From a virus, in the IMG/VR virus record IMGVR_UViG_3300046616_000314, positions 124,001-188,000 of that record: a stretch of DNA of 64,000 nucleotides; one strand, written 5' to 3'. Every line of letters starts with the position of its first letter. The first letter of the stretch is position 1. Below are positions 1 through 64,000 of this stretch, in pieces. The notes under the pieces were generated by a model. It was given only the letters and a program-made list of their open reading frames with translations, was not told where the DNA came from and searched no databases. The translations under genes and the position numbers were made by a program.

Positions 1-247
1 TGGCATGAGTAAAATTGCCACCAAGGGCATACATGATGGCGTATGCGATATCGGATGTAATATAGACGCGCCCGGCAACAGGAGCAAGCATACCCTTGCC
101 TTGGGTCTCGCGACCTTTCAGACCTTCGGTAGCAACGACATTGGCTGCACGAGTCGATGACGTGCCGTGATAGTACGTTTTTGCACGAACGTTATCGTCC
201 GGTGCAGCCTCGTCAATTTCGGTACCAAATAATTCGTGAAAACGCAT
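1..247 (-). CDS. ADP-ribosyltransferase-like virion protein, 3' part outside the window
   Basis: The first 82 codons are present and the gene runs off the left edge. Residues 26-29 read YHGT, followed near residue 65 by VYITSD and an alanine/tyrosine-rich helix; this is the usual start of ADP-ribosyltransferase (ART/PARP-like) folds. The N-terminus MRFHELFGTEIDEA resembles T4 capsid-targeting peptides, with a possible prohead-protease site after I-D-E (residue 13). A late-type promoter lies 4 nt before the ATG. Inference: an enzyme packaged in the head and injected. The catalytic glutamate is not in view, so activity cannot be judged. Start chosen from the promoter position and the tag. Confidence 0.75.
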   Translation of the reverse strand, partial: MRFHELFGTEIDEAAPDDNVRAKTYYHGTSSTRAANVVATEGLKGRETQGKGMLAPVAGRVYITSDIAYAIMYALGGNFTHA

Positions 248-250
248 CCA

Positions 251-496
251 TTATTTATAGTGGAGTGCGAACGCCTCGTTAGCTAATCGTTTGGCTTCGA
301 CCATAGCATCTTCTTTGAGCAAGAACGTTTCGCCTACTGCATGTCTAGTCTCAGGCGAATGGATAACGTACGTGCGATTGCTCAGTTCAAGGACATCGAA
401 ACGAATACGAACATCGTCGTATTGTTCATCATTCTCGCGGTCGATTTCATCGGGGAAGACGTGCCAGTGATCGGCAATGGTATTGGGCGGAATCAT
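251..496 (-). CDS. Small hypothetical protein, 81 residues
   Basis: Begins MIPPNTIADHWHVFPDEID and ends EAFALHYK. The ATG at 496 overlaps the upstream gene's stop as ATGA and has an AAGGAG Shine-Dalgarno 11 nt upstream, so it is preferred to an ATG seven codons earlier. The C-terminal half has an antiparallel-strand look (YVIHSPETRHAVGETF) followed by an alanine-rich helix with acidic residues (KEDAMVEAKRLANEA). I do not recognise a family. It is probably cotranscribed with the gene at 493-672. Confidence 0.75.
   Translation of the reverse strand: MIPPNTIADHWHVFPDEIDRENDEQYDDVRIRFDVLELSNRTYVIHSPETRHAVGETFLLKEDAMVEAKRLANEAFALHYK
252..259 (-). promoter_or_regulatory. T4-type late promoter TATAAATA
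   Basis: Exact TATAAATA on the minus strand, 4 nt before the ATG at 247. T4 late transcripts begin about 5-7 nt past this box, so the message should start at or next to the start codon. Confidence 0.7.
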
Positions 497-672
497 TCTG
501 GTGGAATCTCCTTGCATAACTCACTCAATTCATCAACGCTTTGAGATAAAACGTTAAACAGTTGATCTAAGCCCTTTTGATTTACATTATTCTTGAGAGC
601 TTCATTATATGCTTTTTGTGCAGCATCAACGGCGGCACTAGCATCAGATAATTTCAAAATAAAATTTGACAT
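493..672 (-). CDS. Small hypothetical helical protein, 59 residues
   Basis: Reads MSNFILKLSDASAAVDAAQK then continues as an alanine/glutamine/leucine-rich, probably all-helical chain ending CKEIPPE. A promoter (TTGAAT, 17 nt, TATGAT) ends 6 nt before the ATG, so the transcript probably starts at the start codon. The stop overlaps the next start (ATGA), suggesting coupled translation. No family recognised. Confidence 0.7.
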   Translation of the reverse strand: MSNFILKLSDASAAVDAAQKAYNEALKNNVNQKGLDQLFNVLSQSVDELSELCKEIPPE

Positions 673-678
673 ATATTA

Positions 679-707
679 ATCATATCGAAAAATTACCAAA
701 AATTCAA
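679..707 (-). promoter_or_regulatory. Sigma70-type promoter, leaderless arrangement
   Basis: Minus strand: TTGAAT (702-707), 17 nt, TATGAT (679-684), then 6 nt to the ATG at 672. The predicted start point coincides with the ATG. Confidence 0.6.
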
Positions 708-846
708 TTTATTTCGCAACCTTTCATCCCGATCACGCACCAAAATTGTATGGACGCGGGGGATTCAGCCCGAATTGTCCATCATAATAGGTGAGCCTGT
801 CACAAACACCCTGGCTCGTCTCCTAATAGATGAAAGGAACCCAAAC

Positions 847-1059
847 ATGCAAATCCTAGAGCTTGATCCCGTGTGGACCCTGAACCTCAACACCAATGAC
901 CTTCGGCTCGTTTTAAAGGCTCTAGGAGGGCGTTTACGAGAGGATGACACCAAGGATGCATTCGACCTTGGAGAACGGCTCACAGAGGCTCGTATCAGCG
1001 TCACACGGTCGCGGCTGAAGGCTATCGACAAGCTAGAGGAAAACTTTCGTAAGCCTTGA
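847..1059 (+). CDS. Small hypothetical protein, 70 residues
   Basis: Starts MQILELDPVWTLNLNTNDLR and ends KLEENFRKP. The ATG at 847 is chosen because GAAAGGAAC lies 6 nt upstream; an upstream in-frame TTG at 775 has no ribosome site. It looks like a short strand followed by two charged helices (DLRLVLKALGGRL, AFDLGERLTEARISV). The stop codon overlaps the -35 box of the promoter for the paralogue array. No family recognised. Confidence 0.7.
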   Translation: MQILELDPVWTLNLNTNDLRLVLKALGGRLREDDTKDAFDLGERLTEARISVTRSRLKAIDKLEENFRKP

Positions 1060-1083
1060 CAATTTACGGAATTTTGGTAGTCT
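1056..1083 (+). promoter_or_regulatory. Promoter of the 26-gene paralogue array
   Basis: TTGACA (1056-1061), 16 nt, TAGTCT (1078-1083), then 6 nt to the ATG at 1090. It is the only clear promoter before the 7.7 kb array, and the predicted start point falls on the first ATG. Confidence 0.65.
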
Positions 1084-1089
1084 GTTCGA

Positions 1090-1416
1090 ATGAACAAGGT
1101 GGAACTTCATCTTCTCGAAAAAAGCCGCTATGTGGCGCGACCAGGGAAACTCCTAAAGGACTTCCCTGATTGTGCCATTGTGGTGTTGGAGTATCGCATA
1201 TCGTTCTATCAAAATTTCGATATCGAGTCTGTTCACAACGAGATTACTAATCTGGTGATTGGTAAACTTGAAGGTAAATGGTCTCGGCGTAATCCTCATG
1301 GTTGGCAAGAACAACGTGAAATGGGTTACAATATCAGACAAACGTTCCTTTTCGAACGCGAAGAGGACGCGATGATGTTCAAAATTCTAACGAGTGTGCT
1401 CCCCTATGTTCAATAA
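1090..1416 (+). CDS. FKLKW-family protein 1 of the array (108 aa)
   Basis: First gene of the array, directly behind its promoter. It carries the family tail as REEDAMMFKIL near the C-terminus, followed by an 8-residue extension. Its central part (VHNEITNLVIGKLEGKW) lacks a clear W-C motif, so it is a divergent member. Family layout as seen across the window: N-terminal strands, a helix with W-(C/L)-x-x-N in the middle, then a strand and a terminal helix with E-D-A-x-x-F-K-L-K-W. Function unknown. Confidence 0.8.
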   Translation: MNKVELHLLEKSRYVARPGKLLKDFPDCAIVVLEYRISFYQNFDIESVHNEITNLVIGKLEGKWSRRNPHGWQEQREMGYNIRQTFLFEREEDAMMFKILTSVLPYVQ

Positions 1417-1867
1417 GCTGGTTGACATCGCGAAAGACGCTTGGAAAACGTTTCGGGAAGACGAGACGATTGCTCGTGTCAACGTGCGTGTGCCTGAGAA
1501 AATGGTCAGCACGGATCAAGATGTTCTCCAACTTCTGGCGCAACTTCGCACCACATGGCGTGCAAATATGGCGACTGGGGCTATTTCTCCTAACACACCG
1601 ATGCCAGTTCCACCGATTCCCGGTATCCACCGGAAGTCTTTCAACATCCAAGCGGGAAGCCAGCAGTCCAATCGCTATGGGCGCCCTGGCAATGCCTATG
1701 ATTGGGCTGAACCAGAAATTCTCGAATGGTTGCAAAAGACCTATCGCTATCCTGTCGTGTTGACCCGCTATTTCGACTACGGGACTCAGCAGCAAGAATA
1801 TCGCGTGACGTTCAAAACGGACGAACATGCGTCGCTGTTCATCCTGCGCTGGGTTGGCAATAAATGA
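1406..1867 (+). CDS. FKLKW-family protein 2, long form (153 aa)
   Basis: Overlaps the previous gene by 11 nt; ATG 1406 is preferred over a GTG at 1394. It has an extra N-terminal region of about 70 residues beginning MFNKLVDIAKDAWKTF and a proline-rich linker (PMPVPPIPG), then the family core: central helix EILEWLQKTYRYPVV and tail DEHASLFILRWVGNK. It is the longest member of the array, and its extra segment could be a second small domain. Function unknown. Confidence 0.8.
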   Translation: MFNKLVDIAKDAWKTFREDETIARVNVRVPEKMVSTDQDVLQLLAQLRTTWRANMATGAISPNTPMPVPPIPGIHRKSFNIQAGSQQSNRYGRPGNAYDWAEPEILEWLQKTYRYPVVLTRYFDYGTQQQEYRVTFKTDEHASLFILRWVGNK

Positions 1868-2109
1868 GCCATGAAATGCTCATAAAACACGCTCTGTTCG
1901 GTAAGGTGTGGTACCCGGTGATCTCTATGGAAGAGGACGTGGGCATACAACCGTCTATCAGCTTTCAAAATTGGGCGAAAAAACATATCGCGGGTTTCGA
2001 ATTGAAAATGATTAAGTGGACCGGTCCCGAACTGTCTTGGATCACTATCAAATTTGAAAACGAAGAAGATGCTTGCCTCTTCAAATTGAAATGGTGCAAC
2101 AATGCATGA
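1864..2109 (+). CDS. FKLKW-family protein 3 (81 aa)
   Basis: ATGA overlap with the previous gene. Central helix SFQNWAKKHIAGFEL, then a strand (WITIKFEN) and tail EEDACLFKLKWCNNA. Compact form with no extra domain. There is no separate ribosome site, so translation probably depends on ribosomes finishing the upstream gene. Function unknown. Confidence 0.85.
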   Translation: MSHEMLIKHALFGKVWYPVISMEEDVGIQPSISFQNWAKKHIAGFELKMIKWTGPELSWITIKFENEEDACLFKLKWCNNA

Positions 2110-2362
2110 GTTTGATTTGAAAGACTGTCATTGGGTTTGGCTACCGATTTCGGTACCGGGGGCTTCTCGTAAAATTGAGTGGCACGCCGACGTGCTTCCC
2201 TGGCTTAAAGCCAATCTGTCAGCCATACCGGATATTGATATGCGGATGTACGACAGGACCCTACCACCGAAGGCTGGTCAATTGAATTTCTGGCAAAAGG
2301 TTGCTTTCTTCGCTACTGAAGAAGACATGGTTGCATTCAAATTGAAGTATGGTGGCGCATGA
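2102..2362 (+). CDS. FKLKW-family protein 4 (86 aa)
   Basis: Starts 8 nt inside the previous gene. Central helix DVLPWLKANLSAIPDI; tail TEEDMVAFKLKYGGA, in which the last W of the motif is Y. The segment RMYDRTLPPKAGQLNFWQKV between helix and tail is probably a loop plus strand. Function unknown. Confidence 0.85.
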   Translation: MHEFDLKDCHWVWLPISVPGASRKIEWHADVLPWLKANLSAIPDIDMRMYDRTLPPKAGQLNFWQKVAFFATEEDMVAFKLKYGGA

Positions 2363-2676
2363 ACCAATTGAGAGTTGTGCTGGAACGGTCGGACCAATTT
2401 CGTGTGTACGAATTCCGCGTAAAGAAAGGCATGTGGATCGGCAACGAAACCGATAGCCCCATTGTTTTCACCGCCGAAGCTGAAGAGTGGCTGACCGCGA
2501 ACAAAATCCGCGTCAAGAGTCTGGATTTGGAACTGGTTCCGCATCCCGAATTCCTGCGTCAAAAAGCCGCTGGTGAACTGGCTCCCGATTACACGGGTTC
2601 TGGTTTGTGGCGCCAAGCTGTCGTTCGTTTCTATTCCAAGAACGATGCAGCGATGTTCCGGCTGAAGTACGCATGA
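2359..2676 (+). CDS. FKLKW-family protein 5 (105 aa)
   Basis: ATGA overlap. Central helix AEEWLTANKIRVKSL, final strand AVVRFYSK and tail NDAAMFRLKYA ending the protein. Two N-terminal strands (LRVVLERS, RVYEFRVKKG) are easy to see. Function unknown. Confidence 0.85.
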   Translation: MNQLRVVLERSDQFRVYEFRVKKGMWIGNETDSPIVFTAEAEEWLTANKIRVKSLDLELVPHPEFLRQKAAGELAPDYTGSGLWRQAVVRFYSKNDAAMFRLKYA

Positions 2677-2891
2677 CATATGTCGCCACGTTTTTCATCG
2701 TAAACACGGATTATCGTGTAATACGTGCGAAAATGGGCGTGCCAGATTTCATGTCTTTCAGTGAAAAAATAAAAGAAGAATTCCCGTCTGCCTCTACTAC
2801 AAAATGGGTTTATCGTCATACGGCAGAATCGGGATTTCATGTGAGCATGTCTGAAGAAGACGGCATCATGTTTAGACTGAAGTATCTATGA
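2673..2891 (+). CDS. FKLKW-family protein 6, shortest form (72 aa)
   Basis: ATG 2673 overlaps the previous stop (ATGA), so it is chosen over an earlier in-frame codon at 2607. It is one of the two shortest array members. The central helix has no tryptophan (FMSFSEKIKEEFPSA), but the tail SEEDGIMFRLKYL is clear. It may represent the minimal fold of the family. Function unknown. Confidence 0.8.
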   Translation: MTYVATFFIVNTDYRVIRAKMGVPDFMSFSEKIKEEFPSASTTKWVYRHTAESGFHVSMSEEDGIMFRLKYL

Positions 2892-3247
2892 CCGAACCGG
2901 ACTCAATCAATTCATCGTACTACAAATGGTATTACGTTTTTGCAGAACAACCCATGGGCATGACCGATCATTTTCTTAGAGCGACCCACAAGTTCAAGCA
3001 CGTGTGGACAGATCGCATTCTCCAAGGTCCAGCGGGCGCATATATTGAGCGTGGTTTCAACGATGAGATTCTTGCGTGGATGGAAGCAACGGGATTCGAA
3101 TGCTGGTTCGAAGAACGCATGAGATCGAACGATGAACTTCTCTATTATTCAGATGGTTCGCCCGTTCTGGTTCCGCGATTGGTTATCGTATTCCATTCGG
3201 ACGAAGATGCCGTATTGTTCAAAGTGAAGTGGATGATTGCGAAATGA
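2888..3247 (+). CDS. FKLKW-family protein 7 (119 aa)
   Basis: ATGA overlap. Central helix EILAWMEATGFECWF, then LLYYSDGSPVLVPRLVIVF and tail SDEDAVLFKVKWMIAK. The segment around YSDGS is shared with the next gene (LQYSDGSLV), so these two are probably a tandem duplication. Function unknown. Confidence 0.85.
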   Translation: MTEPDSINSSYYKWYYVFAEQPMGMTDHFLRATHKFKHVWTDRILQGPAGAYIERGFNDEILAWMEATGFECWFEERMRSNDELLYYSDGSPVLVPRLVIVFHSDEDAVLFKVKWMIAK

Positions 3248-3537
3248 GTGACGATTATATTGCGATCACCGATCACCGAACCGGAAACCTTATCGTTGGA
3301 TACGAGGCAACGTGTCAGTTTCAACGGGACAATCGGTTCCATGGAAACGTGACGTTTAAACCAGACATCAAAGAATGGATCGAAATGACCGGTTGCAAAT
3401 GCAAGATCGAGAAACAGTCGATCTCGCTTTTGAAACTCCAATATTCGGATGGCTCGCTGGTTAAGTCGAATCGTTGGGTGATTGCTTTCGGGTCAGCCGA
3501 AGATCGACTTCTTTTCAAGATTAAATGGAAAGTATGA
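3244..3537 (+). CDS. FKLKW-family protein 8 (97 aa)
   Basis: ATG 3244 overlaps the previous stop. Central helix DIKEWIEMTGCKCKI and tail SAEDRLLFKIKWKV. Its closest relative in the array is the preceding gene: the same E-W-(M/I)-E-x-T-G-x-x-C pattern and the YSDGS strand turn. Function unknown. Confidence 0.85.
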   Translation: MSDDYIAITDHRTGNLIVGYEATCQFQRDNRFHGNVTFKPDIKEWIEMTGCKCKIEKQSISLLKLQYSDGSLVKSNRWVIAFGSAEDRLLFKIKWKV

Positions 3538-3773
3538 GCAACTTCACCGACATCGATTTAAACGGTGCTCATTTTTTACGTGGCGGCTATAACGGTCGTG
3601 TGTTCGTAGAACATATGACAAATGGTTCCGTGTACTTCATGTACGATGTTGAAGATTGGTTGAAAAAGCAAGAAATCCATGCTACGATTTTCAATTCTCC
3701 AAGCGGTAGAATAGTGACAGTTAGGTTTTCCAACGACAGCGACGCGGCTCTGTTCAGATTGAAATGGCTATGA
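3534..3773 (+). CDS. FKLKW-family protein 9 (79 aa)
   Basis: ATGA overlap at 3534. Central helix DVEDWLKKQEIHATI, strand IVTVRFSND and tail SDAALFRLKWL. It ends in the K-W-L-stop codons (AAA TGG CTA TGA) that also contain the next start codon. Function unknown. Confidence 0.87.
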   Translation: MSNFTDIDLNGAHFLRGGYNGRVFVEHMTNGSVYFMYDVEDWLKKQEIHATIFNSPSGRIVTVRFSNDSDAALFRLKWL

Positions 3774-4066
3774 GTATTACGATCTCACCTTCGACACGCA
3801 ACAAGCTGTTCTATCGGCTGTACTCGTCATCGTACGCCGAAGGGTTCTTGAGTTTCGACCGGGACCACACTGGATTGGTCACGGTCCTGAACCCAGATAT
3901 CGCCGAATGGTGTGAGGCGAACCTTGCGGCTGTTCCTCTGCCCTTCCACGATGGTCATCAAATGCTGTCGGATGGACCCGCTGCAAACTATCTGATCTTC
4001 AAGAACGAGGACGATATGTCTTTGTTTCATATGAAGTTTTCAGAGCGCAATACACCAAGACGATGA
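3770..4066 (+). CDS. FKLKW-family protein 10 (98 aa)
   Basis: Start ATG 3770 lies inside the CTA-TGA of the previous gene. Central helix DIAEWCEANLAAVPL is one of the best examples of the motif. Tail EDDMSLFHMKF is followed by a basic extension SERNTPRR. Function unknown. Confidence 0.85.
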   Translation: MSITISPSTRNKLFYRLYSSSYAEGFLSFDRDHTGLVTVLNPDIAEWCEANLAAVPLPFHDGHQMLSDGPAANYLIFKNEDDMSLFHMKFSERNTPRR

Positions 4067-4344
4067 ATTTGCTTTTTTGGCAGCGCAAATTTTCCGTTGG
4101 AATCAATTACGATTTCATGCTGGCGTACCTGTATCGCAGCGTGGGAAATCTGAACGATAAATTTTATCCCAAGCAAGAATTAGACACATGGTGGAAAAAG
4201 AATATTCCGTATTCTTTCAAAGCTACGATGTTAGGTTCGTGGGCTCGTCAGGCTTTGGGCGCCACAGATAGCAATATCGATGTTGTGGAAATTCTTTTTA
4301 AAACCGAAGCTGACGCATTAATGTTTCGGTTGAAATGGCTATGA
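4063..4344 (+). CDS. FKLKW-family protein 11 (93 aa)
   Basis: ATGA overlap. N-terminus MNLLFWQRKFSVGINYDF; central helix ELDTWWKKNIPYSFKA, then MLGSW, and tail TEADALMFRLKWL. It is strikingly similar to the next gene throughout (TWWKKNIPY versus MWWFKNMPY, and a shared LGSW), so this is a recent duplicate pair. Function unknown. Confidence 0.87.
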   Translation: MNLLFWQRKFSVGINYDFMLAYLYRSVGNLNDKFYPKQELDTWWKKNIPYSFKATMLGSWARQALGATDSNIDVVEILFKTEADALMFRLKWL

Positions 4345-4604
4345 TTATTCCTTGGTGTTTTAAGCGTTATAAGCATTCGGTCAAAGTCGGTTATGATTTC
4401 GTATTGAAGAACCTGCGGCGGCGCCCGTTAGGCTATGGTGGCGGCTTTGTCCCTCAGTATGATCTAGAAATGTGGTGGTTCAAAAATATGCCATATCATT
4501 TCAGAGCAAAAATACTTGGCTCATGGGATGAAGCAATTACGACTGTAGAAATTCTATTCAAATCCGAAGAACACGCAATGCTGTTTAGGTTGAAATGGCT
4601 ATGA
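4341..4604 (+). CDS. FKLKW-family protein 12 (87 aa)
   Basis: Start ATG 4341 sits in the CTA-TGA of the previous gene; the in-frame ATG 6 nt earlier also exists. Central helix DLEMWWFKNMPYHFRA, LGSW and tail SEEHAMLFRLKWL. Duplicate of the preceding gene with a shorter loop before the last strand. Function unknown. Confidence 0.87.
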   Translation: MIIPWCFKRYKHSVKVGYDFVLKNLRRRPLGYGGGFVPQYDLEMWWFKNMPYHFRAKILGSWDEAITTVEILFKSEEHAMLFRLKWL

Positions 4605-4942
4605 TTTTCGATCTCAAGGCACGGCGCAAGTATCCACATAGTTTCGTGGCGTATGATCATACGCTATCGGATCGATATTTTCTGTTGATTCATGACATCC
4701 GCGAGTATGTCAAGTCTCGGACTGACAATGCTTTTGTTGTTGATTCGCTACCTATGTACTTGCGACACTTTCCCAAAGCCATGCAACTACAGATGTTACA
4801 AACATGGGAAAAACAACGCGAGTCGTGGCAGCATAAGCACCCGATCAACACCACAAAATTTCAACTGAAAACCTATAACCGTTTCGTCGCTGCATTTGAG
4901 ACAGCCGATGATCTAGTCATGTTCAAACTCAAATGGCTCTAA
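4601..4942 (+). CDS. FKLKW-family protein 13 (113 aa)
   Basis: ATGA overlap. It keeps a trace of the neighbouring pair (LPMYLRHFPKAMQ then LQTW in place of MPYHFRAK then LGSW) but has a 30-residue insertion rich in K/H before the strand FVAAFETAD and tail DLVMFKLKWL. It ends KWL with TAA instead of TGA, so the next start is shifted back into the tryptophan codon. Function unknown. Confidence 0.85.
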   Translation: MIFDLKARRKYPHSFVAYDHTLSDRYFLLIHDIREYVKSRTDNAFVVDSLPMYLRHFPKAMQLQMLQTWEKQRESWQHKHPINTTKFQLKTYNRFVAAFETADDLVMFKLKWL

Positions 4943-5211
4943 GAGATTTCTTCTTCCCCTGGAAATATCCGCTCATCCTTTCCAACGACTTCATTGTGGA
5001 AAACGCGAGCGCGATGCGTGACGAAATTTGGTGGGCGCCAGAAATTCAGGAATGGCTTGACATTTCTATCCCTTCTGGTGTTAAATTGGTAAGGAAGAAA
5101 GAAAAGACGTTTATTGGTGGTTTGGGTCAGCGCATTACCAAACGTATCAACATCGTTTATTTCAAACGTGAAGAAGACCGTCTGATGTTCAAGTTGAAGT
5201 GGGCGAAATGA
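4933..5211 (+). CDS. FKLKW-family protein 14 (92 aa)
   Basis: Starts at ATG 4933, formed by the A of the lysine codon and the tryptophan codon of the previous KWL end (10-nt overlap). N-terminus MALRDFFFPWKYPLIL; central helix EIQEWLDISIPSGVKLV; tail REEDRLMFKLKWAK. Function unknown. Confidence 0.85.
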   Translation: MALRDFFFPWKYPLILSNDFIVENASAMRDEIWWAPEIQEWLDISIPSGVKLVRKKEKTFIGGLGQRITKRINIVYFKREEDRLMFKLKWAK

Positions 5212-5441
5212 AGATTTTTTGGAACATTATCCCGTATCGCCCCATGCTCGAAATGAAAGAGTCGTGGAAGGCAGACATGCGCGTCAAGCACGGGACGGCT
5301 GACGAGCTTCACGCAAAGTTGTCGGAATGGATCGAGTTTTCCATGCCGTATTCACCCCTCGCCAAAGAACATAAAGGCAAGGACTACCTTTGGTTCAAGA
5401 GTGATAAGCACGCGGCGGTCTTCAAACTTAAGTGGCTATAA
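5208..5441 (+). CDS. FKLKW-family protein 15 (77 aa)
   Basis: ATG 5208 overlaps the previous TGA. Central helix KLSEWIEFSMPYSPLA, strand DYLWFKSD, tail KHAAVFKLKWL. Ends with TAA; the next gene starts 1 nt later, so this junction is a near-contact and not an overlap. Function unknown. Confidence 0.85.
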   Translation: MKIFWNIIPYRPMLEMKESWKADMRVKHGTADELHAKLSEWIEFSMPYSPLAKEHKGKDYLWFKSDKHAAVFKLKWL

Positions 5442-5442
5442 T

Positions 5443-5763
5443 ATGATCAAATACTTACCTCGATTTTTTAAACTCAAGGTTCCTGCGAAATACATCAACA
5501 AGCGTTTTGCCAGAAACGTCCGTGATGCCCTGGAACAGACCTACGCGATTGCTTCGGGGCAAGCGAGCGTAGAAGACTACCTTCCCAATTGGGAAAACCG
5601 CGAGGTTGATTCGTGGTGTGAACGGCACTTCGGTTATATCCCCAAAATCAAGGCTACCGCTGTTCAATGGGAAACTCGTTTAGACGACGATTCGGGCGTC
5701 CGGTTCAGTACAAGTTTTCTAACTCCAACCCACGCTATGCTTTTCCGTTTAAGATGGCTATAG
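5443..5763 (+). CDS. FKLKW-family protein 16 (106 aa)
   Basis: ATG 5443 is the first start after the previous TAA. N-terminus MIKYLPRFFKLKVPAKY matches that of gene 18 (MKRFLPKFYRVDIPPK). Central helix EVDSWCERHFGYIPKI; tail TPTHAMLFRLRWL. Genes 16-18 form a subgroup with a G-Y-x-P turn after the helix. Function unknown. Confidence 0.85.
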   Translation: MIKYLPRFFKLKVPAKYINKRFARNVRDALEQTYAIASGQASVEDYLPNWENREVDSWCERHFGYIPKIKATAVQWETRLDDDSGVRFSTSFLTPTHAMLFRLRWL

Positions 5764-5972
5764 CGTTCTGGCATCGGAGAACCAAGGTTTCGCCCAAATA
5801 CTTGATGGATTCAACCATGATGTTTTGGTGCCTGCATAATCTTGGTTACACCCCAGAACGGATGTACAAATCGGTTTTACTTGTTGGCGAAAAACTAGTA
5901 ACATCGGATTATCTGACGTTTAGAACGTCACGTGATCTATTTCTGTTTTCGGTGTGTGCGCTAGAAAAATGA
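5754..5972 (+). CDS. FKLKW-family protein 17, degenerate tail (72 aa)
   Basis: Starts at the ATG within the arginine-tryptophan codons of the previous gene (10-nt overlap). Central helix TMMFWCLHNLGYTPER is clearly family-like. The tail is changed to SRDLFLFSVCALEK, so the K-L-K-W part is lost. It may be decaying or specialised. Function unknown. Confidence 0.8.
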   Translation: MAIAFWHRRTKVSPKYLMDSTMMFWCLHNLGYTPERMYKSVLLVGEKLVTSDYLTFRTSRDLFLFSVCALEK

Positions 5973-6253
5973 AACGCTTCCTACCCAAGTTCTACAGAGT
6001 AGACATTCCTCCGAAGATGGCTGGGGGTGCTTGGGTAGATTTGCCTTCGTCGCAACAACGATATTACTCAGTCTATTTCCATAACCCCGATATCCTCCAA
6101 TGGTGTGTTAGAGAACTGGGTTACGTTCCCGAACTGGTTCAACATGATCGCGGGCGGACGATTAGTGGTGGCTATACCCCTATCGTCTTCAATTATTATA
6201 TCAAGCTTGCCACCAAGCATGACGTTGTGATGTTCAAACTGAAATGGCTATAA
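5969..6253 (+). CDS. FKLKW-family protein 18 (94 aa)
   Basis: ATGA overlap. Central helix DILQWCVRELGYVPEL and tail TKHDVVMFKLKWL. Related to genes 16 and 17 by the N-terminal L-P-(R/K)-F and the G-Y-V-P turn. Function unknown. Confidence 0.86.
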   Translation: MKRFLPKFYRVDIPPKMAGGAWVDLPSSQQRYYSVYFHNPDILQWCVRELGYVPELVQHDRGRTISGGYTPIVFNYYIKLATKHDVVMFKLKWL

Positions 6254-6501
6254 TCCTCAGACCGATGGCTGACATGCCCGAAGATGGTACGGCAATTGCC
6301 GTCGTCTTCGATGATCTGATTCGCTTTGGTTCAGTCACAACGAATGCATCAGTGGTGAAATTCTTCGCGGATAACGCTTTCAATGAATGGTGTGACGCTA
6401 TGCTTTCGCGTCGTCCATATGTCCGCGACTCTCTGTATAGAGTTTGGTTTCAATTCGCCAATAGCGACGATGCCGCAATTTTCAAACTTACGTTCAAATA
6501 A
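6244..6501 (+). CDS. FKLKW-family protein 19 (85 aa)
   Basis: Starts in the tryptophan codon of the previous gene (10-nt overlap, because that gene ends with TAA). Central helix AFNEWCDAMLSRRPYV, strand RVWFQFAN, tail SDDAAIFKLTFK. Function unknown. Confidence 0.85.
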   Translation: MAIILRPMADMPEDGTAIAVVFDDLIRFGSVTTNASVVKFFADNAFNEWCDAMLSRRPYVRDSLYRVWFQFANSDDAAIFKLTFK

Positions 6502-6860
6502 TGCCGAGTGCTCAATACATTAAGTGGCTGACGCCCGTTGAACCATTTGTTCATCGGGTTCCAGGGATCGTATCGTATCATCGGATGCTGTATCGGAAGA
6601 GTAATCCGCCGGTCGTGCCGCCCAAGTGCGCCAATACGTTTTATACGTATGCGGAAGACCGGCGGTTGGTGAATATTGCTCCGTTCATTGCTCCAAAGAT
6701 GGAAAGATGGTTGCAGGAGAAAACCGAAGGTAGATATTTCTTGGTCATGCGTAACAAGAACAACATTCTACCGGGTATCTATTTTGAAGATGAAAACGAT
6801 GCGGTCTATTTCGCATTGGCATGGAATACTAAGCAGAGACATCGACGTGAACACAGATAA
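6501..6860 (+). CDS. FKLKW-family protein 20 (119 aa)
   Basis: TAATG junction (1-nt overlap). Central helix KMERWLQEKTEGRYF and strand GIYFED are followed by tail ENDAVYFALAWNTKQ and a basic end RHRREHR. The last two motif positions differ from the norm (A-L-A-W). Function unknown. Confidence 0.82.
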   Translation: MPSAQYIKWLTPVEPFVHRVPGIVSYHRMLYRKSNPPVVPPKCANTFYTYAEDRRLVNIAPFIAPKMERWLQEKTEGRYFLVMRNKNNILPGIYFEDENDAVYFALAWNTKQRHRREHR

Positions 6861-7140
6861 ATGGCGTTATGAATTCGATAAAGATAGGTGGTTCTCATCG
6901 CGTTATCACGGCAAGTATGAGAATTTCTCACTGATCGAAAAGCCACAAATCATGCAAGAAATAAAACTTAATGGTGGTGTTGTTTCAATCGATTGGGAGC
7001 GTATTGCCATATGGTGCCGGGATAAATTTGGCAAATTGCCACTGATCTTGACCCAAGGCGATTATCTAGGTATTGTGCTTCCAACGGACGAAGACGCCCT
7101 AATGTTTAGGCTCAAGTTCTCGGAATTGTTCAGTATATGA
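6847..7140 (+). CDS. FKLKW-family protein 21, GTG start (97 aa)
   Basis: No ATG fits this frame; GTG 6847, 14 nt inside the previous gene and after AGAGAC, gives MNTDKWRYEFDKDRWF. Central helix ERIAIWCRDKFGKLPLI; tail TDEDALMFRLKFSELFSI. Function unknown. Confidence 0.8.
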   Translation: MNTDKWRYEFDKDRWFSSRYHGKYENFSLIEKPQIMQEIKLNGGVVSIDWERIAIWCRDKFGKLPLILTQGDYLGIVLPTDEDALMFRLKFSELFSI

Positions 7141-7493
7141 CTTCGAAAATCTTGGTTCACGTTAATAGACCAACACGAACCGCGATCCTTTCTAAGACTG
7201 ATAATTTCGCCTCTGAGGCGGATCGACCCGCCGTGCTTGATCCTGACTTCATTGACTGGTGTAAGACCACTCTACGGGGCTCCTGCGAAGCCGTGAAGGC
7301 ACGCATGGACCAATGCGGCGAGCTACCAGACGATTCTTTCACTAAGCGTCAGTTATGGTTCAATCAAGGCGCGCTGAATGCGAAGCCTCCGAATCCTCTG
7401 CATTGGTTTCATCGTCTGGTGCTGTATTTCGAATACGAAGAAGACGCCACCATGTTCCGTTTGAAGTGGAGCGTTCCCGAAAATGAGTTATAA
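7137..7493 (+). CDS. FKLKW-family protein 22 (118 aa)
   Basis: ATGA overlap. Central helix DFIDWCKTTLRGSCEAV is followed by an insertion of about 35 residues before strand RLVLYFEY and tail EEDATMFRLKWSVPENEL. Function unknown. Confidence 0.86.
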   Translation: MTSKILVHVNRPTRTAILSKTDNFASEADRPAVLDPDFIDWCKTTLRGSCEAVKARMDQCGELPDDSFTKRQLWFNQGALNAKPPNPLHWFHRLVLYFEYEEDATMFRLKWSVPENEL

Positions 7494-7818
7494 CGTTCGT
7501 GGAATCGGCATAGTTACAGGCAGATCACTAACCGATAGGGATTGGAAGGGTGAGTGGAAGAACGTCGAAACTCTTCCGCCCTTTATTCTGTACCATTCGG
7601 GTCACTGGAAATATAGTTCCAAGATCGACTGGCAGGGTACTTTCATATGGTGTTCTGCGAACATCAAGAATTTCAGTGCCTTCGCCATCAGAACTGAATC
7701 ACTATCGGGTCCTAACGTTGGATGCCTGTCATTCGATACTGAAGAAGATCGCATGTTGTGCAGAATGAAATTTCCAGATTGGGATTTCATTCCGGCTGAT
7801 ATGGTGCTGCACACATGA
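7483..7818 (+). CDS. FKLKW-family protein 23 (111 aa)
   Basis: Overlaps the previous gene by 11 nt. Central helix GTFIWCSANIKNFSAF; tail TEEDRMLCRMKFPDW, with F replaced by C, then an extension of 11 residues. N-terminal strands include GIGIVTGRS. Function unknown. Confidence 0.83.
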   Translation: MSYNVRGIGIVTGRSLTDRDWKGEWKNVETLPPFILYHSGHWKYSSKIDWQGTFIWCSANIKNFSAFAIRTESLSGPNVGCLSFDTEEDRMLCRMKFPDWDFIPADMVLHT

Positions 7819-8123
7819 GAATGCGTTACATCGTCCCAAGCGCGGCAGGAAACCGCCTAGTCTGGTATGGCGAATGGCTTAGGGTTTCTGCCGTTCCGCC
7901 GAATTCGCTCATTCTACCCACACAAAATGTGGCAGAGAGCGTTAATCTCGCACACTGGTTTGAATGCCAGAAATGGGCGAAGGAAAATTTTGGCTATTTC
8001 GAAACCTTCGGTCTCGATACAATAATAGTGCGCCAGTCGCCGCTTTGGGGCGCCCATTTCGAAACCGAAGATGACATGCTATTGTTCAAACTGAAATTCA
8101 ATCGATGGCAGATTTTCGAATGA
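7815..8123 (+). CDS. FKLKW-family protein 24 (102 aa)
   Basis: ATGA overlap. Central helix ECQKWAKENFGYFETF (the G-Y turn again), strand WGAHFETE, tail DDMLLFKLKFNRWQIFE. Function unknown. Confidence 0.85.
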   Translation: MRMRYIVPSAAGNRLVWYGEWLRVSAVPPNSLILPTQNVAESVNLAHWFECQKWAKENFGYFETFGLDTIIVRQSPLWGAHFETEDDMLLFKLKFNRWQIFE

Positions 8124-8452
8124 TTACCCGGCACGTTGCTCAACCAACGAAGAAACGTTGGCACAATACCGAACGGCAGTTCGTTCGCGTAAATGGGCAA
8201 GTGATCAAACACCTTTTACTAGATTGTGCCAGGAACCCGTATTTCTGGGTGCTAGTCGATATCATGCATTTTCAACCGTATGACGATACGTTTTGGTATG
8301 ACATGCTGCATTGGGGTAGCGAGAATTTTGAGAAGCAACCCGTGGTCCTGTTTCAGAATCATTATTCCGCTATTTTATTTTGCAGCGATGAAGACGCGCT
8401 GCTTTTTAAACTGAAATTCTCTGGGCGGTATACCGCGAGTATGAGCCAATGA
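8120..8452 (+). CDS. FKLKW-family protein 25 (110 aa)
   Basis: ATG 8120 (ATGA overlap) is preferred over ATG 8105. The middle carries FVRVNGQVIKHLLLDCARNP, which matches the next gene (VMVNGKTFRNLVKDCVKNP), so this is another duplicate pair. Helix DMLHWGSENFEKQPVV; tail SDEDALLFKLKFSGRY. Function unknown. Confidence 0.85.
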   Translation: MITRHVAQPTKKRWHNTERQFVRVNGQVIKHLLLDCARNPYFWVLVDIMHFQPYDDTFWYDMLHWGSENFEKQPVVLFQNHYSAILFCSDEDALLFKLKFSGRYTASMSQ

Positions 8453-8778
8453 AAGGCGCAATCACATTATACTTTCGGGAGAGTCCCGAAGCGACGTGCT
8501 GGACCGTAAAGGATCGTGACAAATACGTCATGGTCAACGGTAAGACATTTCGCAATCTGGTAAAGGATTGCGTTAAGAATCCGTTTCCATATATCCTTAT
8601 CGATCATGACAAGCACATGGTTGATACGAATATTTGGAATGAAGTTCTGCCATGCACCAAATGGGAAAAATTTCCGACCATTTTGGCACAATGTCAGTTC
8701 ATCCTCGTGCTATTTCATAGCGAGGACGATGCCGTGATGTTCAAGATCATGTTCTCGAAATATTTTAAGGGAGAATAG
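8449..8778 (+). CDS. FKLKW-family protein 26, last of the array (109 aa)
   Basis: ATGA overlap. Shares the VNGK-N-L-x-K-D-C-x-K-N-P segment with the previous gene. The W-helix is altered (NEVLPCTKWEKFPTI) and the tail reads SEDDAVMFKIMFSKYF. The array ends 2 nt before the 3' end of the tRNA-Thr gene on the other strand. Function unknown. Confidence 0.84.
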   Translation: MKGAITLYFRESPEATCWTVKDRDKYVMVNGKTFRNLVKDCVKNPFPYILIDHDKHMVDTNIWNEVLPCTKWEKFPTILAQCQFILVLFHSEDDAVMFKIMFSKYFKGE

Positions 8779-8780
8779 AA

Positions 8781-8944
8781 TGGTGCCGGTTGCAAGACTC
8801 GAACTCGCGACCTTCGGTTTTCCTTGATCCTCTAAGCTTTAGGCTCTCGGACCTTCAAAGGGGGAGAGACTTTCGTCTGCTCCCGCTTCAGTCAACTTAA
8901 TGACCTGTACAAAACCACTGCTCTACCAACTGAGCTAAACCGGC
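8781..8944 (-). tRNA. tRNA-Thr (UGU) with an 88-nt insertion in the anticodon loop
   Basis: On the minus strand the 5' part starts GCCGGTT and runs through a D-arm (GCTC...GAGC) and half of the anticodon arm to TTTGTA; the 3' part (AACCGAAGGTC, T-arm GCGAG-TTCGAGT-CTTGC, AACCGGC, A, CCA) lies 88 nt further on. Joined, the two parts make a 76-nt tRNA with anticodon UGU that closely resembles alphaproteobacterial tRNA-Thr. The insert (8820-8907) falls between positions 37 and 38. It contains a GGGAG/CTCCC plus AGAC-GAAA-GTCT hairpin and smaller hairpins. It is too short for a normal group I intron. Pair 27-43 is mismatched (G-A). CCA is encoded. Confidence 0.8.
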
Positions 8945-8964
8945 GTACCGTTTCTATAATTATA

Positions 8965-8993
8965 TTTATACTAAACTAATTTAGTCCTGTCAA
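8965..8993 (-). promoter_or_regulatory. Promoter of the split tRNA-Thr
   Basis: Minus strand TTGACA (8988-8993), 17 nt, TATAAA (8965-8970), about 20 nt before the tRNA. The same box also reads TATAAATA, so late expression is possible. The spacer holds an inverted repeat CTAAA...TTTAG. Confidence 0.6.
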
Positions 8994-8995
8994 CA

Positions 8996-9232
8996 TCAAT
9001 CGACTTCGTTGCGACAAATTTTCACGATAGCCATGATGACGATGGAAACACCGAGAGCCGATACCAGTGCAATGATCGGATGGGTACACAACAACCCAAC
9101 GAATGCCAGGGCTCCGAAGAGAATCAGACCCACTAGAGCAAGTCCTACAAATAAGACTGCACCGATTGTTACGCATTCGACAGTGGATAGACGAAGGGCT
9201 TTAACAACCCGCTTGATATTTTGTAAGTTCAT
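8996..9232 (-). CDS. Small membrane protein, two transmembrane segments (78 aa)
   Basis: Start ATG 9230-9232 overlaps the stop of the upstream paralogue (ATGA). After a basic N-terminus (NLQNIKRVVKAL) come two long hydrophobic stretches (about residues 19-42 and 47-68) separated by CTHP, and a charged end KICRNEVD. No family recognised. It is the only membrane protein in this cluster of soluble paralogues and is last in the operon. Confidence 0.75.
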   Translation of the reverse strand: MNLQNIKRVVKALRLSTVECVTIGAVLFVGLALVGLILFGALAFVGLLCTHPIIALVSALGVSIVIMAIVKICRNEVD

Positions 9233-9510
9233 ATCCATTTGAGTTTAAAAAGGATTAGGGTATCGTCGTCAATGAATTCTAGGGCTAGACGCCATTCACG
9301 TCTTCCGTCTATCCCAAAATCTATAGTATCTAATTTTGGCACATATTTCAAATTTTCTTTACACCAATCGACAAAATTATCCGACAGAACAATAGCATTT
9401 GAACTGGTATGTGTTTTACCAGGGAATATTTTTGTCACGTCAACCACAAAGATGTCGTTGAACGGTGATCGCTTCTGATGATTTTCCGGCATGAACACAA
9501 AAACGGGCAT
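9229..9510 (-). CDS. FKLKW-family protein (93 aa)
   Basis: Start at TAATG with 1-nt overlap to the upstream gene. N-terminus MPVFVFMPENHQKRS; central helix NFVDWCKENLKYVPKL; tail DDDTLILFKLKWI. The final K-W-I-stop codons contain the start of the membrane protein gene. Function unknown. Confidence 0.87.
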   Translation of the reverse strand: MPVFVFMPENHQKRSPFNDIFVVDVTKIFPGKTHTSSNAIVLSDNFVDWCKENLKYVPKLDTIDFGIDGRREWRLALEFIDDDTLILFKLKWI

Positions 9511-9833
9511 TAGGTAGCTTTCAGCCAATCATCGATAAAATCGGTTGCAAGGAAGGTGTCGGCGCCAAATTGGGCGTAACGCATCTTGAACATCGTTGCG
9601 TCCAGATCGGTTTCGAAACGAAGATGGAACACTTGGTTGCCGCCATTGTCATACTCTACAGTCGTCGTGGGGTATTTGATGCCCCTGCGGTCCATCCACA
9701 GTAGTACGGAGGTAATAAGATGGTATTCGCGAAAATGCTGTTTGGCTACCTCATCATAGGTCCATCGCCAGTCCAGCAATTGCTCACTACCGTTTTCGTT
9801 AGTCTCGTGAACCCTTACAACGGTATCAGCCAT
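9510..9833 (-). CDS. FKLKW-family protein with C-terminal extension (107 aa)
   Basis: TGATG junction with the upstream gene. Central helix SVLLWMDRRGIKYPTT, strand VFHLRFET, tail DLDATMFKMRYAQFG, then about 20 more residues ending FIDDWLKAT. Function unknown. Confidence 0.85.
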   Translation of the reverse strand: MADTVVRVHETNENGSEQLLDWRWTYDEVAKQHFREYHLITSVLLWMDRRGIKYPTTTVEYDNGGNQVFHLRFETDLDATMFKMRYAQFGADTFLATDFIDDWLKAT

Positions 9834-10114
9834 CAGAATTTCAACCTACAAAGCAGCATGGATTCTGCGGAGTCTAATTCAAGTAGGAGCTTACGGCAAA
9901 GCCCTTTATTGAAAATAGGTCGCAAGATTGGTGTAATTTCGTTGGCTTCACACCAACAGGTAAATTCCTCCGTCAGCCGAAATACCTCGATAACATTCAA
10001 ATGTCTACTCAGTCGCCCGCTTTTGGTTATTTTGAAGCCAGCCAAATGTTGTTTCGTGGGATCAAGTTCCCACACCTTGCTTCCAAGTTCGGATACATCC
10101 AACTCGTATTTCAC
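9833..10114 (-). CDS. FKLKW-family protein, GTG start (93 aa)
   Basis: GTG 10112-10114 overlaps the upstream stop as GTGA; a TTG 15 nt earlier is less likely. N-terminus after the start is KYELDVSELGSKVWELDP. Central helix EFTCWCEANEITPIL; tail SAESMLLCRLKF. Function unknown. Confidence 0.82.
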   Translation of the reverse strand: MKYELDVSELGSKVWELDPTKQHLAGFKITKSGRLSRHLNVIEVFRLTEEFTCWCEANEITPILRPIFNKGLCRKLLLELDSAESMLLCRLKF

Positions 10115-10362
10115 AGTTTGTTTGCCCAATAGAGTTTGAACAGGGCTGCGCTATCGGTGTTGTCGAACACGATGAGAGGTTTCCACGTATTAACTTCCGC
10201 GTAGACCTTATTACCATCTGCCACGTGTTGGAAGGAATACCCGTTGACGCCATGCTGTTCGCACCATTTGACGAACGCTTGGGTAGGAAGAATGACGCGA
10301 TCATGTACGCGAGCCGCCCAAATTTCCCATCTAGAATTGAGAGTAAGGGCGATCTCGTTCAC
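10111..10362 (-). CDS. FKLKW-family protein, GTG start (83 aa)
   Basis: GTG 10360-10362 overlaps the upstream TGA (GTGA) and has GGAG 8 nt upstream, so it is preferred to a TTG at 10383. Central helix AFVKWCEQHGVNGYSF; tail NTDSAALFKLYWANKL. Function unknown. Confidence 0.82.
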   Translation of the reverse strand: MNEIALTLNSRWEIWAARVHDRVILPTQAFVKWCEQHGVNGYSFQHVADGNKVYAEVNTWKPLIVFDNTDSAALFKLYWANKL

Positions 10363-10724
10363 AAACGTTTCTCCGAAAACCAAGAAGGATAGGCGTTTAT
10401 AACACGTTTTTGAACAAATGCCATAAAATTACTACTAGAATCTCTGGAATTTCTGAACTGGAACGCTTGATCCTGAAGCGTTACTAACAGAGTGGAGTAT
10501 TCGAGTGCGATATCTTCATAGCTCGTATGGAAATCGTAGTTCTGGGTCAATACGATGATGGCAGCAATTAGATCACTATCATCCACGTGTTCGAATTCGC
10601 GGGGATCATATTCAATTTCTTTAAGAACAGCGTTCGCCAGAGCTTTGAAAGCGTTGCGATCATGTGGCTCTAAACGTTCAGAAAAACTCTCCATATGAGA
10701 ATGGAGTACACTAAGATGTTTCAT
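10359..10724 (-). CDS. Hypothetical helical protein (121 aa)
   Basis: Reads MKHLSVLHSHMESFSERLEP and is mostly helical with acidic patches (DPREFEHVDDSDLI). It does not carry the family motifs, making it the one unrelated soluble gene in this cluster. ATG 10722-10724 is chosen over a TTG at 10742. It ends WFSEKRL with a GTGA junction to the next paralogue. No family recognised. Confidence 0.72.
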   Translation of the reverse strand: MKHLSVLHSHMESFSERLEPHDRNAFKALANAVLKEIEYDPREFEHVDDSDLIAAIIVLTQNYDFHTSYEDIALEYSTLLVTLQDQAFQFRNSRDSSSNFMAFVQKRVINAYPSWFSEKRL

Positions 10725-10735
10725 ACCAATACTTA

Positions 10736-10942
10736 TTAACAAAACTTCAATTTAAAATATACAATATCGTCTGGGTTAGTAAGTGTGACTTCGTATAGAA
10801 AGCTAGCAAGTTTAGATTGTCTATAGAAAGTATAGCGTTCTCTGAGAAATGCTCGAATACTAGACAAGCATTCGATTTGATCATAGAACAGAAAACGCCC
10901 CGGATCGGAGGGGCTTTCCCAAGCGCGTTCAACATCAATCAT
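10736..10942 (-). CDS. FKLKW-family protein, short form (68 aa)
   Basis: ATGA overlap with the upstream gene. N-terminus MIDVERAWESPSDPGRF; the helix region SIRAFLRERYTFYRQ lacks the tryptophan; final strand YEVTLTN and tail PDDIVYFKLKFC. It is among the smallest members in the window. Function unknown. Confidence 0.82.
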   Translation of the reverse strand: MIDVERAWESPSDPGRFLFYDQIECLSSIRAFLRERYTFYRQSKLASFLYEVTLTNPDDIVYFKLKFC

Positions 10943-11220
10943 AACCACTTCAACTTAAACAGCATGGCTTCTTCATCAGTCTCAAACCACATGGAAATGT
11001 GGTCGGGAAACATATCGTTTTGTGTGCGGCGGTTCATAGCAGTTTCGAGAAACGTCCGCCCGATTTCTCCATCACGTTTACGCTCGTTGAGCCATTCGTG
11101 AATTACGTCATCAATCATCGGATACCACAGACCATCGCGCCAGACGAACAGGAAGGCGGTTGTACACCCCGGTCCACCGTATGCGGCATGGTGGTGTTGT
11201 GGAATTTTCAGTTCATACAC
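10939..11220 (-). CDS. FKLKW-family protein, GTG start (93 aa)
   Basis: GTG 11218-11220 lies 8 nt inside the upstream gene and is preferred to a TTG at 11238. A histidine-rich N-terminal loop (PQHHHAAYGGPG) is unusual. Central helix VIHEWLNERKRDGEIG; tail TDEEAMLFKLKWL. Function unknown. Confidence 0.82.
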   Translation of the reverse strand: MYELKIPQHHHAAYGGPGCTTAFLFVWRDGLWYPMIDDVIHEWLNERKRDGEIGRTFLETAMNRRTQNDMFPDHISMWFETDEEAMLFKLKWL

Positions 11221-11491
11221 GTGAAATATACTCAGCAAATTTCAAACGGAATATGACTGCATCGTTATCCGAGACGAAACATGCGGCTGATCGAAACCGA
11301 TACGCGGCGGTAGACATGCTGCGTTCCATCGGTGATTCGTAAATAAAATCATAGCGATAATCTACGACTGCCAAATCTTCGGTTTGGGTTGCGCACCATG
11401 CTTCCATCGTCTGCCGGGCTTCGAAAGACAGAACCTTGTTTAGGATGATAGGCGTAAACCGTTTCCGATCTTTGTGCGCGTTTGGGTCCAT
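11213..11491 (-). CDS. FKLKW-family protein, first of the minus cluster (92 aa)
   Basis: A promoter with TATGGT ends 5 nt before its ATG, so this message should be leaderless. Central helix TMEAWCATQTEDLAVV; strand RSAACFVS; tail DNDAVIFRLKFAEYISRV. Its expression is tied to the divergent gene at 11570 through a shared -35 box. Function unknown. Confidence 0.86.
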   Translation of the reverse strand: MDPNAHKDRKRFTPIILNKVLSFEARQTMEAWCATQTEDLAVVDYRYDFIYESPMERSMSTAAYRFRSAACFVSDNDAVIFRLKFAEYISRV

Positions 11492-11496
11492 ATCTC

Positions 11497-11525
11497 ACCA
11501 TACCTTAACGAAATTGAAATTGCAA
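11497..11525 (-). promoter_or_regulatory. Divergent promoter, leftward arm
   Basis: Minus strand TTGCAA (11520-11525), 17 nt, TATGGT (11497-11502), 5 nt to the ATG. TTGCAA is its own complement and also serves the rightward promoter. Confidence 0.65.
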
Positions 11526-11548
11526 ATTTTCGTAGGGTTCGCTATGGT
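11520..11548 (+). promoter_or_regulatory. Divergent promoter, rightward arm
   Basis: Plus strand TTGCAA (11520-11525), 17 nt, TATGGT (11543-11548). It has the same -35 hexamer, spacer length and -10 sequence as the leftward arm. Confidence 0.65.
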
Positions 11549-11569
11549 AAATCATTGATTGGAATTGAT

Positions 11570-11788
11570 ATGCTTATCTCGTTTGAAGAAATGAATGACT
11601 GCCACGAATTCACTGTGGATCACACCTTGATCGCGAAAATCGTCAAGGAACGTGTGTGCAACCATGACTATTGGGTCATCCACCCTCAAGAAGGGTTTTC
11701 GTTCCGTACTGTCGATAAGATGTCTCACCTGACAATCAAGGGTGCATTTGACATTTGCTGGAATGAATGGGTGAACTATGTGGACTGA
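11570..11788 (+). CDS. Small hypothetical protein (72 aa)
   Basis: Begins MLISFEEMNDCHEFTVDHTL after TTGGA 6 nt upstream; this ATG is chosen over an earlier GTG-type start within the promoter. It ends AFDICWNEWVNYVD. The sequence may be two strands, a helix and a final strand, but the family motifs are not convincing. It overlaps the next gene by 11 nt. No family recognised. Confidence 0.72.
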   Translation: MLISFEEMNDCHEFTVDHTLIAKIVKERVCNHDYWVIHPQEGFSFRTVDKMSHLTIKGAFDICWNEWVNYVD

Positions 11789-12059
11789 TCGTGACGGCAA
11801 CGAAATCGAAATCGAGACGATGAGCGACCGCTATTTGCTTAATGCGCAGCGATATGCGAAGGCGCGTCTCAAGAAAGTGCGCGAGCAACTGAAGGAAGCC
11901 CAACAGTTTTGGATGATGGTCCAGGGCGATCATGCAGAACGCGAACTTGAGCAACTGATTGAGCGTGGCGAAGATACCGTGTTCATGTTAGAAACCGGAA
12001 TGCGTAAGATGGAAGCTGTCATGCTGTCGCGCGGACTGTCACCGTTACCACAGGTCTAA
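11778..12059 (+). CDS. Hypothetical coiled-coil protein (93 aa)
   Basis: After a short acidic start (DRDGNEIEIETMSDRY) the chain is a long charged helix (AKARLKKVREQLKEAQQFW and ERELEQLIERGEDTVFM), probably a coiled coil. It could mediate oligomer formation. It is followed after 1 nt by a paralogue gene. No family recognised. Confidence 0.75.
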   Translation: MWTDRDGNEIEIETMSDRYLLNAQRYAKARLKKVREQLKEAQQFWMMVQGDHAERELEQLIERGEDTVFMLETGMRKMEAVMLSRGLSPLPQV

Positions 12060-12060
12060 G

Positions 12061-12276
12061 ATGTTACATCGTATCCGACTAGGCTATGAAAAAACGTACG
12101 AATTGTCGGAATATGGCGCGCGGGGCGTGTTTAGGTATCTAACTCCCCACGTGGAAGAATGGTGTGAAGAAAACGAAGTCGATCTTCATAGCATCGAAGA
12201 CAATGACGATGACACCTACACCTTTAATTTTGTAGATAAAGACAGCGCGGCATTGTTTCGGTTCAAGTGGCTCTGA
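12061..12276 (+). CDS. FKLKW-family protein (71 aa)
   Basis: Central helix HVEEWCEENEVDLHSI and tail DKDSAALFRFKWL, separated by a very acidic loop (EDNDDDTY). This compact version shows the core fold with almost no insertions. It ends CTC-TGA and the next ATG overlaps as TGATG. Function unknown. Confidence 0.87.
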   Translation: MLHRIRLGYEKTYELSEYGARGVFRYLTPHVEEWCEENEVDLHSIEDNDDDTYTFNFVDKDSAALFRFKWL

Positions 12277-12542
12277 TGTATGATTTAGACGTTGCTTATG
12301 ATTATGTTTTGCCGTTGGCGAGTTATGATGTTCATGCAAAAACTCGAATCATCAAGCCGCCTGTTGGCGATTGGTGCAAAGAGAATGGCATAGGCACACC
12401 TACTCTTTCTCATATCAAGGCGAACGTCAAACCGAACATGGAAGGTTCGTTTTATACGTTCACGTTTCAATCAGAAGATGATGCCGCCTTGTTCAAGTTG
12501 AAATGGCTGGCTAAAAATTTGAAGATTGACTTCGGACGATAA
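12276..12542 (+). CDS. FKLKW-family protein (88 aa)
   Basis: TGATG overlap. N-terminus MYDLDVAYDYVLPLASYDVH; central helix PVGDWCKENGIGTPTL; strand YTFTFQSE; tail DDAALFKLKWLAKNLKIDFGR. Function unknown. Confidence 0.87.
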   Translation: MYDLDVAYDYVLPLASYDVHAKTRIIKPPVGDWCKENGIGTPTLSHIKANVKPNMEGSFYTFTFQSEDDAALFKLKWLAKNLKIDFGR

Positions 12543-12573
12543 CAGGTACATCGTGTCCGAAACGGAGATCGTT

Positions 12574-12759
12574 ATGCCTAGACTGACCAGTGCCGAGTAT
12601 CTTCGCGCCTACAAAGAAGGTCAGCAAGCTTTCGCCAACATGCTTCAGTGCAGCGATAACCCATACACCGCTCTCATGGATGACCAATTTTTCGGCTGGG
12701 AAAATGGTTGGGTTGACGATCAGCAAGCCGCCTGGGATAAACTGATAGAATCGTTTTAG
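12574..12759 (+). CDS. Rmf/CrpP-like small protein (61 aa)
   Basis: ATG 12574 with GGAG 6 nt upstream. The pattern A-Y-x-x-G-x-x-A...N-P-Y...G-W-x-x-G-W (AYKEGQQAFANML, DNPYT, FGWENGWVDDQQAA) is that of the ribosome modulation factor / CrpP-like family, whose members bind ribosomes or act as small regulatory proteins. Inference: it could alter host ribosomes. It overlaps the convergent ART-like gene by 4 nt. The match is by motif only. Confidence 0.65.
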   Translation: MPRLTSAEYLRAYKEGQQAFANMLQCSDNPYTALMDDQFFGWENGWVDDQQAAWDKLIESF

Positions 12760-13349
12760 TACAGACGAGATTTCTTTTTCGTATCTTTGTCTAAACGAAG
12801 TTTGGCGATCACTGCATCTTGTATTTGCTTGGCAGGCTTCCCGTCCACATAGAGTAATGGATGGTCAAAGATCGGAGAATATTGGTGTGGTCCATCAAAT
12901 TCTTCAGGATGATCAATATGATAGATGACGTGTTTCATCATTCTCTCATATTGGGTCATAACCATTTCTAAGCGAATGATATATCGACTCACGTTGTTGA
13001 TGGGTCCGATTACAAACTCTTCCGCTTCGGTATATTCGCCCTCGCGCGTGTATGGCGTAGGCTCGTAAAAACTCTTCTTCTCATCGGTGTCCCAGTAATC
13101 GACGGGCGAGATTTTGTAGTTGTGTGACAGGCGCCGTTGGTCCAGCACGAACACTACGGCTCCGAAACCATGGGCGATACGCGGGCTCCGCGACAGGCTT
13201 ACGCCATTAATGTCGTCCAAGTCCATGTTGGAATGGCTGGTTCGATCCGCCATTTTATTCTGTTTGAGAATGAGCAAAGCACCACCGAACGTCGTCCCAT
13301 GATACAGGGGCGCGTCTCGTCCTTCACATAGAATCTCATGAATAAACAT
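12756..13349 (-). CDS. Capsid-targeted ADP-ribosyltransferase-like protein (197 aa)
   Basis: LYHGT (residues 15-19), a following helix (GGALLILKQNKM), GVSLSRSPRIA near residue 50 and an acidic TEAEEFVIG near residue 110 match the H-Y-E order of ART folds. The N-terminus MFIHEILCE-GRD is tag-like, with a possible prohead-protease site after L-C-E. It starts directly after the gp13 stop (TAAATG), so it is cotranscribed with a structural gene. Inference: injected effector that modifies a host target, similar in concept to T4 Alt. Target unknown. Confidence 0.72.
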   Translation of the reverse strand: MFIHEILCEGRDAPLYHGTTFGGALLILKQNKMADRTSHSNMDLDDINGVSLSRSPRIAHGFGAVVFVLDQRRLSHNYKISPVDYWDTDEKKSFYEPTPYTREGEYTEAEEFVIGPINNVSRYIIRLEMVMTQYERMMKHVIYHIDHPEEFDGPHQYSPIFDHPLLYVDGKPAKQIQDAVIAKLRLDKDTKKKSRLY

Positions 13350-14117
13350 TTAGCCGATTACGAAGCCATAGCCCATGTCGGAATCGATCAACTGAATGAT
13401 CTCTTGTTCCAGACGTTCCAGTTCGGATTGTGCTTCCGATTTTAGAGCGTCAGCGTTCATGGTGATACCACCTTGAGGACCGGCGAGGCTTTGGAACTTG
13501 CCACGGGCTTCAGCGATCATCAGCTTGCATTGCGCCAAGGCATAGTCACGAATCCACGGGCGAGCATATACGTCGTTGATGATGACTTCTTCAGGACGGG
13601 CGTTGTAGACGTGGACCATGATTTGCTCAACGTATGTAATCTTGCGTTGGATCGTCAGGCTCTTGGAATAGGTATCCCAAGTGTAAAGGATGTCGCGACC
13701 GAACATGCGACCAACAAGCTCTTGATATTGCATAGCAAAGTCGTAAGTGGCTAGCATACCTGCACCGCCGGTATCCATGCCACCTGGGTTGGAAATCATG
13801 TAGATGTTGTTGGTGAAAGCAAGGCTGAAGGGATCGATGGACGCGCCGCCAGCGGTGCCGCCGATGTTACGACGATACAGGGCGACGATGTTTTGAATTT
13901 CCTTCGGGAGAGTGTACTTGTTAACATCTGGTTGAGCATCGAAGAAGACGAAGCTCTCTTCAACGCTGTTACCCGAACGCTGACGATAGCGATCTAGGGC
14001 AAAGGTGATGGCAAGATTATACTCTTTATCTTCCAATTCAAGGTCAATCATGCCGCCGCCCAAACGGGTTTGAATTTCGTCAATCAATTGCGAGCGCGCA
14101 GTTACGTTATTAGCCAT
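13350..14117 (-). CDS. gp13: Neck protein gp13 (255 aa)
   Basis: Begins MANNVTARSQLIDEIQTRLG and has the T4-superfamily neck-protein pattern (LGGGMIDLELEDKEYNLAI, then ALDRYRQRSGNS and ARPWIRDYALAQCKLMIAE). In T4, gp13 with gp14 closes the filled head and joins it to the tail. A late promoter (GATAAATA) lies 22 nt upstream and the leader has AAGGTGAGG before the ATG. It is about the family's usual size. Unlike T4, it lies on the strand opposite to gp14. Confidence 0.88.
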   Translation of the reverse strand: MANNVTARSQLIDEIQTRLGGGMIDLELEDKEYNLAITFALDRYRQRSGNSVEESFVFFDAQPDVNKYTLPKEIQNIVALYRRNIGGTAGGASIDPFSLAFTNNIYMISNPGGMDTGGAGMLATYDFAMQYQELVGRMFGRDILYTWDTYSKSLTIQRKITYVEQIMVHVYNARPEEVIINDVYARPWIRDYALAQCKLMIAEARGKFQSLAGPQGGITMNADALKSEAQSELERLEQEIIQLIDSDMGYGFVIG

Positions 14118-14139
14118 GATAAATCCTCACCTTGTAAGG

Positions 14140-14147
14140 TATTTATC
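14140..14147 (-). promoter_or_regulatory. Late promoter of gp13
   Basis: GATAAATA on the minus strand, followed by a leader with a Shine-Dalgarno. It adjoins the early-type promoter of the divergent gene at 14185. Confidence 0.6.
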
Positions 14148-14149
14148 GG

Positions 14150-14178
14150 TTGACTTTCGTTTGGTAATTAACGAAAAT
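14150..14178 (+). promoter_or_regulatory. Promoter, leaderless arrangement
   Basis: TTGACT (14150-14155), 17 nt, GAAAAT (14173-14178), 6 nt to the ATG at 14185. The -10 is a weak match. Confidence 0.45.
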
Positions 14179-14184
14179 ACAAGC

Positions 14185-14382
14185 ATGAAACACGATTTCT
14201 CTGGCTTTCTCGGACGGGCATCGATGCCCGCTGGTTCTCGTTGCGCTTTGCGTCTGAGTAATCGACGTTTGAAGCCCGAAAACCTAAATCTGACTCGTGA
14301 TCAGATGCGTACCTATGCGAAACTTCACGGCTTACCGTACAATGGTCACGTATCTTCGCATAGGTACGGTCAGTGGCGTTGA
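14185..14382 (+). CDS. Small basic hypothetical protein (65 aa)
   Basis: Starts MKHDFSGFLGRASMPAGSRC. It is basic (RLSNRRLKPENLNL) and ends HRYGQWR. The ATG is placed by the promoter 6 nt upstream. Its stop overlaps the -35 box of the next promoter. No family recognised; the charge suggests nucleic-acid binding. Confidence 0.65.
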   Translation: MKHDFSGFLGRASMPAGSRCALRLSNRRLKPENLNLTRDQMRTYAKLHGLPYNGHVSSHRYGQWR

Positions 14383-14407
14383 CATAATTTTCGTAATACC
14401 GTAATAG
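14379..14407 (+). promoter_or_regulatory. Promoter of the GcrA-like gene
   Basis: TTGACA (14379-14384), 17 nt, TAATAG (14402-14407). A leader of about 18 nt with GGAG precedes the GTG start. Confidence 0.6.
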
Positions 14408-14431
14408 TCCAGCTTCAGTCGGGAGTATTAC

Positions 14432-14641
14432 GTGTATCAAAAGTCTCAAGAAGAAATCGAACGTGGTTGTCTGAAGTCAAGTAAGATTTTTCCAATTGCG
14501 AATGAAGTGAAGGCAAGATATCTGGCGGGCGAGTCCATGACCAGTATCGGAAATAGCTATCGGCACTTGGGGGTTACGAGTGCCGCTGTCTCTGGTTTCA
14601 TCACCAAGAACAAGATCAAGCGACTAGCCCAAGCTGCATAA
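14432..14641 (+). CDS. GcrA-like helix-turn-helix protein (69 aa)
   Basis: GTG start with GGAG 6 nt upstream. The middle (EVKARYLAGESMTSIGNSY then VTSAAVSGFITKNKIKRL) follows the helix-turn-helix pattern of GcrA, the alphaproteobacterial cell-cycle regulator, but only the DNA-binding part is present. Inference: a small transcription factor, perhaps acting on host GcrA sites or phage promoters. It could also be a generic resolvase-type HTH. Confidence 0.55.
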   Translation: MYQKSQEEIERGCLKSSKIFPIANEVKARYLAGESMTSIGNSYRHLGVTSAAVSGFITKNKIKRLAQAA

Positions 14642-14656
14642 GACAGATGATCTAGC

Positions 14657-14664
14657 CATAAATA
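14657..14664 (+). promoter_or_regulatory. Late promoter of gp14, leaderless arrangement
   Basis: CATAAATA ends 5 nt before the ATG at 14670, with no room for a Shine-Dalgarno. Confidence 0.65.
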
Positions 14665-14669
14665 AACTT

Positions 14670-15761
14670 ATGGCTAGATTTTCTATTTGGAACAGCGGCA
14701 ACGGACGACGCACAAAAGATTTTAGATTCATTGATCGCACGATTTCTGAATTCTTCAACGTGTCGGGTACTGCCCTCTTTATTCACCTTTATGAAGGTGT
14801 GTACGACCAAGAGGCTCAAGATGGGTCCATCATGGATGGCGGGATCACCGCTATTGAAGACCCGGTTCTAGGTGAAAATCGCGACCGCAAGTATCGCGAT
14901 GAAATCATTGAAATGCGTGGCACATATAATGTCGCGGATAACGACTTTGATATGAAGCAATTCGGTTTGTTTCTATCGAGCGATACGATCTTTATCGAAG
15001 TCCACATGAATGACATGCTCGCAATGTGCGGACGCAAGATCATCCCTGGCGACGTGATTGAACTGCCTCACCAGCGCGACGACGCGATGTTGGATGGTGG
15101 TCCAGCTATCAACAAATATTACGTGGTGGAAGATTCCAACCGGGCTTCGGACGGTTATTCCTCGACATGGTATCCGCACATTTGGCGCCTGAAGATGGTT
15201 CCGATGACGGCTACCCAAGAATTCCAAGACATTCTGGATCAACCTGCGACCGATCCATGGGGCATCAACGATGTCGCCAACGGTGTTACTATTGGTGATA
15301 TCGCTACAGGTAGTGATGGCAATGATCTCATAGACATCAACCAAGACATCTATGATATTGCGGTTGCCAACTTCCGCAATCGTAACTTCGAAACTCAACA
15401 ATTCTGGGTCAAGCCTGGGGACGAAATCACGAGTCAGAACCCATGGATTTTGGCAGGTAACGGTATTCCCCCGAATGGCTATGCTCTATTAGGTACGGGT
15501 GCCACATTCCCGATTAATCCTGACGTGGGCGACTACTATTTGCGCTCAGATTACAATCCGCCGACTTTGTTCCGTAGAACCGAGCATGGATGGAAGATGC
15601 AGGAAATCAATTGGCGTCACCAAGACTGGACGCCAGCGAGCCGCCTGTATCATGATTTCCTCAATAACAATAGGGATGCCACGTTCGACAACGACGGTGG
15701 AACAGAGAAAGAAAAGCAAGCTCTGTCGAAAGTTGTTCGCCCGCGCGCAGATTTCGAATGA
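14670..15761 (+). CDS. gp14: Neck protein gp14 (363 aa)
   Basis: MARFSIWNSGNGRRTKDFRF with IDRTISEFFNVSGTALFIHL is the conserved start of T4-superfamily gp14, the neck protein that forms the head-completion ring with gp13. It is longer than T4 gp14 (256 aa), with extra sequence between residues 190 and 320 (for example WGINDVANGVTIGDIATG). The start follows a late promoter by 5 nt. It ends in an ATGA overlap with the next gene. Confidence 0.87.
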   Translation: MARFSIWNSGNGRRTKDFRFIDRTISEFFNVSGTALFIHLYEGVYDQEAQDGSIMDGGITAIEDPVLGENRDRKYRDEIIEMRGTYNVADNDFDMKQFGLFLSSDTIFIEVHMNDMLAMCGRKIIPGDVIELPHQRDDAMLDGGPAINKYYVVEDSNRASDGYSSTWYPHIWRLKMVPMTATQEFQDILDQPATDPWGINDVANGVTIGDIATGSDGNDLIDINQDIYDIAVANFRNRNFETQQFWVKPGDEITSQNPWILAGNGIPPNGYALLGTGATFPINPDVGDYYLRSDYNPPTLFRRTEHGWKMQEINWRHQDWTPASRLYHDFLNNNRDATFDNDGGTEKEKQALSKVVRPRADFE

Positions 15762-16291
15762 AGGATGTAGGACGCTCACTTACGAATTTGCTCCGCGAGG
15801 AAGCTAAACGCCGTCCAATCGCGGCTGATCTAGTCAATCGCATCGGTGAACTTACCGATGAGGAAATTGATACCGTGAAGGTTCCGTTGCCTTGGTATCG
15901 CAAAGCGTTGCGTGAACTTAAAAAAGAATACATGCGTGGCGATGGTCGCCACGAGGGTTTGAACAAATGGATTCTACGAAATTTCGTAGAAGGAATTGCC
16001 CCCGATCCCGTTGGTAATTTACGCCGCTGGGAACATGCCGATATGTTCATTGACATCGACCGTGGTAATCAAATCGAAGTCCGCACGGGTGAATACATTT
16101 GGTTCGACCCCAAGGGCGGTGTTTGGATTGGTACAATCTACGCCAAGGTGATTGATTACAAATTGCAACACTCGATTGATTTGGGTAGCGCAACTAAGTG
16201 GGCATACAAACAAAAATGCCGGGAACGACTTGAAGGTCATTTCCCGGCATTTGATAGTGCTAACCGTAAGGGTATTACTATCGGTCGTTAG
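15758..16291 (+). CDS. Hypothetical protein cotranscribed with gp14 (177 aa)
   Basis: ATGA overlap with gp14, so probably a late gene. Basic N-terminal helix (RSLTNLLREEAKRRPIAADL), then WYRKALRELKKEYMRGDGRH, and a C-terminal part with alternating strands (QIEVRTGEYIWFDPKGGVW). I do not recognise it; a virion or assembly role is suggested by position only. It ends convergent with the endolysin, overlapping 4 nt. Confidence 0.75.
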   Translation: MKDVGRSLTNLLREEAKRRPIAADLVNRIGELTDEEIDTVKVPLPWYRKALRELKKEYMRGDGRHEGLNKWILRNFVEGIAPDPVGNLRRWEHADMFIDIDRGNQIEVRTGEYIWFDPKGGVWIGTIYAKVIDYKLQHSIDLGSATKWAYKQKCRERLEGHFPAFDSANRKGITIGR

Positions 16292-16923
16292 ACCAAAAGA
16301 GTCTTCAGACGAGCAAGGTAAGCCTTGCGGTCATCTAGACCATTCGTGCCACCATTGATCTTCTTGGTGATCGAAAGAACGTCGTCCTTATCGGCGAAAT
16401 CATTCATCTTGCGATCTGTCCAATAGAGGCAGGCGGTCAGGGTTGCGATTTCGGGATCAGCAGCCTTTTCAGGAAGCTTCGCCAGATCGATACCCAAACG
16501 CTTGCCGTAGGCAACGTAGTTGAAATAGCCGGTCAATTGGAAGATACCGCGCCCGCGATACTTCGGACCCATGCCGACTTGGTTGTTACCCAAATCCTTA
16601 CGGAAGTCGTACTTCTGAAGGTAGTCATCAAAACCGTCATGGTTCGCATCCTTACCCGAACCCAACTCTTGAAGATAGCGGAAGCCGCCAGTTTCATGAG
16701 CCGCCTGGGCGATGAAGTGCGAAATACGAAGACCGGTGACGATATTGTACTTCGGGAAGTCGGCTGCGAAAGCACGTCCTAGCAGGACGCTCAACGAACC
16801 CAAATCCTTTTTGACTGAATAATTGATGATGGCGGTGAAGGTCTTAGGACCAAGATCACCATCCAAAGTACCAGGGGAGAAGCCAGCAGCCACAAGCTTC
16901 TTCTGAATTGCTAAAACGTCCAT
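16288..16923 (-). CDS. Endolysin: peptidoglycan-binding domain plus GH19 glycosidase (211 aa)
   Basis: Residues 1-38 form a peptidoglycan-binding domain (VLAIQKKLVAAGFSPGTLDG then LGPKTFTAI). The rest is a glycoside hydrolase family 19 (chitinase/lysozyme) domain with HETGG (E77 the likely catalytic acid) and GRGIFQLTG. It cuts glycan strands in cell-wall peptidoglycan for lysis. No signal peptide, so a holin or other release route is needed. ATG 16921-16923 is chosen because AGGAG lies 7 nt upstream; a longer frame extends up but lacks a ribosome site. Confidence 0.9.
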   Translation of the reverse strand: MDVLAIQKKLVAAGFSPGTLDGDLGPKTFTAIINYSVKKDLGSLSVLLGRAFAADFPKYNIVTGLRISHFIAQAAHETGGFRYLQELGSGKDANHDGFDDYLQKYDFRKDLGNNQVGMGPKYRGRGIFQLTGYFNYVAYGKRLGIDLAKLPEKAADPEIATLTACLYWTDRKMNDFADKDDVLSITKKINGGTNGLDDRKAYLARLKTLLV

Positions 16924-16948
16924 ATCCATACTCCTAGTTAAGTACGGA

Positions 16949-16956
16949 TATTTAGT
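16949..16956 (-). promoter_or_regulatory. Late-type promoter of the endolysin
   Basis: ACTAAATA on the minus strand, about 25 nt before the endolysin ATG; the leader includes AGGAG. Confidence 0.5.
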
Positions 16957-16961
16957 CTGGC

Positions 16962-17180
16962 TTAGCTTTTCAGAATGTCGCTCGCGTAAGCAGATTGGCG
17001 AGCGCGGGCATAAGCGTCCAGACCGGCTTGTTCGTAGAACTTGCCGATGGTGGCAACAGCCGGGAAATACGTCGCAAACAGCTTGGTCCAAGCTTCAACG
17101 TGCTTAGCATATTGCGCGGTGCCTTCAGCGAACAAAGCGGTTGCTTCGTCACTGAAAGTCTTGAGATCATCTTTAGTCAT
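16962..17180 (-). CDS. Hypothetical helical protein (72 aa)
   Basis: Reads MTKDDLKTFSDEATALFAEG; alanine- and phenylalanine-rich helices throughout, ending ASDILKS. It resembles phasin-like amphipathic helices in composition, but that is weak evidence. It overlaps the end of the upstream gene by 8 nt. A TTG 9 nt upstream is an alternative start. Confidence 0.65.
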   Translation of the reverse strand: MTKDDLKTFSDEATALFAEGTAQYAKHVEAWTKLFATYFPAVATIGKFYEQAGLDAYARARQSAYASDILKS

Positions 17181-17805
17181 ATTGTGCAATGCTTCCTGGG
17201 CGAACTTGGCACATATCTTGTGACAAATCCTTGAGTTTCTGTACGTCTTTAGTGTTCATGTCTTCACGACGAGTGAAAACTTGTTCAGCCTTGTGAACAT
17301 CCAAGCCGAGAACCTTGGCTTCTGCCGGGGTCAGCTTAGCGATAGCGGACTTGAAAACAAAATCAGTTCCGCCAAGACCTAGTTCTTCGGTTGCGTCATA
17401 CATGCAAGCCGAGTAACGGACGATCTTGAAAGTGGTCGGATCAACATCCGATTCGAAACGAATGGCGTCGTCAATTGCGATACGTGACCACATATACTTC
17501 AAATGTTCAACGTTGCTTGCCGAGAACAGGAACGGTTGTTCCGAGATATCTAGATAGCGTTCTTGGAAGCGAACGAAAAACAGAGTGCCATTGTTATGCT
17601 GCACGGTGGCGGCATAGTAGAACGCCTCTGGGTTCAGCTTTTGGGCATAGCGATTGCCGTATGCATCCGAGGATTCGCACACTTCATCGCAGCTAGTATA
17701 GTTGCGGCTGCGACGTGCCTTGGCTGCAACGATACCACGGCTCTTGGTCTTTGCGGTCATTCGACCGGCGGACTTGATGCCCGACTGCAACTTTTTGGAA
17801 GCCAT
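17173..17805 (-). CDS. Hypothetical protein with basic N-terminus (210 aa)
   Basis: The first 35 residues are strongly basic (MASKKLQSGIKSAGRMTAKT, KARRSR). The middle has strands (TLFFVRFQERYLDISEQPF) and C-x-x-x-C pairs near residue 39. Later helices (LTPAEAKVLGLDVHKAEQVF). A TATAAATT late-like box lies 15 nt upstream with AGGT between, so it is probably a late gene, perhaps a DNA-binding virion protein. No family recognised. Confidence 0.7.
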   Translation of the reverse strand: MASKKLQSGIKSAGRMTAKTKSRGIVAAKARRSRNYTSCDEVCESSDAYGNRYAQKLNPEAFYYAATVQHNNGTLFFVRFQERYLDISEQPFLFSASNVEHLKYMWSRIAIDDAIRFESDVDPTTFKIVRYSACMYDATEELGLGGTDFVFKSAIAKLTPAEAKVLGLDVHKAEQVFTRREDMNTKDVQKLKDLSQDMCQVRPGSIAQYD

Positions 17806-17820
17806 TTAAAATTACCTAAA

Positions 17821-17828
17821 AATTTATA
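17821..17828 (-). promoter_or_regulatory. Late-type promoter (TATAAATT)
   Basis: Minus-strand TATAAATT 15 nt before the ATG at 17805. It lies close to the divergent gp15 promoter. Confidence 0.45.
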
Positions 17829-17861
17829 ATCCCATATTGCCAAATTGGGACAACGGAAGTC

Positions 17862-17869
17862 AATAAATA
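17862..17869 (+). promoter_or_regulatory. Late promoter of gp15, leaderless arrangement
   Basis: AATAAATA ends 5 nt before the ATG at 17875. Confidence 0.65.
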
Positions 17870-17874
17870 AACGC

Positions 17875-19236
17875 ATGGCTATTCACACATTGGATCATTT
17901 TTATGATCGTCAGCAACTTCGTTTCCTAGAGCAAGTGGTTCGCGCCTTTTCGGGGTTCCAATATACCATTGGTAGCCGCAAGGGTATGCCTCCTGAACTG
18001 AAGATGGTCCCGGTCACGATGGCTAAGACAAGCAAGCTTGTCGCCAACATCATGCGCAACGGTTCTGAAAACAGCCTCAACTCCGCGCCTCAGATTACGG
18101 TCTGGCAGACAGGCTTGACGGGGCGTCGCGAAGACGTTCAGAACCCGGCTCACGTTGATGAGCTAAAAGTTATCGAGCGTGCGATTGATCCGCTCACGAA
18201 CAAATATACGGCTGAACGCGGGCGTAGTTATAGCGTCAAGCGTCTGATGCCCCGACCGTTCAACATGGAAATCCAAATCGACCTTTGGACATCCAACTAC
18301 GAACAAAAATACGAAATCATGGAACAAATTCTTCCGGTTATGTATCCTAACTTCTGGATTCAAAACAGCGACAATGCGTTGGATTGGACTGCCCTGACGG
18401 ATGCTCACCTAGAAGACATCACATGGACTTCTCGTTCTATTCCGGTCGGTACCGAGGAATTGGAAATCTCTACGATGAAGCTGCGTATTCCTATTTGGAT
18501 TTCGCCGCCAGCCATGGTCACGCAACAGCGTCTCATCGAACAAATCGTCACGAACATCAACGACGTTCCGTTCGATGAAAATACTATCGTGGATAAGGAC
18601 TACGCGAAAGGTAAGCGCATGTCGCAAGAGGTTGTTACTCCTGGCAACTTCAAAGTCTACATCGAAGGCAACATCGCTTCGCTAGTCGATGAGCGTGGCT
18701 CGAATGTCGATGCAGAGGGCAATCCCTACAAATGGTCTGAATTGCTTTGGGATTATGGAGCGTTGCGCCCGGCTGTCAGCCGTATGATTTTGAATCCCAA
18801 TGCGGCTGATTTGGAAGCGACATCGGGTATCGTTGGCACGCTGCAATACAGCCAAGACCCGAATGAATTATTTTTCCAAATTGATCCAGACACGATCCCG
18901 AGCAACACGTTTGCTCCGGTTGACGCCTTGATTGATCCTATGACAGCGTTCCCAAGCCAAAAACTTCCCCCGGTGGCTCAAGGTCAACGATATCTGATTA
19001 TCAGTGATGTTGGACCTTCGGTAGCGTGGGGAAATCTGAATGCCAGCGTAAATGATATTATTGAATTTTCGGGTACGGAATGGTTTGTATCGTTTGATGC
19101 TTCGCAATCGGACGCAACACAGTTACAGTTCGTATTGAATTTGAATTCTTCGAATCAACTCAAGTGGACTGGTATAGAATGGATTCTATCTATCGATGGT
19201 ATCTATAACCCTGGCTTCTGGCGTCTAAAACTCTGA
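17875..19236 (+). CDS. gp15: Tail completion / sheath stabiliser gp15 (453 aa)
   Basis: MAIHTLDHFYDRQQLRFLEQ with VVRAFSGFQYTIG is characteristic of T4-superfamily gp15, the ring that caps the tail tube and sheath. The conserved region continues through SVKRLMPRPFNMEIQIDLWT and the strand-rich WTSRSIPVGTEELEISTM. T4 gp15 is 272 aa; here residues from about 270 on are an added C-terminal region (YKWSELLWDYGALRPAV and later strands). The start is fixed by the late promoter; a longer frame from 17845 overlaps it. Confidence 0.87.
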   Translation: MAIHTLDHFYDRQQLRFLEQVVRAFSGFQYTIGSRKGMPPELKMVPVTMAKTSKLVANIMRNGSENSLNSAPQITVWQTGLTGRREDVQNPAHVDELKVIERAIDPLTNKYTAERGRSYSVKRLMPRPFNMEIQIDLWTSNYEQKYEIMEQILPVMYPNFWIQNSDNALDWTALTDAHLEDITWTSRSIPVGTEELEISTMKLRIPIWISPPAMVTQQRLIEQIVTNINDVPFDENTIVDKDYAKGKRMSQEVVTPGNFKVYIEGNIASLVDERGSNVDAEGNPYKWSELLWDYGALRPAVSRMILNPNAADLEATSGIVGTLQYSQDPNELFFQIDPDTIPSNTFAPVDALIDPMTAFPSQKLPPVAQGQRYLIISDVGPSVAWGNLNASVNDIIEFSGTEWFVSFDASQSDATQLQFVLNLNSSNQLKWTGIEWILSIDGIYNPGFWRLKL

Positions 19237-19265
19237 TTGACACTAAGAGCGCGGGCTGATAGATC
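19237..19265 (+). promoter_or_regulatory. Promoter of tRNA-Met
   Basis: TTGACA (19237-19242), 17 nt, TAGATC (19260-19265); predicted start about 3 nt before the tRNA. Confidence 0.55.
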
Positions 19266-19274
19266 ACCAGTAGC

Positions 19275-19351
19275 GCGCTCTTAGCTTAGCGGTCGAAAGC
19301 CGGGTGCTCATAACACTCTGATCACTGGTTCGAATCCAGTAGGGCGCACCA
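19275..19351 (+). tRNA. tRNA with CAU anticodon (Met or Ile2)
   Basis: 77 nt with encoded CCA. Acceptor GCGCTCT/AGGGCGC, D-stem GCTT/AAGC, anticodon stem GGGTG/CACTC with loop CTCATAA, T-stem ACTGG/CCAGT. CAU can be elongator Met or, if C34 is lysidine-modified, Ile(AUA); the sequence alone does not decide. No three G-C initiator pairs are seen in the anticodon stem. Confidence 0.9.
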
Positions 19352-19352
19352 C

Positions 19353-20204
19353 TCATCTATCCATATGGTTCAGCATATGAAAGCCTAGTTTCTGCATGGC
19401 AGGATCGGCTTCGTACATGCTTTTTGGAACCCATAATGGAAGATAATCGTATTTTTTATTGATAGCCTTGTGCTGGGCAACCGGGAATTCTTCGGGAATT
19501 TTACCCTCTACGTCAATGATGGTTGCGTTTTTTGCAACAATCAGGAATTGTTGATAGGCAATATGTTCAAAAGCATACCAGTCGATACGCTCTAGAAATG
19601 TATCCAATCCTTGATTTTCATCCATCATAGCAAAAAAATCAGCTAGGTCTTCTTTCTTATATGTGGGAACATCATGGAACCACGTATAAACATGACCGTC
19701 ATTGGTGTTTTGTTTGATCTTGGCAACCTGATCTGGTTTAAAATATCGATGGTTGACATTGTTCATTCTATAGAATGAAAAATCTCGCGTGGTACTTCCG
19801 AAGAAAATATTCTTTTTGTAATTAGTAACCGCTGCCTTGAGGATAGTCGTCAGATCAGACAACGCTTTGGAATCAGCATCGACACAGACGGCATAATCAT
19901 AATCGCGCATAGACCACATAAGAGCGGCAAATTTCTTGATATTGATAATTCCTGACGCGGAGCATTGGATTGCCTTTGAACCCGCGTGCAAGCCTTCTGA
20001 CGAGAGATAATCTGCCGTGGCAAGAAAGAACAAGTTATTATACTGCGGCGATTGAGCTAATCGTTTCTTGAACAAATCGATGTCTCTACCTACAGAGACA
20101 GCAATAACAATTTTTTCATTTTCGGGATTGGATAATGTTTCGAGAAAATCCAAAAGCCATGGGATTTTAGGTTCATGGCAAGGGATGATGAGACAAGCAC
20201 GCAT
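19353..20204 (-). CDS. Glycosyltransferase-like protein (283 aa)
   Basis: GT-A fold pattern: MRACLIIPCHEPKIPWLLDF strand-helix start, then DYDYAVCVDADSKAL with D-x-D for a metal and sugar nucleotide. It is probably a sugar transferase acting on host surface polymer or phage DNA. A late promoter (AATAAATA) ends 4 nt before the ATG, which is unusual for an enzyme and suggests late expression. Acceptor unknown. The 3' end touches the tRNA-Met gene. Confidence 0.7.
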   Translation of the reverse strand: MRACLIIPCHEPKIPWLLDFLETLSNPENEKIVIAVSVGRDIDLFKKRLAQSPQYNNLFFLATADYLSSEGLHAGSKAIQCSASGIINIKKFAALMWSMRDYDYAVCVDADSKALSDLTTILKAAVTNYKKNIFFGSTTRDFSFYRMNNVNHRYFKPDQVAKIKQNTNDGHVYTWFHDVPTYKKEDLADFFAMMDENQGLDTFLERIDWYAFEHIAYQQFLIVAKNATIIDVEGKIPEEFPVAQHKAINKKYDYLPLWVPKSMYEADPAMQKLGFHMLNHMDR

Positions 20205-20208
20205 CTAT

Positions 20209-20216
20209 TATTTATT
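20209..20216 (-). promoter_or_regulatory. Late promoter of the glycosyltransferase
   Basis: AATAAATA on the minus strand, 4 nt before the ATG at 20204; it overlaps the stop codon of the upstream gene. Confidence 0.6.
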
Positions 20217-20676
20217 TGATGCAAAGAAACGCCAGCGTCTTCAGTTCGCCTTTGATGTCGTTGATTTTCGCGAGAGATTCGCGCATGTTCTCAACAATCA
20301 TTTCGGCGCGGGAAATATTACCTGACGCGATAGCCCGAACAATGGCGTGTTGTGGTTCATGCATAAAATATTGTTCACTAAAATTTCGGGCTTCCATCAA
20401 CCATCCAAGGTAACGTTCACGGTCCTTGCCATCAAAATAGTGATCCCGGTCGTCATAATGATATGTATCCGGTGAACTAATGAGACCTTGAGTCATGTCG
20501 TCACGCGCACCATTCAGCCATGCGCGGCAACCCGAAATGTAGGCGGTGCGCCCATCGATAATTTCGCTAATCTGTAGCATATACCAATATATGCTATGGG
20601 ATGTATCACTAAGGTCTTCTGCCTCTTTTGAGAGACCAAAGACATACATTCCAGGGATGATATGGGCTGGGATCAT
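20212..20676 (-). CDS. Hypothetical protein (154 aa)
   Basis: Start ATG 20674-20676 (MIPAHIIPGMYVFGLSKEAE) is chosen because an upstream extension to 20781 has low-complexity, non-protein-like sequence and overlaps the divergent gene. TATCTT lies 6 nt before the ATG. The middle is rich in D/Y/H (DTYHYDDRDHYFDGKDRERY), then two helices (QHAIVRAIASGNISRAEMIV). No family recognised. Confidence 0.65.
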   Translation of the reverse strand: MIPAHIIPGMYVFGLSKEAEDLSDTSHSIYWYMLQISEIIDGRTAYISGCRAWLNGARDDMTQGLISSPDTYHYDDRDHYFDGKDRERYLGWLMEARNFSEQYFMHEPQHAIVRAIASGNISRAEMIVENMRESLAKINDIKGELKTLAFLCIK

Positions 20677-20720
20677 ACAAGGAAGATACCAAAAAACGTG
20701 TTGGGATGAAAGAGTTTTTC

Positions 20721-20748
20721 TTGACCAATTTCGTTTTCGTGATAATGA
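20721..20748 (+). promoter_or_regulatory. Promoter of the 20772 operon
   Basis: TTGACC (20721-20726), 16 nt, TAATGA (20743-20748). Confidence 0.5.
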
Positions 20749-20771
20749 TGAGGTAAGTGAAAGGATATTCT

Positions 20772-21110
20772 GTGGACTCATCTGTTGTTAGAATTAGGCA
20801 GTATAACAAGGTCAAGTTCCCTGCCGCGTCGGCTGGGGAATTGCGTGATCTGGCTACTGCCATTCGCAACGGTCATGTGTTCGGAAGCTGGGATATGAAG
20901 GCGGGCGACGAAGCCCTGTTGGAAGTCGTATTCTGTCACCTTCGTTTGCGCTCGCAATGGCGCCTGAAGGAAGAAGAGTACAACAGCATCAAATATTTTT
21001 ACGGCTACCTGAAGGATGCCGTTCCCAATGCCGCCAACGGTTATCCGATGTTCTTGAAGTTTCATGCGCTGTCGGAAACCGATTACGCTCACCTGTTGAA
21101 GATGCTGTAA
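20772..21110 (+). CDS. Hypothetical protein (112 aa)
   Basis: GTG 20772 with AAGGAT upstream is preferred over a GTG at 20757. Begins MDSSVVRIRQYNKVKFPAAS; helices LRDLATAIRNGHVFG, GDEALLEVVFCHLRLRSQW; ends ALSETDYAHLLKML. The end is only faintly like the family tail (ETDYAHLLK). First gene of an operon of six. No family recognised. Confidence 0.7.
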   Translation: MDSSVVRIRQYNKVKFPAASAGELRDLATAIRNGHVFGSWDMKAGDEALLEVVFCHLRLRSQWRLKEEEYNSIKYFYGYLKDAVPNAANGYPMFLKFHALSETDYAHLLKML

Positions 21111-21111
21111 G

Positions 21112-21390
21112 ATGCAACAAGCTGTTTTCTACTTTCACGGATATGACGGCATGGAACTTGAGCCCATTCGGCTCATCATGTTGGACGACGATATGTGCAA
21201 CGACGTTGGTCGTTCCATTCGTCAATTCCTGATGCATCTGAACAGCACGCAAGCCTTGTATCACATTGAATTTGAGCCGACCGATGACTACACGGAATAT
21301 CGGATTGTGGTCTATAACGACGAAGATTCTGTTGCGGGGAAGCTGAAGTTCCCGATGCTTAAATTCGAGGAAATCACCAATGCGGATTGA
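21112..21390 (+). CDS. FKLKW-family protein, divergent (92 aa)
   Basis: Starts 1 nt after the previous TAA. Begins MQQAVFYFHGYDGMELEPIR; helix SIRQFLMHLNSTQAL stands in for the W-helix; tail NDEDSVAGKLKF is followed by 13 residues. Assigned on tail pattern and context. Function unknown. Confidence 0.75.
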   Translation: MQQAVFYFHGYDGMELEPIRLIMLDDDMCNDVGRSIRQFLMHLNSTQALYHIEFEPTDDYTEYRIVVYNDEDSVAGKLKFPMLKFEEITNAD

Positions 21391-21628
21391 TCACGAAGGC
21401 TGGAAAAAAGTCTCGCTTCCCTTCACGCATGTTGAAGTGGTGAACCCGTCCTTTCGGCTGTTCCATCGCGAACTGATTCTGAAATGGATCGACGCTCACT
21501 GTGACGGTGGCTGGTACTACTACGACGATAGCACCAACTACACGTTCGAAAAGAACGAAGACGCCGTGATGTTCCAAATGTGGATCACCGCGAACCCGTT
21601 CAAGGACAACATCACGGAACACGTCTGA
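21380..21628 (+). CDS. FKLKW-family protein (82 aa)
   Basis: 11-nt overlap with the previous gene. Central helix LILKWIDAHCDGGWYY, strand TNYTFEK, tail NEDAVMFQMWITAN, then PFKDNITEHV. It ends TGATG into the next gene. Function unknown. Confidence 0.8.
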   Translation: MRIDHEGWKKVSLPFTHVEVVNPSFRLFHRELILKWIDAHCDGGWYYYDDSTNYTFEKNEDAVMFQMWITANPFKDNITEHV

Positions 21629-22305
21629 TGGTGTACGAAAAAACAGAGACGTGTTTCGTACTTCAACACCCTGACAAGTACGAAAAATATTGGACGGGCG
21701 TTGGCATCGCCAAGGCGCGATCCAATGGCGTGCGCTTTGATGTTCAAGGCAAGATGTATCCGTCTGCGGAAGATGCAATGATCGCGCATGACATTTATCA
21801 GGTTGCCGCGAATTATTTCAAATCGGCGAACTTGCCGCCTAGCCTAGACCTAGTTGAACTTCAAATCACCACCAAAGAAATCGGCAAACCGGAGCGTATG
21901 CCGAACCAAGAAAAGAATTTGGTGATCTCTAATTTTCTTAAAATTCCTGACGCTCAGCGCAAGGAATTCGCGCATCTATATGACTTCGCGAACTATCTAC
22001 TAGATCATAGGTCATATGATCTAGTCAATCAATTTGACTATCTGGTTGCAGTGCAAGGTGACTTTGATGATTACCGTACCGGGGGACGCGAAGAAGAATG
22101 GACGGCATATGTCGCAATGATCGAAAGCAAGCTTTCGATTTCACTGGGCTTAAAACATAATAAACTTTGGCACAATAGCTCAGACTATAACAAACGTCTC
22201 GTGTACTGCGTTTTTCCGGTCAATTCGGATGATCTTGTGGTTGTAAAGATGCTCTGCCCTGCGATGCGCGCAATCAACCTGCGCACCGGAAAGCTGGCGT
22301 CCTGA
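21628..22305 (+). CDS. Two-part protein A: N-terminal module plus FKLKW-like end (225 aa)
   Basis: TGATG start. The N-terminal 70 residues (CFVLQHPDKYEKYWTGVGIA, then SNGVRFDVQGKMYPSAEDAM) describe a small module also seen in the next two genes, where a residue pair G-(T/S)-R-F precedes a helix. The C-terminal part (RLVYCVFPVNSDDLVVVKML) resembles the family tail within a larger domain. The three neighbours are clearly paralogues. Function unknown. Confidence 0.75.
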   Translation: MVYEKTETCFVLQHPDKYEKYWTGVGIAKARSNGVRFDVQGKMYPSAEDAMIAHDIYQVAANYFKSANLPPSLDLVELQITTKEIGKPERMPNQEKNLVISNFLKIPDAQRKEFAHLYDFANYLLDHRSYDLVNQFDYLVAVQGDFDDYRTGGREEEWTAYVAMIESKLSISLGLKHNKLWHNSSDYNKRLVYCVFPVNSDDLVVVKMLCPAMRAINLRTGKLAS

Positions 22306-22916
22306 TGTCAGTCGATATCGTCTACAAAATCCGAGACAAGACCACGGGTCTGTACTGGGGCGGTCCCAAGCTCCAATGCACGGATCAAGTTGGAACACGC
22401 TTTGCGCGTTGGTCGATGGTCGAACAGGTCGTCAATGATATGTATCGTCTTCACGGCGGCTTCCCTGAAAATTGGGAAATCCTGACGGTCAAACTCAAAG
22501 AAGAAATTGAATTCATTCGCGACCACAAGCAAATTTCGATCACACATATGATCGAACAAATCTTGATGAAACGGTCTGCCGAATTTGGACTAAACTCGCA
22601 CGTTATGGATTCGTTGCTGACAAGCGGATCGTTCATGAAGCTTCGGCGCAATCAAGTTCTGAAGCGGTGGACGCACGTGTTTTATGTGCCGATCTCTCGC
22701 TATTCGAACGTTCAGATTCGTGCAGAATTGTCCAAGAAATTCGGTGACATTGAAGGTCACATGACCATCAAGGACAATCGCTGGGTCTTCACGGACAATG
22801 CAGAGATCGCTTCGACTGCGGTTATGATGGGCTTGACGGAAGTCTGTATTGACATCAATAACTTACGCGGTTGGTTGGCGGAAAAAATTGGTTGTGAGCC
22901 TGAAGCGATATGGTAA
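22305..22916 (+). CDS. Two-part protein B (203 aa)
   Basis: TGATG start. N-terminal module: VYKIRDKTTGLYWGGPKLQ with GTRFARWSMVEQVVNDMY; this pattern occurs in short proteins of many phages. The C-terminal half has HVFYVPISRYSNVQIRAEL and a tail-like DNAEIASTAVMMGL. Paralogue of the genes before and after. Function unknown. Confidence 0.77.
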   Translation: MSVDIVYKIRDKTTGLYWGGPKLQCTDQVGTRFARWSMVEQVVNDMYRLHGGFPENWEILTVKLKEEIEFIRDHKQISITHMIEQILMKRSAEFGLNSHVMDSLLTSGSFMKLRRNQVLKRWTHVFYVPISRYSNVQIRAELSKKFGDIEGHMTIKDNRWVFTDNAEIASTAVMMGLTEVCIDINNLRGWLAEKIGCEPEAIW

Positions 22917-23515
22917 CGAGAACAACGACGGGCTATCGCCTTCGCGCCCCTGATGGAAAATTTTATAAAAAAGGTTCGTATAATCTTGGCGAGCCTTGGT
23001 TCGATAAGATCGGTTCGCGGTTCGCGAACCTGAATGCGATGAATACTGCCTGGGTCATCTATTTGGATGAAGCCAAAAAAACAGATACGCCCGAGAAATA
23101 TCCGCAACTGACTCCGATTGAAGTCAAGACGGTTTCGGTCATCAAAGAGCGGGAGTTGTCTGCAACGAAACCAACGACCGATCTTGCTATGCAATTTCGT
23201 TCTGTGTTCCGCTACGACACTGAGGCTTGGCATTTCCTGCGCCAGTGTTGCCGCAAGAACCTTGAGCCTGTCTACGTCATTCGTATTGGCGGTCTCATTT
23301 CCGAAACTTCGGACTTTTTGCAAGTTTTGGAAACGAACCTTACGATTAAAATTTCGCCCCTTGCGAAATACATGAAGGATAATCAGTTTGATTACAACGC
23401 GGATCGGATAGTTGCCGTATTTTCGGAAGCTGATTTAGCTTTCATTAAGATGAAAATCCCCAAGAGACTTACCCTCATCGGGTGTGATCTTAGAACCATG
23501 ACAGAATTTGCTTGA
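22910..23515 (+). CDS. Two-part protein C (201 aa)
   Basis: 7-nt overlap. N-terminal module: YRLRAPDGKFYKKGSYNLG with IGSRFANLNAMNTAWVIYLD. C-terminal: VYVIRIGGLISETSDFLQVL and, near the end, AVFSEADLAFIKMKIP, the best tail match of the three. Suggests fusion of a common phage module to a family-type domain. Function unknown. Confidence 0.77.
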   Translation: MVTRTTTGYRLRAPDGKFYKKGSYNLGEPWFDKIGSRFANLNAMNTAWVIYLDEAKKTDTPEKYPQLTPIEVKTVSVIKERELSATKPTTDLAMQFRSVFRYDTEAWHFLRQCCRKNLEPVYVIRIGGLISETSDFLQVLETNLTIKISPLAKYMKDNQFDYNADRIVAVFSEADLAFIKMKIPKRLTLIGCDLRTMTEFA

Positions 23516-23539
23516 CAACGGGAGAATCTATAGTAATGT
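23512..23539 (+). promoter_or_regulatory. Promoter of the 23581 gene pair
   Basis: TTGACA (23512-23517), 16 nt, TAATGT (23534-23539); leader of about 35 nt with GGAG before the ATG at 23581. Confidence 0.55.
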
Positions 23540-23580
23540 TCGGACATAGATCGAAACAACATTCTTTCGGAGATAAAACC

Positions 23581-23724
23581 ATGCCGAACACCGCCGCTGG
23601 TCGTCAGCAAGCCTATCTCAAGTCGCAATCGGTCGATGATCTGAAGGCGGGCATTCGCAGCCTGCAACCGGGCGAAATGCGTTCGATCTTGGAAGACGAA
23701 CTGCAACGCCGCCTGAACCCCTAA
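23581..23724 (+). CDS. Small hypothetical protein (47 aa)
   Basis: MPNTAAGRQQAYLKSQSVDD then helical to RRLNP. Strong GGAG site 11 nt upstream of ATG. It ends TAATG into the ATPase gene, so translation is coupled; it may be a partner or regulator of that ATPase. No family recognised. Confidence 0.72.
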   Translation: MPNTAAGRQQAYLKSQSVDDLKAGIRSLQPGEMRSILEDELQRRLNP

Positions 23725-24458
23725 TGTTTATCAAGGGGCTCCGCTGTACGGGATTTAATAGTTGGTTCAGCACCGACATTAAATTCACGAAGAATACCTG
23801 CATCATTGGAATGAATGGTGCAGGTAAGACAACGGTCCTGAACCTGCTTGCCGGTGTCATGGGGACACCGAACGCCAATGAATTGATTGAAGGGCGTCCG
23901 ATCACGTCTTGTGAAATCGACTTCATTGACGACGATGGCAATGAACGTACTTTCTCTATGAAGAACAAAAATCAGTTCGACATGGATGAGATCACCGAAT
24001 TCAAAAAGACCCTGTACAACAAGGTGAGTTTCATTCTCACCAGTGACACATTCGATGACTACTTCGTTGGTCGTCGGGCTGATGGCGTTGAGAACTTTCA
24101 ACGAATGCAGCAAATTTTGGAAGGCATGGACCACATGCATTTCAATAACCAGAACACACGTATCGAAGGGAAGACCTACCAGGGCTTCGTATCCGAGACC
24201 GGGGCGCAACGTTATTTGCTGCACCTGTTTATGCGAATGCCCCCTGAGACTGGCGTTCCCATTCTGGTTGATGGTCCCGAACGCCATCTGCATCCTTCGA
24301 CGCAACGCACGCTAATGGAAACCATTCGTCACGTCGAACAGTTTATCTTTACATGCCATAGCCCGTTCATGCTGTCGGAATCGCGCCAGGGGCGTGAAGG
24401 TAGAAGCACGATCATCGATCTGGCAACGGGAAAATCGTCTGATTTTTTTGACGATTAA
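23724..24458 (+). CDS. ABC/RecF-type AAA ATPase with changed Walker B (244 aa)
   Basis: Walker A GMNGAGKT (residues 29-36); Walker B and D-loop near residue 190 as ILVDGPERHLHP; an H-loop-like FTCHSPFML near 215. The usual family sequence is D-E-P-E-x-H-L-H-P, so the catalytic glutamate position is glycine here. There is no Toprim or other fused nuclease. Such stand-alone ATPases occur in phages and defence systems. It may bind but poorly hydrolyse ATP. It ends just before the tRNA promoter. Confidence 0.75.
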   Translation: MFIKGLRCTGFNSWFSTDIKFTKNTCIIGMNGAGKTTVLNLLAGVMGTPNANELIEGRPITSCEIDFIDDDGNERTFSMKNKNQFDMDEITEFKKTLYNKVSFILTSDTFDDYFVGRRADGVENFQRMQQILEGMDHMHFNNQNTRIEGKTYQGFVSETGAQRYLLHLFMRMPPETGVPILVDGPERHLHPSTQRTLMETIRHVEQFIFTCHSPFMLSESRQGREGRSTIIDLATGKSSDFFDD

Positions 24459-24477
24459 ATTTATTTTCGGATTTATG

Positions 24478-24506
24478 TTGACAAGCTCGTCGCAGTTTGC
24501 TAAATA
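24478..24506 (+). promoter_or_regulatory. Promoter of the tRNA cluster
   Basis: TTGACA (24478-24483), 17 nt, TAAATA (24501-24506), followed after 6 nt by an ATG at 24513. GCTAAATA also fits alphaproteobacterial -10 boxes. Confidence 0.65.
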
Positions 24507-24512
24507 TAGATT

Positions 24513-24629
24513 ATGAAAAACGCATCGACCCTTTTCGCAACTGTTGCCCCGGCTTTCGCCGGTCGCGGCTTTGTGCGCGGTGGCTCGGAGGAACGTGAAG
24601 GTTCCGCCGGGTTGCTTGGTCGCGTTTAA
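24513..24629 (+). CDS. Possible leaderless 38-residue peptide
   Basis: Begins MKNASTLFATVAPAFAGRGF and ends GLLGRV. There is no Shine-Dalgarno, but the ATG sits 6 nt after the -10 box as in other leaderless genes here. The same bases form strong hairpins, so the reading frame may be chance. Low certainty. Confidence 0.3.
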   Translation: MKNASTLFATVAPAFAGRGFVRGGSEEREGSAGLLGRV

Positions 24630-24690
24630 CTAGACCATCCTTAAATTAAGGGCAACCCGGCGATCCAGTGGACAACCACTGGACCAAATT
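24520..24690 (+). ncRNA. Structured RNA leader before the tRNA cluster
   Basis: The region folds well on inspection: CCGGC-TTTC-GCCGG; GGAAC...GTTCC; a 9-bp stem GCCGGGTTG (24608-24616) with CAACCCGGC (24655-24663) enclosing GGTC/GACC and CCTTAA/TTAAGG hairpins; then TCCAGTGG-ACAA-CCACTGGA. I do not recognise a known RNA. It could be a processed leader, a small regulatory RNA or a processing signal. Confidence 0.45.
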
Positions 24691-24697
24691 GCCATGC

Positions 24698-24774
24698 GCG
24701 CCCTTCGTCTAACTGGACTAGGACCCTCGACTTTCAATCGGGTAATGCGGATTCGAATTCCGTAGGGCGTACCA
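24698..24774 (+). tRNA. tRNA-Glu (UUC), copy 1
   Basis: 77 nt with CCA. Acceptor GCGCCCT/AGGGCGT, anticodon stem CTCGA/TCGGG, loop CTTTCAA (anticodon UUC), T-stem GCGGA/TCCGT. The 5' third is close to bacterial tRNA-Glu. Confidence 0.85.
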
Positions 24775-24794
24775 ACCTTTATTAGGTACATGAT

Positions 24795-24869
24795 GCGGCT
24801 ATAGCTCAGAGGTAGAGCGTCTGCTTGCCATGCAGAAGGTCGTGGGTTCGATCCCCACTAGCCGCTCCA
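24795..24869 (+). tRNA. tRNA-Gly (GCC)
   Basis: 75 nt with CCA. Acceptor GCGGCTA/TAGCCGC, anticodon stem TCTGC/GCAGA, loop TTGCCAT (GCC), T-stem GTGGG/CCCAC. Confidence 0.92.
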
Positions 24870-24893
24870 TCACCCTAATAAATGTTCCTGTGT

Positions 24894-24968
24894 GGAGCAT
24901 TCGTCTATCGGTTAGGACGCCAGAATTTCACTCTGGAAAGAGGGGTTCGATTCCCCTATGCTCTTCCA
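24894..24968 (+). tRNA. tRNA-Glu (UUC), copy 2
   Basis: 75 nt with CCA. Acceptor GGAGCAT/ATGCTCT, anticodon stem CCAGA/TCTGG, loop ATTTCAC (UUC), T-stem AGGGG/CCCCT. Same anticodon as copy 1 but a different body, so not a simple duplicate. Confidence 0.88.
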
Positions 24969-24976
24969 AAAAATTA

Positions 24977-25004
24977 TTGTCAAATATAATTTCCATGATA
25001 CAAG
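24977..25004 (+). promoter_or_regulatory. Promoter, leaderless arrangement
   Basis: TTGTCA (24977-24982), 16 nt, TACAAG (24999-25004), 6 nt to the ATG at 25011. Confidence 0.55.
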
Positions 25005-25010
25005 TATAGC

Positions 25011-25394
25011 ATGGAAACCAAGTCCTACATCATTGATGCATTTGTAACCAGGGATAACACCTTCTGGGGATCGCTCACCACGACAATTAAGCGTCCGATG
25101 GACGGATGGGAATGCTTGCCTGGACATGCGCCGTACAACGCCTACTGCATGTTTTGGGGCAGACGAGACCAAACGAAAATTAACCTAAAACAGGTTCCTT
25201 ACACCAAGCGTCATCGCACTCTTCACGTAAAACATCGTGACGGATTTTTGAGTGTCAATGGCGTAACTCCCCTGCACCCGCAAAACGATGCCGTGCTGTT
25301 CGATCAGATGCGGGCGACTATTCCTGTCTGGTATCCTGAATTCATGGATCGCCTGGACGAAATGATGATCATGTTTTTGCTGAAGGAAAGCTGA
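25011..25394 (+). CDS. Hypothetical protein, possible WGR-like fold (127 aa)
   Basis: METKSYIIDAFVTRDNTFWG start; then NAYCMFWGRRDQTKINLKQ, in which W-G-R after a strand recalls WGR domains. It shares Y-x-x-F-W-G with the protein at 27520. Ends DEMMIMFLLKES, which could be a diverged family tail. Assignment is tentative. Confidence 0.6.
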   Translation: METKSYIIDAFVTRDNTFWGSLTTTIKRPMDGWECLPGHAPYNAYCMFWGRRDQTKINLKQVPYTKRHRTLHVKHRDGFLSVNGVTPLHPQNDAVLFDQMRATIPVWYPEFMDRLDEMMIMFLLKES

Positions 25395-25395
25395 A

Positions 25396-25605
25396 ATGGC
25401 TAAGCTGGAAATTGGTTCGCGCGTCGTTATGGTCAACCACAAGGGCGATGATCGCGCCATCGACTATGGCGAAGACAAACTGGAAATCGGCATGACCGGG
25501 ACCATCACCGGCAAGGACACCGATGACTTTGAGTGGGTCGCCAAAATCGATCAAGACAATGGTCGGGAATATGGCTTCTATCGCGGTGAACTGAAGCTTA
25601 TCTAA
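25396..25605 (+). CDS. Small SH3/KOW-like barrel protein (69 aa)
   Basis: MAKLEIGSRVVMVNHKGDDR ... EIGMTGTITGKDTDDF ... WVAKIDQDNGREYGFYRGEL: short strands with G-x-x-G-x-I turns typical of SH3-like beta-barrels. Follows the upstream gene by 1 nt with GGAAAGCTGAA before the ATG. Such proteins often bind nucleic acid or protein. Function unknown. Confidence 0.65.
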   Translation: MAKLEIGSRVVMVNHKGDDRAIDYGEDKLEIGMTGTITGKDTDDFEWVAKIDQDNGREYGFYRGELKLI

Positions 25606-25613
25606 GTATTCGC

Positions 25614-25641
25614 TTGACGAATGCTTGAAAGGGGTTATACT
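25614..25641 (+). promoter_or_regulatory. Promoter of the 25680 operon
   Basis: TTGACG (25614-25619), 16 nt, TATACT (25636-25641); good match at both boxes. Confidence 0.7.
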
Positions 25642-25679
25642 CGTAACATAATCATTTGATTCTTTGTTGGAGATACGTC

Positions 25680-26282
25680 TTGGAAGATTACAATGAATGG
25701 TTCCAGTGGGCGGTGACGCAGAAAGTGCATCCCGACGTGCTGGGCTATATCCAAGTCTTCAAGAACGAATTGTCGCTGTATGACGACGGTCGTAACACGA
25801 TCACGCCGAGGGCGTGGGTTCGTATCTCGGACATGCTTTACGCCAACACCGAGGAAGACATTCTGAGAGCCGCTATGCGAGTCATCGGCGGCGCCGATGC
25901 CCAAAGCCTTGACCGGTTTCTCTACTATCGGACCATCTTGACTGGTATCTCGCCGGTTGATTCCATTCTGTCGGGAAATGCCACGGTCGAGACGGCGAAG
26001 ACTACGACCGAGCGAATGGCTGCGATTACCATGGCGTACTCTTCGTCTGTGGCGGCGTGCTATGAACTTGCTGCGCGTGCCGAACAAGGTGTTACCGACG
26101 AATGGTATCAAGCCGCTGATAATTTCATTCAGTATTTGGTGACGACCGAAGTCGTTGAACTTCAGGTTGATATTTTGAAGCAAGCTATCGTCGTGTACAA
26201 ACTCCCGTTTTCCACGGCTAAGATGCCAGTGTTTGCCAAATACACCAAAGATATGCGTCGTATGGTTTTGGAGGATTGTTAA
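25680..26282 (+). CDS. Stand-alone MoxR-type C-terminal domain-like protein, TTG start (200 aa)
   Basis: TTG 25680 has GGAG 7 nt upstream; an earlier TTG at 25656 has none. EDYNEWFQWAVTQKVHPDVL then NTITPRAWVRISDML resembles the helical lid after the AAA+ core of phage MoxR-like ATPases (pattern W-A...H-P-x-V...P-R-x-W). No Walker motifs are present, so the ATPase part, if any, is elsewhere. It could be a regulator that copies the lid. The rest is helical. Confidence 0.55.
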   Translation: MEDYNEWFQWAVTQKVHPDVLGYIQVFKNELSLYDDGRNTITPRAWVRISDMLYANTEEDILRAAMRVIGGADAQSLDRFLYYRTILTGISPVDSILSGNATVETAKTTTERMAAITMAYSSSVAACYELAARAEQGVTDEWYQAADNFIQYLVTTEVVELQVDILKQAIVVYKLPFSTAKMPVFAKYTKDMRRMVLEDC

Positions 26283-26752
26283 TGATCGATATCGTCACCG
26301 AAATGCGTCGCTGCTATGAGCAATTCCAAGGTCAGCGGACGCTCGAAAATTTCGATATGTTCGAAAGCCTCGCGGAGAACTTTAGCGTGATCGCCGAACA
26401 CGCGGCACGTGAAGCCATGGATGGGCGGATGCGTAGCGTCAGCGTTTCGAAGGCTTCGGTCCAACCTCTGACCACCGACAAGGAATATGGCAAGGGCGTC
26501 AATGTCCACTATTCGGTGGATGCCAAGTACGGCTTCCTGCTGTCGGACCCCTACACCTATCAAGCCGGGGCGATGGGTCCGATGTTCAGGAGCTTCACGG
26601 ACATCCTGCGCAAGCGGATGGAAGCTCTGTACGGCAAGTACGCGAAGGTGTATGTTCAACACAATTACGGCGGGCGCAAGAAGAACTTCACTTTCTTGGT
26701 GACGGTGAAGTGCTACCCGTCGATGTATTCGCGCGAAGAGGAAGCCGCCTGA
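26282..26752 (+). CDS. Hypothetical protein (156 aa)
   Basis: TAATG start. Helical first half (IDIVTEMRRCYEQFQGQRTL); second half of strands (YGKGVNVHYSVDAKYGFLL; KNFTFLVTVKCYP). Ends with acidic REEEAA. Middle gene of a three-gene operon. No family recognised. Confidence 0.72.
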   Translation: MIDIVTEMRRCYEQFQGQRTLENFDMFESLAENFSVIAEHAAREAMDGRMRSVSVSKASVQPLTTDKEYGKGVNVHYSVDAKYGFLLSDPYTYQAGAMGPMFRSFTDILRKRMEALYGKYAKVYVQHNYGGRKKNFTFLVTVKCYPSMYSREEEAA

Positions 26753-27510
26753 TGAACGACCCCGTTCAATTCGAACGCGACTATAATACCGCTGTTGATC
26801 TTCAGCGGTATCGCGAAAGCATCATGCACGGCATCTATTCGGCTATTCAGACGAGCCTTGGTGTCGCGTTCGCAACGAACGATATTTCGAAGCTGCTGTA
26901 TCGTTATCTTGAACCGCACAAGACTCAAGAAGGCACGATTCGCATTCGCGAATTCCATGTCCCGGTCAAGGTGATCACCGATGCCTGTGACTATCTGGGC
27001 ATGGATTTGAACGTTCCTCAATCGCGTCAAGACTATGAAAACGCTAGTGAAGTTCTAGAAAAGGTTATGGTGTGCGGTAAGTCGAATGCCGAATTGGCGG
27101 CTTTCCCCGGCTACTACCAACCGAAGATCATCGATCCGGCTGAATATGAAATCCGTGCGCTGTCGATGGCAATGCATACGACCGTTGTCCGAATCAACAT
27201 CGAAGAAAAAGAAACCGAAGACTTTCCGATTCGTGTCCCGAAGGTTCTTCGGAAGCTGTACGATGCTTTCCTGATCCATCCCGACGTGATCGAGTACGGC
27301 AACCAGTATCGGATTTATAATAAAGCTCGCAAGCGCGACATTTATTATTTCCGCAACAATCCCGCCGTCGATGCTTTCTCGGAAGAATTGATCGCGTTGA
27401 TCAAGTCCAAGCAAGATGCGGAAACTGAAGCGAAGACCAATGCCGAACGCATTAAGCGTCAAGAAACTTACTTGATGCTGAAGGCAGAATTCGAGCCCGA
27501 AACCCTCTAG
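26752..27510 (+). CDS. Hypothetical protein (252 aa)
   Basis: TGATG start. Helical N-terminus (MNDPVQFERDYNTAVDLQRY); middle HVPVKVITDACDYLGMDL; strand-rich part TTVVRINIEEKETEDFPIRV; C-terminal charged helix (KSKQDAETEAKTNAERIK). Third gene of the operon begun at 25680. No family recognised. Confidence 0.74.
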   Translation: MNDPVQFERDYNTAVDLQRYRESIMHGIYSAIQTSLGVAFATNDISKLLYRYLEPHKTQEGTIRIREFHVPVKVITDACDYLGMDLNVPQSRQDYENASEVLEKVMVCGKSNAELAAFPGYYQPKIIDPAEYEIRALSMAMHTTVVRINIEEKETEDFPIRVPKVLRKLYDAFLIHPDVIEYGNQYRIYNKARKRDIYYFRNNPAVDAFSEELIALIKSKQDAETEAKTNAERIKRQETYLMLKAEFEPETL

Positions 27511-27519
27511 GAGATAATC

Positions 27520-27840
27520 ATGTCCGATTCGCCTGCTTATCGCCTGGGATTCTTTGGGCTCTGCGTCGAAGACAACCACAACAAGGTGTGGGGTTGGATT
27601 GTATCAACGAGCGGAAATCGTTATTACATTTTTTGGGGCAAGGCTGGCGCCAAGAAACTAAGTATGGCGGAACGCAACGTTGGGCAAATTAATAACCTAG
27701 TGCGCGAGAAACAATCGCTAGGTCGTAAGAACGGAACCTACGTCGCGGTTCATAAAGACCATGTTGAGCAAGCCTATCCCAATTTCTGGGAACAGCTTGA
27801 AGAACAATTCTGCTTCATGAGGCTGAAGGCTAAGATTTAG
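27520..27840 (+). CDS. WGR-like small protein (106 aa)
   Basis: AGGAG 7 nt before ATG. VWGWIVSTSGNRYYIFWGKA followed by GAKKLSMAERN fits the strand-W-G-(K/R)-x-G pattern of WGR domains, which in PARPs bind nucleic acid ends. The last residues FCFMRLKAKI could be a remnant of the family tail. It overlaps the convergent large gene by 11 nt. Tentative. Confidence 0.55.
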   Translation: MSDSPAYRLGFFGLCVEDNHNKVWGWIVSTSGNRYYIFWGKAGAKKLSMAERNVGQINNLVREKQSLGRKNGTYVAVHKDHVEQAYPNFWEQLEEQFCFMRLKAKI

Positions 27841-30217
27841 TCCGCGAGAGATTGGTCTTCAGAGCCGTAGGCAAACGCAGTTCCAATTCAGCGATAACAT
27901 CCTTGAGAGCTTGGCGTTGCGTATTGGATAGGTTCGGAGCAATGTTCAAGATTTTTTGACGAGCCGCCGAACTATCTAGATAGCTAGATTCGGTTGTCAT
28001 CATTTCCTTGAATTCATTACCTTCCATTACGCCATAGTACCAAACGGTCGATGACCATGCTGGCTTGATAGCAGCATGGAAGACCTGTAGCCCGGCATAA
28101 TGACCCATGGGCGTAGCGACTTCACTGATAGTTTTTCCGGTCTTGTGCGTGCTCTCGTTTCGGATAAGCCCAAATACCTCAAGGTCACTCGTTTGGAGAT
28201 TGCTCCCTAGTTTCAATTTGTGTTGCTTTACGAATTTAAGCAAATCAAAATTGCCTGCTTCTAACGCATCTTCAAGACGACGTTCAGCGGCGTCATGATA
28301 TGATGATGACTTGAAACGATTCTTTTGAGTTTTGAATCGTTGATAACGACTTACTGTACCGCTGACCGAAGTGATTTCATCTTTGTCATTCACAATGACA
28401 AGCCACGCCAGATCACTCCAACGCTCGATTTTACCAACGCGGTCTGGGGCTTCGCCATTTAGTGCGAGCGTTATATAATACGACTTTGGAGCATCCTCGC
28501 CAGGGCTAGGAATTTTCCAAATTGGATCGTTGCCAAGTTTGCCGAGGCTTTCGCTAAACTCTTGGAAGGGCTTCCACTCGCCATTGACGAAAGTGACACC
28601 TAGTGTTTCTGGCATATGAACAGCCCAACTTTCACAGAAGAAATGTTGATCATTAAAATAATCAGCGATTTCTTTTGCATATTTTGTGAACAATGCGGGG
28701 TCGCCGTTTGGCTTTTTCATTGCCGAAATCTTATTGTTATTGACTTCGGTCAGAGGCATAGTCTCGCCATCGATGGTGATAGAAACGGCATCACCTTCGC
28801 GCTGAATGGAAATATCTCCATACTGTTTAGCAAACGACTCACCCTTGGATGCAACAGAGATACCTAGATAATTAGCGATCTCTTCCATGTTCATGCGACC
28901 ATTGCCGCGAACGCGCTTGTCGGTTGATGCCTTCTTGAAAATGTTTTGAACTTGATCGACTTGGACCGGGCGAGCGCGTTGCTTCGACCAGAATTCATCC
29001 ATGAAAGCAAACACTTTATCCATGTAGCTTTTCTTGGTGTTGAAGCTGAACGTTTTCTCGTTGGCGGCTTCCAACGACTTGACCAACAGTTGCGCGGTTT
29101 TCTGAGACATTTCCTCAGTGAACGGTAGCTTGAAGCGATCAGCGATAGCTTTGATACGCTCAATTTTTTGAGCCAGCTTCGGACCATATTCTTTTTCGTA
29201 GCTGTATTCGTCGCCACGATGCGGCTCCACATTTTTGAAACGCTCTGCCATATCGGCGGCGATTTCAGTGAATGAAGCCGTATTGTCGTACTGAACTTTG
29301 ATCGGCTTGAAGCCTGGACCTTGAAGCGTGACCGCCATCTTTGAAGCCGTGGATTCAGTATTTTCGCGATGCTTGCGCATGAACGAGTAATCCTTGTCTA
29401 GGATAACGACGATCTTGCGCTTAGCAGCGGTGTAATAAGTTGTCTCGTGTTCGCCACCAACCGCATTCGAAGACACGAGGCGGTCGCCAATAGCTTTGGC
29501 GATCATGGCGGGGAGGCGTTGTAGTTGTTCGGTGTGATCAGCCGAGCCGATCTCAGCTTGCGTTGCCGCGCGATTTCGTAGTTCAAATACGTCGATCACC
29601 TTGAAAGCAGAACGCTTCATGAAGACAATTTGTTCGGGTTCGGCGCGATAGATAATAGCTTCATGTTCTGATCGCGATTTGTCCTCTAGCGCATCGATTC
29701 CTGCTTTCAGGAAGAACGCCGTTTGGGTCGCGTTGTCGTGTTTAACCTTTTGACCGACCTGGGTATAGGACTGCACAACGGCAAAGAACGCTTTTGCGAT
29801 GATATTGCCTTGTTGGAACTGACCCACACGTTGGATCATGTTCATTTTTTTCTCAGGATCGGCAATGCCCATCTTGGTCAGAATCGAGATAGCGGTGTCT
29901 TTGGTCAGGTCGTTGAGAACGAGCTTATGAGCCGACGTGTCTTGGATGACGCGCAGATAGCGGGTCTGTTGTCCGTACTGAATGTCGGCGGGGTGATTAA
30001 GAACGTATTCCAGCGGATAGGCGTACAAGCCCGCCGGGTCCGAGTGATTGGGAACCGGAGAGAAATTACGATCCAGAGTGTTACCGGCGTGATCGCCAAA
30101 ATTCACATATAAATCTTGGCGATGAGCCAAGGGCATATACTTCTTGCGGAAAGCTTCGAACGTCTTCGGAAAGAAGTCCGCAGCGTGAATTTCATTGAGG
30201 ATTTCGTATGCGCGCAT
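27830..30217 (-). CDS. Large capsid-targeted protein with YAYPL/EPxQ domain (795 aa)
   Basis: N-terminus MRAYEILNE-IHAAD is tag-like with a protease site after L-N-E. The first 210 residues (AGLYAYPLEYVLNH, then RAEPEQIVFMKRSAF) share a domain with the 459-aa protein at 60714. Later parts are helical with a region around residue 520 (ADYFNDQHFFCESWAVHMP) and a charged C-terminus. A late promoter lies 4 nt before the ATG. Inference: an internal head protein injected with DNA. The Y-x-Y-P-L and E-P-x-Q elements could be part of an ART-like fold, but I cannot show this. Confidence 0.7.
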   Translation of the reverse strand: MRAYEILNEIHAADFFPKTFEAFRKKYMPLAHRQDLYVNFGDHAGNTLDRNFSPVPNHSDPAGLYAYPLEYVLNHPADIQYGQQTRYLRVIQDTSAHKLVLNDLTKDTAISILTKMGIADPEKKMNMIQRVGQFQQGNIIAKAFFAVVQSYTQVGQKVKHDNATQTAFFLKAGIDALEDKSRSEHEAIIYRAEPEQIVFMKRSAFKVIDVFELRNRAATQAEIGSADHTEQLQRLPAMIAKAIGDRLVSSNAVGGEHETTYYTAAKRKIVVILDKDYSFMRKHRENTESTASKMAVTLQGPGFKPIKVQYDNTASFTEIAADMAERFKNVEPHRGDEYSYEKEYGPKLAQKIERIKAIADRFKLPFTEEMSQKTAQLLVKSLEAANEKTFSFNTKKSYMDKVFAFMDEFWSKQRARPVQVDQVQNIFKKASTDKRVRGNGRMNMEEIANYLGISVASKGESFAKQYGDISIQREGDAVSITIDGETMPLTEVNNNKISAMKKPNGDPALFTKYAKEIADYFNDQHFFCESWAVHMPETLGVTFVNGEWKPFQEFSESLGKLGNDPIWKIPSPGEDAPKSYYITLALNGEAPDRVGKIERWSDLAWLVIVNDKDEITSVSGTVSRYQRFKTQKNRFKSSSYHDAAERRLEDALEAGNFDLLKFVKQHKLKLGSNLQTSDLEVFGLIRNESTHKTGKTISEVATPMGHYAGLQVFHAAIKPAWSSTVWYYGVMEGNEFKEMMTTESSYLDSSAARQKILNIAPNLSNTQRQALKDVIAELELRLPTALKTNLSRTKS

Positions 30218-30220
30218 TCT

Positions 30221-30481
30221 TTATTTATTGCACGCCAAGAAGACCATCATGGCTTCTTCTTCGGTATCGAACTGAATCCCGATTTGACTTTCTTTGTTCC
30301 GAACGGGCATCCATTTACCGAGGGTTTCGACTATAAGACCACTTACATATGACTTTTTGGGATATCCATAATTAGTCATGGCATGTTTGTAGACTTCCCA
30401 ATACTCCTTCGGAGGAACATTGGAGAATTCAGATGTTTGGGGGAAAAATATAGCGCGCGGGTTTTGTTTGGAAATATACAT
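30221..30481 (-). CDS. FKLKW-family protein, divergent (86 aa)
   Basis: TAATG start. Begins MYISKQNPRAIFFPQTSEFS; strand SQIGIQFDT and tail EEEAMMVFLACNK. The central helix carries Y-W-E-V-Y-K-H-A. Related to its two upstream neighbours by position and tail. Function unknown. Confidence 0.75.
   Translation of the reverse strand: MYISKQNPRAIFFPQTSEFSNVPPKEYWEVYKHAMTNYGYPKKSYVSGLIVETLGKWMPVRNKESQIGIQFDTEEEAMMVFLACNK
30222..30229 (-). promoter_or_regulatory. Late promoter of the 795-aa gene
   Basis: AATAAATA ends 4 nt before the ATG at 30217. It overlaps the stop codon of the upstream gene. Confidence 0.65.
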
Positions 30482-30798
30482 TACAGTTTTGGGTAAACTA
30501 CAGGTCCGAATTTCAGTACGAACAGTATAGCATCTTCTTCATCCCGAAAGCCAAAATCATTTATGTTGATGCACGACCGATATCGGCTCAACTCAGGATA
30601 GGGGATAGTACCACCCACAATTCGGTAGTTGTCGCCTTGGGCGTAACAAAATTCGTACATCGCATCACGCGCGGCGATGAATTGCGAGAACAAATCGTTT
30701 TGGTTAGAAACGATTGTATCGATCATGTAGGTAAAGCGGAAATGTGGGTCTATTTGGAAATTGGGTCGAGTTAGACGCCACATTTTTTTGTCAGACAT
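30481..30798 (-). CDS. FKLKW-family protein (105 aa)
   Basis: TAATG start. Central helix AMYEFCYAQGDNYRIV; tail DEEDAILFVLKFGPV; ends VYPKL. Function unknown. Confidence 0.8.
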   Translation of the reverse strand: MSDKKMWRLTRPNFQIDPHFRFTYMIDTIVSNQNDLFSQFIAARDAMYEFCYAQGDNYRIVGGTIPYPELSRYRSCININDFGFRDEEDAILFVLKFGPVVYPKL

Positions 30799-31055
30799 TA
30801 GACACCGCTGTTGATAGCCACGAAAATGACCATATCAACTTCGTAGCGAAACATAAAGGCAATCCAGCCAGTTTCTTGGTGCGACCAACGTCCGCCGAAT
30901 TCGGCGCGACCGCTTTGACCGAAAGTCTTGCGGCAAAAAGCGGTCAGAGACTTGATCCGGTCGGAATCGAGCGCGTCAGTGGTTTCCACACGAAACGGGT
31001 ACACCGTGTCGCCGGAATTGTTCTTCACCACTTTCCATTCGATTGCTTTTTCCAT
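30798..31055 (-). CDS. FKLKW-family protein, divergent (85 aa)
   Basis: Promoter -10 ends 6 nt before the ATG. Strand WKVVKNNSGDTVYPFRV; helix SLTAFCRKTFGQSGRA; tail YEVDMVIFVAINSGV. First gene of a three-gene minus operon. Function unknown. Confidence 0.78.
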   Translation of the reverse strand: MEKAIEWKVVKNNSGDTVYPFRVETTDALDSDRIKSLTAFCRKTFGQSGRAEFGGRWSHQETGWIAFMFRYEVDMVIFVAINSGV

Positions 31056-31061
31056 GATCCT

Positions 31062-31089
31062 ATTCTCTCACAGATGTTACTTATGTCAA
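31062..31089 (-). promoter_or_regulatory. Promoter, leaderless arrangement
   Basis: Minus strand TTGACA (31084-31089), 16 nt, GAGAAT (31062-31067), 6 nt to the ATG at 31055. Confidence 0.6.
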
Positions 31090-31102
31090 GTAATATTAAA
31101 CA

Positions 31103-31110
31103 GCTAAATA
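31103..31110 (+). promoter_or_regulatory. Late-type promoter of the Acb1-like gene
   Basis: GCTAAATA ends 4 nt before the ATG at 31115; it is divergent to the early-type promoter of the minus operon. Confidence 0.55.
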
Positions 31111-31114
31111 TCGT

Positions 31115-32191
31115 ATGCGCGCATTCGAACTGTTTGAAGAAAAGAAAACCCTCTACGTCTCTCGTAAGCTGAAGAACGGCGAGGCGTTAGTGAAATGGGC
31201 TAAGGATCAAGGCTTTACTGAATGCCTAGCCCCATCGGAAATGCATGTCACGATTGCATATTCCAAGAGCAAGATCGAATGGAGCGATATGACTTCAGCC
31301 GAGAAAGAGCTTACGGTCAAAAAGAAATCTGGCAAGCGTAAGATCAAATGTTTCGGGGAAGACAAAAACGCAGTCGTTTTGGTTTTCGATAGCGAGGAAC
31401 TTAAGGATCGCTGGAAAGAATTTAAAGATGAGCTAGGGGCATCCTGGGACTTCCCGACTTATCATGCTCACGTAACCATTACCTACAACGGTCTTCCCGA
31501 AGGTGTGAAGCTCAAAGACATTACGCCCTATGAGGGTCCTTTGGAATTTGGTCCCGAACGCAAGTCGGAGATCACCAAGGATTGGAAGGGTAAGACCAAG
31601 ACGAAGAAACTCACGGAATCATTTCGTCTGGCTGACGTAGATACCGAAGAACTGTACCAGACCTTCAAGAAATCCTATGAAGCCGAAACGGGCGCAAGCT
31701 GGTCTAAGGACAAGATGCTAGAGCGGGCGCGCAATTGGGAATTCTTCGGAGAACCTACAGGCTTCGTTGCGATTCGTCGGCAAGCCTCTGGGATGGTGAA
31801 ACTCGTTGCTACGGCAGGCGACTTCAAAGGCATCATGCGCGGCTTCTCAGAACTTCAGAACGAGGGTGGTCCGTTGTGGGGCGCCGTCTCTAATCAACTA
31901 GCGAGAATCGCCAAGAGCCGGGGTATGATCGTGCCTCACCTGATGCCGGGTGGTCCGACCTTCATTAAGCTGATGGTTCCCATGATCCCGGCAGCGGTGT
32001 TCGGTGGGTTCGAACCAAAGATCAATGACGATGGTGGCATGACATTTGAGTATGATGATGTAGGGGCAGCTACCAAGTATTTGATTGGTAACAAAGAATA
32101 TTTCAAAATGGCTATTGCCAATAACAATCTTTCATCGTATATTTCAAAGGTTCCTGGGTTGAAACAATTCCTAGCTTTGATTGGATTATGA
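31115..32191 (+). CDS. acb1: Capsid-targeted 2H phosphoesterase, anti-CBASS Acb1-like (358 aa)
   Basis: Residues 1-9 (MRAFELFEE) form a capsid tag with a possible cut after L-F-E. Residues about 12-150 are an Acb1-type 2H phosphoesterase: TLYVSRKLKNGEALVKWAK, EMHVTIAYSK (H44, T46) and YHAHVTITYNG (H119, T121), with ASWDFP before the second motif. Acb1 of T4-like phages cleaves the cyclic nucleotides that activate CBASS defence. Residues 180-358 form a second, unassigned domain (NWEFFGEPTGFVAIRRQASG). The late-type promoter 4 nt upstream fits a virion protein. Inference: the enzyme is injected with DNA to pre-empt CBASS. Confidence 0.8.
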   Translation: MRAFELFEEKKTLYVSRKLKNGEALVKWAKDQGFTECLAPSEMHVTIAYSKSKIEWSDMTSAEKELTVKKKSGKRKIKCFGEDKNAVVLVFDSEELKDRWKEFKDELGASWDFPTYHAHVTITYNGLPEGVKLKDITPYEGPLEFGPERKSEITKDWKGKTKTKKLTESFRLADVDTEELYQTFKKSYEAETGASWSKDKMLERARNWEFFGEPTGFVAIRRQASGMVKLVATAGDFKGIMRGFSELQNEGGPLWGAVSNQLARIAKSRGMIVPHLMPGGPTFIKLMVPMIPAAVFGGFEPKINDDGGMTFEYDDVGAATKYLIGNKEYFKMAIANNNLSSYISKVPGLKQFLALIGL

Positions 32192-32512
32192 TTGGAAAAC
32201 AAGCGCGAAACATTAGAGTATGTCTTTGATGTCCTTCATAGCAAACTCAAGATGCTGCGCGTTGGAATCACTTCCTACGAAGAAACTCTGATTTTCGACA
32301 ATCAGGAATTTCACTACAAACGTGAAGTAATTGTAAGCCACAAAGATCGAAGTCAATGGGTCTTCCACTACTATGTTCATAGGGATTGGAAAATCACTAT
32401 GAATTATATACTTGATGACGCTGACAGCAAAGAAAATTTCATGGTCCAGGGCAACACGGATGCCTTGACCGAACTGGCGGTAATGTGGCGCCTCAAGGGT
32501 CATCAGACTTGA
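32192..32512 (+). CDS. FKLKW-family-like protein, TTG start (106 aa)
   Basis: TTG directly after the previous stop (TGATTG). Two strand pairs (TLIFDNQEFHYKREVIV, WVFHYYVHRDWKITMNY) and an end NTDALTELAVMWRLKGHQT that looks like a stretched tail. Start is uncertain; a later ATG exists. Function unknown. Confidence 0.65.
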   Translation: MENKRETLEYVFDVLHSKLKMLRVGITSYEETLIFDNQEFHYKREVIVSHKDRSQWVFHYYVHRDWKITMNYILDDADSKENFMVQGNTDALTELAVMWRLKGHQT

Positions 32513-32536
32513 CGAAAATTTTCTAATCGTTATGGT
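32509..32536 (+). promoter_or_regulatory. Promoter of the 32539 operon
   Basis: TTGACG (32509-32514), 16 nt, TATGGT (32531-32536). ATGs lie 2 and 8 nt further on; the second would be nearly leaderless. Confidence 0.6.
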
Positions 32537-32538
32537 CG

Positions 32539-32832
32539 ATGACCATGAATGATTTTGCTATCGCTTTTTTCGTAAATTGCAGATTCGCCACATTACAAAA
32601 TGATGGTGCAGGCAACTACCATGCCGATTTGGTTATTGGTGAAACTCCGGTGAAATATATTTTCACACCTTTGAGTGAGATTCAATCGCAACATAAGTAT
32701 TCTGCCAATGGCTGGGAATTTCAGTTTGTGACCGACATTCGTGGGAACGCGAAGATCGTCTCAAACAAGCTGTCGGGCGACCACGAACGTTTTTCCGATG
32801 ACATGGCTCTGTGGAAGCTGAAGTATGGTTGA
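32539..32832 (+). CDS. FKLKW-family protein (97 aa)
   Basis: MTMNDFAIAFFVNCRFATLQ; strand WEFQFVTDI; end ERFSDDMALWKLKYG is the family tail with W for F. The second ATG (32545) is as likely a start as the first. It overlaps the next gene by 8 nt. Function unknown. Confidence 0.78.
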   Translation: MTMNDFAIAFFVNCRFATLQNDGAGNYHADLVIGETPVKYIFTPLSEIQSQHKYSANGWEFQFVTDIRGNAKIVSNKLSGDHERFSDDMALWKLKYG

Positions 32833-33253
32833 CCATAGGTATGTTGAAACATACAAATTATGGCGAACCCAATCATACGGTCTCGGGATCAGAAATTATG
32901 TAGATCGTGAATCCACCAAAGTCATGTGGAATGAAATCCACAAGATTAGAATTGGTAAGTGGTGGGATCGGTTTTGGCTAAAATTAGCCGGTGGAGAATT
33001 TGTTTGGTTGCGTGACTTTGATGAGCGCGCTTTTTTAGTCAAAGCTTATCGGCTAGAGGACGGATCGTTCCGAGCCACGCGATACGAAAGCAGCGAAACG
33101 TTCTACAATTTAGAACTTCTCCCCGATGGGTTAACCAAAGGGTGTAGATTTTCGTATAATTGGGTGTTTGAGAATCACGAAAAACAGGTTATGATGTTCC
33201 TTAAATATCGGGATTCATATCCTGACAAGGTTTTAGAGGTTTTTGAATTCTGA
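32825..33253 (+). CDS. Hypothetical protein, paralogue of the next gene (142 aa)
   Basis: Central FVWLRDFDERAFLVKAYRL matches LVWLRDWDDQITLTVARTR in the next gene, and both end in W-(V/I)-x-E-N-x-E...M-(F/Y)-x-K-x-x-D. A tandem duplicate distinct from the FKLKW family, although the E-N-x-E...M-x-x-K end could be a distant version of its tail. Function unknown. Confidence 0.75.
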   Translation: MVDHRYVETYKLWRTQSYGLGIRNYVDRESTKVMWNEIHKIRIGKWWDRFWLKLAGGEFVWLRDFDERAFLVKAYRLEDGSFRATRYESSETFYNLELLPDGLTKGCRFSYNWVFENHEKQVMMFLKYRDSYPDKVLEVFEF

Positions 33254-33597
33254 TGGCAAAGCAAGTTCTCACGTGGCTTCCGCCCAAGACGGCTCCGAAG
33301 TCGTTTCGTACTGATTTTATGCGCCTGATCGCAAAAATCGGTAAGGGTAAGCTGGTTTGGTTGCGCGATTGGGACGACCAAATCACCCTGACTGTCGCTC
33401 GCACTCGCAAGATGGGCGACGAAGTTGTTTTGTCGGCGCCTCGTTTTTGGCCCCTGGCTGCACCTTGCATTCTCAACGAGGACGGCACGGTCAATGGCAT
33501 TGAAATTGCTAAGCAATGGATCGCCGAAAACGAAGAAGACCAAACCCTGATGTACGTCAAGAATTCTGACGTTTATCGGAACATGGCGGATCGCTGA
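33253..33597 (+). CDS. Hypothetical protein, paralogue of the previous gene (114 aa)
   Basis: TGATG start. MAKQVLTWLPPKTAPKSFRT; LVWLRDWDD strand turn; ends WIAENEEDQTLMYVKNSDVY. Shorter by the N-terminal 28 residues of its partner. Function unknown. Confidence 0.77.
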   Translation: MAKQVLTWLPPKTAPKSFRTDFMRLIAKIGKGKLVWLRDWDDQITLTVARTRKMGDEVVLSAPRFWPLAAPCILNEDGTVNGIEIAKQWIAENEEDQTLMYVKNSDVYRNMADR

Positions 33598-34052
33598 TGG
33601 AAGTCACCGTAACCACGGCTGCTGGTGCAAAGCACTGGTTAGCTAAGCTTGATGCCGTAGTCGCTAATCATCAAATTTGGAGCGATTACAACAACGTCAA
33701 CGATTTGTTGACGTGGCGTCGCGGGTGGTGGGCTAAATTTCGCGGGCGCGAGAACAAGTTTCCGAAGCGTAAGCGTTACGGCGGTGCCATGTGGCAGCAA
33801 CGGCGACATGATCGTCTCACTGAGTTGCTGACAGAGCTTACCGACAACTCTGGCAATCCACAATATTTCGTGACTCTGAGTGAGTCCGAAAATCACAACA
33901 TCGGTGAGTGGGCGCGAAATTCGGATTATGCTGATTTCATGGCGGTCGTTGCCGAACACCCCGGTTTGTTGGAAGCCTGGGATGCGGCAATTGCTGCGAA
34001 AACGACCAAGCGTGCTTTCTGGGCATGGAAGGTTTATCCTCCGCTCGATTGA
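33597..34052 (+). CDS. Hypothetical protein (151 aa)
   Basis: TGATG start. Tryptophan- and arginine-rich middle (LLTWRRGWWAKFRGR, PKRKRYGGAMWQQRRHDR), then acidic/neutral helices. Ends AFWAWKVYPPLD. The basic W-rich part may contact nucleic acid or membrane. No family recognised. Confidence 0.7.
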   Translation: MEVTVTTAAGAKHWLAKLDAVVANHQIWSDYNNVNDLLTWRRGWWAKFRGRENKFPKRKRYGGAMWQQRRHDRLTELLTELTDNSGNPQYFVTLSESENHNIGEWARNSDYADFMAVVAEHPGLLEAWDAAIAAKTTKRAFWAWKVYPPLD

Positions 34053-34111
34053 CGAAAATAAATTGACCGCCTTCGTGGTTTCTGTCAGATTAACAGGCTA
34101 CGGAGGCGGTT

Positions 34112-34840
34112 ATGTATCGAGTCACAGACACCACAAATCTCAAGGCAGTCATGGGCTACATGACCGCTGATGAAGTTGCGACCGGTAAATTTCGACAAAA
34201 ATTGGTTGAATTTGCGACCAAGAGCAAAACGATTGTTCGTTGCTCGACATCACCGCTTACCTATACCATGGACGATGACGGTGTGATCACCGTGGCAGTT
34301 CACTTCAGTAAGGACGGCACAAAAACAAATGTGCTTACCTTCATCGTAGAACCTTGCACGCCGGATTTGCGAATCGAAAATCTGGTTCTACCAACCGATG
34401 ATGTCGTACGCTATAATTTGTCTCCTGAAATTAAATCTAAGGTGTTTTTTGCGACACCGGAGTACAAATCCAAAGCGGCGAAAAAAGCGGAAAAAGTAGA
34501 GCCAGAACCGGTGCTGACCAAGCGAGAAGCCTGGGAGAAGCACCGAAACGAGCGCAAGCAAAACGCCATGGCAGAATTTTCTGCCAAGTACAGCTACACC
34601 GAAGTTTCAACCAAGCTGCGCGAAGTGCTTCGCCATGCAGAATATGACTATGCGCTTCGGTTCTCGCGTTCGTCATCAAGCATTTACGTGATTGCTCAGA
34701 AAAAAGGCAAGGTCGTAAACATTCGGGTTTCCGACCACGGGAACAGCAAAAAGAACATGCATTATTCTGATATGTTCTTCGATCCCAAACAAATCGTTAA
34801 CGGCGAATTCGAAACTGCGATTAAAAGCTTGTCAAACTAA
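34112..34840 (+). CDS. Hypothetical protein with charged linker (242 aa)
   Basis: GGAGGCGGTT before the ATG. N-terminal 130 residues mix strands (VITVAVHFSKDGTKTNVL); a lysine/glutamate linker (AAKKAEKVEPEP) leads to a helical C-terminal part (EVSTKLREVLRHAEYDYAL, then strands). Looks like two small domains. No family recognised. Confidence 0.72.
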   Translation: MYRVTDTTNLKAVMGYMTADEVATGKFRQKLVEFATKSKTIVRCSTSPLTYTMDDDGVITVAVHFSKDGTKTNVLTFIVEPCTPDLRIENLVLPTDDVVRYNLSPEIKSKVFFATPEYKSKAAKKAEKVEPEPVLTKREAWEKHRNERKQNAMAEFSAKYSYTEVSTKLREVLRHAEYDYALRFSRSSSSIYVIAQKKGKVVNIRVSDHGNSKKNMHYSDMFFDPKQIVNGEFETAIKSLSN

Positions 34841-34856
34841 AATTTCGTGATAATAT
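34829..34856 (+). promoter_or_regulatory. Promoter of the 34889 operon
   Basis: TTGTCA (34829-34834), 16 nt, TAATAT (34851-34856); the leader contains TTTAGGAG. Confidence 0.6.
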
Positions 34857-34888
34857 TCTTGAGACATTAAATGTTTTAGGAGTCTTTC

Positions 34889-35251
34889 GTGGATTTTGGT
34901 TTTCCTAGCAATCTCGCCAACCGCATTGAGGTTGCCTATTTCAACCTGACCTACATCATGGCTCGCATCAAGCAAGCTTCTACCGGCATCCATCTGAAGC
35001 CCGCCGTGGTTCTGAAGGAAGTCAAGAAGGCTCGTGCGGCTCTGGATCGGTTGGAAGCCGAAGCTCTGGTGGTGCAAGCTGAACAGCAAGCCTACGCCAA
35101 GGCTGTCGCGGATCAACGCAAGCGCGATGATCGTGATCGGGCTCGCGAGCAAGCTCGCAATGCCGCTCAAGCTGCGAAGCTGGACCAGTTCTCGCGCACC
35201 CCGGCTGGCGCCAACGTCATCGGCTTGGTTCCCAAGAGCAACGCCGCCTGA
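34889..35251 (+). CDS. Hypothetical alanine-rich coiled-coil protein, GTG start (120 aa)
   Basis: AGGAG 7 nt before GTG. After FGFPSNLANRIEVAYFNLTY comes a long helix of K/R/A/E/Q (KEVKKARAALDRLEAEALVV, then repeated A-x-x-R) and a short end AGANVIGLVPKSNAA. Probably a coiled coil. It heads an operon of small genes ending in CysRS. No family recognised. Confidence 0.75.
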   Translation: MDFGFPSNLANRIEVAYFNLTYIMARIKQASTGIHLKPAVVLKEVKKARAALDRLEAEALVVQAEQQAYAKAVADQRKRDDRDRAREQARNAAQAAKLDQFSRTPAGANVIGLVPKSNAA

Positions 35252-35364
35252 TGGAAGGCGTTTTTTACATCCTTGGGTTCATTCTGCTTTTGACTGGAAA
35301 TCCGGCTGGGATTATTTTTCTCATAATCGGATTCGCGTTCATGGATACGAAAAAGGGTCGCTGA
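35251..35364 (+). CDS. Very small membrane protein (37 aa)
   Basis: TGATG start and TGATG end. MEGVFYILGFILLLTGNPAG and IIFLIIGFAFM then DTKKGR: two short hydrophobic segments around a G-N-P turn. Size, hydrophobicity and position before two lipoproteins are consistent with a lysis or envelope function (inference). Confidence 0.65.
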   Translation: MEGVFYILGFILLLTGNPAGIIFLIIGFAFMDTKKGR

Positions 35365-35639
35365 TGCGGTACGTAATTTTTATTCTGTTTCTCTTCGTCG
35401 TGACGGCGTGCGTTGAACCCGCGCCCAATGCCGCGAAGGTGAATGAATACCCGTCATCTGTTACCTTCACCGAAGCTGCTGCGAACCAGCAACAAGCGGA
35501 AAGTGATGCAAAAATCACCGAATTTGAAGACGTGATAAAGAAATGCCACGAAGCCGATGGCATCTTTATTCAAGATGGGCACTATGGCGAAAACGTTTGC
35601 TTCCGCCGGGATGCCGTGATCTTCACTGAGCGGCACTAA
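35364..35639 (+). CDS. Putative lipoprotein (91 aa)
   Basis: TGATG start. Signal peptide MRYVIFILFLFVVTAC with lipobox V-T-A-C (cleavage before C16). The mature part is hydrophilic (QQAESDAKITEFEDVIKKC). Could be an outer-membrane spanin component, but there is no partner with a clear inner-membrane anchor and coiled coil, so this stays open. Confidence 0.7.
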   Translation: MRYVIFILFLFVVTACVEPAPNAAKVNEYPSSVTFTEAAANQQQAESDAKITEFEDVIKKCHEADGIFIQDGHYGENVCFRRDAVIFTERH

Positions 35640-36121
35640 TGCGCAGGCTCGCCATCCTGGCGTGTCTCGCGCTGGCGGCTTGCGACAGCGGCACGTTCAA
35701 AGAATCGGATCACTCGACGCAGGCTTTTGACATCGTTGTCTATAAGCCCGTCGAGAATCCGATCAACTATAACGTCTCTATGTTGGACGTGGGTGTTCAA
35801 GAGCCGATTGCTACGGCGTTGCCTCTTCAATTCGAGAACACTGTTCCGGTTGCCCCACAACCCGTTGAACAAATTCCTCAAGTTCGTGATAACGCTCCAT
35901 TGCCGCCGAGGATTATTCATCCTCCGGTGGTGGATACGAATGAATATAACTATCCCGAAGATCAAGATGAAATTGATAGACAGGATGGTATTAATTGGGC
36001 TAAACGTATGCAAATCCTAGACTTCCAAGTGTGTAGCGGAGCAAGAAGCTTAGCCTACGCGAAAGGTTGTGTTGGACAGGCGCAACGCAATCGCCAGGAA
36101 TACGACGAACGAGGATACTAA
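35639..36121 (+). CDS. Putative lipoprotein, proline-rich (160 aa)
   Basis: TAATG start. MRRLAILACLALAAC with lipobox L-A-A-C. The middle is proline-rich (VPVAPQPVEQIPQV, PLPPRIIHPP), usual for periplasm-spanning lipoproteins; ends with a helix and two cysteines. The next gene (CysRS) begins directly after its stop. Function unknown. Confidence 0.72.
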   Translation: MRRLAILACLALAACDSGTFKESDHSTQAFDIVVYKPVENPINYNVSMLDVGVQEPIATALPLQFENTVPVAPQPVEQIPQVRDNAPLPPRIIHPPVVDTNEYNYPEDQDEIDRQDGINWAKRMQILDFQVCSGARSLAYAKGCVGQAQRNRQEYDERGY

Positions 36122-37474
36122 ATGATTCGACTGCACAATTCGTTGTCACGGAAGTTGGAAGACTTCAAGCCGATTGATTCTAATCGGGTGACGATGTACG
36201 TGTGTGGTGCGACCGTTTATGACACCCCTCACCTGGGTAACGCCCGTCCTGCTGTTGTGTTCGACGTGCTGTTCCGGCTGTTGCAACACGCCTATCCCTT
36301 GGTTGAGTATGCGCGAAACTTCACTGACGTTGATGACAAGATCATCGCCCGGTCGAACGAATCCGGCGAACCCATCAATGAACTGACTGAACGGGTCATC
36401 CGCGAGTATCACGCCAGCATGGATGCGCTGGGCGTGGCGCGACCGACTTATGAGCCGCGCGTGACGGGCAACATGGCTCCGATCAAGGGCATGATCTCTG
36501 AACTGATTATGTCGGGGCACGCCTATGTCTCTGAAGGTCATGCACTATTCGACGTGAAATCATTCCCGTTGCATGGATCATTGAGCGGACATCTTCAAGA
36601 AAACTTGGATGTTGGACACCGCGTGGCTGTTGCCGACTATAAGCGCGATCCGGCGGATTTCGTTTTGTGGAAGCCTGCCAAGGAAGGCGAGCCCGCTTGG
36701 GACTTCCCTTCGGTTAGTTCGGGTCGCCCTGGCTGGCACATTGAATGCTCCGCGATGATCAAAAATGTTTTCGCGGACAACACCATTGATATTCATGGCG
36801 GCGGCGCGGACCTTCGGTTCCCGCATCACGAATGCGAAATGTCACAGAGCCATGCGGCGAATGGTCATCATTTAGCTAACTACTGGCTGCACAATGCCAT
36901 GGTTACGCTTGGTGGAAGCAAGATGCAAAAGACGGGTAGTCATATGATTACTGTCGATCAAATTTTGCGAAACAATGATGGGGCTTCAGTTCGCTTTGCA
37001 TTGCTGTCAAGCCATTATCGGTCGCCTCTGGATTGGTCGCCAGAACTACTCGAAAACAGCCATGGGACGCTTGCTAAGTGGCATAAGCTACTTTCGGCGA
37101 GCGATGCTCCTGCGGAGGCTAACAACGTCTCTACGGCGATCCTGAAGCCTCTGTATACCGATCTGAACGTCCCTGGCGCGGTGGGTGCAATCCATAACGC
37201 GCTGGCGACTGTCACGGATACGGTTGCCGCCGGGGTTCGCTATGCTGCTTCGGTCATGGGCTTCGATCTCAGTCAGGAAGCCAACCTAGCGTTCTTGAAG
37301 GAACCGGAGTTGGAGCCGCAATTGGTTCTGGAAATCGAGCGTTTGCTAGGCGAACGGGCTGTTGCCAGACAAAATAAAAATTTTGCGGAATCGGATCGGG
37401 TTCGCGAACTGATCGCCAACATGGGGGTCGTTGTGGAAGACGGTCCCGAAGGCACGACGTGGAAAGTCAAATGA
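36122..37474 (+). CDS. cysS: Cysteinyl-tRNA synthetase (450 aa)
   Basis: Class I synthetase: CGATVYDTPHLGNARP with C28 as zinc ligand and HLGN as the HIGH motif (residues 37-40), GWHIECSAM and HHECE for the other zinc ligands, and KMQKT (for KMSKS) near 265. The size fits bacterial CysRS (about 460). It attaches cysteine to tRNA-Cys. A tRNA with a GCA-type anticodon loop lies at 62315, but with G73 and not the U73 usual for Cys. A phage-encoded CysRS is uncommon. Cotranscribed with lipoproteins upstream. Confidence 0.92.
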   Translation: MIRLHNSLSRKLEDFKPIDSNRVTMYVCGATVYDTPHLGNARPAVVFDVLFRLLQHAYPLVEYARNFTDVDDKIIARSNESGEPINELTERVIREYHASMDALGVARPTYEPRVTGNMAPIKGMISELIMSGHAYVSEGHALFDVKSFPLHGSLSGHLQENLDVGHRVAVADYKRDPADFVLWKPAKEGEPAWDFPSVSSGRPGWHIECSAMIKNVFADNTIDIHGGGADLRFPHHECEMSQSHAANGHHLANYWLHNAMVTLGGSKMQKTGSHMITVDQILRNNDGASVRFALLSSHYRSPLDWSPELLENSHGTLAKWHKLLSASDAPAEANNVSTAILKPLYTDLNVPGAVGAIHNALATVTDTVAAGVRYAASVMGFDLSQEANLAFLKEPELEPQLVLEIERLLGERAVARQNKNFAESDRVRELIANMGVVVEDGPEGTTWKVK

Positions 37475-37674
37475 CTTTCCGGCGGATAGTGTTTCAAGAC
37501 GTTTGCGTGGTCGAGAGCGACGATGGCAAGCAAGCCAAGATCGCCGAATTTGGGCGAGAAGACTTGCCGGTCTTTGTTCGTTTTCAAAGCTGGGACACAA
37601 CCAAAGAACACGAAATCATGTCGTTGTTTGAAGGCAAGACAGTTCGTGTTACGGTGGAAGTTATAGATGACTGA
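37471..37674 (+). CDS. Small hypothetical protein (67 aa)
   Basis: ATGA overlap with CysRS. MTFRRIVFQDVCVVESDDGK ... FVRFQSWDTTKEHEIMSLFE then a strand VRVTVEV. Looks like a small OB- or beta-barrel fold. No family recognised. Confidence 0.72.
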   Translation: MTFRRIVFQDVCVVESDDGKQAKIAEFGREDLPVFVRFQSWDTTKEHEIMSLFEGKTVRVTVEVIDD

Positions 37675-38044
37675 TCTGATTGCACAATTTGATTACGGTG
37701 ATGAGCGCGTCGAACTTCGCCATCATGTTAATGCAAACAATTGGGTTGTTCAGCGCAGCACTTTTAATAGCGCGACCGACTTCACCATTCTTCTAATGAT
37801 TTCGGTGAAATCTAAGGACGAAGGTGAAAAGAACTTTCAAAATTTAGTCCAAGAAATTATCCAGGGTCCTTTGACCATAAAAAACCGGACTCTATTGGAT
37901 GAGATACAGGTTCATAAAATTTTGAAAGACCCGTTTGCCGTTCGTATCAATATGATGCGAGGGTCTATTGCGGCGCCGTCAGTTGAGACCATGATGGACA
38001 TCCACGGCGAGCGCGGGCAATGGTCGCGTGACGGTTATGATTGA
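37667..38044 (+). CDS. Hypothetical protein (125 aa)
   Basis: 8-nt overlap. Strands (RVELRHHVNANNWVVQRST, TILLMISVKS) then a helix (EKNFQNLVQEII), ending with HGERGQWSRDGYD. Possible distant relative of the next gene in secondary-structure order. No family recognised. Confidence 0.7.
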   Translation: MTDLIAQFDYGDERVELRHHVNANNWVVQRSTFNSATDFTILLMISVKSKDEGEKNFQNLVQEIIQGPLTIKNRTLLDEIQVHKILKDPFAVRINMMRGSIAAPSVETMMDIHGERGQWSRDGYD

Positions 38045-38336
38045 TGACATTCCAGAGTTTGGACCGGTTGAGCAATATTACTGTCGTAATGGGGCGCGAT
38101 TGTCGATTGCACTGATGCCCGAATTAGATTTCGACATGATCGCCCAAGGTAAGAGCCGATGGTTGGACAACTATGAGCTTGCGATCATCTACCCGAACGA
38201 TGAGATCGCGCCGTTGATTCGGGACCGGGACATAGAATTTCTAAGAACTTATACGAAAACCATCATCGAAGAAAATGGTGGGCTTTGTCCGCATCGTGGA
38301 AAAGTTATTTTTGTAAAAGTTGTTGTTAAAAAATAA
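38037..38336 (+). CDS. Hypothetical protein (99 aa)
   Basis: ATG 38037 is preferred over GTG 38028. MIDDIPEFGPVEQYYCRNGA; strand ELAIIYPND; ends with basic strand KVIFVKVVVKK. Followed at once by a strong terminator. No family recognised. Confidence 0.7.
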   Translation: MIDDIPEFGPVEQYYCRNGARLSIALMPELDFDMIAQGKSRWLDNYELAIIYPNDEIAPLIRDRDIEFLRTYTKTIIEENGGLCPHRGKVIFVKVVVKK

Positions 38337-38362
38337 AGGGGAGCACTGGGCTCCCCTTTTTT
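38335..38362 (+). terminator. Bidirectional rho-independent terminator
   Basis: Stem AAAGGGGAGC / GCTCCCCTTT with loop ACTGG and a T-run. It lies between convergent genes and works on both strands in principle. Confidence 0.88.
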
Positions 38363-38363
38363 C

Positions 38364-39209
38364 TTAGCCGTCTGATCGCTTGTAGCGATATTCCAGCATT
38401 TTGGCGAAGTCGCCTTGGTATTGGTAGCTCCCAAGGTGGCTTAGCTTCGAGTCTGCATCACAGAAAACCTTGCCGCCGATTTGCTGCCACAAACGACAGA
38501 AAGCATAGTCTTCCGAAAGATAACGACCTTCTTCGTCAATAAACGTGTCGAAGAAATTGTAATAGTAATCGTTGATCTTACCAGCCAGCTTTTCCAAGCC
38601 AACTTGGTGATCGGGCTTGTACTTCAGCTTGGGATAATTCTTGATCATCTTTTCAAAGACGGGTCGCTGAATCATCATCAAGCCGGTAGGGGCGTCCTTA
38701 ACTTCAACGAAGCCATTGGTGACTTGGAAAGACGTGCCAATGGGATTGAAGGGGTAGCCCGTGTACTTCCCAATAAATTCTTCCTTTGTCATTTCTGCCG
38801 GAAGGACATCGGGGAATTGCAGAGCCTTCAGTGGATAGACACCAGCGGCAATCTCGTAGTTGCTTTGCAGCAAGCGATAGACTGCCTCTGGCTTGAAACC
38901 GATGTCGGCGTCAATCCACAGAAGGTGGGTGTATTGTTCATTCGACAGGAATTCGGCGACGATTGAGTTACGCGAGCGCGTAATCAACGAATCACCGCCA
39001 CGGACGATGAACGAAAGATCGACATCACCACGCTTTTGCACGGTGAAGATCAGTTGAATAATGCTCAAGAAATAATTCTGGAACACCTGACCGCCGTAAC
39101 AAGGCGTAGCAATGCAGATATGTGGCTTAGTTGGAGCCGGGGGAGTTGCCACAGCCGGGGGCAGAACCGGGGTAGTGGCAGTTGGATTTAAGTTGATTTC
39201 TTCACTCAT
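38364..39209 (-). CDS. Glycosyltransferase-like protein (281 aa)
   Basis: Proline/threonine-rich N-terminal 28 residues, then HICIATPCYGGQVFQNYF and LLWIDADIGFKPEAVYRLL with D-x-D for metal binding (GT-A fold). Later DYAFCRLWQQIGGKVFCDAD. Probably transfers sugar to an unknown acceptor. One of four glycosyltransferase-like genes in the window. Monocistronic with a terminator. Confidence 0.75.
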   Translation of the reverse strand: MSEEINLNPTATTPVLPPAVATPPAPTKPHICIATPCYGGQVFQNYFLSIIQLIFTVQKRGDVDLSFIVRGGDSLITRSRNSIVAEFLSNEQYTHLLWIDADIGFKPEAVYRLLQSNYEIAAGVYPLKALQFPDVLPAEMTKEEFIGKYTGYPFNPIGTSFQVTNGFVEVKDAPTGLMMIQRPVFEKMIKNYPKLKYKPDHQVGLEKLAGKINDYYYNFFDTFIDEEGRYLSEDYAFCRLWQQIGGKVFCDADSKLSHLGSYQYQGDFAKMLEYRYKRSDG

Positions 39210-39281
39210 GAATGATTTACCAAAGCTAATAAGTTAATATTAACCTAGTCGTAGAGTAAAAATCAATATAAATCGTAATAA

Positions 39282-39308
39282 AAAAGGGGAGCACGAGGCT
39301 CCCCTTTT
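39282..39308 (-). terminator. Rho-independent terminator
   Basis: Stem AAAAGGGGAGC / GCTCCCCTTTT with loop ACGAG, T-run on the minus strand. Almost the same stem as the terminator at 38335. Confidence 0.85.
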
Positions 39309-39329
39309 CCAATATTATCTTAGCTAAGC

Positions 39330-39686
39330 TTAGATTGAAGCGATGCGTGCGTGACCAGCTTCGGTGGTTGCACCGAGTGTCCATGCGTACGAGCCGCCTT
39401 CGATAGTAGTAGCGCGCTTGGAAAGCAACTTCTTGACGTGTTGGGCAGTGCCCGACTCTACGCCGTTAACAACCGGGAAAATATCGATAACCAATTCACC
39501 AGCAACCGGATTGCCAGCCTTGGCGAGTTTGCAGACGTATTGTGTAACGCCGTCGCTCGAAACGATAAATTTGTAGATGCTCAATTGCTTAACGATATAA
39601 CCGTAACCAATAGATGTGCCATTGTGAAAGCGAATCTTGATTTTACCGGCTTCATTACCGAAATCAACATTTGAAACTGGATGCAT
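39330..39686 (-). CDS. Probable small virion protein (118 aa)
   Basis: MHPVSNVDFGNEAGKIKIRF then strand-rich sequence to AWTLGATTEAGHARIASI. Has its own late promoter (TATAAATA), a GAGGGAG ribosome site and its own terminator, the layout of an abundant structural protein such as a decoration or tail protein. No family proven. Confidence 0.65.
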   Translation of the reverse strand: MHPVSNVDFGNEAGKIKIRFHNGTSIGYGYIVKQLSIYKFIVSSDGVTQYVCKLAKAGNPVAGELVIDIFPVVNGVESGTAQHVKKLLSKRATTIEGGSYAWTLGATTEAGHARIASI

Positions 39687-39718
39687 AGTTTTCTCCCTCG
39701 AATCCGAGATTTATTAAC

Positions 39719-39726
39719 TATTTATA
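39719..39726 (-). promoter_or_regulatory. Late promoter TATAAATA
   Basis: Exact consensus on the minus strand, 32 nt before the ATG; unlike other late genes here the message has a leader with a Shine-Dalgarno. Confidence 0.68.
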
Positions 39727-39732
39727 CGCATG

Positions 39733-39760
39733 TTGACATTTTAACATATACAGATATAAC
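39733..39760 (+). promoter_or_regulatory. Promoter, leaderless arrangement
   Basis: TTGACA (39733-39738), 16 nt, TATAAC (39755-39760), 6 nt to the ATG at 39767. Confidence 0.68.
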
Positions 39761-39766
39761 TCGTGT

Positions 39767-40096
39767 ATGACCTATCCCTATATGAAAGATTGCCCCGATT
39801 ATAGTCGGGAAGACTTGGAACGAATGACGGACGGTTGCTTGCCCAACTATCACGTCGTTCAGGTCTTGAAGCAACATATTCGAAGCTATCGCGAAGGGGC
39901 GTTGTCGTCGTTCACCCTGCGCGAAGATGTCGCGGAGTGGGTCATGAAGCAACAGGGCTACAATACGATTTGTACATCGGTGTTTGGCTGGAATTCAAAA
40001 TACCCGGATGAACGGTATGCCGTGCCGCTCTTGCTGTTCGATAGCAAGGAACACGCCGCCGCATATCAAGTGTTCTGGAACTGGGGGCGCAAATGA
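39767..40096 (+). CDS. FKLKW-family protein (109 aa)
   Basis: Start set by the promoter 6 nt upstream. Central helix DVAEWVMKQQGYNTIC; strand VPLLLFDS; tail KEHAAAYQVFWNWG. First of four tandem members. Function unknown. Confidence 0.82.
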   Translation: MTYPYMKDCPDYSREDLERMTDGCLPNYHVVQVLKQHIRSYREGALSSFTLREDVAEWVMKQQGYNTICTSVFGWNSKYPDERYAVPLLLFDSKEHAAAYQVFWNWGRK

Positions 40097-40458
40097 GCCA
40101 TTTCCAATTCAAAATTTTTACTCTGATCGACCACGGTGAGAACGACTACGAGCAATGCCCGCTCTTACTTGAACACACCATGCAAAAATATTATCCTTTC
40201 GCGGTGAAAGTTTCGGCGGATCAGTTTTATAACAATCTGCGGCGTATCTATTGGTACGACGAAATCAAGAATCCGTGGGCGTGTGGCGTGATCGGCGAAG
40301 AAGCGGGTCCGTACTTCACATTCTATCCCTACGAAGCCCGGTCTCCAAATCATCCCAAGCCGCCGACGTTTGGCTTGGCTCGATCCGAAATCTATGCTGG
40401 CTATTTTCTTTTTGAGAACCAAGAAGATGCTGCCCTTGCTCAAATGTATATGGTGTAG
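40093..40458 (+). CDS. FKLKW-family protein (121 aa)
   Basis: ATGA overlap. Long helix region QFYNNLRRIYWYDEIKNPWA; strand YAGYFLFEN; tail QEDAALAQMYMV. It and the next gene share the pattern (I/V)-K-(V/I)-S-x-x-Q-(F/Y)-x-x-N and GYFLF, so they are duplicates. Function unknown. Confidence 0.82.
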   Translation: MSHFQFKIFTLIDHGENDYEQCPLLLEHTMQKYYPFAVKVSADQFYNNLRRIYWYDEIKNPWACGVIGEEAGPYFTFYPYEARSPNHPKPPTFGLARSEIYAGYFLFENQEDAALAQMYMV

Positions 40459-40460
40459 TC

Positions 40461-40796
40461 ATGAGCTTTAGAAAAGTAGATCATGTCTTGATGGATACTG
40501 AGCACTTCATGTGCGAGTATATTGAAGGGCTGTTGCTGGCTCGTTATAAGCACATGATCAAAATTTCTACTGAGCAATACGCTGCGAACATCGAGAAAAT
40601 TTTCGAAAAACAAATGAATGACTATTGGACGGCGGGTGTCATTCGCGTGGACTCTAGCTTTAGGTCCAACGTATATCGATTTGCCCAATACGACAATTCG
40701 GACTCGCGCCCGAATCCCCACAAGGATGCAGTTCACGGCTATTTTCTCTTCAAAAATGAAGAGGATGCGGCATTTACCAGAATGATGCTCACGTGA
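40461..40796 (+). CDS. FKLKW-family protein (111 aa)
   Basis: Starts 2 nt after the previous TAG. MSFRKVDHVLMDTEHFMCEY; helix QYAANIEKIFEKQMNDYWTA; strand VHGYFLFKN; tail EEDAAFTRMMLT. Duplicate of the preceding gene. Function unknown. Confidence 0.82.
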   Translation: MSFRKVDHVLMDTEHFMCEYIEGLLLARYKHMIKISTEQYAANIEKIFEKQMNDYWTAGVIRVDSSFRSNVYRFAQYDNSDSRPNPHKDAVHGYFLFKNEEDAAFTRMMLT

Positions 40797-41053
40797 TTTA
40801 CGATATCTACAAAAATTGGCATACGTTTATAGTGCCGGATCATTTGTATGTTCAGAATGACAAATACCAGGGTCATGCGGCGGTGCCGACTGAATTTTTC
40901 AGTGAATGGTTGGCTCAAAACGTCAGGTACCCATATCGATTTGAACAAATTCCGCGAACGTGGGAGGGCTATGGTATGACGCTCCACAATTATCTCAAAA
41001 TACACTTTCGCAGCAAAGAAGATGCGGTAGTCTTCCAAATGAAATTCACTTGA
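40793..41053 (+). CDS. FKLKW-family protein, GTG start (86 aa)
   Basis: GTGA overlap. N-terminus after the start is IYDIYKNWHTFIVPDHLY; central helix FFSEWLAQNVRYPYRF; strand LKIHFRS; tail KEDAVVFQMKFT. Its stop overlaps the -35 of the RNA ligase promoter. Function unknown. Confidence 0.84.
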   Translation: MIYDIYKNWHTFIVPDHLYVQNDKYQGHAAVPTEFFSEWLAQNVRYPYRFEQIPRTWEGYGMTLHNYLKIHFRSKEDAVVFQMKFT

Positions 41054-41077
41054 CGAAAATTTAGAATCGGCTATATT
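41050..41077 (+). promoter_or_regulatory. Promoter of the RNA ligase gene
   Basis: TTGACG (41050-41055), 16 nt, TATATT (41072-41077); leader of about 28 nt with AAAGGA. Confidence 0.68.
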
Positions 41078-41111
41078 GGCGTCAGAACCAAGATAAAGGA
41101 CATGACACTAT

Positions 41112-42299
41112 ATGGCTGATTTTTCCGTTGAAGTGGTGCGGATCGCTGCACCCGTTACCGATCACCCGAACGCTGACCGCCTGTCGCTGATTCAAATCGG
41201 CGGCTACCTCTGCATTTCCGCCAAGCTGGACGACGGCTCGCATCGCTACGAAGAAGGCGATCTGGTCGTCTACGTTCCCGAAGCGTCGGTGGTTCCTGAG
41301 TACATCCTGAAGCCGGGCTTCTGGGATGAAGCCAAGGGCAAGGGCATCCTGGCGGGGTCGAAGGGCGACCGCGTTAAGGCGAAGCGTCTGCGCGACATTT
41401 TCTCGCAAGGCATTCTGCTGGCTGTCGAATTCGACATGGGGGCTCCGACTGTTGGCGACGATGGTTCGCTTGATCTGACTCCGCACTTCTACATCACCAA
41501 CGAAGCTGGTGAGCGACTGAAGGTGGAAGCCGGTGATAACGTCGCCGAATTCCTGGGCATCACCAAGTACGAGCCGCCGGTTCCGGCGTGCCTCGCGGGT
41601 GAAGTCTGCAACATCTTCGGCAAGACCGCCAAGTATGATTTCGAAAGCATTCAACGGGTCACTGACCTGTTCGAAATCGGCGAAGATGTCATCGCCACCG
41701 AAAAGATTCACGGCACGAACAGCCAGATCGGCTACGTTCCGGGTCTGAACCATGAAGAACTGTTCTTCGACGGCAACCTGTACATCGGTTCGAAGGGTCT
41801 TTCGGCTCAAGGTCTGGTGATGAAGAACAACGAAAAGAACAAGACGAATACCTACGTCCTGGCTCTGACGAACCTTCTGGATCAAGGCTTCGGCGACAAG
41901 ATCAAGGTGATTTCGGATCGTTTCGACGGCGCCGTTGTTCGCGTCTTCAGCGAAATCTACGGCAAGGGCATTCAAGACCTGTCGTACGGTACGGACAAGC
42001 CGACCATCGCGGCGTTCGACATTCAAATCAACGGCGAATACGTCGCCTACGATCTGATGGTTGAACTGGCGACGGAACTGGGCATCGCCGTGGTTCCGAC
42101 GCTGTACGAAGGTCCCTACGACCTTGAAGCTCTGATCGTCCATCGGGACGGCATTGACACGATTTCGCAAACCAACGTGCGCGAAGGCATCGTGATCAAG
42201 GCGCGGAACGGCGGTCGTCACGTCCACCACGGTCGTAAGATCGGTAAGTGGGTGAGCCCGGCGTATCTGGAACGCAAGAACGCCACCGAACACAACTAA
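41112..42299 (+). CDS. RNA ligase, Rnl5-like with N-terminal OB domain (395 aa)
   Basis: N-terminal OB-fold region (residues 1-150), then nucleotidyltransferase motif I EKIHGTN (K198 as the likely adenylated lysine), REGIVIKAR (motif IV) and KIGKWVSPAYLERK (motif V). This is the layout of the DRB0094/Rnl5 family, which seals nicks in RNA. It could repair tRNA or other RNA cut by host nucleases. High codon regularity (GGC, CTG) suggests strong expression. Stop is followed by a terminator. Confidence 0.85.
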   Translation: MADFSVEVVRIAAPVTDHPNADRLSLIQIGGYLCISAKLDDGSHRYEEGDLVVYVPEASVVPEYILKPGFWDEAKGKGILAGSKGDRVKAKRLRDIFSQGILLAVEFDMGAPTVGDDGSLDLTPHFYITNEAGERLKVEAGDNVAEFLGITKYEPPVPACLAGEVCNIFGKTAKYDFESIQRVTDLFEIGEDVIATEKIHGTNSQIGYVPGLNHEELFFDGNLYIGSKGLSAQGLVMKNNEKNKTNTYVLALTNLLDQGFGDKIKVISDRFDGAVVRVFSEIYGKGIQDLSYGTDKPTIAAFDIQINGEYVAYDLMVELATELGIAVVPTLYEGPYDLEALIVHRDGIDTISQTNVREGIVIKARNGGRHVHHGRKIGKWVSPAYLERKNATEHN

Positions 42300-42304
42300 G
42301 ACTA

Positions 42305-42336
42305 TCCCGCCCTCGAAAGGGGGCGGGAATTTGTTT
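42305..42336 (+). terminator. Rho-independent terminator
   Basis: Stem TCCCGCCC / GGGCGGGA (8 bp) followed by AATTTGTTT. Directly after the RNA ligase gene, so the next operon probably has partial read-through or its own promoter. Confidence 0.8.
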
Positions 42337-42347
42337 AAGGATTTCCC

Positions 42348-43823
42348 ATGTCTGCTAGCGACCTTCACAAGCAAATCATTGTTGATCTGATCAAGAATGA
42401 CCCGTCCATTACTGCGCATGAATATGCGTTCAAGTACAGGACCAACACGTTCGTCGGAACAATCGAAATGTTCCGCGCTGAAGTGGCGAAGGAAACCCAA
42501 TCTAGCAGCGGTAAGCCGAAGCTGTCGCGCGTGTGGAAGAAGTCACAACCGGATGGCACGATTATCCGGGGTTATAGCAATCCCGTCTTTTGGCGTACGT
42601 TCTTTGTCACGGTCGAAGACGTGACGGGGAAGATCAGCCGCGTGGATATCTATGAAAAAGAATTCACGACTACGATCCCCGACTTGACCCTGCGGATTAT
42701 GACGTTTGCGTTGACGGATGCGGTCATTGCCACGGGCGAAACTGCTGTCGAGAAAATCGCAGAATCCAAGGTCAAAGAACTTGATGTTCTTCCTCTTAAG
42801 GAAACCCCTCGCGGGTTGGTGATCGACTACAAGTCGTTTGCTGAAATGTTCGAAAAGCAAGAACAGCGCGGTAAGCTCAAAAAACTAAAGAACGATCTCG
42901 AAAACTCGCGGCGGATGGCTAGCTATCTAGACGCTGCTGTCGCGGCTGCTGGATTTAAGTTCGAACACCCTGGCATTCGCAAAAATTCTACAGATTTCTT
43001 GGGAATCGTCACGCACTCTGACATTGTGTTCCGGGTGTATATCGCGGATCAAATGGACCGCGAACGTTTGCCATTTTTGTATGTCGATATTCACGATGCT
43101 GGATATTGCAATAGCTCGCAATTCTGCGGCATTCTGTATTTCGATGACGACACTGACGAGAAAATTGTAAATGATTTCTTCCTGGCATGTGCTGGGGAAG
43201 TCCCCACGGTTCTCGCCGGAAAAGAGATCAATCGCGCGCTCCTGCATCCATTCGCCGGTAAATCCGACAAGCGGACCAAGCCGATTGTGCAGGCTCCGAA
43301 GGAACCCAAGGCGACGAAATCAAAGGCTCCGGTGAAGAAAGCTGAACCTCGCGTTCAAGTTCTTCTCGCGGCGATCTCGTCTGACAAATACGTTTTTGAG
43401 CAAGACTACGCTCAATCGGCTTGGTTTGGTGGTTCCCTCCGGTCTCCGAACGCGGGCATCCATGCCAAGGAATGCATCGCGGAACTGGCGCGCTCCAACG
43501 GCGCCGTAAAAGAAAATATGTTTCCTCTGATTTGGGAACGCACTGAAGCCGATGGCTCCAAGAGCTTCGGGTACGCAGGAACGCTCCCGCGCTTGTTCTA
43601 CGTCGTACGGGAAACACAAGATGTTGTTACACGCATCGAAGTGTGGACGCATGATTTTACGTTCACCGATGTTGGGCAAGATTTGACTGTCAAGGGTGAT
43701 CCCAAGCACCTGATGCATTTCTATGCGGTCAAGGTGGTGGATGGTAAGTACGTCGTCACCCCGCCGCCGGTCGCACATTGGGATCGTTCGTTCTTCCGCC
43801 AAAATTTTAGGGAGATTGCGTAA
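42348..43823 (+). CDS. Modular protein with duplicated end module (491 aa)
   Basis: Residues 1-120 and 340-491 carry versions of one module: RVWKKSQPDGTIIRGYSNP ... RVDIYEKEFTT in the first and IWERTEADGSKSFGYAG ... RIEVWTHDFTF in the second. The second copy also has HFYAVKVVDGKYVV and WDRSFFRQNF, shared with the next gene. The middle is a helical linker and a strand region (PFLYVDIHDAGYCNSSQF), with a lysine-rich link near 320. Function unknown. Confidence 0.75.
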   Translation: MSASDLHKQIIVDLIKNDPSITAHEYAFKYRTNTFVGTIEMFRAEVAKETQSSSGKPKLSRVWKKSQPDGTIIRGYSNPVFWRTFFVTVEDVTGKISRVDIYEKEFTTTIPDLTLRIMTFALTDAVIATGETAVEKIAESKVKELDVLPLKETPRGLVIDYKSFAEMFEKQEQRGKLKKLKNDLENSRRMASYLDAAVAAAGFKFEHPGIRKNSTDFLGIVTHSDIVFRVYIADQMDRERLPFLYVDIHDAGYCNSSQFCGILYFDDDTDEKIVNDFFLACAGEVPTVLAGKEINRALLHPFAGKSDKRTKPIVQAPKEPKATKSKAPVKKAEPRVQVLLAAISSDKYVFEQDYAQSAWFGGSLRSPNAGIHAKECIAELARSNGAVKENMFPLIWERTEADGSKSFGYAGTLPRLFYVVRETQDVVTRIEVWTHDFTFTDVGQDLTVKGDPKHLMHFYAVKVVDGKYVVTPPPVAHWDRSFFRQNFREIA

Positions 43824-44374
43824 TGGCTAGAATTCCCGAAGACGTGAGCGACAGCAATTTCTTCAAGCAATTGCTTCTCGACGCTTTCAAGTCGGATGAT
43901 TATATTTTTCATCAAGGCAGGGAAGTCAATCTAGACTATGATCGCCGGGGGCATGGACGGATCATTGATCCAAATATGACCGTGGAAGAATACAAAGCGT
44001 TGAAGCTTAAGCGTCTGCAAAAACGCAACGGTGGTTTTCTTCCGAAAGAATGGTATCGAGTTTGGAAGCGTAAGGAAGCTGATGGCTCTATTACGCGCGC
44101 TTTCCGTGCCTATGTGCTTACGGGAACCTATACCGTAAACGAACGCGACGGGGAATTCGATCAGATTAACGTCTGGTGTAAGGATTTCACGTCCAGCGGC
44201 GGTTGTCCTGGGGATGCTTGGTACCAACCAAAAGACGATCCCAAGCGTCAGCCGCAACCGCAATGGTTGATGCATCACTACAAAGTGGTGCAACTGTCGA
44301 ACGGTATTTACGCCTTTACTTCGCCGTCATTCGACCGCTCATTCTTTCATGCCGAATATTATCTGGTGCCATGA
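43823..44374 (+). CDS. Single-module relative of the preceding protein (183 aa)
   Basis: TAATG start. WYRVWKRKEADGSITRAFRA then QINVWCKDFTSS and HHYKVVQLSNGIYAFTSP, FDRSFFHAEYY. It corresponds to the C-terminal module of the 491-aa protein. No catalytic pattern seen. Function unknown. Confidence 0.77.
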   Translation: MARIPEDVSDSNFFKQLLLDAFKSDDYIFHQGREVNLDYDRRGHGRIIDPNMTVEEYKALKLKRLQKRNGGFLPKEWYRVWKRKEADGSITRAFRAYVLTGTYTVNERDGEFDQINVWCKDFTSSGGCPGDAWYQPKDDPKRQPQPQWLMHHYKVVQLSNGIYAFTSPSFDRSFFHAEYYLVP

Positions 44375-44856
44375 TGATCGAAGACGAACAAAAGGGTTAT
44401 GTCCTTTGGCAGGACCCCACGAACGACAAAAATTATCTGTCGTTCCGCAATGGCATCATGACAGCGGTCCACGATGGCATTAGCGGTATGTCATCTGCGG
44501 ATGAAGTGTGGATTAACCTAACGTCCACGGAACTGGTTCCGTATGAAGTGCAGGTTCCGCCGAAGTTCCTCCAATCCAAGACCAATCCTCGTCCCGACTT
44601 TATGCCCAAGGATGTCAAGGCATTGATGGACGAAATTGTTGGGTCGGAAAGCACGGCTCATAATTTCGGTTGGGATGGTGACTTCTTTTATACGTGGCGC
44701 CGTCAATTTCGTGCCCGTGACCGGCAACGTATGAAGGTCGAAGAACTTTATACCCTGCTGGACGGCTATAACATTGATCGCGGTTGCATCATTCGCGCGC
44801 GAACGGGCGTCATCGAAGTTAGCGTTCACCTGATGGTAGAAAAACACAGGAAATAA
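44371..44856 (+). CDS. Hypothetical protein (161 aa)
   Basis: ATGA overlap. MMIEDEQKGYVLWQDPTNDK; DEVWINLTSTELVPYEVQVP; KDVKALMDEIVGS; ends with strand IEVSVHLMVEKHRK. Last gene before a terminator. No family recognised. Confidence 0.74.
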   Translation: MMIEDEQKGYVLWQDPTNDKNYLSFRNGIMTAVHDGISGMSSADEVWINLTSTELVPYEVQVPPKFLQSKTNPRPDFMPKDVKALMDEIVGSESTAHNFGWDGDFFYTWRRQFRARDRQRMKVEELYTLLDGYNIDRGCIIRARTGVIEVSVHLMVEKHRK

Positions 44857-44876
44857 CAACCACTTACATCATTACG

Positions 44877-44915
44877 AAAAGCCCTCGGAAAAATTTTCGT
44901 TCCGGGGGCTTTTTC
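44877..44915 (+). terminator. Rho-independent terminator
   Basis: Stem AAAAGCCC with CGGAA ... TTCCG and GGGGCTTTT, closed by a T-run. Ends the 42348 operon. Confidence 0.85.
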
Positions 44916-44997
44916 AATTTGTAAACCACGTTTCGGTGTGCTTATATGGGTCATCAAGTGGTTAACAGATTTTTCACCACATTTTTGAAAGTCATAA

Positions 44998-45432
44998 ATG
45001 AGTTGGGATGCCAGATGGCTCTCACAAGCGGAACACTCTGCAAGTTGGAGCAAAGATCGAAGCCGACACGTCGGCGCGGTCATCGTGAGAGGCGATATTG
45101 ATATTTCGAAAGGCTGGAATGGTTTTCCACGCAAGATTAACGACGAAGTTGACGAAAGACACGAACGTCCGCTGAAATATCTTTGGACGGAACACGCCGA
45201 AAGAAACGCAATCTATAACGCTGCAAAGCATGGTTTCGCGACTGACGGTTGTAGAATTTATCAGACTTTATATCCCTGCGCACATTGCGCCCGAGCCATT
45301 ATTCAATCGGGCATAATCGAAGTCATCACAACCGAACCGGATTGGAATGACCCGACCTATGCCGAAGAATTTAAAGTAACTAAACAGATGCTCGCGGAAG
45401 CATCAGTAAGTGTAAGGTTTTTAGATTTATGA
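44998..45432 (+). CDS. dCMP/cytidine deaminase family protein (144 aa)
   Basis: HAERNAI (H66, E68) and LYPCAHCARAI (C94, C97) form the zinc site of deoxycytidylate deaminase, which makes dUMP from dCMP for thymidylate synthesis. RSRHVGAVIVRGD and GWNGFPRKI are typical substrate loops. Length fits the short form without allosteric inserts. ATGA overlap with the AAA+ gene. Confidence 0.85.
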   Translation: MSWDARWLSQAEHSASWSKDRSRHVGAVIVRGDIDISKGWNGFPRKINDEVDERHERPLKYLWTEHAERNAIYNAAKHGFATDGCRIYQTLYPCAHCARAIIQSGIIEVITTEPDWNDPTYAEEFKVTKQMLAEASVSVRFLDL

Positions 45433-47507
45433 GCAAGCTTTTCGTTGAAAAAGTAATGTTGAACCTTCTCACCACTTGGAGAGAAACGTTCTACTACGAA
45501 AATCTGGTGCGTCGGGCTATGCACCACGGCGCGGGTCTCTTTGACCTGGGTGGTGTGTCATCGGATTGGCGTGAATTCCTGACCAACAAGCGCAACGCTC
45601 ACGTCGCGATCTTGGAAGCGCGAGGCGATAGCCGCGCGTCGAGCTACGACTATCTGGTTCCGATCACTGAATACCTCGACAAGTCGGACATGCAAACCGT
45701 GTACGACATGATCACGGGTAGCAAGCCGGAACTGAAGGAAGACTTCGTTCTGGACGCCAATATTGAACTGTTGGGCGGTCTGCTTGAACTGACTCCGATG
45801 GAACGTCTGGTTCTGCAAATGTCGGCGGAAATGCAGGAATTGGAATATCCAATGTCCGATATGTTCCAACGTCTGAATCACGATGACAAGATGCTGGACC
45901 CGGCTCTTGCCTATTCGGTCCTCTTTGGTAAGGCGGAATCGGAATTCAAGAACATCAGCAAGAGCTTCCTGCTGAACAGCGGCATTCTTCAGACGAACAT
46001 CGACTACAAGTATCTTCATCAAATCAATGAAGAACTGGTAGATTCGTTCACGGATAAGAAACTGACTCTGGATACTCTGGACGCAGTTTTGTTCCCGAGC
46101 GACATGAGCGCGAATCTGGACCTGACTTGCTACTCGCACCTGTCCAAGGAAATCGAGCGCACCGAACGTGTCATCCAAGTTTCGTTGGACGAAAAGAAAA
46201 TCGGTACCAATGTCATGTTCTGGGGTATCCCCGGTACTGGCAAGACCCAACTGGCTCTGACCCTGGCGAAGACCCACGGCTGGGACTTGAAGGTCATCGG
46301 TGACATTTCGAAGAATGATGCGACCGAAAAGAGCCGTGCGCAACGCATCGCTAGCTTGAAGATCGCGATGAAGCTGTATGCGGGCAAACCCAATACGGTT
46401 CTGTTGTTCGATGAAATGGAAGACCTGTTCAAGCACGACACGAACGCCGTGTTCTCGAAAGCCTTCATCAACCGCATCGTGGAATCCACTCCGGTTCCGA
46501 TCATCTGGACGACCAACGATCTGATCTCGCTGGGTAGCGCGGTGCTTCGCCGTATGACCTACAACATCGCGTTTGAAATCCCCACGCTTTCGGCTCGCCG
46601 CAAGATTTGGGAAAAGCATAGCGCGGACTACAAGGTTGATATCGACGCCGATACGATTTCGTCTCTGGCGACGAACTACAACATCGTTCCGGCTCTGATC
46701 GAAAACGCGGTCAAAATTTCTTCGTCGGCTGGTCTGGCTCACGCCGAATTGCCTGATATCGTCACGTCGCTGGATCGACTGATGAATTATGGTGAGAAGC
46801 GTAAGTTCCATATCACCACTAAGAAAGACACTCCGTATAGCCCGAAATGGGCTAACACTGATCTCGATTTGGACGATCTGACTTCACGTCTGACCAAAGC
46901 CAAACCGAATTTCAGCCTGTGTCTCTATGGTGCGCCCGGTACGGGTAAGAGCGAATATGGTCGTTATCTGACGGATAAGATCGGTAAGCCGCTGCTGTAC
47001 AAGCGTGCCTCTGATCTGATCAGCATGTGGGTTGGTGAAACTGAGAAGAACATCGCGCGTTGTTTCGAGGAAGCCAAAGAAGAACAAATGGTTCTGCTGA
47101 TTGACGAAGGTGATACTTTCCTGCGCTCTCGCGAAAACGCGAAAAATAGCTGGGAAGTCACTCAAGTCAATGAAATGCTGTCGCAAATGGAATCCCATTC
47201 GCAACCGTTCATTCTGACCACGAACTTGATGAAGGAACTGGACCCGGCGGCTATGCGTCGCTTCACCTTCAAGATGAAGTTCAACTTCCTGCGTTCTGAC
47301 CAAGCTGTCGAACTGTTCCAAGCGTATTTCGGAGTGGAAGCCCCCAAGGCAATCCTCACGAATGAAATCTTGGCTCCGGGTGACTTCGCCAACATCAAGC
47401 GTAAGACGGATATCCTGGGCATCACCGATGCCGAAGAAATCTACAAGATGATTCTTGAAGAATGCGCTCTGAAGCCGGATTCCCCGCCGCGCAAGCTGGG
47501 CTTCTAA
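45429..47507 (+). CDS. Tandem AAA+ ATPase (692 aa)
   Basis: Helical N-terminal 230 residues, then two AAA+ cores: GIPGTGKT (266-273) with LLFDEM (D328, E329) and WTTND; GAPGTGKS (501-508) with LLIDEG (D559, E560) and LTTNL. Both cores keep Walker A and B acidic residues. Tandem AAA+ proteins usually form hexamers that remodel or unfold proteins. The substrate is unknown. Highly regular codon use. Stop is followed by a terminator. Confidence 0.85.
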   Translation: MSKLFVEKVMLNLLTTWRETFYYENLVRRAMHHGAGLFDLGGVSSDWREFLTNKRNAHVAILEARGDSRASSYDYLVPITEYLDKSDMQTVYDMITGSKPELKEDFVLDANIELLGGLLELTPMERLVLQMSAEMQELEYPMSDMFQRLNHDDKMLDPALAYSVLFGKAESEFKNISKSFLLNSGILQTNIDYKYLHQINEELVDSFTDKKLTLDTLDAVLFPSDMSANLDLTCYSHLSKEIERTERVIQVSLDEKKIGTNVMFWGIPGTGKTQLALTLAKTHGWDLKVIGDISKNDATEKSRAQRIASLKIAMKLYAGKPNTVLLFDEMEDLFKHDTNAVFSKAFINRIVESTPVPIIWTTNDLISLGSAVLRRMTYNIAFEIPTLSARRKIWEKHSADYKVDIDADTISSLATNYNIVPALIENAVKISSSAGLAHAELPDIVTSLDRLMNYGEKRKFHITTKKDTPYSPKWANTDLDLDDLTSRLTKAKPNFSLCLYGAPGTGKSEYGRYLTDKIGKPLLYKRASDLISMWVGETEKNIARCFEEAKEEQMVLLIDEGDTFLRSRENAKNSWEVTQVNEMLSQMESHSQPFILTTNLMKELDPAAMRRFTFKMKFNFLRSDQAVELFQAYFGVEAPKAILTNEILAPGDFANIKRKTDILGITDAEEIYKMILEECALKPDSPPRKLGF

Positions 47508-47514
47508 TTAATGA

Positions 47515-47550
47515 CATGACCCCGTTTCGAAAGATTCGGGGTCGTGTTTT
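47515..47550 (+). terminator. Rho-independent terminator
   Basis: Stem CATGACCCCG / CGGGGTCGTG followed by TTTTG. Lies after the AAA+ gene; TAAGAT 6 nt before the next ATG could restart transcription. Confidence 0.82.
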
Positions 47551-47575
47551 GTAAAAAATTTGGTAAGATGGCAAT

Positions 47576-47893
47576 ATGTTGAGCACCACACTTATCACCA
47601 TCGCGGTCATCATTGTCATGATCAGCACGGCTGTTTCCATTTTTGCCTTTTTGGTATGGAATGGTGCAATCACTGATCGTGATGACGCAGGGATAATGAT
47701 TTTTGCAAGCTGCGCGGGTGGAGTTTTCTTCTTCCTGTCGATCCCTGCTATTTTTATCATTTTGATTTTCAGAGGCTTGTTCAAGCTTTTTGAAGGTTTC
47801 TTCACTGACGTTATTTGGTATAGCCAGCAACGTAAGAAAGAAATCACACAAGCAGAAGAAGCACACAAAGCTAAACTTAAGCAAAGAAAATAA
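47576..47893 (+). CDS. Membrane protein, two or three hydrophobic segments (105 aa)
   Basis: MLSTTLITIAVIIVMISTAV with AFLVWNG, then GVFFFLSIPAIFIILIF, and a charged cytoplasmic tail (QQRKKEITQAEEAHKAKLKQ). No Shine-Dalgarno. Could be a holin-like or inner-membrane factor; not assigned. Confidence 0.7.
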   Translation: MLSTTLITIAVIIVMISTAVSIFAFLVWNGAITDRDDAGIMIFASCAGGVFFFLSIPAIFIILIFRGLFKLFEGFFTDVIWYSQQRKKEITQAEEAHKAKLKQRK

Positions 47894-47894
47894 T

Positions 47895-48938
47895 ATGCTG
47901 ATCGAATCTAAGAAGTATTACGACTACGACGACGTTTTGATTCTACCGAAGAAGACTTTTCTCAAGTCACGTAATGACGTTTCTTTGACGGTACTCTATA
48001 AGACCAAGCATTCGCAACGTTCTTTAGTAGGCGTGCCGATCTTTGCGGCAAACATGGACACCACAGGTACGTTTGAAATGGCGAGAGCCCTTCAAGCGGA
48101 ATCCATGTTCACCTGTCTGCATAAGTTTTACACGGCTGAAGAGATCATCGCCCAATTCGATAGCGGATTGTCTTATAATTTTGCGTTCGTAAGCATCGGC
48201 AAGTCGGCTGCGGACATCGAAAAATTTTCAAAGATTCACGACAAATATCCTAACGCGCATCTGTGTATCGATGTTGCCAACGGCTATACCGACGACTTCC
48301 TTACCTTTGTGAAGGAAGTCCGCGCAACGTTCCCGAAGACCGTCATCATGGCGGGCAACGTTGCTACGGATGACATCATTGCCGAATACGACGCAGCGGG
48401 TGTCGATATCGTCAAGATCGGCATCGGTCCTGGGAACTTCTGTCGTACTCGCACGACGGCTGGTGTTGGTGTTCCCCAACTGTCAGCGGTTATGGACACG
48501 TCGGCTGCTGCTGATGGCTATGGCATCTTGATTTGCGCCGATGGCGGGCTGAATGAATATTGCGATTTCGCGAAGGCATTTGCTGGCGGCGCCAACTTTG
48601 TCATGGCTGGTTCGATGTTCGCTGCCCATGAAGAATCGGGTGGTGACAAAATTACCGAGAACGGCGAGACGTTCAAGATCACCTACGGAATGTCGTCTGA
48701 GACTGCCATGAACAAATATTATGGCAAGGTGGATGGCTATCGCGCATCCGAAGGTCGAACCGTAAAGGTCCCGTATAAGGGTCCGGTGGCGGACACTGTT
48801 CGAAATATCCTGGGTAGCTTGCGTAGCACGCTGACTTATACTAATATCGCCAAGCTGGATAATTTGTACATGGCGAAGATGATTGTGGTCAACAATACCA
48901 TTAATCGCAGCCACGTACGGAACACGATTGGGAACTGA
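47895..48938 (+). CDS. guaC: GMP reductase (347 aa)
   Basis: IMPDH/GMPR fold. GIGPGNFCRTRTTAGVGVPQ carries the catalytic cysteine C183; ADGGLNEYCDFAKAF and GANFVMAGSMFA are phosphate-binding parts; the length equals E. coli GuaC (347). There is no CBS domain, which favours GMP reductase (GMP to IMP with NADPH) over IMP dehydrogenase. Changes purine pools during infection. Starts 1 nt after the membrane gene. Confidence 0.87.
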   Translation: MLIESKKYYDYDDVLILPKKTFLKSRNDVSLTVLYKTKHSQRSLVGVPIFAANMDTTGTFEMARALQAESMFTCLHKFYTAEEIIAQFDSGLSYNFAFVSIGKSAADIEKFSKIHDKYPNAHLCIDVANGYTDDFLTFVKEVRATFPKTVIMAGNVATDDIIAEYDAAGVDIVKIGIGPGNFCRTRTTAGVGVPQLSAVMDTSAAADGYGILICADGGLNEYCDFAKAFAGGANFVMAGSMFAAHEESGGDKITENGETFKITYGMSSETAMNKYYGKVDGYRASEGRTVKVPYKGPVADTVRNILGSLRSTLTYTNIAKLDNLYMAKMIVVNNTINRSHVRNTIGN

Positions 48939-48939
48939 T

Positions 48940-49212
48940 ATGGACGGCTTTGGCGGATTGATTCTTCTGTATATTACGGTAGCGATTATTTCCGCCATTG
49001 CTTACCTGTTGGTTAACATAAAATCAGGTACATACTTCAGCCAATCCGATCTGAATTCAGGTTACGGTTCGGCTGTTTTCTTTGGTTCCATCTGGTTCAT
49101 CACTGTTCCCGGCTATTTCTTTCTCTTGATCACGAGCTATTTGATTGACCTGTTCAAATGGTGTAATGGGAAATTCCTTGAAGAATCTCGTCGGGTACGG
49201 AGAAATACGTGA
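48940..49212 (+). CDS. Small membrane protein (90 aa)
   Basis: MDGFGGLILLYITVAIISAI then a polar loop with SGYGSAVFFGSIWFITVPGY, a second hydrophobic stretch and a basic tail (RRVRRNT). Two predicted transmembrane segments. Next gene begins GTGA over its stop. Function unknown. Confidence 0.72.
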   Translation: MDGFGGLILLYITVAIISAIAYLLVNIKSGTYFSQSDLNSGYGSAVFFGSIWFITVPGYFFLLITSYLIDLFKWCNGKFLEESRRVRRNT

Positions 49213-49451
49213 GCGATGAGCCCGAAATTGAGAAGATGCTTGCCCTTCTCAAATTTGATCGGCAAAAATTAGCCGATTGGTTAGCCGAATACTTTGATAT
49301 CGGTGACAGCTATTTCTATGCGCTCACACGCTGCAAATCTGCGTTTGGGTATGGAACGGTCAGCATAGATGATTTCGTAGAAATCGATGACAACCAGATG
49401 TTTGATATCGCTGATTTCTTGATCATGAAATTTTCTAGTCAAACATCGTAG
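49209..49451 (+). CDS. Small acidic protein, GTG start (80 aa)
   Basis: Starts at GTGA. SDEPEIEKMLALLKFDRQKL, then AEYFDIGDSYFYALTRCKS, ending IADFLIMKFSSQTS. Mostly helical and acidic. No family recognised. Followed by a strong hairpin. Confidence 0.7.
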   Translation: MSDEPEIEKMLALLKFDRQKLADWLAEYFDIGDSYFYALTRCKSAFGYGTVSIDDFVEIDDNQMFDIADFLIMKFSSQTS

Positions 49452-49459
49452 ATCATGAT

Positions 49460-49492
49460 AACGTCCTAGGAATTGCTTCCTGGGACGTTTTT
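49460..49492 (+). terminator. Rho-independent terminator, 1 nt before a GTG start
   Basis: 13-bp stem AACGTCCTAGGAA / TTCCTGGGACGTT, loop TTGC, T-run to 49492. The next gene starts at 49494, so the hairpin may act as an attenuator or hide the start. Confidence 0.78.
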
Positions 49493-49493
49493 C

Positions 49494-49763
49494 GTGGACG
49501 ATTACACAAAGACCAGTGATTACCTTAAGGCGCGAGGCGAGCGTTCGCTTCATGCTGCGCTGTTCAATGTAATCATTTTTATCCTCGCATGTGTGTTCTT
49601 TTGTTTCTCCTACCATAGAATACAGTTTCCTCTTCTGAACCACATTGATGCAATTGTGCTTTGGATGATTTCTATGTATTTGTATTTTATGAGTATTGGA
49701 AACATCATCGTCTTGCAACGAATGTATGCATATAACGTATCGTTGTTCGATGAACAGCGGTAA
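49494..49763 (+). CDS. Membrane protein, GTG start (89 aa)
   Basis: GTG 49494 after the hairpin; TGGGAC in the stem could be the ribosome site. MDDYTKTSDYLKARGERSLH, then NVIIFILACVFFCFSY and a second segment IVLWMISMYLYFMSIG. Similar in layout to the following gene; perhaps a diverged pair. Function unknown. Confidence 0.65.
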   Translation: MDDYTKTSDYLKARGERSLHAALFNVIIFILACVFFCFSYHRIQFPLLNHIDAIVLWMISMYLYFMSIGNIIVLQRMYAYNVSLFDEQR

Positions 49764-50013
49764 AGAACTTGATCGCTTCTTTATAGAAAGCGGCGCAAGT
49801 TTTATACACAACAAAATTTCAACCTGTATTGCAGCATGGTTCGTTCCGATCCCTCTTTGGATTGCGGCGATTGCCCTGAATAACCTATACCTATATTTTG
49901 GAAGCACGATATTTTCGGTTGCAATTTGGTGGTGGTCGATATATAATTTGATCCAAATTAATAACGATTACGTGGATAAATTAGATGTCATCTATCGCGC
50001 AAAGCAAAGATGA
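49750..50013 (+). CDS. Membrane protein (87 aa)
   Basis: ATG 49750, 14-nt overlap. GKELDRFFIESGASFIHNKI, then CIAAWFVPIPLWIAAIAL and TIFSVAIWWWSIYNLI as membrane segments; basic end YRAKQR. Overlaps the Thg1-like gene by 29 nt. Function unknown. Confidence 0.68.
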   Translation: MNSGKELDRFFIESGASFIHNKISTCIAAWFVPIPLWIAAIALNNLYLYFGSTIFSVAIWWWSIYNLIQINNDYVDKLDVIYRAKQR

Positions 50014-50788
50014 TCTCGGCGACCGGATGAAGGGTTACGAGAATCATGAGACAGGGCGTCGGTTTATTCCGATGTTGCCGGTCTATGGGCGTTTCGATGG
50101 CATTGGCTTCTCGAAATTCACCAAAGGGATGGCTCGCCCATTCGACCAACGCATGACGGATACCATGGTTGAAGTGACCAAGTATCTCGTCAAGGAAACC
50201 CATGCTCGTATCGGCTATGTTCAGTCCGATGAGATCAGCCTGTTTTGGCACGCGGAAGACCATCTTTCGAGCTTGCGCCACGACGGCAAGGTCATGAAGT
50301 CGGCAACTACGGTTGCTGCCAAGGCTTCAGCGAAGATGGGTCAACTGATTCGTGGTTGGGAACCCTTTGAAGATCGCCTGCCCGCCTTTGACGGGCGCGT
50401 GCTTCAGCTACCCAATCGGGGCGAAGTCGCCAATATGTTTTTGTGGCGGAATATCGATGCGACCAAAAATGCGGTGAGCATGGCGGCGCGGCATTACTAT
50501 TCCACCAAGGAACTGTTCAAGAAGAACCAGGGTGAAATGATTACGATGCTAGCGGAAAAAGGCGTCACGTTTGACGACTATCCGAAGGCATTTCGTCAAG
50601 GTACCTGGGTTCGGCGTGTGACGGAGCAACGAACGTTGACCGATGATGAGCTAGCCAAAATTCCGGCTAAGCATCGTCCCAATGCTTCGGAACTGGTCAC
50701 GCGCTCTGAAGTCAAGATTTTGGATGTCCCTCCGTTCAGAGACATTTTCAATCGGGCAGGGTTCCTTTACGGCGAGGATGCGTACTAG
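49985..50788 (+). CDS. thg1: Thg1-like 3'-5' polymerase (267 aa)
   Basis: DDLGDRMKGYE (residues 9-19), PVYGRFDGIGFSKFT with D38, and IGYVQSDEISLFW with D82 and E83 match the tRNA(His) guanylyltransferase family, whose bacterial/phage members add nucleotides to the 5' ends of tRNA in the 3'-5' direction. The start at 49985 keeps the conserved L-G-D-R-M-K. Together with the tRNAs, CysRS and RNA ligase it fits a role in tRNA repair. No fused domain. Confidence 0.87.
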   Translation: MSSIAQSKDDLGDRMKGYENHETGRRFIPMLPVYGRFDGIGFSKFTKGMARPFDQRMTDTMVEVTKYLVKETHARIGYVQSDEISLFWHAEDHLSSLRHDGKVMKSATTVAAKASAKMGQLIRGWEPFEDRLPAFDGRVLQLPNRGEVANMFLWRNIDATKNAVSMAARHYYSTKELFKKNQGEMITMLAEKGVTFDDYPKAFRQGTWVRRVTEQRTLTDDELAKIPAKHRPNASELVTRSEVKILDVPPFRDIFNRAGFLYGEDAY

Positions 50789-51018
50789 TGCCGAAAACGT
50801 TGACTAACGATTTCAACTCTACCGGAGGCTTTGTGCTTTATTTGCGGTCTCTTATGCAGAGCGGCGAGACTGGGCAGGAATGTCGGGATCGCCAAGAAGC
50901 ATATATAGATAAGCATTGCACTGGGCGATGGGGAGCAAATCAAATTGGATCAGCAATGGTACTAGCGTTTGAAGACCCGGAAGACTTGGTTTTGATGCGG
51001 TTGAAATACTCGCTATGA
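50788..51018 (+). CDS. FKLKW-family protein, GTG start (76 aa)
   Basis: GTG overlaps the last base of the Thg1 stop. Starts PKTLTNDFNSTGGFVLYLRS; helix REAYIDKH-like region (DRQEAYIDKHCTGRW); tail DPEDLVLMRLKYSL. A lone member in this part of the window. Function unknown. Confidence 0.76.
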   Translation: MPKTLTNDFNSTGGFVLYLRSLMQSGETGQECRDRQEAYIDKHCTGRWGANQIGSAMVLAFEDPEDLVLMRLKYSL

Positions 51019-51072
51019 GATAAAGAATTTTCTCGTAGCGGTTATTTTTCCCTTGATTATAGGAGAAAGAAA

Positions 51073-51270
51073 ATGCTACTAGAAAGTTCACTAATTGGTC
51101 TGCCTCTGAAGGATGCAGAAATTCGCGGCAAGAAACTGGGAATTCGTTCTATTCGTGTGTTGGAAGAAGATGGCGAACGCTATCGCTTCGCAGCCGAAGC
51201 CGAACGTCAAGATCGGATTAATGTCGGTGTGATCGAAGGTCATATCGTACGCCTGTATGGACGTGGATAA
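51073..51270 (+). CDS. I78-like inhibitor-fold protein, no signal peptide (65 aa)
   Basis: AGGAGAAAGAAA before ATG. LIGLPLKDAEIRGKKLGIRS, IRVLEEDGERYRFAAEAE and RINVGVIEGHIVRLYG follow peptidase inhibitor I78 (L-I-G-x-x-x-x-x-A...R-V-x-x-x-D-G...R-I-N-V-x-x-x-x-G). Known members are exported and have a cysteine; this one lacks both, so it may act on a cytoplasmic protease or have another partner. Confidence 0.65.
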   Translation: MLLESSLIGLPLKDAEIRGKKLGIRSIRVLEEDGERYRFAAEAERQDRINVGVIEGHIVRLYGRG

Positions 51271-51861
51271 ATGAAAGTTTCGCTTCGCAAAGCTGCCGCT
51301 CTGTCGCAACTCCTGTTCGACGCCAGCAAGAAATTTCCGCTGACGAAAACCATTTCGTTTTCGATCTATGCGGACGTTTCCGTTGGTAAGGAAATGATTG
51401 AGGCGCGCGAAGCTTTCGAGGCGAACCTTACGGCGGCTGGTGATCTAGTCGCTGGTGCCTACGTCATTCGTGCTCTGCTGGGCGACGCGAACAACAAGTT
51501 TGGCGTTGACGCTCGCCTTGCGGAACAAGCCGGTCTGAGTGCCCGCGAAAAGCTGCTGACGGCGGCTATCGCGGGCAATGATGCCTATGGTGCCGTGGCG
51601 TACAAGGAACCGAATACGGTCGGAGCCCAACTGTCGGCTATGATCGAGCGTTCCAAGTCGTCTGAACGTATCCGTTCGGATGACAGCCTGACCGTGAACG
51701 TGTTGGACGCTGGTTTCATCACGGAAATTCAAAATCAACTCGCGGACATTCGTCGCCGTAAGGTGGCGATCTCCGACGATCTGCTGGGTATCAATACCGG
51801 GCAGACTGTCGAGTTGCCGGAATCGGTCGTCAAGCTGCTGCAAAGCATCAAGGCGATCTAA
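51271..51861 (+). CDS. Hypothetical helical protein (196 aa)
   Basis: Starts directly after the previous TAA. MKVSLRKAAALSQLLFDASK, LTKTISFSIYADVSVGK, then alanine-rich helices (FEANLTAAGDLVAGAYVIRA, AREKLLTAAIAG) and SLTVNVLDAGFITEIQNQLA. Well-formed codon use. Small phage proteins of this type are common but unnamed; no function claimed. Confidence 0.75.
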   Translation: MKVSLRKAAALSQLLFDASKKFPLTKTISFSIYADVSVGKEMIEAREAFEANLTAAGDLVAGAYVIRALLGDANNKFGVDARLAEQAGLSAREKLLTAAIAGNDAYGAVAYKEPNTVGAQLSAMIERSKSSERIRSDDSLTVNVLDAGFITEIQNQLADIRRRKVAISDDLLGINTGQTVELPESVVKLLQSIKAI

Positions 51862-52030
51862 GAGCTTGTGGAACGTCGGTCCTCGGATCGATGACCACGA
51901 GGGGTGAAGATGGAGTTGAGCTAGGTACACAAACAAAGTCATGGTTTCCTTCCAGGGAAACTCGCACCCGAAAGGGACGAAACCTTGCTAATCCGGTATT
52001 TTAGCTTTCGAGCCGCCTCTTTAGGGGTGT
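51862..52030 (+). ncRNA. Structured non-coding stretch
   Basis: No convincing gene between 51862 and 52250. The first 170 nt hold several hairpins: CCTCG...CGAGG, GGTTTCC...GGAAAC, CCC-GAAA-GGG, then CCTC-TTTA-GGGG followed by TGTTTGTTTTTT, a weak terminator shape. May be a small RNA or a decayed region. After it come a direct repeat of TTGTTCGTTGC (around 52075-52100) and a hydrophobic but start-less frame. Confidence 0.35.
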
Positions 52031-52250
52031 TTGTTTTTTGCTCGGATTTGTTGGTTTCTTTGTGCGTTGCTACTTGTTCGTTGCAACTTGTTCGTTGCTC
52101 GTACCCTTGATCGCTCCGTCTTCACTCTACCAATTCAAAAAAGGAACTGACTGTTATGATTGCCTAATTCGTCAAGAGATCGCTTCGCCCATCATAGTCA
52201 CGCGCTTGCGCGGGATGATGGCTGTCTATGACTAATTATAGGAAATCAAA

Positions 52251-52502
52251 ATGTCAGAAATTAAAAAGCCCAAGGGCTATCGTACACTGAATATCGGTCT
52301 GGAAACTTGGTACTGGACCAGAGGAAAAAAGAGCACGGTGATCATAAGCCCTCTCGGAAAGCGTTCTCACGTAAGTAACGACGTGATTGCCGATATCTTA
52401 GAAACGACTTGTGAGTGCTGCGGTGAGTCCGATGGGGGCGAAATCCCAGTGGTCTTGCCGAGTGGCGTTCGAAAATATATCGACGCTAATTTGAGAACTT
52501 GA
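52251..52502 (+). CDS. Small cysteine-containing protein (83 aa)
   Basis: AGGAAATCAAA before ATG. KKPKGYRTLNIGLETWYWTR, STVIISPLGKRSHVSNDVI, then TTCECCGESDGG, a C-x-C-C cluster that may bind metal, and a helical end. No family recognised. Followed by a long hairpin. Confidence 0.72.
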   Translation: MSEIKKPKGYRTLNIGLETWYWTRGKKSTVIISPLGKRSHVSNDVIADILETTCECCGESDGGEIPVVLPSGVRKYIDANLRT

Positions 52503-52507
52503 TAAAT

Positions 52508-52539
52508 TTGCGCCAGCCTGAGAAATTGGGCTGGCGCAA
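52508..52539. terminator. Strong hairpin without a U-tract
   Basis: 11-bp stem TTGCGCCAGCC / GGCTGGCGCAA. No T-run on the plus strand, so it may be an mRNA stabiliser, processing site or weak terminator. Confidence 0.5.
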
Positions 52540-52553
52540 TAGCATGGTGGAAT

Positions 52554-52715
52554 ATGGGCTTCGAAGTCTGGGTAAAACTGACGAACTACGAACGTCAAGT
52601 CTATTGGGCTTTCGGCTTGCCGGAAGCTAAGAGCTATGCCTTAATGTGCAGAGAAATGCACGGGACGACCTTCACTGTTGAAGTGCGTGCCAACGGAACT
52701 ATTTTAGATGCCTAA
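52554..52715 (+). CDS. Small hypothetical protein (53 aa)
   Basis: MGFEVWVKLTNYERQVYWAF, helix LPEAKSYALMCREM, strand TFTVEVRANG, end TILDA: a beta-alpha-beta layout. GGTGGAA close to the ATG. Overlaps the next gene by 8 nt. No family recognised. Confidence 0.6.
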   Translation: MGFEVWVKLTNYERQVYWAFGLPEAKSYALMCREMHGTTFTVEVRANGTILDA

Positions 52716-53058
52716 GAAAGATATCCCGCGCATCGAGATAAATGATTATCTTGAACGCCTGACCGGTCAAAGTCTTGAAGGTTCGATTGATTTCGCCATC
52801 AAGACCTTTGTGGACATTAAACACAAGTATCCCGATCACAAGCTGCATGTCACCCATGAAGGTGATAGCTGGGGATCGGAATTTGAAATCAGCGGGACTC
52901 GTCCCGAAACTGATGAAGAATATGAGAAGCGCAAGGCTCTCCTAGAGCGGCGTGATGCCAAAGAACGTGAGCGCAAGAAAAACGCTTCCAAGGCGAAGAA
53001 AGAACGCGATCTCAAAGAATTGGCTCGTTTGAAAGCTCTTTACGAGAAAGACAAATGA
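52708..53058 (+). CDS. Hypothetical protein with coiled-coil end (116 aa)
   Basis: RIEINDYLERLTGQSLEGSI, DFAIKTFVDIKHKYPDH, a strand segment, GTRPETDEEYEKRKALLERR and a long K/E/R/A helix. The R-P-E-T-x-x-E-Y pattern recurs in hypothetical proteins of unrelated phages. Function unknown. Confidence 0.77.
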   Translation: MPKKDIPRIEINDYLERLTGQSLEGSIDFAIKTFVDIKHKYPDHKLHVTHEGDSWGSEFEISGTRPETDEEYEKRKALLERRDAKERERKKNASKAKKERDLKELARLKALYEKDK

Positions 53059-53351
53059 GTGAGCGTTTCCCATATGATCTAACTCTCCATAAAACCGCTG
53101 ATCTTACGAATGCTTGGCAGGTTCGGATTGTTATAAAGTATGGTACTACGCCGCCCCCGGCAAATTCCAGTATTTGGAAATTCGGGATGAATGATTTCTC
53201 GCTAGCCGAAGAGAACCCGTTCCCCTTTGGAAGAATGCAAGCTTGGATCGAAGACAACATAGACAGCTATGTCTATATTAATCCACATGGTTGTTTATTT
53301 GCATTCGATACAGAAGAAGAAGCTTGCTACTTTATGCTGTACTGGAAATGA
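53055..53351 (+). CDS. FKLKW-family protein, MLYWK subgroup (98 aa)
   Basis: ATGA overlap. Strand QVRIVIKYG; central helix RMQAWIEDNIDSYVYI; tail TEEEACYFMLYWK. The three genes here end in (M/L)-L-(Y/R)-W-K-stop, which encodes TGGAAATGA and so again embeds the next start. Function unknown. Confidence 0.85.
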   Translation: MSERFPYDLTLHKTADLTNAWQVRIVIKYGTTPPPANSSIWKFGMNDFSLAEENPFPFGRMQAWIEDNIDSYVYINPHGCLFAFDTEEEACYFMLYWK

Positions 53352-53650
53352 GTTTCAAATTCAAAATTTTTCACGACGACACCGGGTCCGAAAAATTCCC
53401 ATGGGCGGTGGTTGCTGAATTTATAAATGCCTCTCCGTTTGATATCGCAAAAAATTATGCGGGGAGAGTGAATTTGCCATATTTGCCATCTTTGGCGTCT
53501 GAATCGATTAGTAGTTTTGCGCGACTTGAAACATGGCTAAGCGATAATATTGATATCTTCGAAGTATGCCCCGACTCGACCCGCTGGGAAAAAGAGTATT
53601 GGTTTGCGACTGAAGAAGACGCCTATCATTTCATGTTGTATTGGAAATGA
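53348..53650 (+). CDS. FKLKW-family protein, MLYWK subgroup (100 aa)
   Basis: ATGA overlap. Central helix RLETWLSDNIDIFEVC; tail TEEDAYHFMLYWK. Begins MSFKFKIFHDDTGSEKFPWA. Closest to the preceding gene. Function unknown. Confidence 0.86.
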   Translation: MSFKFKIFHDDTGSEKFPWAVVAEFINASPFDIAKNYAGRVNLPYLPSLASESISSFARLETWLSDNIDIFEVCPDSTRWEKEYWFATEEDAYHFMLYWK

Positions 53651-53925
53651 GCGTAGAATATTTTATAGAATTTCACACCCGAGAGCCGGAACTACAATAT
53701 CCGTGGATGATTTTAGTTCGGACCACGGGAACCCGGCTTACCTCTATGTGGTACGACCGGGATTCTTGGTATCCCTATGAAGAAATGACTAAATGGCTCC
53801 AACTTGAATTAATAAATGAGCGAATGGAAAAGCTCAATTACGAATCCAAGGGAGACAAATACAAGAAGGCTTACTTCTTCACGACAGAAGAAGATGCTAT
53901 GAAGTTTTTACTTCGGTGGAAGTGA
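53647..53925 (+). CDS. FKLKW-family protein, MLYWK subgroup (92 aa)
   Basis: ATGA overlap. Strand WMILVRTTG; central helix EMTKWLQLELINERME; tail TEEDAMKFLLRWK. Overlaps the convergent glycosyltransferase by 29 nt. Function unknown. Confidence 0.86.
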   Translation: MSVEYFIEFHTREPELQYPWMILVRTTGTRLTSMWYDRDSWYPYEEMTKWLQLELINERMEKLNYESKGDKYKKAYFFTTEEDAMKFLLRWK

Positions 53926-54763
53926 CCTGGGCGGCTCTCATAGCTTCTAGTTTTTCGTTCAGATTGAACCGCAACAATTGATCCCATTCGGGAACGCGGT
54001 CGTATTGGTGGACGACGGGATACAGCTTGCCCCCGGCGGTCTTCACGCCTTCTTCGTCCAGAACCGGTTCAGGCTCTAGCAGGAACGGTCTAAAGCCGTC
54101 TACCTTCTTGGGATCGGCGAAAGTCCCCGCTTGGCAAGCAAACCCATCTTCAGACAATCCAATTTGGGCTACATCCTTATAGGGATGCGAGTCGAGAAGC
54201 AGATTGTATCCGCTTTGGTCAGCGACAGGGAAGCCAGTTGACTTGGCGATCTGGGAAACGGCTAAGCAAAGGTCAGAGATATACGGCGCCTCACCAGCTA
54301 GGACGCCGACGTTGTATACGCACTTGTCCATGATGTTGTTCGCAATGGCTGGGAAGCCTTGATTCAAGTTATCCCGGTTCCATGCTTCATCCTTGAACTT
54401 GATGCCTTCTCCGACCGCGTAGAACTTACCGGTCAGGTTGGCGGCGAGCCAATCCATAGGATTTGATTGGAAATAAACGTCGCGAGCATCGGTCACGACA
54501 CAGTAGCGCAACTTGTCGGCTACTGGCTTCATAACTTCATAAAAATCATGGAAGCGTTGATTATAGATCGACCCGCGCAAGGGCATTTCGATCACTTGGA
54601 AACCGAGTTGCTTGAAATTCGCGATCACGTCGGCATTATTATCGTATACGATGACAGCCTTGAGACCGGTGTAACCTGAAGAAATTAGGCTAAGAGCCCA
54701 CAGGTTGACTTGTTCCCACTTGTATCCGCCTATCGCCCCTAGAACGAGGTCTTGTTTAGACAT
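53897..54763 (-). CDS. Glycosyltransferase-like protein with D-x-R-D (288 aa)
   Basis: MSKQDLVLGAIGGYKWEQVN, LKAVIVYDNNAD, and YCVVTDARDVYFQSNPMDWL: the D-x-R-D-V-x-F-Q pattern is typical of a group of bacterial and phage sugar transferases. Acceptor unknown. Ends in AAQVTSTEVKTS. Monocistronic. Confidence 0.7.
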   Translation of the reverse strand: MSKQDLVLGAIGGYKWEQVNLWALSLISSGYTGLKAVIVYDNNADVIANFKQLGFQVIEMPLRGSIYNQRFHDFYEVMKPVADKLRYCVVTDARDVYFQSNPMDWLAANLTGKFYAVGEGIKFKDEAWNRDNLNQGFPAIANNIMDKCVYNVGVLAGEAPYISDLCLAVSQIAKSTGFPVADQSGYNLLLDSHPYKDVAQIGLSEDGFACQAGTFADPKKVDGFRPFLLEPEPVLDEEGVKTAGGKLYPVVHQYDRVPEWDQLLRFNLNEKLEAMRAAQVTSTEVKTS

Positions 54764-54790
54764 TTAGCTCACATATAAAAGTTACTATGT

Positions 54791-55276
54791 TTACTCTACG
54801 CTAGATTTCTCTGCAAAATCAATAATAAAATGACCTTGATTACTTAAAGTTAGTTTCAAGGTCACGATTTCTTCTTCACTGTTGGTGAAGAACCACTCAT
54901 CATTCTTGAGTTTTACTATACGCCGCCCAATGGTTTGCGAAATTTTCACACGAACCGGGCCTTTATCTTCGATCTTCGGATTGACCAGAAGTCCAAATCT
55001 GGCTGGCAACCGGTTGATCGCTGGCTTGGTTTTGTGAGCAAACTCTATGATGAAATGGTTCAGTTGTTCGACGGTGGTGAAGAACAGGGTATTACCAACC
55101 CACGTGAAATCCCTTGGGAAAACCTCTTGTCCCCACTTGACTGCATCGTTCCAGAATCTAGGACGCTGGGGATAATGCCCCTTCATCACATAGTTGGGAT
55201 AGCCCGCATTACGCAACTTTGAGGCTGCGTGAAACTTGTCTTCTAGGTCATCACAAAAATCACGAATAGGTTTCAT
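54791..55276 (-). CDS. Hypothetical protein with two tail-like segments (161 aa)
   Basis: ATG 55274-55276 is set by the promoter (5 nt gap); an earlier frame start lies in the promoter. The helix DFCDDLEDKFHAASKLRNAG; DAVKWGQEVFPRDFTWVGNT then FFTTVEQLNHFIIEF, and later WFFTNSEEEIVTLKLTL. The two F-F-T-x segments recall the FKLKW-family strand and tail, so it may be a double-domain relative. Function unknown. Confidence 0.72.
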   Translation of the reverse strand: MKPIRDFCDDLEDKFHAASKLRNAGYPNYVMKGHYPQRPRFWNDAVKWGQEVFPRDFTWVGNTLFFTTVEQLNHFIIEFAHKTKPAINRLPARFGLLVNPKIEDKGPVRVKISQTIGRRIVKLKNDEWFFTNSEEEIVTLKLTLSNQGHFIIDFAEKSSVE

Positions 55277-55281
55277 GGCTA

Positions 55282-55309
55282 AACATATCATTATTCTAGG
55301 GATTGTCAA
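55282..55309 (-). promoter_or_regulatory. Divergent promoter, leftward arm
   Basis: Minus strand TTGACA (55304-55309), 16 nt, TATGTT (55282-55287), 5 nt to the ATG at 55276. Its -35 overlaps that of the rightward arm. Confidence 0.65.
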
Positions 55310-55331
55310 GACATTCAAACTAGACTATAAT
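55303..55331 (+). promoter_or_regulatory. Divergent promoter, rightward arm
   Basis: TTGTCA (55303-55308), 17 nt, TATAAT (55326-55331), a perfect -10. Leader with GGAGG follows. Confidence 0.75.
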
Positions 55332-55353
55332 CTAGAAAATAATGGAGGTTCGT

Positions 55354-55605
55354 ATGATTCTGAGAGATTGCAATCGTGGTGTTATCGTCGCCGTCGCCCA
55401 AGAAGACAGTGTTGATCAATGGCGTGGGCAAGTCGGTCATATCATCGGCGTCCGCAAGGTGGCGACTTATGACTATGCAGTTGAAGTCGAACTGGGCTAT
55501 AATCCACTGTTGCCTGAGATTGACCCCTTGACCGGTGTGAAGAACCCCGAGAACAAGCGGTTGGTCATCTGTGTGCATCCGAAATATTTGACACGGGATT
55601 TCTAA
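55354..55605 (+). CDS. Small beta-barrel-like protein (83 aa)
   Basis: GGAGG 5 nt before ATG 55354, so the in-frame ATG at 55342 is not used. MILRDCNRGVIVAVAQEDSV; GQVGHIIGVRKVATYDYAVEV; strands and G-turns suggest an SH3-like barrel. The next gene begins directly after the stop. No family recognised. Confidence 0.7.
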   Translation: MILRDCNRGVIVAVAQEDSVDQWRGQVGHIIGVRKVATYDYAVEVELGYNPLLPEIDPLTGVKNPENKRLVICVHPKYLTRDF

Positions 55606-56061
55606 ATGCGTTGTGGCATGTATGTGAAGCGAGTCGAGAAAAACGGCAAGTTTAAAATTGTCGAACAACGCTCGTGGATAACCACTCTAGATCACTCAGT
55701 CTCACTAAACGGCTGGGGTCTGTCAGCGGAACAACTGCTGGCAGAAGGCGCCGAGATTTGTGACGGCAAGATCGAAGCTCGCGTGGAAGCCGAGGATGAA
55801 CCCTACATGGGCGGCTCAAGCGCGGTGTTGACGATCACTTACACGTGCGAGAAATGCCATGGTCAGCATTTCCCTCATCTTCCCGAGGATTCCAAGAGCC
55901 TTGGTAAGTTCCTGACGGAAGTCATCGAGCAAATGGATGACGCTCCCTTGATCGCGGCAAAAACTGCGCAAGAGAAAGTGGATGTCGATAATCGCAATGC
56001 GGCGATGGCGAAGATTAACGCGGATCGAGCGAAACGCAATCAACCTCCGCTGGGGTTTTAA
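55606..56061 (+). CDS. Hypothetical protein with C-x-x-C (151 aa)
   Basis: MRCGMYVKRVEKNGKFKIVE; AVLTITYTCEKCHGQHFPHL holds a C-x-x-C-H pattern for possible metal binding; the rest is helical with a basic end (NADRAKRNQPPLGF). No family recognised. Confidence 0.73.
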   Translation: MRCGMYVKRVEKNGKFKIVEQRSWITTLDHSVSLNGWGLSAEQLLAEGAEICDGKIEARVEAEDEPYMGGSSAVLTITYTCEKCHGQHFPHLPEDSKSLGKFLTEVIEQMDDAPLIAAKTAQEKVDVDNRNAAMAKINADRAKRNQPPLGF

Positions 56062-56096
56062 TTAGGGTCCTAGGGCATCGTCTGTTATGATGCTTT

Positions 56097-56228
56097 ATGA
56101 AATTTACAACATTCTCTGACCCTAAACCCAAGCCCGGTATGTCTGACCCTCGTTCAACGGGGGTGTCCAGACCAAGACCGCGACCCTCTACACGTTTCGT
56201 TCCAAACGATCCGCGTAGCACACGATAA
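56097..56228 (+). CDS. Small proline/arginine-rich peptide (43 aa)
   Basis: MKFTTFSDPKPKPGMSDPRS then VSRPRPRPSTRF and NDPRSTR. TATGAT lies 5 nt before the ATG (no clear -35). Disordered by composition. It is followed by a strong terminator, which supports a real transcript. Confidence 0.5.
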   Translation: MKFTTFSDPKPKPGMSDPRSTGVSRPRPRPSTRFVPNDPRSTR

Positions 56229-56230
56229 AG

Positions 56231-56264
56231 AAAAGCCGCCAGAGGGTTTCCCTGGCGGCTTTTC
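56231..56264 (+). terminator. Bidirectional rho-independent terminator
   Basis: 12-bp stem AAAAGCCGCCAG / CTGGCGGCTTTT with T-run. Serves the plus operon and the convergent minus operon. Confidence 0.88.
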
Positions 56265-56266
56265 TG

Positions 56267-56467
56267 TTACTGTTGGCTCAGAACGTATGTCTTAGCATCA
56301 GCGAGCAACTTGAACTTGCGTTCGTTATCGTAATCTTCGCCACGTCCAGCAACCCATTGGCGAACCCTGGCTGGATTTTGCTGATCGGCAAAGGTTCGTG
56401 CGCCGATGTCAGGATAAATCCACCAATCATTTAGGCGATAAACGCCGTTATGATCCCGTTCAAACAT
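56267..56467 (-). CDS. Small hypothetical protein (66 aa)
   Basis: TGATG-type junction with alkB. MFERDHNGVYRLNDWWIYPD; DQQNPARVRQWVAGRGEDYD; helical end. Last gene of the alkB operon. No family recognised. Confidence 0.7.
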   Translation of the reverse strand: MFERDHNGVYRLNDWWIYPDIGARTFADQQNPARVRQWVAGRGEDYDNERKFKLLADAKTYVLSQQ

Positions 56468-57036
56468 CAGATCAAGCCTCTGAAGGTTGCGCTGATTCTG
56501 GGCTTATGGAACCCAGACTTGGGGATCGCGTGCTGGTGCGTGGATTGCATTCCCGCCTCCATAATGGCGACGGAGCCGTGTTCCAGCAACAACTTCTCTT
56601 CGTCTCCGAACACCGGCTTGACGGTATCCGAACCGGCGACCAGAACGCGCCTAAACTTGATGACACGCTCTTGACCCAGAGTGATGATCGGAATCGGCTT
56701 GGTGTGATCGATGCCGGGATCATCATCGGCGTGGAAGCCCAAGGAATCCAGACCGTCTTTGTAGCCGTTCAGGAAACAACCTTCGAAACTGATGCCGGTG
56801 GCGACATAGATTCGGTCGGTCATTTCGGTGATCAGTTCGTGAGCCGCCTGGGGCTCATAGGTGCGCAGCTCCCTTTTCCCGTAGGTGTACGGGCGATTCA
56901 GGATGTTGTACCAATACTCCCTACGCGGAGTGTTGGGGCGGAACTGCCAATCCAACTCAGCCCACAATCTGTCGAAATAGACAGTCGCGGTCTTCGGATC
57001 GATGAAGTTCTTTACGTATGTAACCGGAGCGTCCAT
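56467..57036 (-). CDS. alkB: AlkB-like 2-oxoglutarate/Fe(II) dioxygenase (189 aa)
   Basis: CFLNGYKDGLDSLGFHADDD with the H-x-D pair (H102, D104), THQHAIPK (H169) and RISATFR (R180, R186 for 2-oxoglutarate) are the AlkB signature. AlkB enzymes remove methyl groups from DNA or RNA bases. Length is near the short bacterial form. Possible roles: repair of alkylated phage DNA or RNA. Confidence 0.87.
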   Translation of the reverse strand: MDAPVTYVKNFIDPKTATVYFDRLWAELDWQFRPNTPRREYWYNILNRPYTYGKRELRTYEPQAAHELITEMTDRIYVATGISFEGCFLNGYKDGLDSLGFHADDDPGIDHTKPIPIITLGQERVIKFRRVLVAGSDTVKPVFGDEEKLLLEHGSVAIMEAGMQSTHQHAIPKSGFHKPRISATFRGLI

Positions 57037-57062
57037 GACGGCTCCCCTTTTCTATTTCTGGA

Positions 57063-57443
57063 TCAGATCGGGTCAGTGCCCAAGATGCGATCCACGATGG
57101 GTTTGACGGCGGAATTGGTCGGAACGTACTGGAAAGCCATGTCGTTTGCCGAAATCGGACCAAACGTGCGCCAGCCTTCCGTATCCGAACCGCCTTCGAA
57201 AATCACGGTGACGTAATCATCGGTGGAATACTCGTCTTTCTTGCAAAGCTCGATAGCCTTGACTTCACCGGCTCCACCAAAATGACCGAAGATGTTCGGG
57301 TTCATGAACACCTTGAACGCCGAGCGTCGCTGCCAATGCTGGCAAAGTCGGCGGGCGGTCGTGTTAGCCCAACTACCAGTGTACTCACGGGCTTGCGCCG
57401 GAAACGTGAAGTCCGCCGGTTTTGCTTGTTTGAAAATACGCAT
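57063..57443 (-). CDS. Hypothetical protein (126 aa)
   Basis: ATG 57441-57443 with GGAG 6 nt upstream. MRIFKQAKPADFTFPAQARE; WANTTARRLCQHWQRRSAF; strand VTVIFEGGS; ends VDRILGTDPI. First gene of the alkB operon. No family recognised. Confidence 0.72.
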   Translation of the reverse strand: MRIFKQAKPADFTFPAQAREYTGSWANTTARRLCQHWQRRSAFKVFMNPNIFGHFGGAGEVKAIELCKKDEYSTDDYVTVIFEGGSDTEGWRTFGPISANDMAFQYVPTNSAVKPIVDRILGTDPI

Positions 57444-57470
57444 ACGGCTCTCCATCAAAGAATAGTCCTT

Positions 57471-57498
57471 ATAATATCAGGGATATGCTTTCTGTCAA
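57471..57498 (-). promoter_or_regulatory. Promoter of the alkB operon
   Basis: Minus strand TTGACA (57493-57498), 16 nt, TATTAT (57471-57476); leader with GGAG. Back to back with a late promoter on the other strand. Confidence 0.68.
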
Positions 57499-57500
57499 CT

Positions 57501-57508
57501 CATAAATA
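57501..57508 (+). promoter_or_regulatory. Late promoter, leaderless arrangement
   Basis: CATAAATA ends 5 nt before the ATG at 57514. Confidence 0.65.
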
Positions 57509-57513
57509 AAGAT

Positions 57514-58569
57514 ATGTCTGACTTAGCCAAACGTATCATTGAATTATCCGGTCGCATCGTAGAAGATTCTGCTTTGTTTACTTCCGATCAAGCACAAGAT
57601 GTTCTTCGTTCCCACGGGTTCGACCCTGTAGGCTTGACCGATGATATTTTCAAGATGACCTATGATCGTGGTGTGAAGGCAGGCAAGATTACACCGCGAA
57701 ACAAAGACATTATCATTCGCGCGTATGGCGTTGTGAAACATAGCGAATCTGCTGTTCCCGAGTGGGCAAAAGCGGGTGGCTATTCCGGTAATCACGAAAT
57801 CAAAACGACCGACTATTCGGATGCTAATTTCATTAAGAAACGCATCTGGGAACTGTCGGGTCACGCTAAGACTCCTTACACACTTTGGGTTTTCGACGGC
57901 AAGTCTTTCTCTACACATTTGACGGTGTTTGGAACGCCTAAGTATCTACGTGAAATGACCAAGGCAATGATGATCTATGCTCGCAAATCTGCGGCGATTT
58001 TTGTCACCGGTCCTAGCAAGGCTTTGATTTTGCTGGCTATTGGTGGATTCATTTTGGAACAACCGATGGCTCTAGAAAATCGTTCAATCACCGATCCTCA
58101 TTTTGTTGCCGCATTACCAAACATGCTGTCGCGCATTGCTCAACAAATCAAAGACAAGGCGCCACCTGTTGCTGAATTCAAGGCATGGTTCAACACTAAG
58201 AACGGTAAGATGATCGAAATGAAACCTACTGAAAGTTTCTACGATCCTATTCGTCAAGACCCAAAACAGTATGGAGTCATTGATGAAGAAATGGCATCCT
58301 TGACCAATGTTCGGGCGAAGATGGAAGCCAAAGGTTGGGCTGCTATTGGGGTCAACGCAGCGGACAAAAATAACATAACTGCTATTGTTCAGGCGGGTGA
58401 TAACGATAAAGCACTCGCGGCAAGCCGTTGGTTGTATCATCAACGTTACGAAAAGGCTCCCTGGAAAAAATTGAATGTTAAGGCGCAAGGGCGCACCATC
58501 GTTCTAGACGGGCACGCCGAGATTCTTGACTACCTTAAAACTGGTAAGGCAAGCTATTACATCGGTTGA
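57514..58569 (+). CDS. Late-promoter hypothetical protein, possible virion component (351 aa)
   Basis: MSDLAKRIIELSGRIVEDSA; HGFDPVGLTDDIFKMTYDRG; residues 150-190 hold a hydrophobic stretch (FVTGPSKALILLAIGGFIL). The N-terminus is only loosely tag-like. Its late promoter 5 nt upstream suggests a virion or late factor. No family recognised. Confidence 0.68.
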   Translation: MSDLAKRIIELSGRIVEDSALFTSDQAQDVLRSHGFDPVGLTDDIFKMTYDRGVKAGKITPRNKDIIIRAYGVVKHSESAVPEWAKAGGYSGNHEIKTTDYSDANFIKKRIWELSGHAKTPYTLWVFDGKSFSTHLTVFGTPKYLREMTKAMMIYARKSAAIFVTGPSKALILLAIGGFILEQPMALENRSITDPHFVAALPNMLSRIAQQIKDKAPPVAEFKAWFNTKNGKMIEMKPTESFYDPIRQDPKQYGVIDEEMASLTNVRAKMEAKGWAAIGVNAADKNNITAIVQAGDNDKALAASRWLYHQRYEKAPWKKLNVKAQGRTIVLDGHAEILDYLKTGKASYYIG

Positions 58570-58618
58570 TTTCGTATTTTGATCGTGATATTTTATAAAA
58601 AATATTTACGGATCGGTC

Positions 58619-59119
58619 ATGTCCACCCTTATCATGTCTCGTGTGAGAAAATTGAGCGAAGACGATTTCAAGAGCATCCAAGGCTCTGAAACGCACGCGG
58701 CTATGGTCAAGTGGCGTATTCGCATCAAGATCGACAAAGACTATACTCAGAACGCCCTTTCGACCTTTGAAAAATGGGCAGAAGACAACACCACGGGTTT
58801 GTACCGGGTTTGCTGGTATGGGTCAGATCGAGCCGCCATTGACATCTATTTCGAAGAAGACGCGGACGCGGCGACCTTTAAGCTGAAGTTCGAAGGTTCC
58901 AAGGAATCACCTATTCCGAAGAATCCACCACCAAGACCACAACCGAACTTCAATCAAACTGCCGCCATGCAGCGCGTCAAGCAATCGATCTACGACAAAT
59001 ATACCGATCATGATCCATATGATTCGTTCGGTCGCTACGATAGCTACGAGACCGATTTGACCAAGCTTGAACATCTTCGTCGGATGTACGAGCAACAGCG
59101 TAAAAGCAAAGGCAAATGA
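58619..59119 (+). CDS. FKLKW-family protein fused to a C-terminal extension (166 aa)
   Basis: Central helix TFEKWAEDNTTGLYRV, strand AAIDIYFEE and tail DADAATFKLKFEG at residues 65-97, then a proline-rich link (IPKNPPPRPQPNF) and a charged helical end (TDLTKLEHLRRMYEQQRKSK). The start could also be the ATG at 58634. ATGA overlap with the next gene. Function unknown. Confidence 0.8.
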   Translation: MSTLIMSRVRKLSEDDFKSIQGSETHAAMVKWRIRIKIDKDYTQNALSTFEKWAEDNTTGLYRVCWYGSDRAAIDIYFEEDADAATFKLKFEGSKESPIPKNPPPRPQPNFNQTAAMQRVKQSIYDKYTDHDPYDSFGRYDSYETDLTKLEHLRRMYEQQRKSKGK

Positions 59120-59565
59120 AAATCTTAGAGGGTTTTCTTGAGAAGAACCCCAAGGTTCTCGCAGCGGTCGATGTCTGGTTTGCAGAAATGCAAGCGGGTG
59201 GATGGCTCACGGTATCGGGCATCTACCCACAATGGCAACGATATCTTGCGCTCAGCGACAACGGCAAGATCGTAAGTTTTATGATTTTCGAGCGTGCGGC
59301 AAACAAGTCCATGATCCGCATCAAGGCGGCTTGGACTGACCCCGCGTATCGCCGTCAAGGGCTCTACGATACCCTCTGGAACGAGCTTGTGAGCCGCTAC
59401 AGGGGCATGTACGGAACTATCCGTAGTGGCTTCCATAAATCCAATAAAGCCTCTGAGGCGATGCAAATCAAGCAAGGTCGAAAGATCGTAGAAGGCATCA
59501 GCGGGAATGGAACCCACATGACATCTTACTACGAACTGAACCCCAAATTAAATATTGCTTTCTAG
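59116..59565 (+). CDS. GNAT-fold acetyltransferase-like protein (149 aa)
   Basis: Strand IVSFMIFERAANKSMIRIKA, then WTDPAYRRQGLYDTLWNELV, the R-R-x-x-G-L acetyl-CoA loop of GNAT enzymes, and a C-terminal strand. Likely transfers an acyl group to an unknown target; target may be the preceding family protein's host partner (speculative). Confidence 0.65.
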   Translation: MKILEGFLEKNPKVLAAVDVWFAEMQAGGWLTVSGIYPQWQRYLALSDNGKIVSFMIFERAANKSMIRIKAAWTDPAYRRQGLYDTLWNELVSRYRGMYGTIRSGFHKSNKASEAMQIKQGRKIVEGISGNGTHMTSYYELNPKLNIAF

Positions 59566-59606
59566 TATTTGAATAGCGGATAATCTTCTATATTTGGAGA
59601 TTATCT

Positions 59607-60338
59607 ATGCGCGTTGCCGTACTCACACCATACCATAAAGAATCACTAGACGTTCTTAAGCGTTGCCACGATAGCGTTGTAAATCAAACCCATGCCGATG
59701 TTGTTCACTTCATGGTGGCGGATGGACACGCTATTGATGAGATCGACACTTGGGAAAAAATTGAACATATTAAGCTCCCCAATCAGCACGCCGATTATGG
59801 CGATACGCCGCGTTGCATTGGTGCTCTGAGTATTTCGGCTCAAGGGTTTGACGCGATCACGCTTCTGGACGCGGACAACTGGTTTGAACCAAACCATATC
59901 GAAACTTTGCTGAAGATGCAGCGGGACACCGGAGCCCAAGTCGTCACGGGTACACGAACCCTACGGCGCCCCGATGAAAGTATCCTGGCGGTTGACACCG
60001 AATCCGATGGTGTTCATTTCAATGATACCAATTGTTACCTCATGATGAAGCCGACATTCGTTGCGTTCAGTTCATGGGGCTTCAAGGATACGAAGGAAGG
60101 TATCATCGGAGATCGATATTTCTGGGAAACCGTGCAGCGCATGGGCTATACCCGCGCCCACTGTACAATTCCGACCACGAATTACGTGACGACGTTTGCC
60201 TATCACTATGAGAAGCATGGCGAGACGCCACCCGATTGGTCAAAGGTTATTGCACGCCTACCTGGGGACACTCACAACACCATGTATAATTACGTGGATT
60301 ATGTTGCCAAGATTAAGGCGATCCGAGCTAAAGCTTAG
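59607..60338 (+). CDS. Family 2 glycosyltransferase (243 aa)
   Basis: TTTGGAG before ATG. MRVAVLTPYHKESLDVLKRC start; FDAITLLDADNWFEPNHIET with D-A-D for metal; GDRYFWETVQRMGY later. GT2 enzymes invert at the sugar and use nucleotide sugars. Acceptor unknown. Fourth sugar-transferase gene in the window. Confidence 0.8.
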   Translation: MRVAVLTPYHKESLDVLKRCHDSVVNQTHADVVHFMVADGHAIDEIDTWEKIEHIKLPNQHADYGDTPRCIGALSISAQGFDAITLLDADNWFEPNHIETLLKMQRDTGAQVVTGTRTLRRPDESILAVDTESDGVHFNDTNCYLMMKPTFVAFSSWGFKDTKEGIIGDRYFWETVQRMGYTRAHCTIPTTNYVTTFAYHYEKHGETPPDWSKVIARLPGDTHNTMYNYVDYVAKIKAIRAKA

Positions 60339-60660
60339 GATTTTTGTGCAACACAACGTCGGCGGTGAGAGCTTCGACTTCTGAAAAATAGATGTCAATC
60401 TTATGTGAGCGTGCGGGACCATCGGAAAATTCGATGTCTCGTGCGCTCATTCCGTTTTCACGATGCCGTAGAAAAATTCGGTAGCCAGATGGGTTATCGC
60501 ACTTTACGATAACAACAATCTTAATCTTGTCACCGATCTTCTCAATCGTTTGCGGAGTAAGACCACAATATATTGGAGCCGGAATTTGTGTATTGATTTT
60601 TTCGACAACAACTGGAACTGGCTTGAGAAACAAACCCATAAGCAACGCTAACAAATACAT
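60328..60660 (-). CDS. Exported or membrane-anchored protein (110 aa)
   Basis: ATG 60658-60660: MYLLALLMGLFLKPVPVVVE is a signal anchor; the rest (APIYCGLTPQTIEKIGDKIK, strands to the end) should lie in the periplasm. A late-type box ACTAAATA is at 60688-60695 (minus). No family recognised; possible envelope-acting late protein. Confidence 0.66.
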   Translation of the reverse strand: MYLLALLMGLFLKPVPVVVEKINTQIPAPIYCGLTPQTIEKIGDKIKIVVIVKCDNPSGYRIFLRHRENGMSARDIEFSDGPARSHKIDIYFSEVEALTADVVLHKNPKL

Positions 60661-60687
60661 AAAATACACCACGCGGACACCTATAGA

Positions 60688-60695
60688 TATTTAGT
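60688..60695 (-). promoter_or_regulatory. Late-type promoter, leftward
   Basis: ACTAAATA on the minus strand, 4 nt from the rightward late promoter; together they form a divergent late pair. Confidence 0.45.
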
Positions 60696-60699
60696 TGGC

Positions 60700-60707
60700 T
60701 ATAAATA
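60700..60707 (+). promoter_or_regulatory. Late promoter TATAAATA, rightward
   Basis: Exact consensus ending 6 nt before the ATG at 60714. Confidence 0.7.
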
Positions 60708-60713
60708 ATAGTT

Positions 60714-62093
60714 ATGCGTATTGCTGAACTTTTTGAAAACGTGCTTCTAGAGCAAATCGATATGCGCAAGGCATTAGAGAAATACGCCAATGATCCGTCT
60801 ATCTATGTATCATACACGAATTTACCAAAAATTGGAATCAATCCGAAGTTTGACTTCGGGACACCACTAGGCATCTATGCCTATCCGCTGCGGAATATGT
60901 GGTTCGACATCAAATCGAACGATGTCCCATTCGGCGGTAATCGCAAATATATTCAAATTCTGAAAGCCGGTCCTTCGGTTATCAAAGCCGAGACTTACAA
61001 TAACTTCGAAGCAGACTGCCGGAAACTATACGATTTGTATGGCAAGGAATTTATTTCGAAATACAAAGATGCTTCCGATCCAGAAAAAATATGGAAATTC
61101 TTTGTGGATCACGCAAGCCAAGACGCCGAACACTACCATAATGGCACGATGCCAATCGTTCATTTGTGGGGACTCACACACAAATTAGCTAATTTTCTCG
61201 CGCCAGATCAGCGCAGCGGGCTTACCGTAGTGACGAAATGGAATTCAATTTTTCGTGCTTTGGGCTATGGTGGTATTTCGGATGGCGGTATGGGTTTGAT
61301 CCACGCCAACGAGCCTGCACAAGTAATTTTCTTTTCTAAGAGCGCGTTCCAGCATATCGGAATGGTAGACAACGTTCGAAAGATCACACAAGACCTTTCC
61401 AACCACGAGATCGAAGATTTGAACGATCTCATTGAAATCATAAACGAATATTGGGTAGACCACGATAGTTCAGATCGTGATGTCGGGGCAGAAGGCAATG
61501 CTGCTAAGATGCTACACCAAGCCGTAGCAAACGAATGGCTTGATCTGTTCAAGACAGGTTCGACCGCGCATTTTAAAATCAATGATCTTCATACGTTTTG
61601 GTCCAGCGTCACGATGAGTGAATTCAAGCGATTTGCTAGAATGCTATTGAAGCAGGGCAAGCCGGGTACCGTTGCCAAACTGATTCAATTGATCAAAGAA
61701 TTCCCGCAACTCGACACGTCGATCAGCAACATCGTGGAACTTGCGGCGAAGACACCTGGGGTTCGTATGAACCGCGCAGATTTCGATGCTCTCTACGATC
61801 CTGAATTCACAGAGAAAGCGGATAAAGAGGGCGTAAGCTTGCGCTATGATCGCAACGAAATCATTCTTCGTCAGGCGGTTGCGCAGTTGGTCAGAGGCGA
61901 GCAATTCAATTTGCGTCGTGCTGCTGAAAAAATGAAAGACAAACTACCGTTGGACTACGGCAAGAAAGTCACACCCGAAGACGTGAAGAAATTCCTGGGC
62001 GCCAAATATGCCCAAAAAATTGCTATGGAGTTTGAAGATTCGAGTATCGAACAGATGATCGAACGCGAACGCCGTAGATGGGTGTTCGCTTAA
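60714..62093 (+). CDS. Capsid-targeted protein with YAYPL/EPxQ domain (459 aa)
   Basis: N-terminus MRIAELFENVLLE-QID is tag-like with a possible cut after L-L-E. The first 220 residues (PLGIYAYPLRNMWFDI; GLIHANEPAQVIFFSKSAF) match the N-terminal domain of the 795-aa protein at 27830. The rest is helical and may bind nucleic acid (basic end). Late promoter 6 nt upstream. Inference: internal head protein. The shared domain may be enzymatic, but no catalytic set is certain. Confidence 0.72.
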   Translation: MRIAELFENVLLEQIDMRKALEKYANDPSIYVSYTNLPKIGINPKFDFGTPLGIYAYPLRNMWFDIKSNDVPFGGNRKYIQILKAGPSVIKAETYNNFEADCRKLYDLYGKEFISKYKDASDPEKIWKFFVDHASQDAEHYHNGTMPIVHLWGLTHKLANFLAPDQRSGLTVVTKWNSIFRALGYGGISDGGMGLIHANEPAQVIFFSKSAFQHIGMVDNVRKITQDLSNHEIEDLNDLIEIINEYWVDHDSSDRDVGAEGNAAKMLHQAVANEWLDLFKTGSTAHFKINDLHTFWSSVTMSEFKRFARMLLKQGKPGTVAKLIQLIKEFPQLDTSISNIVELAAKTPGVRMNRADFDALYDPEFTEKADKEGVSLRYDRNEIILRQAVAQLVRGEQFNLRRAAEKMKDKLPLDYGKKVTPEDVKKFLGAKYAQKIAMEFEDSSIEQMIERERRRWVFA

Positions 62094-62281
62094 TAACTCT
62101 TGTCGATGTACAGGATGTCTTCTGGACGCTGCTTCAGAGCGCGTAGATAGCCCGAGATTTCTCGTTCGGACATATTTTCATGGCGTTCAATGATACCATC
62201 GACATATTCGATGACCATTTCCAGCTTATCTTCATTGAGATAATAGCTGGCAACCGCTGGTGAGCGGAGCGAGAAATTCAT
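62090..62281 (-). CDS. Small hypothetical protein (63 aa)
   Basis: MNFSLRSPAVASYYLNEDKL; acidic helix; LRALKQRPEDILYIDKSY. Convergent with the capsid-tagged gene (4-nt overlap). No clear ribosome site. No family recognised. Confidence 0.6.
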   Translation of the reverse strand: MNFSLRSPAVASYYLNEDKLEMVIEYVDGIIERHENMSEREISGYLRALKQRPEDILYIDKSY

Positions 62282-62314
62282 TTGTTGGGATCAATCAAAA
62301 AATAAAAAGAGCGT

Positions 62315-62389
62315 TGGCGGCGATCAGAGGACTCGAACTTCTATACACCCTTTGCGAGGGCACCCGTATCCAATTCCGGGCAGATCGCC
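62315..62389 (-). tRNA. tRNA-like gene, possibly tRNA-Cys (GCA), irregular
   Basis: 75 nt with encoded CCA. Acceptor GGCGATC/GATCGCC and D-stem CCCG/CGGG are good; anticodon arm best read as TGCCC-TCGCAAA-GGGTG (anticodon GCA, but C33 in place of U33); T-stem has an A-C mismatch; variable loop short; discriminator G73. A good promoter (62411-62439) drives it. A GCA reading fits the phage CysRS, but G73 is not typical of Cys. Confidence 0.55.
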
Positions 62390-62410
62390 ATGTCAAACGC
62401 TGACCATTAC

Positions 62411-62439
62411 TATATAGGGAATCATCAAAGCCCCGTCAA
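62411..62439 (-). promoter_or_regulatory. Promoter of the tRNA-Cys-like gene
   Basis: Minus strand TTGACG (62434-62439), 17 nt, TATATA (62411-62416). Confidence 0.65.
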
Positions 62440-62446
62440 GGCTTGA

Positions 62447-62905
62447 TTACGAATTTTCGTCAAAAATTTCGGCGTTTTGGAAAATGGCTTGGAAACGGGG
62501 ATGAGCCATGAACTGTCCGACAGTGGATTTATCGGCGTAGATGAATCCCAGATCGGGGTCTTCGATGAACGCATAGTGACCCGGAGACGCATACTCGCGC
62601 GCAGCGTCTTCCTTCAGAACCTCAAGGTCCAGGGCAAACATGAAGGGAATGACGTTGGTTGAAACGTCGGTCAGTTGCCGCCAAATCTGGTGGTGGATGG
62701 CTTGTGAAGCATCCCAGAAATAGATGTCGTTTTGGAGAATGAACCCGCGAGCCAGACCATACTTTGCACGCTCTATTAGAGCTTTAGTGCCATTACGGGT
62801 CGGGTTGATCGTAACCAATACATCGCGCCCGCGAATCTCAAAACGCTCAACTTTTTCGTTGAGTAGCGATTCTTCAATTATATCGATGTACTTGCGAAGG
62901 CTCAT
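62447..62905 (-). CDS. Capsid-tag-like late protein (152 aa)
   Basis: MSLRKYIDIIEESLLNE-KV looks like a capsid-targeting peptide with a cut after L-N-E. A late promoter (CATAAATA) lies 6 nt upstream. The body has FEIRGRDVLVTINPTRNG and GHYAFIEDPDLGFIYADKST. No catalytic pattern. Inference: packaged virion protein. Confidence 0.68.
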   Translation of the reverse strand: MSLRKYIDIIEESLLNEKVERFEIRGRDVLVTINPTRNGTKALIERAKYGLARGFILQNDIYFWDASQAIHHQIWRQLTDVSTNVIPFMFALDLEVLKEDAAREYASPGHYAFIEDPDLGFIYADKSTVGQFMAHPRFQAIFQNAEIFDENS

Positions 62906-62911
62906 AAAATA

Positions 62912-62919
62912 TATTTATG
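62912..62919 (-). promoter_or_regulatory. Late promoter, leaderless arrangement
   Basis: CATAAATA on the minus strand ending 6 nt before the ATG at 62905; it overlaps the end of the upstream gene. Confidence 0.6.
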
Positions 62920-63217
62920 ATCCGAGAAGACCTTTCAGTCGGGCACGTACCATAAGGTCTTCAAAGACTTCTTGGTTCCCGCTAAATTTATGTTCGAAAC
63001 GAACCTTGTGGATTTTGATACTCCACACATGGTCTCGTGGGCGCAACCTGATATAACCGGGACCGAAAATCACAAAGATATCCGTGCCAACCAGATCGCC
63101 CAAGAGCGATCCGGTTTCTTGCCGCATGTAATAATCGGCGCCCTGGCGGCGGCGAGCATCTTCCTGGCTCATACCGATCAAATGCAAAAACAGATTTCGG
63201 ATCAATTCATCGTTCAC
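62915..63217 (-). CDS. Hypothetical protein, GTG start (100 aa)
   Basis: GTGA overlap with the upstream family gene. Starts with helix NDELIRNLFLHLIGMSQEDA; DIFVIFGPGYIRLRPRDHVW; ends ARLKGLLGS. No family recognised. Confidence 0.72.
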   Translation of the reverse strand: MNDELIRNLFLHLIGMSQEDARRRQGADYYMRQETGSLLGDLVGTDIFVIFGPGYIRLRPRDHVWSIKIHKVRFEHKFSGNQEVFEDLMVRARLKGLLGS

Positions 63218-63573
63218 TTAATCAATCCTTTCAGCTTAAAAAAGCAAATATCTTCATCAAAATGTTGATGGGAGCCGCGAAGGTAGAAATGCCCATCAAG
63301 GTATTTCACTTCCCACATTTCAGCCATGAGAATTACGTTAAAGAAACTGTCGTTGCTATACATATAAGTGAAACTATGACCTTCAACTTCCGTATCGCTT
63401 TGGAATGCACCGACCTTAGCCGGTCCATGGATAGCCAGTTCCTTCTTGTGTCGGTCATGAATCTCTTGTGGAATACTGGTAGCAACCACTCGGATTAGAC
63501 CGTCAACCGTATCAAACAGGTTGGGGTCTAATCTGAGTGGCTTTTTACCGGTTGGTGAAGCGATCAAGGACAT
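63214..63573 (-). CDS. FKLKW-family protein (119 aa)
   Basis: ATG 63571-63573 after GCGAGGTTCAAA, overlapping the upstream gene by 29 nt; a longer frame is not protein-like. Strand YMYSNDSFFNVILMAEMWEV; end HFDEDICFFKLKGLIK is the family tail with G for W. Function unknown. Confidence 0.78.
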   Translation of the reverse strand: MSLIASPTGKKPLRLDPNLFDTVDGLIRVVATSIPQEIHDRHKKELAIHGPAKVGAFQSDTEVEGHSFTYMYSNDSFFNVILMAEMWEVKYLDGHFYLRGSHQHFDEDICFFKLKGLIK

Positions 63574-64000
63574 TTTGAACCTCGCGCAAAACCAACTCGA
63601 CTGGGACATTCTTAGCGACGGCGTTATCCAGGCTACCATAGTGCTGTTCCAAACATTGGAACATGATAGTCTTGATTTCTTCCTCATCGGGACCGAACGG
63701 AAGCTTGCTTTCCTTGTAAACCGTTTCCAGTTCACTTTCGGTCTTGGTGAAGAATTGCTCGACCTGATCCAGAGTCCATTCGCCGTTGCGGATAGCAATC
63801 AGCTTACGGTTATTCCGTTGCAGGTCCAAGTCACCTTCGGTCAAGATTTGCTCGACTTCGCCCAAGAGGCGAACCAGATGGTACGCGAACTTGGTATCGT
63901 AGCCGTACTTGGCGATGGTCTCGGCTCGCTTCGGATTGCTCCGATTTTGCTTCGACTTGATCTTACCCAATTGCGTGAAGGCGTAACCCTTGAAGCTATG
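63545..64000 (-). CDS. Predicted nucleotidyltransferase (COG3541-like), 5' end outside the window
   Basis: Open to the right edge (HSFKGYAFTQLGKIKSKQNR and KRAETIAKYGYDTKFAYHLV, then LLGEVEQILTEGDLDL). This is the C-terminal part of the phage/bacterial predicted nucleotidyltransferases with F-x-G-Y-A...Q-L...K and Y-G-Y-D-x-K-x-A-x-H. The catalytic D-x-D would be upstream, outside the window. Likely role: RNA or nucleotide modification; not known. Confidence 0.7.
   Translation of the reverse strand, partial: HSFKGYAFTQLGKIKSKQNRSNPKRAETIAKYGYDTKFAYHLVRLLGEVEQILTEGDLDLQRNNRKLIAIRNGEWTLDQVEQFFTKTESELETVYKESKLPFGPDEEEIKTIMFQCLEQHYGSLDNAVAKNVPVELVLREVQNVLDRFTNR

Follow-up and report, generated by a model that had tools for sequence, protein, structure and literature searches.

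Does a giant phage carry its own anti-CBASS enzyme in its head, ready to act when its DNA enters the cell? The question is raised by an open reading frame (ORF) of 358 codons at 31115–32191 (+), which lies in a window of 64,000 nucleotides (the whole stretch of DNA analysed here; positions 124001–188000 of a virus record of 561,116 bases, a giant phage of 561 kb). The ORF joins a short N-terminal tag to an Acb1 domain, a linker and a GNAT-like domain. The order of tag, Acb1 and C-terminal domain had been reported in an initial annotation made from sequence alone, and is confirmed.

A search for phages carrying near-identical DNA at this locus returned zero matches, and PADLOC and NCBIfam searches of it likewise gave 0. 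Single-sequence structure prediction reached a pLDDT of only 40, and a model built from 31 aligned sequences (mean pLDDT 88.8) was used in its place. The window also codes for an ABC/AAA_15-type ATPase at 23724–24458 (+), a phage-encoded cysteinyl-tRNA synthetase at 36122–37474 (+; Pfam E = 5.9e-107), a dCMP-deaminase-like protein at 44998–45432 (+) and an AAA ATPase at 45429–47507 (+).

An Acb1 domain and its C-terminal partner

Residues 11–159 (31145–31591, +) form an Acb1-type 2H phosphoesterase domain. They match Pfam PF23474 (Acb1) with E = 1.4e-37 and 129 bits against a curated cut-off of 27, and pLDDT is ~90 or more across nearly the whole domain. The top PDB match of the model in Foldseek is FBB1 Acb1 (7t26/7t27; for 7t26, E = 6.6e-9, prob 1.00, TM 0.77 by target), followed by a Burkholderia phage phosphodiesterase. 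By phmmer, the closest solved sequences are the Acb1-bearing C-terminal part of the Pam3 portal (6.6e-20) and FBB1 Acb1 (2.1e-7). The three approaches thus agree on the Acb1 context first proposed for this protein. Plain LigT identity was set aside, as the generic LigT Pfam match to the same domain (E = 0.056) falls below its cut-off, against 1.4e-37 for Acb1.

The two HxT motifs of the catalytic tetrad, H44-V-T46 (31244–31252, +) and H119-V-T121 (31469–31477, +), align to those of T4 57B and lie exactly where the initial annotation had placed them. In the same alignment Y14, F113 and W157 are the counterparts of the T4 base-stacking residues Y12, F107 and W147 (residue roles in T4 Acb1 are taken from PMC9117128). 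T4 W74 faces a non-aromatic residue, and the adenine-reading E141 faces S151, with E152 adjacent; since neither aligns, the substrate range could differ from that of T4 Acb1. The domain is therefore like the Acb1 of T4 (57B) and FBB1 in its 2H fold, both HxT motifs, the Y12/F107/W147 equivalents and its size, whereas it differs in the tag in front, the GNAT-like domain behind, the late-type promoter and the unaligned W74 and E141.

These features bear on a first alternative, in which the protein is packaged but its 2H domain acts on RNA 2',3'-cyclic phosphates or on another nucleotide, serving RNA repair or take-over at entry rather than counter-defence. RNA-end processing is known for 2H enzymes, LigT (well behind 7t26) and Usb1 appear as secondary fold matches, T4 W74 and E141 are unconserved, and PHROGs labels this family (phrog_755) ‘RNA ligase’; each of these favours such a role. 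Against it, the Acb1 Pfam family and 7t26 rank far ahead of LigT in both sequence and structure, and the lid tryptophan and the stacking aromatics are retained. We regard a non-CBASS role as unlikely, and favour an Acb1 that would act on the CBASS signal.

The C-terminal domain (residues 176–358; 31640–32188, +) had been described as separate and unassigned. The separation stands, but the lack of assignment does not, as the modelled fold resembles GNAT acyltransferases. GNATs are numerous among the Foldseek matches, 4pv6, 1xeb and 1q2y included, at modest scores (TM 0.5–0.57 by target, E ≥ 2e-3), and on this model the domain is assignable as GNAT-like. Sequence searches of Pfam, PHROGs and the PDB with this domain, including a PDB profile search, gave 0 matches, and none was found in a scan of GTDB genome contigs. 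Where GNATs carry the acyl-CoA loop Q/R-x-x-G-x-G/A, the region reads, by eye in the alignment, AG[DN]x[RK]SxxKG, and is diverged. Relatives of the domain occur on other tagged giant-phage proteins (contigs L003, L012–L016 and L024, the L numbers being our contig labels), L012 among them, and also in a 735-kb phage. In L013–L016 the T4-like MFTFREFLVE tag comes first, then a head that is possibly ADP-ribosyltransferase-like, a repeat region and this domain, while in L024 it stands alone behind the tag MKILELLYE, within a run of tagged genes.

The tag, its promoter and the tagged gene set

The ORF begins with a capsid-targeting-like tag, MRAFELFEE (31115–31141, +), that ends in a hydrophobic-x-E site. 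The predicted cut (↓) is LFE8↓E or FEE9↓K, and orthologues read LFE↓A. Of the earlier claim that a tag is cut after L-F-E, the tag holds, while the two cut positions are indistinguishable from sequence. The window holds 3 copies of the strict pattern M-x-x-x-E-[LIM]-[LF]-x-E, whereas shuffles yield 0.15. For the relaxed form MR..E[LIM][LIFVM] the genome has 14 matches and the reversed control 3. Twelve of these 14 relaxed matches start ORFs of at least 123 aa whose bodies are mostly unrelated, and together they resemble one tagged set, with the common start MR..E[LI][LFI]. In several of the tagged ORFs the site reads LIE↓A, ILE↓A, ITE↓G or LFE↓E/K.

The promoter context points the same way. 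A late-promoter-like CTAAATA lies at 31104–31110 (+), 10 nt before the ATG. Among ORFs of at least 80 aa that we picked ourselves, and not from a curated gene set, TAAATA is found 10–12 nt ahead of the start codon in 10 of 12 tagged ORFs and in 4 of the 111 other ORFs of the window (Fisher p = 4e-10); 12 of the 20 TAAATA sites in the window lie upstream of an ORF and no more than 60 nt from it, the expected number being 1.1. A Shine-Dalgarno-like stretch is present in only 18 of 111 ORFs. With TAAATA at this distance, the mRNA would start at or beside the ATG, and so be leaderless, if T4 spacing applies. TAAATA-type sites 10–12 nt ahead of start codons are also seen in L020–L022. The suggestion that a late-type promoter fits is borne out at the level of sequence, and the tagged genes may be expressed late. 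Because the same start recurs on 12 ORFs with mostly unrelated bodies, 10 of which carry TAAATA, the tag is, by these sequence counts, a real feature, more than chance. A chance origin was accordingly set aside, given the enrichment over shuffles and the reversed control together with the promoter association.

Several tagged ORFs share domains of their own. A ‘GINP..TP.GIY.YP ... NEP.Q’ domain marks a large family of tagged giant-phage proteins that is absent from Pfam and has about six members in this genome. The divergent neighbour of the Acb1 gene (27830–30217, −; 795 aa, tag MRAYEILNE, its own TAAATA 10 nt upstream) bears a diverged ‘GINP..TP.GIY.YP’ domain. A 459-aa protein at 60714–62093 (+), which starts MRIAELFENVLLE↓Q with TATAAATA 12 nt upstream, has a ‘GINP’ domain that matches a tagged protein in L022 at 1e-26. 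Further members are encoded in L022 (2–1507, −), L120, L123–L125, L024, L033–L035 and L003, and a ‘GINP’-family protein at C1:116399 carries the identical MRAFELFE. We consider this family likely to be a new family of head-delivered effectors.

A second group starts with a YHGT/YHRT-type sequence after the tag and is possibly ADP-ribosyltransferase (ART)-like; no Pfam match was found for these tagged proteins. It comprises a 197-aa protein at 12756–13349 (−; MFIHEILCE↓G, possibly ART-like, LYHGT), L022 1510–2247 (−), L119 and L013–L016. The 12756–13349 protein has a paralogue elsewhere in the genome that starts MRFHEIITE↓G. At the edge of the window (1–247, −) begins another tagged protein, of 245 aa and with the N-terminus MRFHELFGTEIDE↓A; it is possibly ART-like, has TATAAATA 10 nt upstream and runs past the window.

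Predicted cut sites, head genes and relatives

The same genome encodes a T4-type S77 prohead protease (5.5e-27) and a gp23-like capsid protein (7.8e-78). The N-terminus of the capsid protein holds an apparent cut, RLME↓SATAG, near the position of the T4 gp23 cut, and the protease has an apparent cut of its own, LIVE↓A, both being read by analogy. In the 358-aa protein a possible second prohead-protease site, L166-T-E168↓S169 (31610–31621, +), lies at the end of the interdomain linker. Aligned over four orthologues it reads KKLTE↓S, KKLDE↓S, KKVNE↓S and KKVNE↓S (KK[LV]xE↓S), and linker residues 161–167 have pLDDT below 50 and are disordered in the model. An internal copy of a tag, TFKKYLMLKE↓S, sits at the matching place in L013–L016. 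As LTE168↓S is conserved at a disordered linker, Acb1 and the GNAT-like domain may come apart during maturation, and on the strength of this site the prohead protease probably splits the two payloads.

Capsid-targeting sequences are classical in T4 (PMC5694885). T4 Alt, whose N-terminus is MELITELFDED, and IPI–III likewise carry a short N-terminal peptide ending in hydrophobic-x-E that is removed by the S77 prohead protease. For Alt, a packaged protein, cleavage is documented at ITE-6 and also at an LTE within the chain (PMC5694885), and the latter parallels LTE168↓S. T4 IPI is moreover a head-delivered counter-defence protein (PMC5694885), the role proposed here for Acb1. The payloads differ, being an ADP-ribosyltransferase and a restriction inhibitor in Alt and IPI and a predicted cyclic-nucleotide phosphodiesterase here.

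Scanning IMG/VR with an alignment of Acb1 sequences yielded 551 relatives, and 80 of them were retained. The three best of these 80 (L033, a 415-kb contig, L034 and L035) have a tag, Acb1 and the same C-terminal domain; their Acb1 parts are 51–55% identical to that of the 358-aa protein, and their tags read MKIEDLFEA↓K, MKITELFEA↓K and MKIIELFEE. No full-length orthologue has lost the catalytic tetrad or the lid residues, the one change being a serine in place of T121 in L033. In all three contigs a ‘GINP..GIY.YP’ protein is encoded directly upstream of the tagged Acb1 gene, its counterpart in the window being the tagged divergent neighbour. The L033 and L034 orthologues have extra domains inserted. 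Between Acb1 and the GNAT-like domain, L034 (4001–5959) has a YunG-like insert (weak, E = 0.007), and both L033 and L034 have a ‘GLWDGWHR’ stretch that by eye resembles ParB-type domains. An S77 protease was not found in L033–L035, which may be fragments; two of the three are short.

Aeromonas phage phiWae14 carries a T4-style tag, MIRSFSEFITE↓AAE, ahead of Acb1. It also encodes an S77 protease (E = 1.9e-72), and its capsid protein is probably cut at RLAE↓A. As read from its sequence, it is an independent second case of a tagged Acb1, with the tag worded differently. A search of phiWae14 for F-x-E-F-x-x-E tags matched the Acb1 gene alone, and no tagged suite was found. Among the 60 nearest non-redundant Acb1 ORFs, 33 match Pfam portal families and four each match S78, XkdF-type S78_2 and MuF, and as these fusions dominate, this branch of Acb1 is mostly tied to heads.

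These comparisons weigh on a second alternative, a late, cytoplasmic Acb1 that is never packaged and acts late in the same cell, as in T4, the start peptide having been spread by duplicated promoter-plus-start modules. Tag and promoter do travel together, so that what the genes share could be an expression cassette that was duplicated, and T4 Acb1 works without known packaging (PMC9117128). The tag, however, is kept at the protein level across contigs, is reworded in phiWae14 and retains its hydrophobic-x-E ending; the same genome encodes a T4-type protease, and its capsid protein has a cut site to match; and related Acb1 domains are located on head proteins. We judge such an unpackaged enzyme improbable.

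The notion that the protein is mainly a structural or core part of the giant head, with a degenerate or incidental 2H domain, is very improbable: T4 core proteins are likewise cut by the prohead protease (PMC5694885) and many tagged proteins share the C-terminal domain, but the tetrad and lid residues are kept in the full-length orthologues (save for the L033 serine) and the gene lies outside the phage's head gene cluster.

Proposed head delivery and its antecedents

The preferred reading is that of a head-loaded counter-defence protein, which we consider probable as a whole, from late expression through to destruction of the CBASS nucleotides. The tag very probably loads the Acb1 protein into the virus head. 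Following late transcription from the TAAATA-type promoter, MRAFELFEE would dock the protein in a T4-like prohead core, where the S77 protease would cut behind the tag and, probably, at LTE168↓S as well. Inside the head, Acb1 (~160 residues) would then be a free enzyme, separate from the GNAT-like domain (~190 residues), and both would leave with the DNA at ejection. Once in the new host, Acb1 would open CBASS cyclic di- or trinucleotides through the metal-free chemistry of its two HxT motifs, so that the cell-death effector would never be triggered during the time that precedes the first newly made phage proteins. From docking onward, every step (packaging, cutting, ejection, catalysis and timing) is one that we infer; what computation shows is the domain make-up, the family of tags, their association with the promoter, the conservation in relatives and the presence of protease and capsid genes. 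The initial annotation's interpretation, a packaged anti-CBASS Acb1, is supported, all of its parts that can be tested in silico having come out in favour.

The benefit would be one of timing. T4 Acb1 activity starts only ~15 min into infection, from enzyme made after infection (PMC9117128), as had been stated for T4-type Acb1; the advantage of head delivery would therefore be earlier action. If the model is true, the injected enzyme would hit the alarm signal before any phage gene is read, and whether counter-defence is timed by packaging would become directly testable.

Head delivery of Acb1 is not new as an idea, since fusions to portal and MuF proteins exist and their injection has been predicted. 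Iyer and colleagues proposed that MuF- or portal-fused 2H domains are probably packaged and injected, countering oligonucleotide signalling (PMC9503650). In portal-, MuF- and prohead-protease-fused 2H/Acb1 proteins (for example, those of the Pam3 portal, phiPSA1 and Rhizobium phages) a closely related Acb1 domain is likewise tied to the head. Here the domain is joined to a cleavable targeting tag and not to a shell or portal protein, so that the enzyme could be loaded in soluble form and then freed.

A further likeness is to the polyvalent or multidomain head-delivered effectors of Iyer et al., which, as cited in PMC9503650, place several effector domains on one head-associated chain, as is the case here; like them, the L033 and L034 orthologues insert further domains. 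Compared with those effectors as they are described there, the present protein differs in its T4-type tag delivery and in the conserved predicted cut site between its payload domains. Among the titles, abstracts and passages of the open-licence literature that we searched, no paper joining Acb1 with a capsid-targeting tag was found. What appears to be new is delivery by a tag, the pairing of two payloads and a set of tagged genes that spans the genome; put differently, the enzyme and the type of signal are each known, and their combination, within a larger tagged gene set, is one that we did not find described.

A wider reading, for which we put the chances as even, is that the cleavable head tag is a general export signal of giant phages for at least a dozen effectors, one of which would disarm CBASS at time zero, after the prohead protease has released it and a second, GNAT-like effector from a single chain. 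The rule of MR..E[LI][LFI] plus TAAATA offers a way of listing, from sequence, the effectors that giant phages would inject; most of these are unannotated.

Packaging is not known for T4 Acb1 itself. The N-terminus of T4 57B, MMEFKDFST, is tag-like but lacks the E of the cut site, and the T4 acb1 gene (57B, L143 153–611) adjoins ipI (L144 592–879), the gene for a packaged internal protein.
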